Of a stretch of DNA of 34,444 bases, positions 1 through 34,444 are shown piece after piece. The notes beneath the pieces are model-generated. The model was given only the letters and a program-made list of their open reading frames with translations. It had not been told where the DNA came from and did not search any database. How positions within the stretch are numbered: position 1 is the stretch's first letter; every line of letters begins with the position of its first letter. A program made the position numbers and the translations under genes. Source of the DNA: Bacteroidales bacterium (GTDB lineage: Bacteria; Bacteroidota; Bacteroidia; Bacteroidales; Muribaculaceae); contig JAQXVL010000098.1 in the NCBI GenBank assembly GCA_029224905.1, positions 1-34,444 on the forward strand, given 5' to 3'.

Positions 1-1
1 C

Positions 2-235
2 GAGGGTTTGGAAGAAGGCATGGAAAAAGGATTGAAGAAAGGGTTGGAAAAAGGTCGCGCCGAGGGTCGCGCTGAAGGCTTGGAAGAAGGCATAGAAAAA
101 GGTCGCGCCGAAGGCGAAAGGTTGAATTCAATCGCAGTAGCCAAGAAGATGAAGGCTGTGGGTCTTGACGACGACACAATTATGCAAACCACCGGGCTCT
201 CTGCCTCCGACTTGGCTGCACTTTGCAACAAATAG
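2..235 (+). CDS. C-terminal part of a Rpn/PD-(D/E)XK-type transposase-nuclease family protein (gene begins upstream of window)
   Basis: Frame is open to the window edge; EG(L/M/I)EKG / GRAEG repeats followed by a short helical tail (IAVAKKMKAVGLDDDTIMQTTGLSASDLAAL), typical of the Rpn family C-terminus. Confidence 0.65.
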   Translation, partial: EGLEEGMEKGLKKGLEKGRAEGRAEGLEEGIEKGRAEGERLNSIAVAKKMKAVGLDDDTIMQTTGLSASDLAALCNK

Positions 236-311
236 CACAGTGATGTCACCGGCTATCTCATTTTCAATCATATCGGTATGCTAATCTCTTGATTTGTCTT
301 ACATTAACAAA

Positions 312-343
312 ACCGGCGTGGAAGACTGCAACCCCACGCCGGT
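312..343 (-). terminator. Intrinsic terminator downstream of gpmI
   Basis: ACCGGCGTGG (312-321) / CCACGCCGGT (334-343), 10-bp perfect stem; T-rich on the minus strand after the stem. Confidence 0.7.
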
Positions 344-364
344 ATTAGTATAAAGAAAAATCTT

Positions 365-1876
365 CTAAATCAATGCTTTGCCGGTCATGTCAGCCGGTTG
401 GGGCATACCCATAATCTTCAGGATTGTGGGAGCAACGTCGGCGAGGATGCCGTCGGCAACGGTAGCCTCTTTGTTAGCGGTAACGTAAACGCAGGGCACC
501 GGGTTGAGCGAGTGCGCAGTGTTGGGCGTACCGTCGCTGTTGAGAGCATTGTCGGCATTACCGTGGTCGGCAATGATAATCACCTCATAGTCGTGAGCCT
601 TGGCAGCCTCAACGGTATCTTTCACGCAGTTGTCAATTGCTGTAACGGCTTTCTCGATAGCTTCATAGATACCGGTATGTCCGACCATGTCGCCGTTAGC
701 GTAGTTGACCACGATGAAGTCGTATTTCTCCTCGCCGATGGCTGCCACGAGTTTGTCTTTCACCTCGTAAGCGCTCATTTCGGGCTTAAGGTCGTAGGTA
801 GCCACCTTCGGCGAAGGCACGAGGATGCGGTCTTCGTTGTCGTAAGGCGTTTCGCGACCGCCGTTGAAGAAGAATGTTACGTGGGCATACTTTTCGGTTT
901 CGGCGATGTGAAGTTGAGTTTTACCGTTCGCCGAAAGATATTCGCCGAGAGTGTTTTGCACGTTTTCCTTGTCGAAAAGGATGTGAACACCCTTGAACGA
1001 CGCATCGTAGGGCGTCATGCAGTAGTATTGCAAACCGGGAATGGTGTGCATACCGGCTTCCGGCATATCTTGTTGTGTAAGAGCGATAGTAAGCTCTTTT
1101 GCGCGGTCGTTGCGGTAGTTGAAGAAGATTACGGCGTCGCCTTCTTTGATAGTTCCGTCGACGGTAGAATTGTTGATAGGTTTAACGAATTCGTCGGTCA
1201 CGTCGGCGTCGTAAGAGTCTTGCATAGCCTTAACCATGTCGGTTGCTTGCGTGCCTTTGCCCTCAACGAGCAAGTCGTAAGCCTCTTTGACGCGTTCCCA
1301 ACGTTTGTCGCGGTCCATTGCGTAGAAACGGCCTACGATAGAAGCGATTACGCCTGCCGACTTCTTGCAGTGGTCTTCTACTTGTTGGATAAATCCGAGA
1401 CCGCTTCTGGGGTCGGTGTCGCGACCGTCCATAAAGCAGTGCAGATAGACGCGCTCCAAGCCGTAGTGCTTTGCAATGTCGCAAAGGGCGAAGAGATGCT
1501 CGAGCGAACTGTGCACGCCGCCGTTGCTCGTAAGACCCATAAAGTGGATGGCTTTGCCGTTTTCCTTGGCATAAGTAAATGCCGAAATGATTTCTTTGTT
1601 GTTGAGAATCGACTTATCGGCTACCGATTTGTTGATTTTCACCAAGTCTTGATAAACAACGCGACCTGCGCCGATGTTAAGGTGACCCACCTCGGAGTTA
1701 CCCATTTGTCCGTCGGGCAGACCAACGTTTTCGCCGCTCGCTTGGAGTTGCGAATGCGGATATTCTTTCAAAAGATAATCCCAGTAGGGTGTCGGTGTTG
1801 TAAAGATGACATCCGATTTGCTATGGTTGCCAATTCCCCAACCGTCCAGAATCATTAACAATGCTTTTTTACCCAT
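365..1876 (-). CDS. gpmI: 2,3-bisphosphoglycerate-independent phosphoglycerate mutase
   Basis: 503 aa; motifs [37 protein letters not shown]. Confidence 0.97.
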
Positions 1877-1953
1877 AATATTTTGTTTTTTAGTTATTTG
1901 CTTGTTAAAATAATCGGCAGAGTAGCGGCGCTACCCTACCGAAGTTTGTTGTG

Positions 1954-3897
1954 TTATGCGTCGATAACGGCATAATGAGCATTTTGTTCGATGAAGTCGC
2001 GGCGCGGACCTACGTCTTCGCCCATGAGCATCGAGAATACGCGGTCGGCTTTAACAACGTCTTCGATAGTCACTTGCTTGAGCAGACGAGTCGACGGGTC
2101 CATCGTAGTGTCCCAAAGTTGGTCGGCATTCATCTCACCAAGACCTTTATAGCGTTGCACCTTGACTTGCTTTTCTTCGCCCTTGCCGTAGGTGTCGATA
2201 AATTCTTGCAGTTGCTCGTCGGTCCAGCAATATTGCGAATTTTCGCCTTTGCTGCAGCGATAGAGCGGCGGCGTTGCCAGATAGAGGTAGCCGTCTTCGA
2301 TAACAGCACGCATGCGGCGGAAGAAGAGTGTCATCAGGAGGGTAGCAATGTGGGCTCCATCGACGTCGGCATCGGTCATGATGATAATCTTGTGGTAGCG
2401 CAGTTTGCTGATATTCACAGCCTTGCTGTCTTCTTCAGTACCAATTGTCACGCCGAGAGCCTTGAAGATATTGGTAATTTCTTCGCTGTCGAACACCTTG
2501 TGCTCCATCGCCTTCTCGACGTTGAGAATCTTACCGCGCAACGGCAAAATTGCTTGGAACTTGCGGTCGCGACCTTTCTTAGCCGAACCGCCTGCTGAGT
2601 CACCCTCGACGAGGAAGAGTTCGCATTCTTCGGGTTTGCGCGACGAGCATGCGGCGAGTTTACCGGGAAGACCGCCCGAGAGCGACGAGCCGGTCTGCAC
2701 CTTCTTGCGCGCGTTGTAAGCGGCATGGCGTGCTTGTGCGGCGAGGATGATTTTTTCGACAATCGTTTTCGCTTGGCGCGGATGCTCTTCGAGGTAGTTT
2801 TTCAATGCCTCGCTGACGGCGGTTTGTACGGCGCCGATAACCTCGTTGTTGCCGAGTTTTGTCTTCGTCTGACCCTCGAACTGCGGCTCGAGCACCTTCA
2901 CCGAAACCACTGCCGTAAGTCCTTCGCGGAAGTCGTCGCTGGAGATTTCGATTTTCACCTTGTCAAGCATTTTCGAGTCTTCGGCATATTTCTTGAGCGT
3001 AAACGTCAAACCGCGACGGAAGCCCGTCAGGTGCGTACCGCCCTCGATTGTATTAATATTGTTGACGAACGAAAGAATCGTTTCGTTGAACGACGTATTG
3101 TAGGTGAAAGCAACCTCTACGGGGATGCCTTGGCGCTCGGTGTTGATATAAATAATGTCGTCGATGAGTTGCTCTTTGGTTTGGTCGATGTAGCGAACAA
3201 ACTCTTTCAAGCCTTCTTCCGAGTAGAACACTTCGCGTTTGGGGTTGCCTTGCTCGTCGACTACGCGCTTGTCGGTGAGCGTCAAGCGGATACCGGCATT
3301 GAGGTATGCCAAGTCGCGCAGACGATTTGCCAACGTGTCGAAATCGTAGACGGTTGTTTCGGTAAAGATTGTTTTGTCCGGCTTGAAAATCACCGTCGTC
3401 CCCGATTCGGTCGACTCTCCGATGACTGCTACCGGTGCTTTCGGATGTCCGTAGGCATATTCTTGCATATAAAGTTTGCCGTCGCGGCGCACTTCAGCGC
3501 GCAAATATTCCGACAGAGCGTTGACACACGACACACCTACGCCGTGCAAACCGCCCGACACTTTATACGAACCTTTGTCGAACTTACCGCCGGCGTGCAG
3601 CACGGTCATTACGACCTCGAGCGCCGATTTGTTCAGTTTGGCATGCTTATCTACCGGGATACCGCGACCGTTGTCGACAACTTTGATTGAATTGTCTTCG
3701 CCGATTGTTACTTCAATGTGATTGGCAAATCCGGCAAGCGCCTCGTCGATGGAGTTATCGACTACTTCATACACCAAATGGTGCAAACCTTTATGTCCGG
3801 TGTCGCCGATATACATCGCCGGACGCTTTCGAACTGCCTCCAAGCCCTCGAGTACCTGAATATTACTCGCACTATACTTTTCTTTGTTTTCTTCCAT
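1954..3897 (-). CDS. gyrB: DNA gyrase subunit B
   Basis: 647 aa; GHKL motifs (EVVDNSIDEA, DNGRGIPVD), TOPRIM EGDSAGGSAKKGRDR, QRYKGLGEMNADQLWDTTMDP. Confidence 0.96.
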   Translation of the reverse strand: MEENKEKYSASNIQVLEGLEAVRKRPAMYIGDTGHKGLHHLVYEVVDNSIDEALAGFANHIEVTIGEDNSIKVVDNGRGIPVDKHAKLNKSALEVVMTVLHAGGKFDKGSYKVSGGLHGVGVSCVNALSEYLRAEVRRDGKLYMQEYAYGHPKAPVAVIGESTESGTTVIFKPDKTIFTETTVYDFDTLANRLRDLAYLNAGIRLTLTDKRVVDEQGNPKREVFYSEEGLKEFVRYIDQTKEQLIDDIIYINTERQGIPVEVAFTYNTSFNETILSFVNNINTIEGGTHLTGFRRGLTFTLKKYAEDSKMLDKVKIEISSDDFREGLTAVVSVKVLEPQFEGQTKTKLGNNEVIGAVQTAVSEALKNYLEEHPRQAKTIVEKIILAAQARHAAYNARKKVQTGSSLSGGLPGKLAACSSRKPEECELFLVEGDSAGGSAKKGRDRKFQAILPLRGKILNVEKAMEHKVFDSEEITNIFKALGVTIGTEEDSKAVNISKLRYHKIIIMTDADVDGAHIATLLMTLFFRRMRAVIEDGYLYLATPPLYRCSKGENSQYCWTDEQLQEFIDTYGKGEEKQVKVQRYKGLGEMNADQLWDTTMDPSTRLLKQVTIEDVVKADRVFSMLMGEDVGPRRDFIEQNAHYAVIDA

Positions 3898-3977
3898 AAA
3901 TAATTATTATATAAGCACTTACAACGACAAAACCGCAATATCACAAAACACACAACCGCTTTGCCGTAATAAGCATA

Positions 3978-3985
3978 CAAAGATA
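3978..3985 (-). promoter_or_regulatory. Bacteroidetes-type -7 box (TATCTTTG) for gyrB
   Basis: Minus strand TATCTTTG matches TAnnTTTG; a TTG lies ~16 nt upstream on that strand. Confidence 0.6.
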
Positions 3986-4030
3986 CGAAAAATTTAGTAA
4001 ACAAGGAGCCTAAAAATGCTAAAAAGTTCG

Positions 4031-4038
4031 TAATTTTG
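4031..4038 (+). promoter_or_regulatory. -7 box (TAATTTTG) for the acyltransferase gene
   Basis: TAATTTTG, 20 nt before the ATG at 4059; overlaps the GTG chosen as start in the ORF track. Confidence 0.55.
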
Positions 4039-4058
4039 TGGCTCAAACAACATTTTTT

Positions 4059-5171
4059 ATGAGTCAACGCAACACATCCATATCGATAGCGAAAGGAATA
4101 GCCATAATACTTATGGTTGTCGGGCACGCCGAGTGCCCCGGGACGCTGATGAGCCTGATTTATCTCTTCCATATGCCGCTGTTTTTCATCACGGCAGGCT
4201 ACTTCTTCACGCGCGCTCATGTCGACGAGCCCTGGCAGTTCTGCGCAAAGCGATTCAAAGGATTATACGTGCCGTTTGTCAAGTGGAGCATCTTCTTTCT
4301 GCTCATCCACAACTTGATGTTCTCGTGGGGCATCCTCAACGAAACCTACGGCAACTGGTCGGGCGGTGTCACCCACCCCTACACCTTCCAACAAGGGCTG
4401 CAACGCGCCGTCAACATCGTGTTTTCGATGGGCGGCTACGACGAATTTCTCGCCGGCGCATTCTGGTTTTTCCGCGCCCTGCTCATCACGAGCATACTCT
4501 TTTTGATAGTCTACCGACTGCTCGACAACCGCGGCAAATCGCGCACGGGATGGCAAGCGGCGGCACTGATTTGCCTTGGCGCACTGGGATTTGCCGCGCT
4601 GAAAATCAACTACGGCTTGCGCGTCAGCATCGTGCAAGGCGGCATTCGCGAAACCTGGGGAATGTTTTTCTTCGGCTTCGGCGTCATTTATCGCATCATT
4701 GAGCAGCGCGTCGGCACAAACGTGCGCAGCCCGTGGTATTGGGCGACAATTGTCGGTTGCATCGCACTTCTCGCCGTCGGCACTCACGAGCATTGGGCGG
4801 GAATGAATCTATCGCCAAAGATGCGCGACGTAGCAACACTGCCACTCACGGGAATCGCCGGATTTTTCGTCACCTACCAACTGTCGCGGCTCATCGACCG
4901 CCGCGAGTCGATTGTCAAGCGCGCACTCGTCCGCTGCGGCGAGATGTCGCTCTACATCTACATTTTCCACATCGTGTCGTTCAAAGCGGTCAGCCTCATC
5001 AAGATTTGGTGGTACGACCTCGACTTCGCACAAATCGGATGCCACATGGTCATTCACGACCACCCGAACGACGGTTTTTGGCTGCTCTACTCGCTCGCCG
5101 GAGTCGGTCTGCCGCTGCTGTGGATGTGGGGATACCGCAAACTACGCCCGAGCCGAAAAAGCAAGTTTTAG
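4059..5171 (+). CDS. Acyltransferase 3 family membrane protein
   Basis: Multi-TM; N-terminal SIAKGIAIILMVVGHAE..LIYLFHMPLFFITAGYFF is the acyltransferase-3 signature. Start moved from GTG 4038 to ATG 4059 because the former lies inside the promoter box. Confidence 0.88.
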   Translation: MSQRNTSISIAKGIAIILMVVGHAECPGTLMSLIYLFHMPLFFITAGYFFTRAHVDEPWQFCAKRFKGLYVPFVKWSIFFLLIHNLMFSWGILNETYGNWSGGVTHPYTFQQGLQRAVNIVFSMGGYDEFLAGAFWFFRALLITSILFLIVYRLLDNRGKSRTGWQAAALICLGALGFAALKINYGLRVSIVQGGIRETWGMFFFGFGVIYRIIEQRVGTNVRSPWYWATIVGCIALLAVGTHEHWAGMNLSPKMRDVATLPLTGIAGFFVTYQLSRLIDRRESIVKRALVRCGEMSLYIYIFHIVSFKAVSLIKIWWYDLDFAQIGCHMVIHDHPNDGFWLLYSLAGVGLPLLWMWGYRKLRPSRKSKF

Positions 5172-5180
5172 CGGCAAATC

Positions 5181-5211
5181 TTTGTATTACCCATAAATTA
5201 GCGTAAATTTG
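5181..5211 (+). promoter_or_regulatory. Bacteroidetes promoter upstream of ribH
   Basis: TTTG (5181-5184), 19-nt spacer, TAAATTTG (5204-5211). Confidence 0.7.
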
Positions 5212-5231
5212 TAAACAAAAACCATAACAAT

Positions 5232-5867
5232 ATGTCAACTAAACTGAAAGCAACGAAAAAAGTCAAGTCAAACTTGCCGAAACTCCACAAACCCCTCTTT
5301 GCCATCGCCGTGGCTGAGTGGAATTCGAACATTACCGAAGCCCTGCTTCAAGGCGCGCTCGACGTGTTCAAGCGCGAAGGCTACAAGAACGTCATCGTCA
5401 AGCACGTTCCCGGAACGGTCGAATTGACCTACGCCGCCGCGCGTATGATTGACATTGAAGGCATCAGCGCAGTCATCGTTATCGGTTGCGTTATTCGCGG
5501 CGATACGCCCCACTTCTACTACGTTTGCCAAAGCGTGACTGCAGGCGTTGCTCAACTCAATACTGTCGGAAACGCTCCTATTATTTTCGGCGTACTTACC
5601 ACCGAAAACGAACAACAAGCGCTCGACCGCGCAGGCGGTGCGCTCGGCAATAAAGGCGCCGAAGCCGCCGAAGCCGCTATCAAAATGGCTGACTTTACGC
5701 AGTCTATCGAAGCTCACGGATTATCTCGCCGATTCAGCATGCGAGACATCGAAGCTGCTCTCGAAGAGTTTAACGCGATGGAAAACTACGACGATTTCGG
5801 CGACGACGAATTCGACGACGACTACGACGAACCCGACGACAAATCGCACCACAAAAAATACAACTAA
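5232..5867 (+). CDS. ribH: 6,7-dimethyl-8-ribityllumazine synthase with acidic C-terminal extension
   Basis: [70 protein letters not shown] are lumazine synthase motifs. Confidence 0.95.
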
Positions 5868-5902
5868 CGCAGACAAATACTTAACAAAAAGCCAATACAA
5901 CA

Positions 5903-8110
5903 ATGAAAAAATTAATGTTAGCCCTTGCCATCGGATTGATGGCATCGGTAGGCGCGGCACAGACTCCCGATTATCTGAACCCGCAAAAGCCTATCGAAGA
6001 GCGCGTTCAAGACGCGCTGCACCGCATGACTCTCGAAGAGAAAGTTGCAATGATTCATGCTCAGTCGAAATTCAGTTCGCCGGGTGTGCCGCGTCTCGGC
6101 ATCCCCGAAAACTGGACTACCGACGGACCGCACGGAATACGTCAAGAAGTGATTTGGGATGAGTGGGGCGGCGCCGGCTGGACCAACGACTCCTGCACGG
6201 CTCTGCCTGCTCTTACCTGCCTGGCTGCCACTTGGAACGAGCAAATGTCGCACCTCTATGGCCGCACAATCGGCGAAGAGGCACGCTACCGCAACAAAAA
6301 CATCCTGCTCGGTCCCGGCTGCAACATCTACCGCACACCCCTCAACGGGCGCAACTTCGAATACCTCGGCGAAGACCCATACCTCGCTTCGCGGATGGTC
6401 GTGCCTTACATTAAAGCCGTACAAGCCAACGGCGTGGCTGCCTGCGTTAAGCATTACGCACTCAACAACCAAGAGCGCTGGCGCGGACATATCAACGTCA
6501 TTGTCGACGACCGTGCACTCCACGAAATCTACCTTCCAGCCTTCCACGCTGCCGTTACGGAAGGTCACGCCTGGGCAATTATGGGCGCTTACAACCAATA
6601 CAAAGGACAACAATGCTGCCACAACCAATATCTGCTTAACGACATCCTCAAACGCGACTGGAAGTTCGACGGCGTTGTCGTTTCCGACTGGGGCGGCACG
6701 CACAACACCGAACAAGCCATACGCAACGGACTCGATATGGAGTTCGGCTCGTGGACCGACGGCATGAGTTCGGGTGTTAGCAACGCCTACGACTATTACT
6801 ATATGGCAAATCCCTACCTGGAAATGCTTCGCAGCGGTAAAGTGACGACTGCCGAACTCGACGACAAGGTGTCGCGAATCCTCCGAATGATTTTCCGCAC
6901 GAACCTGGCACCCAACCGCCCGCTCGGCTCATTCGCCACCGCCGAACACGCCCTTGCCGCACGCACCATCGCCGAAGAAGGCATCGTGCTGCTCAAGAAC
7001 GACAAAAATACCCTGCCCATCGACCCGACACGCGTGCGCCGACTCTTGGTCGTTGGCGAAAACGCAACGCATCCGATGACCATCGGCGGAGGCTCGTCGT
7101 CGCTGAAAGTAAAATATGAAGTTTCGCCGCTCGAAGGCATCGTCGAACGCGCTCGCCGCACCGGCATCGAAGTGGTCTACAAAACAGGCTACGCATCGCC
7201 CGCAGTGGCTGCTCAAGACGTTAAAGGCGCCGTTGCTCCAGAGAAAATCTTCGACCTCGCCACGCTGCGCGCAGAAGCCGTCGAAGCCGCTCGCGAAGCA
7301 GACATGGTGCTCTTCATCGGCGGTCTGAACAAAAACGACGGACAAGACTGCGAGGGCAACGACCGCGAATCGATGGCGCTCCCCTACGAGCAAGATGCTC
7401 TCGTCGAAGCACTTGCAAAGGCTAACCCGAACATCACCGTAGTAATCATCAGCGGCAACGCCGTTGAAATGCCGTGGGTAAAAAGCGTTCCGGCAATCGT
7501 CGAAGCATGGTACTGCGGCACAGAAGCCGGCAACGCACTGGCGCGCGTAGCTTTCGGCGACGTAAACCCGTCGGGCAAACTGCCATTTACCTTCCCGCAA
7601 CGCCTTGCCGACGTCGGCGCTCACAGCCTCGGCGAACACCCCGGCGACAGCATCAACGTGCGCTACAACGAAAGCATCTTCGTGGGCTACCGCTTCGCCG
7701 ACAGCCGCAACATCAAGCCGCTCTTCGGCTTCGGTCACGGATTGTCGTACACCAAGTTTCAATATTCCGGCGCGAAAATCAGCAGCCCGACAATCGACGC
7801 CGACGGCTCAATCACCGTTTCGGTCGACGTCAAAAACGTCGGAAAATGCATCGGCAAAGAAGTTGTGCAACTCTACATCGCCGACAGCGAATCACGACTT
7901 GTTCGCCCCGCTAAAGAACTCAAAGGATTCCGAAAAGTGTCGCTCCTTCCCGGCGAAACCAAGACGGTAGAATTCACCATCGACCGCTCGGCACTGAGTT
8001 ACTACGACGACAGCGTCGGCAAATGGGTAGCCGAGCCCGGCGAATTTACAGCCATCGTGGCAGCATCGTCGACCGACCCCAAAGCCGCACTCAAATTCAC
8101 GTTGAAATAA
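5903..8110 (+). CDS. Glycoside hydrolase family 3 beta-glucosidase-like protein
   Basis: 735 aa with signal peptide; GH3 motifs GPGCNIYRTPLNGRNFEYLGEDPYLASRM, CVKHYALNNQE, DGVVVSDWGGTHN, C-terminal fibronectin III-like domain. Confidence 0.93.
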   Translation: MKKLMLALAIGLMASVGAAQTPDYLNPQKPIEERVQDALHRMTLEEKVAMIHAQSKFSSPGVPRLGIPENWTTDGPHGIRQEVIWDEWGGAGWTNDSCTALPALTCLAATWNEQMSHLYGRTIGEEARYRNKNILLGPGCNIYRTPLNGRNFEYLGEDPYLASRMVVPYIKAVQANGVAACVKHYALNNQERWRGHINVIVDDRALHEIYLPAFHAAVTEGHAWAIMGAYNQYKGQQCCHNQYLLNDILKRDWKFDGVVVSDWGGTHNTEQAIRNGLDMEFGSWTDGMSSGVSNAYDYYYMANPYLEMLRSGKVTTAELDDKVSRILRMIFRTNLAPNRPLGSFATAEHALAARTIAEEGIVLLKNDKNTLPIDPTRVRRLLVVGENATHPMTIGGGSSSLKVKYEVSPLEGIVERARRTGIEVVYKTGYASPAVAAQDVKGAVAPEKIFDLATLRAEAVEAAREADMVLFIGGLNKNDGQDCEGNDRESMALPYEQDALVEALAKANPNITVVIISGNAVEMPWVKSVPAIVEAWYCGTEAGNALARVAFGDVNPSGKLPFTFPQRLADVGAHSLGEHPGDSINVRYNESIFVGYRFADSRNIKPLFGFGHGLSYTKFQYSGAKISSPTIDADGSITVSVDVKNVGKCIGKEVVQLYIADSESRLVRPAKELKGFRKVSLLPGETKTVEFTIDRSALSYYDDSVGKWVAEPGEFTAIVAASSTDPKAALKFTLK

Positions 8111-8136
8111 CACAATCAGACATACAAAACACAGAG

Positions 8137-8176
8137 GAGAGGGCGTATCAAAACAATTGATACACCCTCTCTTTTT
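8137..8176 (+). terminator. Intrinsic terminator after GH3 gene
   Basis: GAGAGGGcGTATCAA / TTGATACaCCCTCTC stem with one C/A mismatch, followed by TTTTT. Confidence 0.8.
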
Positions 8177-8247
8177 CCGTCTCATCAGAATAATTCGAGG
8201 AGACACCCCTGAGCTACAATATTCACCTCAAACGGCTCGACCCGGAC

Positions 8248-8364
8248 ATTCTCATCGTGTCGAAGATACGATGAGAATAAAAAGCCCCGGAGGGGTGTTA
8301 CCCACAATTGCTGTACCTCCGGCACAGGTACCCCTGCCGTATCTTCGACACGGCAGGGGTACCT
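8248..8364. repeat. Dispersed intergenic repeat, copy 1 (rearranged relative to copies 2 and 3)
   Basis: ATTCTCATCGT-GTCGAAGAT-ACGATGAGAAT hairpin, GCCCCGGAGGGG, then perfect 15-bp hairpin AGGTACCCCTGCCGT (8326-8340) / ACGGCAGGGGTACCT (8350-8364). Confidence 0.8.
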
Positions 8365-8435
8365 ATTCCGCCTCGGTGCGACCGGGTAGGCGTGAGATTA
8401 GCAGCAAATTACCGGCAAATTAAATTTATGACACA

Positions 8436-8468
8436 AAAAGATGCGACCCGGACGGAGTCGCATCTTTT
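8436..8468 (-). terminator. Intrinsic terminator for the OPT transporter gene
   Basis: AAAAGATGCGAC (8436-8447) / GTCGCATCTTTT (8457-8468), 12-bp perfect stem, minus-strand T tract. Confidence 0.8.
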
Positions 8469-8490
8469 ATATATTATCGCAAACAACTTG

Positions 8491-10437
8491 CTATGCTTTC
8501 TTTGCGCGGAGGCAATCCCAGATGAGGTAGCCGATGAGCAACGCATAAACGACGATACCGCCGATTTGCATTGTCGATTCCGACAGACTGTGGCTATATT
8601 CGAAGCCGCCGAAACGCATACCTGCACTGACTACGCCCATCAAAGCGCCGCCGGCAATGAATCCCGACGCAAGAAGCGTACCGCGTTCCTGACGTGCCTT
8701 GTTGAGTTCTTCGTCTTTCGAACGATTGCTGACGAACCAGCTTACCAAACCGCCGACCAACAGCGGTGCGTTGAGTTCGAGAGGTATGAACATACCCAAT
8801 GAGAATGCCAATGCGGGAACGCCGAGCCAGTTAAGCAAAATGGCAAGGATTGCGCCTACGCCGTAGAGCAACCACGGGGTTTTGCCGCCCATCATCAACG
8901 GTTCGATAACGGCTGCCATTGCGTTTGCTTGCGGTGCGGCAAGTGCGTTCGGTCCGTAGAAACCGTAGACTTTGGCGAGGATAAGCACAACGCCGCCGAC
9001 GGTAGCCGCCGAAACGAGTGTGCCGACGAGTTTCCACGTCTGTTGCTTCTTGGGCGTACTTCCCAGCCAGTAGCCGATTTTCATATCCGTCACCATACCG
9101 CCTGCCATCGACAATGCCGTACAAACTACGCCTCCGATGACCATCGACGCAACGATTCCGGCTGCGCCTTTAAGTCCGATGGCTACAAACACCGCCGAAG
9201 CCACGATGAGCGTCATAAGCGTCATTCCCGACACCGGGTTGGTGCCCACGATAGCGATTGCGTTTGCAGCAACGGTCGTAAAGAGGAAAGCGATGACCGT
9301 AACGACGATGAACGCCACGAGTGTCTGGAACAGGTTGTTTATCACGCCGAAGTAGAAGAACACGAAAGTGATGACGAGCGCTGCGATGAGCGAGAACGTG
9401 AGCACTTTCATCGAGATGTCTTTCTGCGTGCGTGCCACTTGCTTAACTTCGCCGCCTTTGTTGCGAATCTCGCGTCCGGCAAGTCCTACGGCGCCGCGAA
9501 TGATGCCCCACGACTTGATGATGCCGATGATTCCCGACATTGCGATACCGCCGATACCGATGTAGCGCGCTTGTCCGGTGAAAATCATTTCGGGCGAGTC
9601 GAACGTCGGCGCCGCCGAGCCGAGCAACGGAACGATGACATACCATACGAATGCGCTACCGGCAAAGATGATGAAACTATACTTCAGACCGACGATGTAG
9701 CCCAAACCGAGTACGGCGGCGCCGGTGTTGATTTTAAACACCATCTTGGTTTGCTCTGCGATGTGCGCGCCCAACGCCGTTGCCTTGGTGGTAAGCACTT
9801 CGCTCCACCATCCGAATGTCGACAACAGGAAGTCGTAGATACCGCCGACAAGTCCGGCAATGATAAGCGGTTTGGCTTGTGAGCCGGCTTTCTCGCCCGA
9901 GATAAGCACTTGCGTGGTGGCTGTCGCTTCCGGGAACGGGAATTTGCCGTGCATATCCGCGCAGAAGTACTTACGGAACGGGATGAAGAACAAGATTCCG
10001 AGCACGCCGCCGAGCAACGAACTGAGGAATATCTCCAAGAAATTTACGCTGATGGCGTCGCCGTAGCGTTCTTGCAGAATGTAGAGCGCGGGAAGCGTAA
10101 AGATTGCTCCGGCAACGACGATGCCCGACGATGCGCCAATCGATTGAATGATCACGTTTTGTCCGAGTGCGCCTTTCTTTTTCAGTACGCCTGAAAGTCC
10201 AACGGCGATGATTGCGATGGGAATAGCCGCCTCAAACACTTGACCGACTTTCAACCCGAGATAAGCCGCTGCAGCGCTGAAAATCACTGCCATCAGCAAG
10301 CCCATCGTCACCGAATAGGGCGTAACCTCCGGGTATTCTTCGCCGGGTCGCATCACCGGCACGTATTGTTCGCCCGGCTTCAACTCGCGAAACGCGTTTT
10401 CGGGGATGTTAACCCCTTCTTGCTTTTTTTCTTCCAT
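8491..10437 (-). CDS. OPT family oligopeptide transporter
   Basis: 648 aa, many TM segments; EVTPYSVTMGLLMAVIFSAAAAYLGLKVGQVFEAAIPIAIIAVG and KFPFPEATATTQVLISGE motifs. Confidence 0.92.
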   Translation of the reverse strand: MEEKKQEGVNIPENAFRELKPGEQYVPVMRPGEEYPEVTPYSVTMGLLMAVIFSAAAAYLGLKVGQVFEAAIPIAIIAVGLSGVLKKKGALGQNVIIQSIGASSGIVVAGAIFTLPALYILQERYGDAISVNFLEIFLSSLLGGVLGILFFIPFRKYFCADMHGKFPFPEATATTQVLISGEKAGSQAKPLIIAGLVGGIYDFLLSTFGWWSEVLTTKATALGAHIAEQTKMVFKINTGAAVLGLGYIVGLKYSFIIFAGSAFVWYVIVPLLGSAAPTFDSPEMIFTGQARYIGIGGIAMSGIIGIIKSWGIIRGAVGLAGREIRNKGGEVKQVARTQKDISMKVLTFSLIAALVITFVFFYFGVINNLFQTLVAFIVVTVIAFLFTTVAANAIAIVGTNPVSGMTLMTLIVASAVFVAIGLKGAAGIVASMVIGGVVCTALSMAGGMVTDMKIGYWLGSTPKKQQTWKLVGTLVSAATVGGVVLILAKVYGFYGPNALAAPQANAMAAVIEPLMMGGKTPWLLYGVGAILAILLNWLGVPALAFSLGMFIPLELNAPLLVGGLVSWFVSNRSKDEELNKARQERGTLLASGFIAGGALMGVVSAGMRFGGFEYSHSLSESTMQIGGIVVYALLIGYLIWDCLRAKKA

Positions 10438-10463
10438 TTTGTATTATTATTTGTTATTTTGAA

Positions 10464-13010
10464 TTATCTCACAACAACTTTCGCCGACGTTTGACCGACG
10501 CGCACGAGGTAAAGACCTGCGGGAAGCGCCATTTCAAGGCTGCCGTCGACCGTAGCCGATGCATATCTGATGCCGGTTGCGCCGTAGACTTCAACCGTTC
10601 GGAGGCTGTCGGCGGTAACGACGATTGCGCCCTTCGTGCCGGCAACCGTTACGCCCATGCGCTCAAGGTTGGCAACGCCGCCCTGCGCCTGATAGTTGTA
10701 GAATGCGGTCTCGGAGTCGCCCGACAGATAGTGTGCCGTGACGCCGAACACGTGGCTGACGTTATGCAATGCCGAGAAGGTATAGTTGGTCGATTGTGTC
10801 GTTTCTACATTGTTTCCGTCGAGCGAAACGCTATAATTCTGCACATCGCCGACAAAGGCCGCTGCGCCGTCCTCGCCGGGACCTACATAGAAGTCGTCGA
10901 CTTGCGCCAAGAAGGCATCGTTTGAGATGTAGTGAATGCCGAGGTAGACCGTCTTGCCGGCATAAGCACCGAGGTCGAGCGAATAGGTCTGCCAGTAGCC
11001 TTCGGGCAACTGTTCTTGGTCGAGCATGGTGAAGTTTGCCGGTTCGGGCGATTCGGAAATGCAGAATTCAACCGTTTCCGGATAGGATGAGTATGCCTTT
11101 GCCGTGACGTGCCATTCGTAGCCTTCGCGAATCACTTGCGCAGGCGAGATGAGCCACTTGTCAGCGGCTGCGCGCTGCGGCGAGAAGAAGATTACGGTTT
11201 TGTCGCCGGTGGGAGCAAGGATTGCTTGGTCGGCTGCCATCGACGGTACTGTCGTTTTGGGGTTAAACACCATCGGCGCTGCCGGTTCAGGCTTGGTTGC
11301 CGTACCCGAGCCGGGGAAACTTACGATATTGTCGGCTGAGCCGAGTCCGATAGGATAGACGGGCAATTTGTCGAGGTCGTAGGTTGTCCATTCGCCGAAC
11401 TTGGTCGAGAAATCTTCGTAGGTCTCAAAGCTGTCGGCGAAGCCGAGGTCTTGGTTCCACGAGAGCAGCACGTCGATGAGTTCGGCTGATTCGGCGTTTG
11501 CCGTAACGTCTGCCGTAAGGTTGTAGGGCGTTATCAAGCGCTCTTTCAGGCATACTTCATAGACGTAGACGCTGCCGGAGATGGCAAGTTCGCGCTCTAC
11601 GGTTTCGTAGGCTTCCTCTGCGATGTTCAGCAGATAGTCGCCCGCGGGCAACGACACAATGCTTGCCGCACCTTCGGCAACCACAGCGTGATATTCCTCG
11701 CTTGTAGCCTTGTTGGTCAAGCTGACCGTAATGCCGTCGGGCGATGCACCGTTGTTGGTCGTCACTTGTATATTGACCGGAACGTTGCTTGATTTATCGA
11801 TGGTTACGGTTGTCGTAGACGTCGACGTTTCAGCGGTTTGATAGACTGCTTTGACGCCGAGCGTGTGCTCTCCGTCGGAGAGTCCGACGAAGGTGAAACT
11901 GCAATCGGACGTTCTACCCGTTTCGACGCCGTCGAGGTAGGTAACGAACGTCGGTTGCGACGCTGTGGATGTGCGCGCACCGGCGCGACGCAGAAGCGAA
12001 AGCGATGCCGTTTCGATGCCGTCAGGCTGTCCGACGTAGAAGTCGTCGACCATGAGCATAAAGGCTCCGCCGCGATTGGCTTCACCGATATAATGTATAC
12101 CTATTTTAACTGTCTTGCCGGAATATGCCGACAGGTCGTAGACTTTCGGCACCCATTGCTCATACGATACGGTTTCGTAGTTGCCCGACGAGAGGATTGC
12201 GAAATCTTTCGACGTAGGCTCGTCGACGAGGGTGATGCCCACCTCGAAGCGTTCGCGATATTTGTCGGCAGCCTTTGCCATAAAGCGTACCACGTTGTCG
12301 ACGCCGACGGTTATTGCCGGTGAAATCAGCCAATCGTCGTTGGCTTCGCCTGATTCGGTGCGCGTAAAGCCGACGTACTGACGGCCGCTATAGGGGCGGA
12401 GCACTTCGTACTCGTACCACCACGTCGGGTCGACGGTCATCGGGTTGATGATTTGCGCATATTGAAGCGTGCCGCGATTCATGTAGCTGCCAAGCAATGC
12501 TGCCGCAGCTTGACGGTCGCCGTCGATGCCGGTCCAGTCGCCGAACTTTATCGACCAGTCGGGATAGCTCTCGAAATCGTCGAAAAATGCCGGCTTTTCT
12601 TTATTCCACGTCAGCACGGCATCGTCGCGCCCCGTGTAGGCGTCGTGGATGACCGTAGCATCGAGCGAAAACGGCTCGCGAACCGCTTCGGTCAGCGTTA
12701 TGTTTTTCGTCACGTCGCCGGCAACGTTGAACGCCTCTTCGTAGGTGTTCAATCCCTCTTTTTTGATAACGAGTTCGTGGTTGCCGCCATACACTTTTAT
12801 CACGCAAGTGCCTGATGCATTGAGTTTTGTCTCACTTGCGCTGTAACTCATAGAATAGTCGGTTTGTTTGAGCGAGAAAGTCGTGCCTTCGAGGCTTTCG
12901 CCGGTAGCCGCCGTAACGTTGATTGTCAACGTATACTCGCGAGTTTGCCCTTGCAACGCAACCGCTACAAGCAGCATCGCTACCGCCGTTAATTGTCTTA
13001 AGATTTTCAT
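10464..13010 (-). CDS. Secreted choice-of-anchor-J-type adhesin-like protein with T9SS-like C-terminal domain
   Basis: Signal peptide MKILRQLTAVAMLLVAVALQG (start moved from 13079 to 13010); two repeated DDFESYPDWS..FGDW / DSFETYEDFS..FGEW modules with WLISPA and KTVKIGIHYI motifs; C-terminus LPAGLYLVRVGQTSAKVVVR. Confidence 0.8.
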   Translation of the reverse strand: MKILRQLTAVAMLLVAVALQGQTREYTLTINVTAATGESLEGTTFSLKQTDYSMSYSASETKLNASGTCVIKVYGGNHELVIKKEGLNTYEEAFNVAGDVTKNITLTEAVREPFSLDATVIHDAYTGRDDAVLTWNKEKPAFFDDFESYPDWSIKFGDWTGIDGDRQAAAALLGSYMNRGTLQYAQIINPMTVDPTWWYEYEVLRPYSGRQYVGFTRTESGEANDDWLISPAITVGVDNVVRFMAKAADKYRERFEVGITLVDEPTSKDFAILSSGNYETVSYEQWVPKVYDLSAYSGKTVKIGIHYIGEANRGGAFMLMVDDFYVGQPDGIETASLSLLRRAGARTSTASQPTFVTYLDGVETGRTSDCSFTFVGLSDGEHTLGVKAVYQTAETSTSTTTVTIDKSSNVPVNIQVTTNNGASPDGITVSLTNKATSEEYHAVVAEGAASIVSLPAGDYLLNIAEEAYETVERELAISGSVYVYEVCLKERLITPYNLTADVTANAESAELIDVLLSWNQDLGFADSFETYEDFSTKFGEWTTYDLDKLPVYPIGLGSADNIVSFPGSGTATKPEPAAPMVFNPKTTVPSMAADQAILAPTGDKTVIFFSPQRAAADKWLISPAQVIREGYEWHVTAKAYSSYPETVEFCISESPEPANFTMLDQEQLPEGYWQTYSLDLGAYAGKTVYLGIHYISNDAFLAQVDDFYVGPGEDGAAAFVGDVQNYSVSLDGNNVETTQSTNYTFSALHNVSHVFGVTAHYLSGDSETAFYNYQAQGGVANLERMGVTVAGTKGAIVVTADSLRTVEVYGATGIRYASATVDGSLEMALPAGLYLVRVGQTSAKVVVR

Positions 13011-13171
13011 TATTGTCTGTTGATTAGTTATTTGCGGGCAAATATACGAAATATTTGCGACAACTCGAAATTTCCGCATATTATACCGTCATAATGTGAC
13101 CTGTTTATAGCATTTTCGTGTTAAAAATGCCACTTTTAAAAAGATTTTTATAACTATTTGAAATTTTATTC

Positions 13172-13200
13172 TTGTTTTTTCTAAAAAATTTGTAATTTTG
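13172..13200 (+). promoter_or_regulatory. Bacteroidetes promoter upstream of secreted protein gene
   Basis: TTG (13172-13174), 18-nt spacer, TAATTTTG (13193-13200). Confidence 0.6.
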
Positions 13201-13242
13201 CCGATAAATCTAATTAAGGTATAAATTCATTCAACAACCATT

Positions 13243-16200
13243 ATGAAAAAAATCTATCTCGCATTAGCGGTTTGCGGACTTGTTTCTATGGGTGTCAATG
13301 GTCAAACTATTCTCAGCGAAGACTTTGAATCAGACAACACGGAAACATCATTCGACCCCAACCTACCTACCGGTTGGACTACTACAGGCGACTATCTTGG
13401 TAACCGCGACGACTATCGTTGGAACGTGTATTACACATCAAACGGTTCAATCTCCGGCACGCACTGTGCAAGTTGCGACGGTGCAATGTTTACCAGCTCC
13501 GCTGAAGGTTTTGGTCCGCGCGAAGAAATTCTCTTCTCGCCGGAACTCACTCTCGACGACAATTACCAACTCTCGTTCAACTGGAAAGCGGCTTCGGCTT
13601 CGGCTCTCGAAAAGGAAGAGTACGAACTGCAAGTGCGCGTCGTTGTCGATGGCGACGTTGCAGGTGCGCAGACCGTTTGGTCGTTCTTCGACCCGGTTGC
13701 CCTCAAAGAAAGCGGTGTAACAACCTTCCCATGGACAGGTTGGCAGGTCTACAACTCCAAAATCGGTTTGGAAGCCTACAAAGGCAAAACCGTGAAACTC
13801 GCGTTCGTCTACAAGATGAAAAAACAGACCGCCAACGTGGTCTATCTCGACGACGTGATTGTGAAGAAATATACTCCGGCAAACGCTCCGATTGCCAACA
13901 TCTCGAAGACGCTCTACAACTTCGGCGACGTCTATATCGGCGAAAAAGTGTGGTCGGAAGTGATTACCCTCAAAAACAACGGCGCTAACGGACTCGTTAT
14001 CACCGGCATCGACGCTCCCAACGGCATTGAAACGACGCTCGAAGAAAGCGAAATCAACCTCGACAAATACGAAACCGCCGAGTTCCAGATTTCCTACGCG
14101 GCATCGCTCACCAGCGCAGCCGACGCCAATTTGGTCATCCACACCAACGGCGGCGACGTTACTATCCGCTGCGTTGCCAACAAGGTGGCTCTCCCTGACG
14201 ACTATACGTTCGAAGGCTTCGAACACGGTTGTCCTCCCGTGGGCTGGAGCGGCAAAGGATGGGCTCAGACCTACTATGCCCTCGAAGGCGACTACTCCGC
14301 ATACAGCGGTCCGTCGATGGACGGCGCTTCGACGCTCGTCACTCCCCGTCTCGACATGTCGACCGGCGCTCAAACAGTCTCTTTCACTTGCTTTAACGAA
14401 TTCGACTCCGACTTAGAAGGCGCTGCGCCCGAAAACGACGTATTCCTACTCTTCTCGAAAGACGGCGGCGCTACTTGGACTACCGTTTGGACTGCGCCGA
14501 TGGACAAAGTCAACACAATCGACAACGTAACCATCGACCTCGGTACTCCCGCTTCCGACAACTGCTACCTCAAATGGGAATACTCCGAAATCGCATTCGA
14601 CGGTGAAACGCCGCCCGAAATTTCGATGTTCTTCCTCGACCGCGTCGTGCTCCCGAAACTCTACGGTGCCGGCGGCGTGCCCGTGGCTTCGACTTGCATC
14701 GCGCCTGCCAACGAATCTACCAACGTGTTCAACCGCGACGTGAAGTTAGAATGGTCGGAAGCACAATTCGCCGAAGGCTATCGCCTCTACGTCGGTAGCG
14801 ACGAAAAAGCAACCAACCTCGTCAACGGCGTAGATTTGGGCACTGCCACTTCGTACGTCATCGACCGTCTCCCCTACTCAACGAAATTCTACTGGCGCGT
14901 TGAGCCGTACAACTCTGTCGGCGTGGCTCCGGAAACTGCTACTTGGTCGTTCACTACCCTCGCCGACCAGACGGTTTCGACATTCCCCTACACCGAAAGC
15001 TTCGAAGGCGATGTGCTTCCGCCGCTCGGATGGTCGATTTCCAACAACCAAGGCACTCGCTGGAGCGACAACAGCGTAAATCCCTACGACGGCAAACGCA
15101 GTATGTCGGCTTCGTGCCGCGCTGCCGAGACTGAGACTTCGCTCGCTACGCCCGATTTCCAACTGCCCGCCGACCAACCGCTCCAAATCAGCTTCTACTG
15201 GGGCAACGATATGCCGGTTGCTCTCAAAATCGACGAAACAGGATTGGTTGAAAACACAACCACCGGCGACGACGGCATCGATGCTACGTTCTTCGAAATC
15301 AACGTCGACGGCGCTTGGAAGCAACTTGCAATCCTTTCCGACAAGAACAACGAATACTGGTGCCACGAGCGCATCGACCTCGCTGAATACGCAGGCAAGA
15401 CGGTGTCTTTCCGTTGGCGCTATCTGGCTCACAGCTATATGAAGTCGACAGGTGTCGGCCTCGACATGATTACCATCGAAGGTTCGTCCGACGCTAAAGC
15501 ATCGTTCAGCACATCGCTCTGGGATGCCGGCAAGGTGAACTACAACGCTTCGCGCAAGTCTAACAAGACGCTCACCGTAATCAACGAAGGGAAACAAGCG
15601 CTCACCGTTTCGTCGGTTGCATTTGCAACGCCTAACTTCAGCAGCACACTTGCAACAGGCACCGTCATCGACACGCGCAAGGCGGCTACGTTCGAACTTA
15701 CGTTCAACGCGCTCACCACGGCAGCCGAAGTCAACGACGCTATGACCGTTACGTTTACCAACGGCTTGACCATCGAACTCCCCGTCAAGGGTATTGCTCT
15801 CGCATCCGACGTTGCATTCTTCGACTTCGAAGACGACACCCCGGGCAACACCACTCCCGTTGGATTTACCACAATCGACGTCGACCACAAGCCGACAACG
15901 GCTATGACCGGTATGTCGTATCCGCGTTGGGGCGAACCGTTCGCGTTCTGCGTACAAGACACTGAAAACTGGAACAACGTGTTCAACCCCGTTTCGGGCA
16001 CGAAAGTCCTCGTAGCAATCGCTCCGTCGGACGACAGCGCTGCCGACGACTGGTTGATTTCGCCGAAGATGAAGGCTACCGCAAACTCGCACTTCACTTT
16101 CTACGCTCGCAACTGGAACAGCGTCAACTCAATCCTGCCGGAAACGCCCCACAGCGTGGAAGTGCTCGTCAGCACAACAGGCAACGACGCTACCGCCAAC

Positions 16201-16617
16201 TTCACGACAGTGATGTCGACCAAGCAAATGCCTTACTACAACGGCAAGACCTACGAGTCGTTCGACGTTGACCTCAGCGCTTACGCCGGTCAAAGCATCT
16301 ACGTGGCTCTTCGCCACACCGTAACTGCCGGACTCGCTGCCTTCTTCGACGACCTCTGCTACGAACACTTCGAAGAAATCGAAGGCGGAATCAGCACAGC
16401 TTCGAGCATCAAAATGTGCGTATTCCCCAACCCGGCAACTTCGGTTGTTAACCTCAGCGAAACCGCCGACGTTACTATCACGAACCTCAACGGCGCTGTC
16501 GTGGCTCGCGCTAACGCAGCAAACCGCATCGACGTTTCCGACCTCAGCGCAGGCATCTACGTGCTCTCCGCTAAGAACGAAAACGGCATATTTACTACAA
16601 AACTCATCAAACGCTAA
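13243..16617 (+). CDS. Secreted multi-domain choice-of-anchor J protein with T9SS type A sorting domain
   Basis: 1124 aa; signal peptide; repeated FEGDVLPPLGWS / FEGFEHGCPPVGWSG modules; C-terminus VFPNPATSVVNLSETADVTITNLNGAVV...GIYVLSAKNENGIFTTKLIKR. Confidence 0.88.
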   Translation: MKKIYLALAVCGLVSMGVNGQTILSEDFESDNTETSFDPNLPTGWTTTGDYLGNRDDYRWNVYYTSNGSISGTHCASCDGAMFTSSAEGFGPREEILFSPELTLDDNYQLSFNWKAASASALEKEEYELQVRVVVDGDVAGAQTVWSFFDPVALKESGVTTFPWTGWQVYNSKIGLEAYKGKTVKLAFVYKMKKQTANVVYLDDVIVKKYTPANAPIANISKTLYNFGDVYIGEKVWSEVITLKNNGANGLVITGIDAPNGIETTLEESEINLDKYETAEFQISYAASLTSAADANLVIHTNGGDVTIRCVANKVALPDDYTFEGFEHGCPPVGWSGKGWAQTYYALEGDYSAYSGPSMDGASTLVTPRLDMSTGAQTVSFTCFNEFDSDLEGAAPENDVFLLFSKDGGATWTTVWTAPMDKVNTIDNVTIDLGTPASDNCYLKWEYSEIAFDGETPPEISMFFLDRVVLPKLYGAGGVPVASTCIAPANESTNVFNRDVKLEWSEAQFAEGYRLYVGSDEKATNLVNGVDLGTATSYVIDRLPYSTKFYWRVEPYNSVGVAPETATWSFTTLADQTVSTFPYTESFEGDVLPPLGWSISNNQGTRWSDNSVNPYDGKRSMSASCRAAETETSLATPDFQLPADQPLQISFYWGNDMPVALKIDETGLVENTTTGDDGIDATFFEINVDGAWKQLAILSDKNNEYWCHERIDLAEYAGKTVSFRWRYLAHSYMKSTGVGLDMITIEGSSDAKASFSTSLWDAGKVNYNASRKSNKTLTVINEGKQALTVSSVAFATPNFSSTLATGTVIDTRKAATFELTFNALTTAAEVNDAMTVTFTNGLTIELPVKGIALASDVAFFDFEDDTPGNTTPVGFTTIDVDHKPTTAMTGMSYPRWGEPFAFCVQDTENWNNVFNPVSGTKVLVAIAPSDDSAADDWLISPKMKATANSHFTFYARNWNSVNSILPETPHSVEVLVSTTGNDATANFTTVMSTKQMPYYNGKTYESFDVDLSAYAGQSIYVALRHTVTAGLAAFFDDLCYEHFEEIEGGISTASSIKMCVFPNPATSVVNLSETADVTITNLNGAVVARANAANRIDVSDLSAGIYVLSAKNENGIFTTKLIKR

Positions 16618-16630
16618 TACGCGTTACAGG

Positions 16631-16670
16631 GATGAGGGCGGTGAAACGCCCTCATCTCACCAATTTTTTA
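16631..16670 (+). terminator. Intrinsic terminator
   Basis: GATGAGGGCG (16631-16640) / CGCCCTCATC (16647-16656), followed by a T run at 16664-16670. Confidence 0.85.
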
Positions 16671-16703
16671 TTACTATTTTATTACTAACTAAATTTTTAG
16701 TGT

Positions 16704-19700
16704 ATGAGAAAAATTAACTTTTTATTAACCCTGTTGGTTCTGTTTGTGGCGGCTCCGTTCGCTCGCGCAGAGAAGACGACAATCACCCCCTACAGCGAAA
16801 GCTTCGAAGGGCTGACTCCTCTGACGGACCACGCATTCGCTCCCGAGTATTGGAGTCACATCGTCGACGAGTACGTGGATGACTATGACGAGTGGAGCTC
16901 AGGAGAAACCTACTACGTGTCGTACTACTCGCGCGAAACAGGCGGAGTAAACAATGGTACCTACATTGAAGCAGGTAGCCAAACCATTGGTAGCGGTTAT
17001 TCCAAGACTGCGAACGACCTGCTCGTAACACCCGCACTGTCGGGCGATGTGACTATGTATCTGAAGTTAACAAAAACATCAGGTACTGTAACTTTCTTCA
17101 CTTGTACCCGCAATTTAGACGGCTCGTTCACGAAAGGCGACGCATACACGGTAACCGACATGCCGACCCTCTCTACTGAAGAATGGACGCAAGTAACCAT
17201 TCCGGCAGTTGCCGAAGGCACTTACCTTGGCATTCGCCTCAACTATGCTTGTATCGACGAATTTACGGCAGCAAGCATCTCTTACGGTGGCACTAAGTCT
17301 TTAAAGGTTACAAAAATCACAAAACTGAACACAAATAGCTACATAGACTTAACCCCGGAAGGCACTGCTACTTTCAGCTTCGAAGTAACCGTCCAAAATA
17401 CCGGTGACGAAAATCTCAACCCGGGCGATGAAGGCTACTCTCTTTCTATTAAAGACAACTCAGCAGACACCCTTATCGGCGAACCTACTGCTATCGACCA
17501 AGCATTAGCCCCCGGCGAAACCTACACTCTGACCGTTACTGCTACATGCACGTTCGATATTACAGATAAGATTTACCACAATTTCCACATTGTTGAAAAC
17601 ATCGGTGGAGCCAGTTCAAACGCGGCATGGTACGACATCTATCCTTACTTGCCGAATTTCCAAGTAAGCATCGTAGACAAGGCAGATGTTCTTGCCGACG
17701 GCACAGTCGTTGATTTCGGTATGATTGGCGCCGACTCGTCGAAGTCGTACCGCTTGCGCAACAACACAGGTGGTGCTCCGGCTACTATCACTTCTATCAC
17801 CGCTCCCGAAGGCTTCTCTTTCAAAGTTACCGCTAAGAACGACGATACTGTTGAATATACCGAATTCCCGATTACTATCCCCGCTCACAGCGAACTGAAA
17901 CTCACCGTTACAGCCTCGGCTGCAGCTGCCGGAACATGGAGCGGTAACGTTGCTATCGACGTTGATACTTACAAAACATTCAACTTGGCTGTAGTTTCTA
18001 TCGTTACCGACCCGACTAAGTGGTTTGTCAACTTCGAAGACGAAAAATACCCTGTCGGCTCTTACACTACCAACGCAAGCAGCTGGAGCATGGGCGACTA
18101 CAAAGTTGGCGGCAACAAATATGTGGCTAAAAATGGTTCTTCTTCAGATCCGACTCTCTTTGTTTCTCCGAAACTCAGCGTTGCCCCAGGTGAAACGCTT
18201 TCTTTCCAAGCAAGCCAAAACTCTTACAGCACTTATGCGGATAACTTCGTTAACATTTACTACTCTACCGACCGCAAAAACTGGACGCTTCTGCGCACTA
18301 TCAGCAACAAGGCGACAGACGAAGCCGACAAGATTCTCGTAGAGAAAGAAAGCGAATATCCTTATCCTGCAAAACTCAAAACATTCATTCTTGAGGGCGT
18401 TCCCGCAGGCGAAGGCTACATCGCATTTGAATCGGGCTACGCTTGTATCGACAACATTTACGGCTTCTCTCCTTGCGAAGTGCCTACTCTCGACATCGTT
18501 GCAACAGAGGTAAAACTTCCGACGGAAATGACAGTAAACTACACTTACAAGCCGGCTATCACATTCATTAATGCAGGCTCGAGCGACATCGCAGAAGGTG
18601 CGTTGAAGGTACGCTACGTTGTAGGTGGCGAAACTGTTGCTGAACAAGACGTTCCGGCAATTGCTCGCGACTCTTACAACCGCACTTCGCCGAAATCGCT
18701 CACTCTCGAATGGACTCCGCGCACTGCAGGAACATTCCCCGCTAAGATTGAAATCTACGGTGAAGGATTCTCGTATGCTGAAGAGTCGACCGTTGTTGTC
18801 AGCGAAGAATCGGCTATCGGTTGGCTTAACGTCGGCGATTACACTACGGAGTCTTCTTCTTCTTTGATTACTTCAAACTTCTGTAATAACGAAACCGAAA
18901 CCATCTACACCGCCGACCAAATTCGACTCGAGGCAGGTGCTAAAATTGAAAAAATCATGTATCGCGGTTACAAAACTACCGCTAACCAATTAACCAATTT
19001 GCAGTACTACATCGAGAACACTACCGATGAGGCTCCCGTGTCGACCGGAATGACTCCCTACGACCACTCCGGCATGACCGAAGTCTACAACGGCGAATAT
19101 ACATTTGTTAAGAACGGCACATCGAGCGAACACGTTGACCTCATTCAGTTCGACCTCGCTACTCCGTTCGTCTACACCGGTGGAAACATCCGCGTGGTAA
19201 TTATTTCCAAGTCGGAAAAATTTGCTAATTTCTACGTCGAATCGTTCAACAAAGCCGGCGTAAACGTTACTCGCAGAAACGACAAAAACACCGAGACCAA
19301 CAATTTGACAACGGTATCATTCTCCAAAGTATCGTCAGTTCCGGTATTGTATCTTTGGACAGAGCGTCAAATCCCGACAATCTCGGGTACTGTAACCAAC
19401 AAAGCAACAGGTGCTGCCATTGAAGGTGCCGAAGTTACTTTGACTTCGGGCAACACCATCTATAGCGCAACTACCGATGCTAACGGTGCTTACAGCGCTG
19501 ACATCTACCAAGACAACCTCGACTACAGCATTAGCGTTGCTAAAGACGGTTACTACGCATTCCCGTACGACGAGAGCGAAAACATCACCGTATCGGCTAA
19601 GGCAGGCAGTGTTGTTCAAAACATCCAACTTACAGAGGCTAAGGGCTTGCGCATCATCGACAACAACGTTCCGACTACCGCAACCGTCAACCACGCCTAC

Positions 19701-21494
19701 ACTGCAACAGCAAAAGTGCTCAACGGTGCAAACCGTCAATGGCGTAACGGCTACACTGCAGTGCTCCACGTTGGCGACGACATCACTGTGGAGGCTCCCG
19801 CCAACATGATTCAAGCAAATGCAGAGGCTGAGTTCGAATTTACATTCACTCCGCACGCTACCGGTACATTCGACACTTACATCGAATTCGTTGCCGAAGG
19901 CATTACTGCTGCTACCGACGTCGTTCAACTCACTATCGGTGCAGAAACCGCCGACGCTGAAGTCCAAGTAGGTACGGTTTCTTCTAAGACGAGTTTCGGA
20001 CCTGTTAATCTTTTTTATAAGAAAAGCGTAGTCGAACTTGTTTATCCGAAATCTATGCTCGGCATTCCTGCAGGCACAAAGATTGACGCTTTGCGTTTCA
20101 AAGGCTACCACGCAGCGAAAAACTTAACATATAACGTCAAATCGTGGGTAGCCAATGTTCCGGAAGGCACAGCCAACACAGGTCGCGGCGTAGAAGGCAT
20201 GACACTCTACAAAGATGACCAACTCAGCTTGGCTGTAGCAAAAGGTTCGAAAGATAACACTGAAACCATCTACGAAATCTCATTCCCCGACGGATTCATC
20301 TATGATGGCGGCGATATCCGCATCGTTTCGACTTCTAGTGCTGATGGTTTTCAGTCAGTAAACTTCGAAGTAACCGACGTTACCGGTCACATGCTTTATG
20401 GAGCAGATGACAACATAAATGTTGACGATTTGTCTTGTACAAAAAACGACAGACCTCTTCCGGTAATGTATCTTGCAGTAACTCCGTCCAAGAACGTTTC
20501 GGGTACTGTAACAATCGGTGAAACCGGCGCTGCCGTTGCCAACACTCCGGTCGTTGTAAAATCGGGCGAGATTGAATACTATGGCACTACCGACGAAAAC
20601 GGTGCTTACTCTGTCGACGTTATCCAACACACACTCGACTATACAGTTAACGTAAGCGTTGCCGGCTATCTTCCCTCGGCAGAACCCATCTCGTTCGCTG
20701 ACGGCGACGTTGTTGCCAACATCGTCCTCAACAAGGGCTTCGTCAAAGGTCAAGTGCTCGACGCCGACACCAACGAGCCTATCGCAGGCGCTTATGTCGA
20801 CATCAGCGACAGCAACTGGGCAATCATCGGCAGTCTCGAAGCAACCGGCGAAGACGGTGCTTTCAACTTCGAAGTTAGCGCAGCAGGCGACTACTACCTC
20901 AGCGCTGAGGCTCCCTACTACTTCTTCGAGCGCCAAGATCCCGACCCGGCAACTGTTACAACTACCGGCGTTGTTAGCAACATTTACCTCAAGTCGAAAT
21001 CATTCGCTGTAACCGGCGTCGTTTACGACAAGGCTACCAACCAACCGGTTCTCGACGCTAAGGTTGACCTCTACTGCGACGGCGAAGTTGTGGCTACTTC
21101 CCCGACAGGCAGCGAAACCGGCGACTACTTCTTCGAAGACATCGACCACGTAGGAACTAAAACTTACTTCGTTCGCGCTTACCGCGATGGCTACAAGTCG
21201 GAAGATATCACTCTCGACTTCTCGACAGTCGGCGCATGGAACTCATTACTTGAAAGTCAAGACATCTACATCGGTGTCGGCGACTCAGGTGTAAGCACAC
21301 TCACCGCTAACGGCTTCAAAGCATTCGGCGGCAAGGGCAACATCACTGTCGTTTCGGCTGCAGGCGTTGTCAACATCTACAACGAAGTAGGCTCGCTCAT
21401 CCGTAGCGAAAAGGTACAAAACGGCAAGACCACATTCAACGGTCTCAACGCAGGTATCTACATCGTTAACGGCGTGAAAGTGGCAGTGAAATAA
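16704..21494 (+). CDS. Large secreted protein with carboxypeptidase-regulatory-like (CarboxypepD_reg) repeats and T9SS-like C-terminus
   Basis: 1596 aa; signal peptide; repeats SGTVTNKATGAAIEGAEVTLTSG...TTDANGAYSADI and SGTVTIGETGAAVANTPVVVKSG...TTDENGAYSVDV; C-terminal GKGNITVVSAAGVVNIYNEVGSLI...LNAGIYIVNGVKVAVK. Confidence 0.85.
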   Translation: MRKINFLLTLLVLFVAAPFARAEKTTITPYSESFEGLTPLTDHAFAPEYWSHIVDEYVDDYDEWSSGETYYVSYYSRETGGVNNGTYIEAGSQTIGSGYSKTANDLLVTPALSGDVTMYLKLTKTSGTVTFFTCTRNLDGSFTKGDAYTVTDMPTLSTEEWTQVTIPAVAEGTYLGIRLNYACIDEFTAASISYGGTKSLKVTKITKLNTNSYIDLTPEGTATFSFEVTVQNTGDENLNPGDEGYSLSIKDNSADTLIGEPTAIDQALAPGETYTLTVTATCTFDITDKIYHNFHIVENIGGASSNAAWYDIYPYLPNFQVSIVDKADVLADGTVVDFGMIGADSSKSYRLRNNTGGAPATITSITAPEGFSFKVTAKNDDTVEYTEFPITIPAHSELKLTVTASAAAAGTWSGNVAIDVDTYKTFNLAVVSIVTDPTKWFVNFEDEKYPVGSYTTNASSWSMGDYKVGGNKYVAKNGSSSDPTLFVSPKLSVAPGETLSFQASQNSYSTYADNFVNIYYSTDRKNWTLLRTISNKATDEADKILVEKESEYPYPAKLKTFILEGVPAGEGYIAFESGYACIDNIYGFSPCEVPTLDIVATEVKLPTEMTVNYTYKPAITFINAGSSDIAEGALKVRYVVGGETVAEQDVPAIARDSYNRTSPKSLTLEWTPRTAGTFPAKIEIYGEGFSYAEESTVVVSEESAIGWLNVGDYTTESSSSLITSNFCNNETETIYTADQIRLEAGAKIEKIMYRGYKTTANQLTNLQYYIENTTDEAPVSTGMTPYDHSGMTEVYNGEYTFVKNGTSSEHVDLIQFDLATPFVYTGGNIRVVIISKSEKFANFYVESFNKAGVNVTRRNDKNTETNNLTTVSFSKVSSVPVLYLWTERQIPTISGTVTNKATGAAIEGAEVTLTSGNTIYSATTDANGAYSADIYQDNLDYSISVAKDGYYAFPYDESENITVSAKAGSVVQNIQLTEAKGLRIIDNNVPTTATVNHAYTATAKVLNGANRQWRNGYTAVLHVGDDITVEAPANMIQANAEAEFEFTFTPHATGTFDTYIEFVAEGITAATDVVQLTIGAETADAEVQVGTVSSKTSFGPVNLFYKKSVVELVYPKSMLGIPAGTKIDALRFKGYHAAKNLTYNVKSWVANVPEGTANTGRGVEGMTLYKDDQLSLAVAKGSKDNTETIYEISFPDGFIYDGGDIRIVSTSSADGFQSVNFEVTDVTGHMLYGADDNINVDDLSCTKNDRPLPVMYLAVTPSKNVSGTVTIGETGAAVANTPVVVKSGEIEYYGTTDENGAYSVDVIQHTLDYTVNVSVAGYLPSAEPISFADGDVVANIVLNKGFVKGQVLDADTNEPIAGAYVDISDSNWAIIGSLEATGEDGAFNFEVSAAGDYYLSAEAPYYFFERQDPDPATVTTTGVVSNIYLKSKSFAVTGVVYDKATNQPVLDAKVDLYCDGEVVATSPTGSETGDYFFEDIDHVGTKTYFVRAYRDGYKSEDITLDFSTVGAWNSLLESQDIYIGVGDSGVSTLTANGFKAFGGKGNITVVSAAGVVNIYNEVGSLIRSEKVQNGKTTFNGLNAGIYIVNGVKVAVK

Positions 21495-21513
21495 TCAATT
21501 CACATACACTCTC

Positions 21514-21548
21514 GAAGCGCGTCCCTCGTCGGGGGCGCGCTTCTTTTT
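21514..21548 (+). terminator. Intrinsic terminator
   Basis: GAAGCGCG (21514-21521) / CGCGCTTC (21536-21543) with inner CCC/GGG, then TTTTT. Confidence 0.8.
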
Positions 21549-21614
21549 ATATACTCCCGATTGCGAAAATTCGTCTTTTATTACCAAAAATTAGGATAAT
21601 TGGAAAAATTGTCT

Positions 21615-21622
21615 TACTTTTG
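21615..21622 (+). promoter_or_regulatory. -7 box (TACTTTTG) upstream of psd
   Basis: TAnnTTTG match, 19 nt before the ATG at 21641; overlaps the TTG start used in the ORF track. Confidence 0.5.
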
Positions 21623-21640
21623 TATGATAAACGCAAAAAA

Positions 21641-22318
21641 ATGGCAGTAAAACTACATAGAGAAGGCGCCAATATCATCGTAGCCCTATTTTTGATACTT
21701 GCAATGGTGAGTGTCACGGCATTCTTGTTTATCAAGCCGATAGTAATACCCTGGATAGTAGCGTCGGTATCGTTATTAGCCTTTTTGCTTGTGCTCAACT
21801 TCTTCCGCTCGCCGCTTCGCGACTTCAAAGGCAGCCGCGAAGGCGTCGTGGTGTCGTCGGCAGACGGAACCGTTGTAGCCCTCGAAGAAGTGTTCGAAGA
21901 CAAATATCTTCACTCGCGCGCCATTCAGATTTCGGTGTTTATGACCGTGTTTAACGTCCATGCCAACTGGTATCCCGTCGACGGAACAGTAGAATGCGCC
22001 GACTATTCGCCGGGACGCTTCCGCGCCGCATACCTCCCGAAGTCGAGTTCGGAGAACGAACACTCGTCGGTGGTTATCAAGACGCCGTCGGGACATCGCG
22101 TGCTCATGCGTCAAATCGCCGGTGCTATCGCTCGACGCATCGTCACCTACGCCTACCCCGGTTGCGAAGCCAACATATCGTCGCACATGGGGTTCATCAA
22201 ATTCGGCTCGCGCATCGACATATACCTGCCCGCCGACTCTAAAATATTGGTAAAAATCGGCGATAAAACAACCGGAGGAATCACCCCCATCGCTTACCTC
22301 AACAAAACACAAGAATGA
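21641..22318 (+). CDS. psd: Phosphatidylserine decarboxylase family protein
   Basis: MAVKLHREGANIIV..; FMTVFNVHANWYPVDGTVEC and the FIKFGSRIDIYLP autoprocessing motif. Confidence 0.92.
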   Translation: MAVKLHREGANIIVALFLILAMVSVTAFLFIKPIVIPWIVASVSLLAFLLVLNFFRSPLRDFKGSREGVVVSSADGTVVALEEVFEDKYLHSRAIQISVFMTVFNVHANWYPVDGTVECADYSPGRFRAAYLPKSSSENEHSSVVIKTPSGHRVLMRQIAGAIARRIVTYAYPGCEANISSHMGFIKFGSRIDIYLPADSKILVKIGDKTTGGITPIAYLNKTQE

Positions 22319-23025
22319 AACTCATACGCCTCATAAAGCAGCAAATCCCCAATACAATCACCCTGCTCAACCTCCTCAGCGGATGCTTTGCCATAGTTTT
22401 CGCATTCCGCTACAACGACACAATAGGTTGCCTAAACGCTTGGCAATGGGCTTTTGTCTGCATCGGACTGGCTACGATTTTTGACTTCTGCGACGGACTT
22501 TCGGCACGTCTGCTCCACGCTTACTCCGCAGTCGGCAAAGAGCTCGACTCGCTCGCCGACCTCATCAGCTTCGGCCTCGCTCCCGCCGCACTTGCCTACA
22601 ACGCAATGACCGCAAACGGCAGCGGTTGGCTCGCCATTGCCGCATTCATCACCACCGCCTTCGGCGCTCTGCGCCTCGCAAGATTCAACGTCGACGACCG
22701 TCAAACGACGTCGTTCATCGGACTTCCTATTCCCTCCAACGCAATCTTCTGGATTGGCGCAATCGCTTGGGTCAACGAGTTCGGCTACCCCGGCGACGCC
22801 GTGATGATAATACTCTCGCTTGCCACAGCCTACCTGATGGTCTGCAACCTGCGTATGTTCTCACTAAAAGTAAAGTCGCTTGCATGGAAAGGCAACGCCC
22901 TACGCTATACGCTCATCGCTGCCACCGTTGCCGGCGTTTGCGCGATTGGCTTGTCCGCCCTGGCTTTCGCGATTATCCTCTACATAATTTTGTCGCTCAT
23001 CGATTCACGCCGTGAACAATTGTAG
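22315..23025 (+). CDS. pssA: CDP-diacylglycerol--serine O-phosphatidyltransferase
   Basis: IPNTITLLNLLSGCFAIV, DFCDGLSARLLHAYSAVGKELDSLADLISFGLAPA (CDP-alcohol phosphatidyltransferase motif); ATGA overlap with psd. Confidence 0.94.
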   Translation: MKLIRLIKQQIPNTITLLNLLSGCFAIVFAFRYNDTIGCLNAWQWAFVCIGLATIFDFCDGLSARLLHAYSAVGKELDSLADLISFGLAPAALAYNAMTANGSGWLAIAAFITTAFGALRLARFNVDDRQTTSFIGLPIPSNAIFWIGAIAWVNEFGYPGDAVMIILSLATAYLMVCNLRMFSLKVKSLAWKGNALRYTLIAATVAGVCAIGLSALAFAIILYIILSLIDSRREQL

Positions 23026-23062
23026 CCGACAAAGTGTTATATCGGTCTAAACAAGTTTTGAA

Positions 23063-23389
23063 GTGGGATACATTCTATTTTTTATATTTTTCTTAGTTAT
23101 AGCATTCATCATTATGCCCTTGCTGCGCATAGGCTACGAAGCTTGGCGAATGCATCGCCGTATGCGCAAATTTTTCAGCCAAGCACAAAGCGCAGGGCAA
23201 CAACCACAACCCGAACAACCGCGTCGACGCAAGCCGGCAAAAGATAAAGTGGGCGAATACGTAGCCTTCGAAGAAATCCCCGCCGACGACACAACCCAGT
23301 CGCCCGAGAACTCCAACCACACCGACCCCGCAACGCCCCCGCGCCGCGACCCCATCATCACCGACGTCGACTTCGAAGAAATAAAATAG
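23063..23389 (+). CDS. DUF4834-like small membrane protein
   Basis: N-terminal TM helix (ILFFIFFLVIAFIIMPLLRIGYEAWRMHRRMRKFF), C-terminus DPIITDVDFEEIK; location after pssA. Confidence 0.65.
   Translation: MGYILFFIFFLVIAFIIMPLLRIGYEAWRMHRRMRKFFSQAQSAGQQPQPEQPRRRKPAKDKVGEYVAFEEIPADDTTQSPENSNHTDPATPPRRDPIITDVDFEEIK
23356..23389 (+). repeat. Candidate left boundary direct repeat (3' end of DUF4834-like gene)
   Basis: atcaccgacgtcgacttcgaagaaataaaatag, 33/34 identical to 29378-29411. Confidence 0.7.
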
Positions 23390-23428
23390 TAAGAGAGCAA
23401 ACAGTCTGCGCCTCGGCTCGACCAGGAT

Positions 23429-23641
23429 ATTCTCATCGTGTCGAAGATACGATGAGAATGAAAAGCCCCGGAGGGGCGCCAATTGTGGGTAACGCCGGGT
23501 TCAGTGCTGGAGGCACTTAACCCGGTGAGCGACAATGACATAGACACTCGAACCTCGAGAGAGGTTCGGTTGTGATAGCTGATGGGTTCTATACCCTTCT
23601 AACCGCGCGACAGCGCCTTCTAACCGCATCGAAGATGCCGA
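23429..23641 (+). repeat. 213-bp dispersed repeat, copy 2
   Basis: Colinear and same length as 28222-28434; contains hairpins ATTCTCATCGT/ACGATGAGAAT, GCCCC/GGGGC, GGGTTcAGTGC/GCACTtAACCC, CGAACCTC/GAGGTTCG. Confidence 0.9.
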
Positions 23642-23652
23642 CTGACATGACT

Positions 23653-23704
23653 TTGTCAATAATCCCCAAATTTATTTAGCCGAAATTGTCAATAATCGCC
23701 AAAT
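23653..23704. repeat. Pair of 19-bp direct repeats, 33-bp period
   Basis: TTGTCAATAATCCCCAAAT (23653-23671) and TTGTCAATAATCGCCAAAT (23686-23704). Confidence 0.8.
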
Positions 23705-23803
23705 CTTTAAGGTTCCAAGTCCAACTCAAAAACGCCCTATTTCATGCGCTGAGAACGAAAAATTCACCTAAAACACGTCGAGCGGGGTGCTTTTTCTGCA
23801 AAA

Positions 23804-23841
23804 ATGTTCCTTAAACGAAATACGATGTTCCTTAAACGAAA
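23804..23841 (+). promoter_or_regulatory. Perfect 17-bp direct repeat with 21-bp period, candidate operator
   Basis: ATGTTCCTTAAACGAAA at 23804-23820 and 23825-23841, just upstream of promoter-like sequence for 23898. Confidence 0.6.
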
Positions 23842-23897
23842 CCTCTTTTGCTAATCTTTGCACTAATTTTATGCCGTAAACAAAACGACATAAAACT

Positions 23898-24551
23898 ATG
23901 AACACCACATCGGCTCACACCCACATCGGCATTCGTCATGCAATTGCCGCGGCTCTGTTCTTAATAATGGCACTGACCACTGCCGCAGCACCGAAAGCAA
24001 CCATAACAAAGAGCGGCAACACTCGCACCGTGAAAGTTACGGCGCTGCCCGCCAACGTCGCCGAATTCAGCGCGCTTCGCAACCAAATCGGCACAAGCCC
24101 CGAAGGCGTCGTCGCCCTGCAAGTGCTTGCGCTCGGCATTTATAGCGAATACGGGCAATCGGTCGGCGAAGAATGTCTCGACATGATTAACACCGCAACC
24201 GGGCTGACGGCGCACGCTCGCGGACGTCTTCGCGAATGGTTCGTCAAAGGCACAAACGACCCGCGCCCATACCAGGCGGCTTCCTATATGGCAGGCGCTA
24301 CCGCCGACAACGGCTACAACCCCACTCGGCCGCTGACAATGGTCGTGACCATCGGCACAACACAACGCACCTCCGACGGCGAACTCATCACCGTGCGACT
24401 CCGCTGCCAAGGCTACGACAGTTCGAAAGACATTCGCATCACCGTAAAACGCCCCGACAGCGACCGATTCTGTTACATCAACGCGAACGGCTCGATGTAT
24501 ATGAAGGTGCGCGAAATTAAGAAAGGTACTACCTATAAAGGTCTTCGCTAA
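23898..24551 (+). CDS. Secreted protein of unknown function (possibly DUF6935-like)
   Basis: Signal peptide AIAAALFLIMALTTAAA; 217 aa; family guess from recall only. Confidence 0.65.
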   Translation: MNTTSAHTHIGIRHAIAAALFLIMALTTAAAPKATITKSGNTRTVKVTALPANVAEFSALRNQIGTSPEGVVALQVLALGIYSEYGQSVGEECLDMINTATGLTAHARGRLREWFVKGTNDPRPYQAASYMAGATADNGYNPTRPLTMVVTIGTTQRTSDGELITVRLRCQGYDSSKDIRITVKRPDSDRFCYINANGSMYMKVREIKKGTTYKGLR

Positions 24552-24563
24552 ACAAATCCGACA

Positions 24564-25619
24564 ATGAAAAAATCAATCATCATAGCGTTATCCGCACTAT
24601 TCAGCCTTGCCGGCACGGCGTGCGGCAACAAAGCAAAAGCCGAAACCGGCACCAATGCAGCCGCCGACTCCACAGTAACCGTCGCCTGCGACGAAGAACT
24701 CTTGCCTTACGTCTCGACGCTCGAAAGCGTTGCCACGACTCTTTGCTGCGGCAGCGAAGAATTACAAGACGGCATGTACGAAGTCTACCGAACCGCTCTA
24801 ACCGTTGACGACAAAATCGACCTCAACGCCGTCGGCTACACACTGCGGACAATCGGCGACGAACAATACCTGATAATCGGAGGCCTCAAGGATAGAGACC
24901 ACAACACATACAGCAGCAAAGCAAGTCCCATCATCAACCTCTATCGTCAAGACGGCGACGAAATAAAACTCATCCTTTCCGGTTACTATTTCCGAGACGA
25001 ATGGTATCTGACAAAAAACAACGAGCTATTCAACGTCGGCGCCGTGAGCGCATCTACCGAGATTACAGCACTCTACGACATCCGCGACGGCGAACTCCTC
25101 TGCAACCACTTTTGGATGCGATACTACGACCTACACACCATGGAATATACTTACTTCCACAGTTACGAACCGATGTACGAGCCGAAAGAAGGCGCAACGA
25201 AGCTTGACTGGACGGAAGAAGACTACCGGAACAACATCGAGTCGCACATGGAGCAGGCAGTCGAAATTCCGCTTACGCCGATTTCCACACTTCGTCCTCT
25301 CGCAGCCATTCAGGACGGCGACAAAGTGACTCTCACAACGTCGGCGGCGGTGTATAACCTGAAAGTGCTCGCGCTCAGCGACGCCGACTTCAGCGACGGC
25401 ATGGCAAGATTCTCCGAACGCACAGTGGCGACCAAATCCGCGCTCAAGCCCGGCGAACGCCTGACGGTCGATATGACGTTCAACGGCGACGCGCCCGAGC
25501 ACGGCGTTGAGTTTGTCGACGTACTTGGCCGCACCGTCAAGATGACAATTACAATAAGCGGCGACGACGGCTCGCTCATAATGTATCAATACTATTGCTC
25601 CGATTTGAACTATGAATAA
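24564..25619 (+). CDS. Putative lipoprotein, unknown function
   Basis: N-terminus IIIALSALFSLAGTACGNK with lipobox-like LAGTAC; 351 aa. Confidence 0.65.
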   Translation: MKKSIIIALSALFSLAGTACGNKAKAETGTNAAADSTVTVACDEELLPYVSTLESVATTLCCGSEELQDGMYEVYRTALTVDDKIDLNAVGYTLRTIGDEQYLIIGGLKDRDHNTYSSKASPIINLYRQDGDEIKLILSGYYFRDEWYLTKNNELFNVGAVSASTEITALYDIRDGELLCNHFWMRYYDLHTMEYTYFHSYEPMYEPKEGATKLDWTEEDYRNNIESHMEQAVEIPLTPISTLRPLAAIQDGDKVTLTTSAAVYNLKVLALSDADFSDGMARFSERTVATKSALKPGERLTVDMTFNGDAPEHGVEFVDVLGRTVKMTITISGDDGSLIMYQYYCSDLNYE

Positions 25620-26610
25620 ATCGACATTAACCATATTAATACTCTCAACAGCCGCAATGACAGCCTGTGCACACGCAAAATCCGGCGACACAGCCACTAC
25701 CGCCGACAGCATCGCCGCCACGGTCGAACCGACCGAAGCAGCGACCGAAAACGTGTCGTTCGAGTTTCTCGAGGGCACATGGCAACTCTATGACGCAAAT
25801 CGCGGCAACAAAAACATCACGCTGACCCTCGACGTCGACGGAAGCATCATCCTGTGGCAACACAACCGCCTGCCGAATATTCCCGGCACCGAAGTGCTCG
25901 ACTTCGAGCCTTTGGTTTACTACGAAGGCACATACACCCTGCAAGGCAACGACCTCAACTATTCGATGACGACTACCAACTTCGACGCCGAAGGCACCCT
26001 CCGACTTGCCCGCTCGGGCAACTTCCTGCTGGCAACGCTCTCCGACGACATCATCAACATTGCCAACAAAGGCACTACGCTGAAATTCTTCAACGTCGAC
26101 GAAGCCTATCCGGCACAACTCGGCGAACGACCGTCGGTGGTCGACATGCTTAAAGCCGTGCGTCAGTTCGTGTTCGACGACGTTGTGCGCGATGCCACAA
26201 CGCTAATCGTCGACAGCCGTCAGCCCGACCCCGACCTCGAGGCAACACAAACCATCGACAACGCCAACGGCTACATCGCCTACAACAGCGGCGGTGCACC
26301 GGCGAGCGGCATGGAAGCCTGCATTTGGCGCTGCAACGACGGCTCGACGCTCTTTGCTCTCAACGTGCTTGGCGAAGGCGTCGACGTCCGACCAACTACG
26401 TATTTTCGACTCTTCGCCTACTACCCCGAAGCGAAATGCATCAGAAGTCTCACCCGCGAAAGCGAAGACCTCTTCATGACACATCCCCGCTACAGCGGCT
26501 GCCTGCAACTGCCGCGACACGGCAAAGACATCAAAATTTGCATCTATCGACCCGACGGAACTATCGAAACCACCGAAACACGAAAGTGGAACGGCAACGG
26601 ATTTAAATAA
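25612..26610 (+). CDS. Putative lipoprotein with lipocalin-like region
   Basis: Lipobox-like AMTACAHAK; FLEGTWQLYDANRGNKNITLTLDVDGS resembles lipocalin-like domains; overlaps previous ORF by 8 nt. Confidence 0.6.
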   Translation: MNKSTLTILILSTAAMTACAHAKSGDTATTADSIAATVEPTEAATENVSFEFLEGTWQLYDANRGNKNITLTLDVDGSIILWQHNRLPNIPGTEVLDFEPLVYYEGTYTLQGNDLNYSMTTTNFDAEGTLRLARSGNFLLATLSDDIINIANKGTTLKFFNVDEAYPAQLGERPSVVDMLKAVRQFVFDDVVRDATTLIVDSRQPDPDLEATQTIDNANGYIAYNSGGAPASGMEACIWRCNDGSTLFALNVLGEGVDVRPTTYFRLFAYYPEAKCIRSLTRESEDLFMTHPRYSGCLQLPRHGKDIKICIYRPDGTIETTETRKWNGNGFK

Positions 26611-26628
26611 AAACAAATATTTTTCATT

Positions 26629-27084
26629 ATGGATAAAGAAATGTGGCTAAAAGCCAGAATCAACGCCCTTTACGACTATTTCGACCTACCCGAAAAAGCC
26701 AAAGCCGAAGCCGAAGAATGCTTCGACGGCATGCGCAAACTTGCCGCTGAATGCAACGACCAAGGCGAATTCGAGACACGCCTCTCCGGCTCGCCCCTCT
26801 CCGAGCAATACAACGGGCTTTTCACGAAGTTCTCGAAATACGTCAAACTCCCCGAAGGAACGCCCGGGAAAGGCGACGTCGTCAAATCGATTGCCGTCAA
26901 CACCGCCGCTTCGTCGGTAAAAACCATCGCTCAAAACAAGGCAAAAAGCATCCTCATCAACGCCCTGCCCGACGAAGTGAGCAACTGGCTCATCTACCGC
27001 TGGAACAACGTACCCATCCTGCGCGAAATCCGCTCTTTCTTCAACCTCAAAGACAGTTTCCGCCGTTGGTTCGGCAAAAAATAG
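26629..27084 (+). CDS. Hypothetical protein
   Basis: 151 aa ORF in the same-strand gene run, short spacing, no opposing better ORF. Confidence 0.6.
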   Translation: MDKEMWLKARINALYDYFDLPEKAKAEAEECFDGMRKLAAECNDQGEFETRLSGSPLSEQYNGLFTKFSKYVKLPEGTPGKGDVVKSIAVNTAASSVKTIAQNKAKSILINALPDEVSNWLIYRWNNVPILREIRSFFNLKDSFRRWFGKK

Positions 27085-27132
27085 AATTCATCGTTTTAAC
27101 ACCTTATTTATTAACCTAAAAACCAAAACATT

Positions 27133-27576
27133 ATGATTAAAAAATTCAAAACATTAATGGTCGCTGCTTTTAGCGTAGCATTGTTGGCAGTAGTATCGTG
27201 CTCAGGTGGTGGCAAAGAAGAAACACTTGCACCGATACCCTTGGAATTCGACCAAGAAAGTTTCACCGCAGCAAGATTGGTTATCGACTCGGTAAGCCCG
27301 ATAGGACAATCGTTCGGCACACTCTACGTTACCCTGGCAAAACCGCTCGTAAAGAAAGGCTATTCAGAACCGTCAATCCAAATGTACGTCTATGATGCCA
27401 ACGGCGAATCCGTAAGCTACGGTGGAATGTGCGAACTTTTCTCTGAGATTCAAGAAATGACCGGCAAAGCTCCGCAAAACGTTGAAGGCGAAGAAATCGC
27501 AATCCCCTACGACGGTATGCTCGACCGCGGCATCAAGGACTACGGTGCTGTAAAATTAGTCGTAGAACCAAGATAA
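27133..27576 (+). CDS. Putative lipoprotein
   Basis: LMVAAFSVALLAVVSCSGGGKEE lipobox. Confidence 0.7.
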   Translation: MIKKFKTLMVAAFSVALLAVVSCSGGGKEETLAPIPLEFDQESFTAARLVIDSVSPIGQSFGTLYVTLAKPLVKKGYSEPSIQMYVYDANGESVSYGGMCELFSEIQEMTGKAPQNVEGEEIAIPYDGMLDRGIKDYGAVKLVVEPR

Positions 27577-27586
27577 TAAGCCGACT

Positions 27587-28063
27587 ATGAAGATGTTAAG
27601 AACAATCACGGCTCTATGCTTGGCATTTAGCCTCTTCGCTTGTTCAGGCAATAAAACAGACGAAAAAGCAACAGAACAAACCGACTCAACCGCTATGACA
27701 TCAGAACAAGAAACCTCGGCTGTAGGCAAATACGAACGCGGCGACGAAGACCCCAATCGCGCTCGCTACGAAGAATTGAGCAAAAAACTCGCCGAAGGCT
27801 ATAAGCCCAAACAAAGCGACTATCAAAACATGCTCAACTGCGCAAGCTACGTCATGCACGAGATGGACCGCGCCAAGAAGAAACGCGACATCGACGCTTT
27901 GGTCGCTATTCCCGCCGACTATCCCTACGTCGACACATTCTTGAAAATCCTCGAGAAAGCATCGACCGGAGCCGACGGCTACGAACAACTCGACGCTACG
28001 CGCATGGATGGCTTCAAACGCCTCGCCGAATTCATCAACCAAACTGAAGAAGAGGAAGAATAG
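27587..28063 (+). CDS. Putative lipoprotein
   Basis: MKMLRTITALCLAFSLFACSGNKTDEK lipobox. Confidence 0.7.
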   Translation: MKMLRTITALCLAFSLFACSGNKTDEKATEQTDSTAMTSEQETSAVGKYERGDEDPNRARYEELSKKLAEGYKPKQSDYQNMLNCASYVMHEMDRAKKKRDIDALVAIPADYPYVDTFLKILEKASTGADGYEQLDATRMDGFKRLAEFINQTEEEEE

Positions 28064-28221
28064 CCGTTAACGCTCGGCAATTGTACTGCATCTACTAATA
28101 GCAATTGTCCGGTTATGCGGGTTGCGCCTCCCCCGAGCCGCAGCCCGCTTGCCGTTTCGTAACGGAAAAGCATGAATAATGCAGGTTGCAGAGCCGATGC
28201 AAACGAGGTTGCGACTCGGAC

Positions 28222-28434
28222 ATCCTTATCGTGTCGAAGATACGATGAGGATGAAAAGCCCCGGAGGGGCGCCAATTATGGGTAACGCCGGGTTCAGTGC
28301 CGGAGGCACTTAACCCGGTGAACGACAACTATATAGATTTTCGAACCTCGTGAGAGGTTCGGTTGTGATAACTGATAGGTTCTATAACCTTCTAACCTCG
28401 CGACAGCGCCTTCTAACTGCATCGAAGATGCCGA
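28222..28434 (+). repeat. 213-bp dispersed repeat, copy 3
   Basis: Colinear with 23429-23641, direct orientation; hairpin arms ATCCTTATCGT/ACGATGAGGAT differ compensatorily from copy 2. Confidence 0.9.
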
Positions 28435-28479
28435 ATAACCACGCCGACGGCGTCTACTATCACAAAGATGCCCGAGCTC

Positions 28480-28526
28480 GTCACAAACGCACTGCATTTT
28501 TTCATAAAAAGCAGTACATTTGTGAC
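28480..28526. repeat. Palindrome L flanking the abiE remnant
   Basis: GTCACAAACGCACTGC (28480-28495) / GCAGTACATTTGTGAC (28511-28526), 14/16 pairing; contains TACATTTG (-7-like) on + strand. Confidence 0.8.
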
Positions 28527-28546
28527 AAAAATAATACATTTATTCA

Positions 28547-28600
28547 TTAGGATTCAAATAGACGGGCTTTAACAGACCGCGCATTGCTTGATTCTATCAT
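28547..28600 (-). pseudogene. Remnant of AbiEii-like nucleotidyltransferase toxin: MIESSNARSVKARLFES*
   Basis: ATG overlaps antitoxin stop (ATGA, 28597-28600); SVKARL-type N-terminus resembles AbiEii starts; stop after 17 codons. Confidence 0.6.
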
Positions 28601-29166
28601 AGTTTTACCTGCAATATGGTGTATAGAATATTGTAAACTCTAAGTTGTTTCGCATATTCTGCCAACTTCGATATATTTCTATTCGGCAAACGAAGATAAT
28701 TATCTATAATCTCTACCATAACATCTATACCGATTTTATGTCGATACTTAACAGCATCACACACAGATCTTTCAACATCCGTTATCGTTAGCCTTATACC
28801 TTGGACAACTATTTGCGTCTTGCCAATATCAAGCAATTCCTTACGTTGGTATACAAGCGTAATATCAGGGAATACCGGCAAATATATTTTTCTGCTCCTT
28901 TCAACGGCTACATAGAAAGCGTTAGGTATCTGCGTCGTAAGATTATAATGAGTCCACGCTGAATAAAGGCAAACAATGCCGTCCGGGACTATTGACTCTA
29001 TATCAACAACATTTTCCGTTAGCGCTTCCGGATGTGCGTAAAGCCCGTTTCGGAGACGCACAAGGCGACCTTCTCGAGTTGCCCTAAGTATGCGTCGGTA
29101 CTCGATATTGTTGTTTCGATCGGCTCTTACTATACCATTCTCATTTTGTAGCATCTGTACTTTCAT
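28597..29166 (-). CDS. abiEi: Type IV toxin-antitoxin AbiEi-family antitoxin-like protein
   Basis: N-terminal winged-helix-like region (YRRILRATREGRLVRLRNGLYAHPEAL), SIVPDGIVCLYSAWTHYNLT, and ITDVERSVCDAVKYRHKIGIDVMVEIIDNYL typical of AbiEi-like proteins. Confidence 0.7.
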   Translation of the reverse strand: MKVQMLQNENGIVRADRNNNIEYRRILRATREGRLVRLRNGLYAHPEALTENVVDIESIVPDGIVCLYSAWTHYNLTTQIPNAFYVAVERSRKIYLPVFPDITLVYQRKELLDIGKTQIVVQGIRLTITDVERSVCDAVKYRHKIGIDVMVEIIDNYLRLPNRNISKLAEYAKQLRVYNILYTILQVKL

Positions 29167-29175
29167 TATTTATCC

Positions 29176-29221
29176 GTCACAAAGATACTGCATTTTTCGC
29201 AAAAGGCAGTACGTTTGTGAC
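29176..29221. repeat. Palindrome R upstream of abiEi-like gene, contains its -7 box
   Basis: GTCACAAAGATACTGC (29176-29191) / GCAGTACGTTTGTGAC (29206-29221); minus-strand TATCTTTG at 29180-29187, + strand TACGTTTG. Confidence 0.8.
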
Positions 29222-29318
29222 AAAAAAAAATCACATAGCTTTCGACAAAACCGCACAGCGAACATTGTCGGTTAGCCCCTGCAGTAGGAAAAACCGTGAA
29301 TAATGTAGGTTAACTTAG

Positions 29319-29411
29319 ATAGCCAAGAAACGGCGAGCGCCGCACAAGCCCACAACACCGCCCTACCACGACCCGATAATCACCGACGTCGAATTCGAAG
29401 AAATAAAATAG
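29319..29411 (+). pseudogene. Fragment of a DUF4834-like gene 3' end (IAKKRRAPHKPTTPPYHDPIITDVEFEEIK*)
   Basis: C-terminus matches PATPPRRDPIITDVDFEEIK* of 23063-23389; last 34 nt 33/34 identical. Confidence 0.75.
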
Positions 29412-29646
29412 TTACCGAAAAACCCGAACAATGTCGTTTTGGCGAAAAATGGCCCTAAAAAAAACACCTTTTGCTCGTTTTGCTGTAATTATATGCCGTA
29501 AATCAAACCATAATGGCATAAACCCAATCATTACAAAATGATGTGTTAGTGTTAAAAAATTGCAAGTAGTAACGCCAACATTCGTTAATCTCAAAAATTT
29601 TGCGTACATTTACCCCGTCATATCGCCGTAATAGGCTTTGTTGACA

Positions 29647-29865
29647 GACATAATTGGAAGCGTTTGGCTTCATTCCATTGCTGTGAATCTCGACACCTCA
29701 CATGTATGTATGGAATGATGAAGAACGCTCCCTCTTGGTGGACGTATATACAACCGTGTATATAGATACCAAGAGCGTGAGCAATCTTTGTTATCTACAT
29801 ACAAGGCAGTCGAGAGCCTACTACGTAGATGCAAAGACCATGTAGGCTCACACTTTCTTTTTATG
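29647..29865 (+). ncRNA. Candidate structured RNA with kissing loops and terminator-like 3' end
   Basis: P1: AGCGTT 29659-64/AACGCT 29724-29, CATTCCA 29671-77/TGGAATG 29711-17, TGTGA 29682-86/TCACA 29698-702. P2: CTCTTGGT 29732-39/ACCAAGAG 29768-75 plus TATATAC/GTGTATA. P3: GTGAGC 29777-82/GCTCAC 29846-51, TCTTTG/CAAAGA, ATCTAC/GTAGAT, AGGC/GCCT. Loop-loop TCTCGAC 29688-94/GTCGAGA 29809-15. T-rich 29854-29862. Confidence 0.75.
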
Positions 29866-29903
29866 CCTTAACCTTATAACTTACAAGCACTGTTTGAGCC
29901 AAA

Positions 29904-30161
29904 GGTGCATTATAAAGATGCATTATGAATGTATCACCTAATTTGATAACGTTGTTTTATGGGAAAAACTCCATAAGGAGGAGATTATACTCTTAATGGA
30001 ACAGAAGGGATTATGAAATATGTTTTAAGCAATGCAAACAAGGTGTTAAGTGCAGTATTGTTGCGTGAATCCATCCGAAAAAAATGGATATGACATGTAA
30101 TATCACTATTGATTCTCTACCACAATAAAACAATAGTGTTAATAAGTAAGCTTTGTTTGCA
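29904..30161 (+). ncRNA. Candidate second structured RNA or structured 5' leader of the zinc-ribbon gene array
   Basis: GGTGCATT/AATG..CACC (29904-29938), TTATGG/CCATAA (29957-29976), ATCCAT/ATGGAT (30069-30089), CACTATTG/CAATAGTG (30104-30138), enclosed by TGCAAACAAGG (30033-43)/CTTTGTTTGCA (30151-61) with one G-U pair. Confidence 0.45.
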
Positions 30162-30294
30162 GCCTTGTCTCCCAAACGAAAAAATATTAGAAGACATGAA
30201 ACTATCGAGAGCAATTTTAATGATTCTGATATTGAACCCAACAACCTAAGATAAATTGAAGGAATAAACAAAACAAATCAAAACAAATCAAATT

Positions 30295-30846
30295 ATGGCA
30301 CTAATAAAATGTACTGAATGTGGGCAAGTGTTTGAAAACCATCTAAAAGAATGCCCGAATTGCGGTTGTCCTGCTAACGAGTGTGTAATTGCAGCAAACC
30401 ATAATGAAACAATAGAAGAAATTGCTGAAGATGATTGTGATTACAAAACAGTTTCTGAATTGTTTTGGTCGTGTCAATTCCACAAGGTATTCAGAGGGAA
30501 ACACTTTGATTTAGGGCAGCGCATATATGAAGTAGGCTCATTGTGGTGGGAGTGTATCAAAGTGTGGTGGAACTGTTGCACTACGAAATTTGCAAAGTTT
30601 GATGGTAGAGCATCAAGGCGCGAGTATTTCTCATTCATCGGTTTGACATTTTTCCCCAATCCGTTTATGATACTTTCCTTGTATCTAATAGTAGGATTTA
30701 TTCCATGGATTGCAGTCAATATTCGCAGAATGCATGATATCGGAAAAAGTGGGTGGTGGATTTTGGTGCCCATTGCCAACATTTTCCTATTATTTAAGCA
30801 GTCCGATAAGGGAGCAAATAAATATGGTTTACCCTCAACAATGTAA
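30295..30846 (+). CDS. Zinc-ribbon protein with DUF805 membrane domain
   Basis: MALIKCTECGQVF...CPNCGCP then FDGRASRREYFSF...RRMHDIGKSGWWILVPIANIFLLF (DUF805 hallmark). Confidence 0.85.
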   Translation: MALIKCTECGQVFENHLKECPNCGCPANECVIAANHNETIEEIAEDDCDYKTVSELFWSCQFHKVFRGKHFDLGQRIYEVGSLWWECIKVWWNCCTTKFAKFDGRASRREYFSFIGLTFFPNPFMILSLYLIVGFIPWIAVNIRRMHDIGKSGWWILVPIANIFLLFKQSDKGANKYGLPSTM

Positions 30847-30858
30847 ATCAAAATTGAT

Positions 30859-31884
30859 ATGGCACTAATCAAATGTACTGAATGTGGGCACATGATTTCG
30901 GACAAGGCGACGAAATGTCCGAAATGTGGATGTCCGACAAAGGTAGAAATGGTACGGCATCAAGAAAATGTCGCAAGAGATATGCCGGTGTGCGATGAAG
31001 AGGTAAGTCATACCAACAAGTGGTTGTATGTGGTCATTGCACTACTCTTGGCGGCAATCGCTGGCGGTGGGTATTGGTGGTACAGTCAATCAAAAGGAGA
31101 CCAAGAAGCCCGACAGCTTGTTGAACAATTCGCTAAAGCTGTTGAAACAGGCGACAACTTGGTCATTCACAATCTATATCCAAACTGCAATGCCGACTCT
31201 CTCGTATTCAAATATGACAAAAACAATATTCAAATAGAAAGAAAAGAAAACGAATGGTTAGTTAAAGAAGCAGATGATGTTGTGCTCATACTTGTTAAAA
31301 ATGAGGATAATACAATCAAAATCAAAGAGTCTTATGGTATCTTTTCTTATCCCGATAGTTTGCTAACGGTTGCAAAGGCAACAGGATGGTATGATAAGAA
31401 TCTCAACGACATACAAAATGCGGAACGCCTATCGGATGGAGGCTTCATTAAATGGTTGAAAGAATATATTAAAAGAACAATAAAAGATAATGTGAAAATC
31501 TCAAAGAAATCCCAATATTTAGATGACAATTTTGATAATGCAATAAACGTATATGCGCATGGATGTGATTTTAAATGTACTCACACCATTACTATCTCCA
31601 ATGAAAATAATTTTGTAATTCCAAGCAAGGATTATTACATTTATGTAGTCCATATAAGCAACGATAATTATGATTATTTTCAAACCAATAAGAGAAGTAT
31701 AGGAGGCAAATCTATTCCCGCTAATGGGACAGTTTCTTATACATGGCAAGACGTACATTTTGAAGGAACATGGAGTTATGAAGATGATGTAATGTTAGAA
31801 TATAACCCATCTTTAGATAAAATGCCCGAATTATCGTTTTTTACTGGAACAGAATATGAAGAGTATGAGTCTTCAAAAAAATGA
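30859..31884 (+). CDS. Zinc-ribbon, single-TM protein with TcaA/NTF2-like extracytoplasmic region
   Basis: MALIKCTECGHMISDKATKCPKCGCP; TM WLYVVIALLLAAIAGGGYWWY; EARQLVEQFAKAVETGDNLVIHNLYP resembles NTF2-like starts. Confidence 0.75.
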   Translation: MALIKCTECGHMISDKATKCPKCGCPTKVEMVRHQENVARDMPVCDEEVSHTNKWLYVVIALLLAAIAGGGYWWYSQSKGDQEARQLVEQFAKAVETGDNLVIHNLYPNCNADSLVFKYDKNNIQIERKENEWLVKEADDVVLILVKNEDNTIKIKESYGIFSYPDSLLTVAKATGWYDKNLNDIQNAERLSDGGFIKWLKEYIKRTIKDNVKISKKSQYLDDNFDNAINVYAHGCDFKCTHTITISNENNFVIPSKDYYIYVVHISNDNYDYFQTNKRSIGGKSIPANGTVSYTWQDVHFEGTWSYEDDVMLEYNPSLDKMPELSFFTGTEYEEYESSKK

Positions 31885-31911
31885 AAAAAGTCAACTATCA
31901 TTTTTTCAAAT

Positions 31912-32769
31912 ATGGCACTAATAAAATGTACTGAATGTGGACACATGATTTCGGACAAAGCGACGAAATGTCCGAAGTGCGGCTGTCCGACAACGAAGGG
32001 ATCGAAACCTCATATTCATCAGGAGACACCGCAGGTTCAACCTTCTTATTATGATGATAAGAATGGCGGAAGTTCTCGCAAGTGGTTGTATGGGATTATT
32101 GGAGTATTGGTGGTTCTGTTGGTAGGGCTTGGATTGTGGATGTGGAATTCGGGAGCGTCTGGTGGTAATGGGCAAGAGGCAAAAATACTATATGATACTA
32201 TTGTGTCAAGTCAAGGACAAGAGAAACTGTCCGAAGATAAATCAGCATACAATACAACAAAGACAGAAAATGGAACAACTTCGGAAGCCCACCAACCTAA
32301 AAAACTAAAAGTTTCAAAAGTGGAATTTAGTCATTGTCTGGCTCCTCAGGCAGGCAATACATACGAACCACGCAATATGTGTGATGGCAACCCCTCTACA
32401 ACATGGGCTGTAGGACTATATAACTACAATCCTTATGTCGATGGTTTTTGGGGACCAATCTTTACATTGAAGTGCAAAAAGCTCTCTCATATAATCATCC
32501 GTAATGGTTACTGTAAGGATAATAACAGCTACAAGAATAATGCAAGGACAACGGGTATCTCTTTCATCAATTTTAAAAACCATGCCCTGTTATACGAGGG
32601 ACTGTTAAAAGACACATCAAAGCCACAACGCTTGGATGTCTTCTCTGATTCCGAAGGGAACAATAATCTTGAGCAAGTGGGTATCTCGTTCTTTGACTAT
32701 GACTTTATCCCTGGTGCAAAATGGAACGACTTGTGTATCTCTGAGGTTGAATTCTGGGGCTATGAGTAA
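31912..32769 (+). CDS. Zinc-ribbon, single-TM protein with discoidin/NADase-type glycan-binding-like domain
   Basis: MALIKCTECGHMISDKATKCPKCGCP; TM WLYGIIGVLVVLLVGLGLWMW; NMCDGNPSTTWAVG...IIIRNGYCKDNNSYKNNAR..SEVEFWGYE. Confidence 0.75.
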   Translation: MALIKCTECGHMISDKATKCPKCGCPTTKGSKPHIHQETPQVQPSYYDDKNGGSSRKWLYGIIGVLVVLLVGLGLWMWNSGASGGNGQEAKILYDTIVSSQGQEKLSEDKSAYNTTKTENGTTSEAHQPKKLKVSKVEFSHCLAPQAGNTYEPRNMCDGNPSTTWAVGLYNYNPYVDGFWGPIFTLKCKKLSHIIIRNGYCKDNNSYKNNARTTGISFINFKNHALLYEGLLKDTSKPQRLDVFSDSEGNNNLEQVGISFFDYDFIPGAKWNDLCISEVEFWGYE

Positions 32770-32795
32770 GAATTGTTATCAATTAATTCGAGATA

Positions 32796-34433
32796 ATGGC
32801 ACTAATTAAATGTACAGAATGTGGGCATGAAGTTTCTGACAAAGCTCAGAGTTGTCCTAATTGCGGATGTCCAATAGGCAATGTTGAAATAATCCAAGAA
32901 GAAATTATTGATGCAGAACCCAAGAAAAGGAAAGGTTGGATTTGGGCATTGGTCGTAGCTTTGCTCTGCCTAATTGGGGGCGGAGGCTACTATGCTTATT
33001 CTCATTTGGTGAACAAAAATAACGCTGAAGATATCGTGGAACTTACTCCCAACTTCATTAAAGCTATTGAAAAGTATGACCAACTTGGTCTGTTCAGTGA
33101 GGGATTGGCCGCAGCCTACAAAGGAGAGAAATGGGGCTATATCAATACCAAAGGTGAAGAAGTGATACCAACCACTATTGAAGCCCAATGTGTTGGTAGA
33201 TTCTCAGAGGGATTGGCATTTGTCTTGACATACGATGGCTTTAATGTGATAGACAAAGAAGGAAAGATTGTTTTCAAAGGTAAATGTTACTTTGATTGCA
33301 TGCACTATGAATGTGAGGAGATGCCATACTATATCAATGGTAAATTGTATGTCCCCATACAAGACGATAAGGGTTATGATTTCAAATATGCAGTTTATGA
33401 TAAACAAGGTAATAAAATCCAAACCACAAGCCTTGCAGAGGGCGAAAAAGTTTATCAAGAAAACCGAAATGGGAAATACTCGATTTTCTCAGAAGAGCAT
33501 CGAGTTACAGAGCAAGGAAACTACAGCACTGTTGGCTTGAAAGATTCTATCGGCAAAGAGGTTTTATCTGCTGACTATATGCTAATCAATGGACTTGCAT
33601 CGGGCACAACCAATTTCAGTAATGGCGTTGTATTAGTAGTCCTGTCAGAGGATATAGATGAAGAAGAGGGATATGAAAATAAAGGCTGCATTGAATTTGA
33701 AGCAACAAGACACTATTATGGCTATGCTGATATGAAAGGCAATGACACTTTTACAGCAGAACAGAAAGAGAGATGCTATGAATCAAAGAAAACCTCATTA
33801 AGAAAAGCGGAGGATAACGAACGTTTAAGGAAGGAAGGTCCAGATTGGTTGCAAGGAGCATGGAGATTAGAGTTGACTGACGACTATGGGAACCATTTAG
33901 GCTATATGTATGAGGTGTTTAATCATGGGTCTTCCAAGTCGTATGTTGATGATGCGTTACTGTATGAACATGATTACACCGTTTCAGATGATATGATAAT
34001 GTATGATAAGGGGCATTATCAATTAGATAATACCCGACAAATAGTTTTGGGGGCTAACGGAAAGGAGATGCAGAAGATTTCAGATGACCCATATTATACG
34101 CCAAATACATCTTCAAGTCAATCTTCAAGCAGTTCATATTCTAATAATAGCAGTTCTTCAAGCAAGGGATATAGATTTTCCTCGCCTCAAGATGTAATAG
34201 GATGGCTTGCTGATAAATCTTTTTTCAATGGTAGCAGACGTTTAAGAATACGCCCCGAAGGTGTATGGCTTAACGACTATTGTGCAACCGGCGCGCCCAA
34301 TGTAGAAAGGTGGGAGTCTTGGAAAGCATTAATACGAGCATATACCGCAACGGGTGAAAGGTTAAGTTTCTTTGTTGATCCTATCAATGGGACTGTTACT
34401 GACGAAACAAGTGATGTTTTCAGACTTAGATAG
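32796..34433 (+). CDS. Zinc-ribbon, single-TM protein with WG repeats and Ser-rich linker
   Basis: MALIKCTECGHEVSDKAQSCPNCGCP; TM WIWALVVALLCLIGGGGYYAY; FSEGLAAAYKGEKWGYINTKGEEVIP / FSEGLAFVLTYDGFNVIDKEGKIVF WG-type repeats; SSSQSSSSSYSNNSSSSS linker. Confidence 0.8.
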   Translation: MALIKCTECGHEVSDKAQSCPNCGCPIGNVEIIQEEIIDAEPKKRKGWIWALVVALLCLIGGGGYYAYSHLVNKNNAEDIVELTPNFIKAIEKYDQLGLFSEGLAAAYKGEKWGYINTKGEEVIPTTIEAQCVGRFSEGLAFVLTYDGFNVIDKEGKIVFKGKCYFDCMHYECEEMPYYINGKLYVPIQDDKGYDFKYAVYDKQGNKIQTTSLAEGEKVYQENRNGKYSIFSEEHRVTEQGNYSTVGLKDSIGKEVLSADYMLINGLASGTTNFSNGVVLVVLSEDIDEEEGYENKGCIEFEATRHYYGYADMKGNDTFTAEQKERCYESKKTSLRKAEDNERLRKEGPDWLQGAWRLELTDDYGNHLGYMYEVFNHGSSKSYVDDALLYEHDYTVSDDMIMYDKGHYQLDNTRQIVLGANGKEMQKISDDPYYTPNTSSSQSSSSSYSNNSSSSSKGYRFSSPQDVIGWLADKSFFNGSRRLRIRPEGVWLNDYCATGAPNVERWESWKALIRAYTATGERLSFFVDPINGTVTDETSDVFRLR

Positions 34434-34444
34434 TATTCGTAGTC

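Follow-up and report, generated by a model that had tools for sequence, protein, structure and literature searches.

A Kissing-Loop RNA Family of Bacteroidales, Probably a Two-State Attenuation Switch in mRNA 5′ Leaders

Introduction

Several described systems have features in common with the element reported here. In the antisense control of plasmid R1, CopA and CopT form an extended kissing complex in which a kissing loop and flanking helices join two hairpins around a four-way junction, and in ColE1, RNAI and RNAII meet through 7-nt kissing loops. The put, EAR, and RfaH-ops systems are leaders that precede functionally diverse genes gained by horizontal transfer. Among the candidate RNAs of Bacteroides, the Bacteroides-2 motif is, like our element, not in Rfam; Weinberg et al. 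(2010, PMC2864571) listed it as non-cis-regulatory and as present in a single sequenced organism, a description that would set our element apart from it.

Here, we analyze a 34,444-nt stretch of DNA from a Bacteroidales bacterium (hereafter, the window). An earlier note on this DNA had drawn attention to three hairpins with complementary apical loops and taken them for a compact RNA of about 215 nt. Our analysis makes it probable that they belong to a structured mRNA 5′ leader, which would represent a new RNA family of the Bacteroidales and act in cis as a two-state transcription-attenuation switch.

Results

A folded RNA without a known family. The hairpins P1, P2, and P3 lie where the earlier note had placed them (Table 1), and the perfect 7-bp complement that it saw between the loops of P1 and P3 is borne out. 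Its judgment that this match is unlikely to be due to chance agrees with the occurrence of the two-loop pattern once in the window against an expectation of 0.01, and its claim of a folded RNA is upheld by the stability of the fold relative to dinucleotide shuffles (z = −6.45) and by compensatory change in homologues. Of the checks that it had suggested, the covariation analysis found compensatory changes in both the stems and the loop-loop helix, and the Rfam scan matched no known family: the Rfam 15 covariance models gave no match at or above the gathering score in the whole window or at seven loci of named genomes, and nothing meaningful at E values up to 10 in the window region and the copies from named genomes. 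ARAGORN found no tRNA or tmRNA in the window or at locus L135, the copy of Phocaeicola vulgatus ATCC 8482. A retron or DGR RNA was considered and rejected, as the Pfam matches of the large window open reading frames (ORFs) include no reverse transcriptase. What had escaped the note are two further helices between P1 and P3 (a:a′ and b:b′), additional hairpins on the 5′ side (P0) and the 3′ side (P4), a U-tract, and the ORF into which the element leads.

Table 1. Positions of the element's parts and of the ORFs behind it in the window
Feature	Position	Strand	Description and basis
Promoter-like sequence	29595..29612	+	Two 5-of-6 matches to TAnnTTTG: AAATTTTG 29595-29602, TACATTTA 29605-29612
P0, 5′-terminal hairpin	29617..29645	+	GTCA..TGAC, inner GCC/GGC; folded
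GACATA	29647-29652	+	Conserved single strand after P0
P1	29659..29729	+	P1a (29659-29664:29724-29729) as outer helix; P1c as apical hairpin, bearing the kissing loop
Strand a	29679..29683	+	Partner 29821-29825; covariation
Kissing-loop strand 1, TCTCGAC	29688..29694	+	Pattern scan, covariation
Strand b (TGTATGTA)	29703..29710	+	Partner 29796-29803; swapped-partner test
Ā	29726..29730	+	May join P1a or pair with A at the base of P2; complementarity
P2 hairpin	29732..29775	+	Fold
P3	29777..29851	+	Base helix A:B 29777-29782:29846-29851; P3b; P3c GGC:GCC
Strand b′ (TACATACA)	29796..29803	+	Partner strand b; swapped-partner test
Kissing-loop strand 2, GTCGAGA	29809..29815	+	Pattern scan, covariation
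Strand a′	29821..29825	+	Partner strand a; covariation
B (GGCTCAC)	29845..29851	+	Pairs with A (P3 base) or A′ (P4 loop)
U-tract (TTTCTTTTT)	29854..29862	+	Terminator-like, after A:B
P4 hairpin, GCAC..GTGC	29887..29908	+	Loop presents A′ = TGAGCC 29895-29900
23-codon ORF	29925..29996	+	Family's usual start position; ATG 59 nt past element end
First substantial downstream gene, 183 aa	30295..30846	+	DUF805 match; N-terminal CxxC..CxxC zinc-ribbon-like motif (translation)

Distribution of the family. Among 61 genomes, BLASTN found one clear relative, in genome G020; the short matches in G007, G037, and others are attributed to chance, as no matching structure is present there. A covariance model (R1) built from just these two sequences, the window and G020, recovered matches in 88 of the 397 sampled genomes of the window's family, spread over 17 of 30 genera and reaching five copies per genome, and in 16 other genomes of an order-level set of 295; among the 299 genomes of a phylum-level set, none was found beyond the window's own. 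When GTDB genomes were scanned for the loop-loop pattern, at least 120 stretches matched. Nearly all of them carry the label Bacteroidales or that of a taxon within this order, and those listed include Phocaeicola vulgatus ATCC 8482, P. massiliensis, Bacteroides oleiciplenus, Parabacteroides, Barnesiella, and Prevotella. Two MAGs labelled Clostridium/Clostridia that contain the pattern are probably mislabelled contigs. After removal of duplicates, 166 copies were analyzed, and the homologues (about 166) are Bacteroidales. The window element as a query showed no DNA similarity to phage and plasmid records, and exact loop-loop patterns were not found in viral contigs; a P. vulgatus copy, used as the query, did match two plasmids of Bacteroides finegoldii as well as a segment of a single unannotated phage record. 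The open-access literature yielded no description of the element, and we conclude that the RNA family is real and apparently undescribed.

Covariation joins P1 and P3. When covariation was scanned without bias by a G-test with APC (85 sequences, effective number 68), helix a:a′, which pairs the 5′ strand of P1 (29679-29684) with the 3′ strand of P3 (29820-29825), came out on top, followed by the kissing loop, P3c, P1c, P3b, and A:B. For 36 pairs evaluated on a 100-sequence MAFFT alignment (which, like the model, was built in this analysis), 91.9% of the cells are paired versus 77.6% after shuffling and 30-46% when the partners are slid (43% for a one-column slide); relatedness of the sequences inflates covariation counts but leaves the slid-partner control unaffected. 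In the same 100 sequences, the kissing loop is paired in 99.4% of the cells, with double changes in six of its seven pairs (variants include TCTCGAC/GTCGAGA, TCTGGAC/GTCCAGA, and CTTCGAC/GTCGAAG), and a:a′ in 95.1%, with double changes in all five pairs. Pairing is similarly prevalent in P3c (98.7%) and A:B (97%), and in P1c (93.5%) and P1a (92.5%), which also show double changes. For b:b′, a score of at least 14 was obtained in 87 of 100 copies, as opposed to 7% with swapped partners. These helices, flanking the kissing loop, indicate that P1 and P3 are joined by a loop-loop contact with one helix on each side. P2 is variable among the copies and very short or absent in a few, and the window copy itself is mismatched at two of the five a:a′ pairs (C.A and U.U).

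The minus strand folds about equally stably, and model matches on it occur at the same loci as mirror images of near-palindromic stems. A minus-strand RNA is nevertheless rejected by the ratio of G·U to A·C, by the promoter, and by the position of the ATG. At paired positions, there are 248 G·U versus 67 A·C cells, which points to a fold that acts as RNA and on the plus strand.

Architecture of an mRNA leader. In 147 of 159 copies, as against 8 of 159 in shuffles, a full TAnnTTTG, the Bacteroidota promoter motif, is found upstream at a distance of 16-66 nt; that of the window is degraded relative to most copies. The P0 region has a mean MFE of −11.0 kcal/mol versus −5.6 kcal/mol when shuffled (125 copies), and the U-tract averages 8.1 T in the last 12 nt (166 copies). 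P4 precedes the ATG in most copies, although P4 and A′ are missing or unclear in some clades, and the P4 hairpin of the window is weak (z = −0.73). Among the 155 copies with an ATG ORF on the same strand within 300 nt, 125 have it at 20-130 nt, mostly 30-70 nt beyond the element and with a peak at 40-69 nt. The promoter, U-tract, P4, and ATG spacing together delimit a 5′ leader, some 300 nt long, of an mRNA, a length that is unusual given the median 5′ untranslated region of 32 nt in B. thetaiotaomicron (PMC7366714). Pairing of GACATA with a TATGYC after the U-tract, plausible by eye, proved inconsistent across the copies. In G112, G096, G068, G087, and others, a copy of the B strand, GCTCACA (GTTCACA where B is GGTTCAC), is present upstream of the promoter, well before the element.

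The earlier proposal thus holds as to a folded kissing-loop RNA of no known family but not as to an independent transcript of about 215 nt, because the conserved unit runs from the promoter to the U-tract and usually on through a fourth hairpin, stopping immediately ahead of the start codon. A related alternative is a small RNA of about 250 nt that stands alone and acts in trans, its 3′ end being set by A:B and the U-tract; the ORFs nearby would then be incidental, and several copies in a genome could kiss in trans. Its own promoter and terminator-like 3′ end would suit such an RNA, as would the presence of up to five copies in one genome, yet the sharp peak of ATG distances and the covariation of B with A′, which lies past the U-tract and next to the start codon, speak against it, and we accord it little probability. 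On the sequence evidence, the element is best read as an mRNA 5′ leader rather than a free-standing RNA; a terminated product of about 250 nt may exist as one outcome of attenuation.

Mutually exclusive helices. Strand B has two covarying partners, A and A′, and strand A has two, B and Ā. Complementarity of B and A′ exceeds that of shuffles in 94 copies, and A′ changes together with B (CAGTCTCA/TGAGACTG, AAGACCCCA/TGGGGTCTT, and ATAGCTTCA/TGAAGCTAT). For Ā:A, exemplified by GTCCGCGTCTA/TAGGCGTGGAC in P. vulgatus, at least six of the seven tested pairs form in only about half of the copies. Four mutually exclusive helices, P1a, Ā:A, A:B, and B:A′, thereby fall into two compatible sets, P1a with A:B versus Ā:A with B:A′. 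A:B, being followed by the U-tract, is terminator-like, and the exclusivity of the helices suggests a two-state switch in which A:B and the U-tract would serve as the terminator. The GC-rich hairpin A:B directly before a U-tract inside a leader is the structure of an intrinsic-terminator attenuator. Two features of a riboswitch class are likewise present: a conserved aptamer-like fold with alternative expression-platform pairings, and a place in an mRNA 5′ leader, with the promoter upstream and the ATG mostly 30-70 nt downstream.

In the proposed mechanism, state 1 would have P1a and A:B closed, and A:B followed by the U-tract would end transcription. In state 2, Ā:A, as an extended P2, would hold A so that no terminator forms and the polymerase reads on, with B held by the P4 loop just before the start codon. 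A signal (a ligand, protein, or other RNA) would select the state, probably by stabilizing or breaking the P1-P3 complex, and the kissing complex may belong to one state or both. Each leader would drive whichever accessory gene sits behind it. In nested thermodynamic folding, A pairs with Ā in 89% of the copies and with B in 5%, the window being among the latter; the nested energy gap averages 5.3 kcal/mol in favor of Ā:A, which the long-range helices, with about −9.5 each for the kissing loop and b:b′, could offset in this model. Counting against the switch are the diversity of the genes behind the leader, which have no shared theme, the position of A′ past the U-tract, the gaps in P4 and A′, and the strength of Ā:A in only about half of the copies. 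Since A′ is made after the U-tract, it can have no influence on the decision to terminate and would act on the read-through RNA only.

Genes behind the leader. The first ORFs behind the leader (n = 104) are scattered over many families: outer membrane protein beta-barrels (6), BspA leucine-rich repeats (5), zinc ribbons (3), lipocalins (3), DUF4595 (3), WG repeats (2), radical SAM (2), type II methyltransferases (2), and a C10 protease (1). Such genes have no common theme and hence suggest no ligand; a defense theme was considered and dropped, the matches being scattered. This diversity, with no regulatory theme, is what might be expected if the leader acted on RNA polymerase or on mRNA life for any acquired gene, either as a put/EAR-like processive antitermination RNA or as a stabilizing 5′ structure. 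The closeness of P0 to the inferred 5′ end and the multigene arrays headed by some leaders fit this alternative too. Neither role, however, needs the conserved exclusive pairings or the terminator-like A:B and U-tract, and we regard it as improbable next to an attenuating switch.

In the window (30295-34433) and at loci L044, L046, L049, and L056, the leader is followed by series of short zinc-ribbon proteins, an arrangement thus found in several genomes; some have DUF805, WG repeats, or an NADase-translocation-type domain. The window copy retains P1-P3, the kissing loop, b:b′, A:B, the U-tract, and A′. The ORF at the usual position has just 23 codons and is probably a lost or degenerate gene; the leader here may therefore be without the gene that it once preceded. 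The DUF805 gene starts 430 nt downstream. Elsewhere in the window, positions 28212-28463 form a dispersed repeat, present in the same genome in over 15 additional copies of 79-95% identity and in numerous shorter fragments; this abundance suggests an interspersed repeat or MITE-like element. A 189-aa ORF on the minus strand (28597-29166) is bracketed by a direct repeat of 35 nt (28500-28534 and 29195-29229; 86% identical).

Apparent exchange of genes at a constant leader. Several pairs of orthologous sites have the upstream flank and leader in common and differ in what lies behind. In G295/G279, 1.7 kb is shared up to the end of the leader, and in L133/L173, an identity of 92.8% over 1.1 kb stops at −7, with the limit that some apparent ends of homology may precede a diverged P4, placing the true junction possibly slightly further downstream. 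The same combination of a common flank and leader with different genes is seen in G399/G307, G307/L158, G020/G321, and G111/G269, and contig C32 of G066 has an extra zinc-finger ORF between the leader and the gene that directly follows the leader in G158. In G158:C44/G066:C32 and G020:C33/G321:C186, homology between the blocks of genes that follow the same leader picks up again precisely at a start codon, which looks as if whole ORFs had been exchanged.

Three serine recombinases, one tyrosine recombinase, and DUF3871 served as five queries for genes upstream on the same strand; 17 of 166 copies matched one of them, nearly all of the 17 having a recombinase within about 500 nt; both B. finegoldii plasmids also have a leader copy with a recombinase within about 500 nt. 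Loci at which the leader is preceded, in the same orientation, by a serine or tyrosine recombinase, often with DUF3871 ahead of it, include L125, L192, L156, L150, L135, L173, L133, L176, L175, L130, L172, G111, G269, L264, L265, and others.

These observations bear on whether the element acts as DNA, as a folded single strand or attachment-like site of gene insertion with a role like that of integron attI/attC. Such a site would account for the orthologous loci that keep flank and leader and differ behind them, for the strain with an extra ORF between the leader and a shared gene, and for the recombinase genes upstream and near in some 15 copies and on two plasmids. It is opposed by the excess of G·U over A·C, a mark of selection on a plus-strand RNA, by the conserved promoter and ATG spacing, and by the majority of copies that are without such a recombinase nearby, with no conserved recombination core being identified; we consider it highly improbable. 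A broader proposal retains the RNA: a hitherto undescribed class of pseudoknotted switch, sensing one common signal, would constitute an integron-like platform on Bacteroidales islands, plasmids, and chromosomes, with interchangeable accessory genes placed behind a constant promoter-leader. We advance this only speculatively, as an idea that is rather unlikely to hold in full.

Discussion

The element represents a large and strongly covarying RNA family without an Rfam match that is also present in cultured gut species, among them Phocaeicola vulgatus ATCC 8482. Its architecture is unusual in combining two hairpins, a kissing loop, two flanking helices, and a chain of exclusive pairings. As a kind, we read it as a cis-acting attenuating leader of a new class. 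Should it prove to be a switch, many lipoproteins and surface proteins of gut bacteria, along with some restriction-modification genes, would come under a single signal despite being unrelated. Replacement of the genes that follow a constant leader would add another route to the turnover of accessory genes.

Of the systems described, riboswitches and attenuating leaders resemble it in having a 5′ leader of about 300 nt, a conserved domain of tertiary contacts, alternative helices, and a U-tract before the ORF. Unlike known riboswitches, it has no aptamer match and no metabolic theme downstream, and it shows an additional exclusive pairing, B:A′, past the U-tract. By analogy with CopA-CopT, its two hairpins would be joined by a kissing loop and flanking helices; in contrast to that pair, both partners belong in cis to a single molecule, and covariation shows the stems beneath the loops to be kept as well. 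As in ColE1 RNAI/RNAII, the 7-bp loop-loop helix uses nearly the whole loop, yet here the pairing is intramolecular and within an mRNA leader. Finally, with put, EAR, and RfaH-ops it shares the diversity of the genes behind the leader, whereas its size and structure are different.
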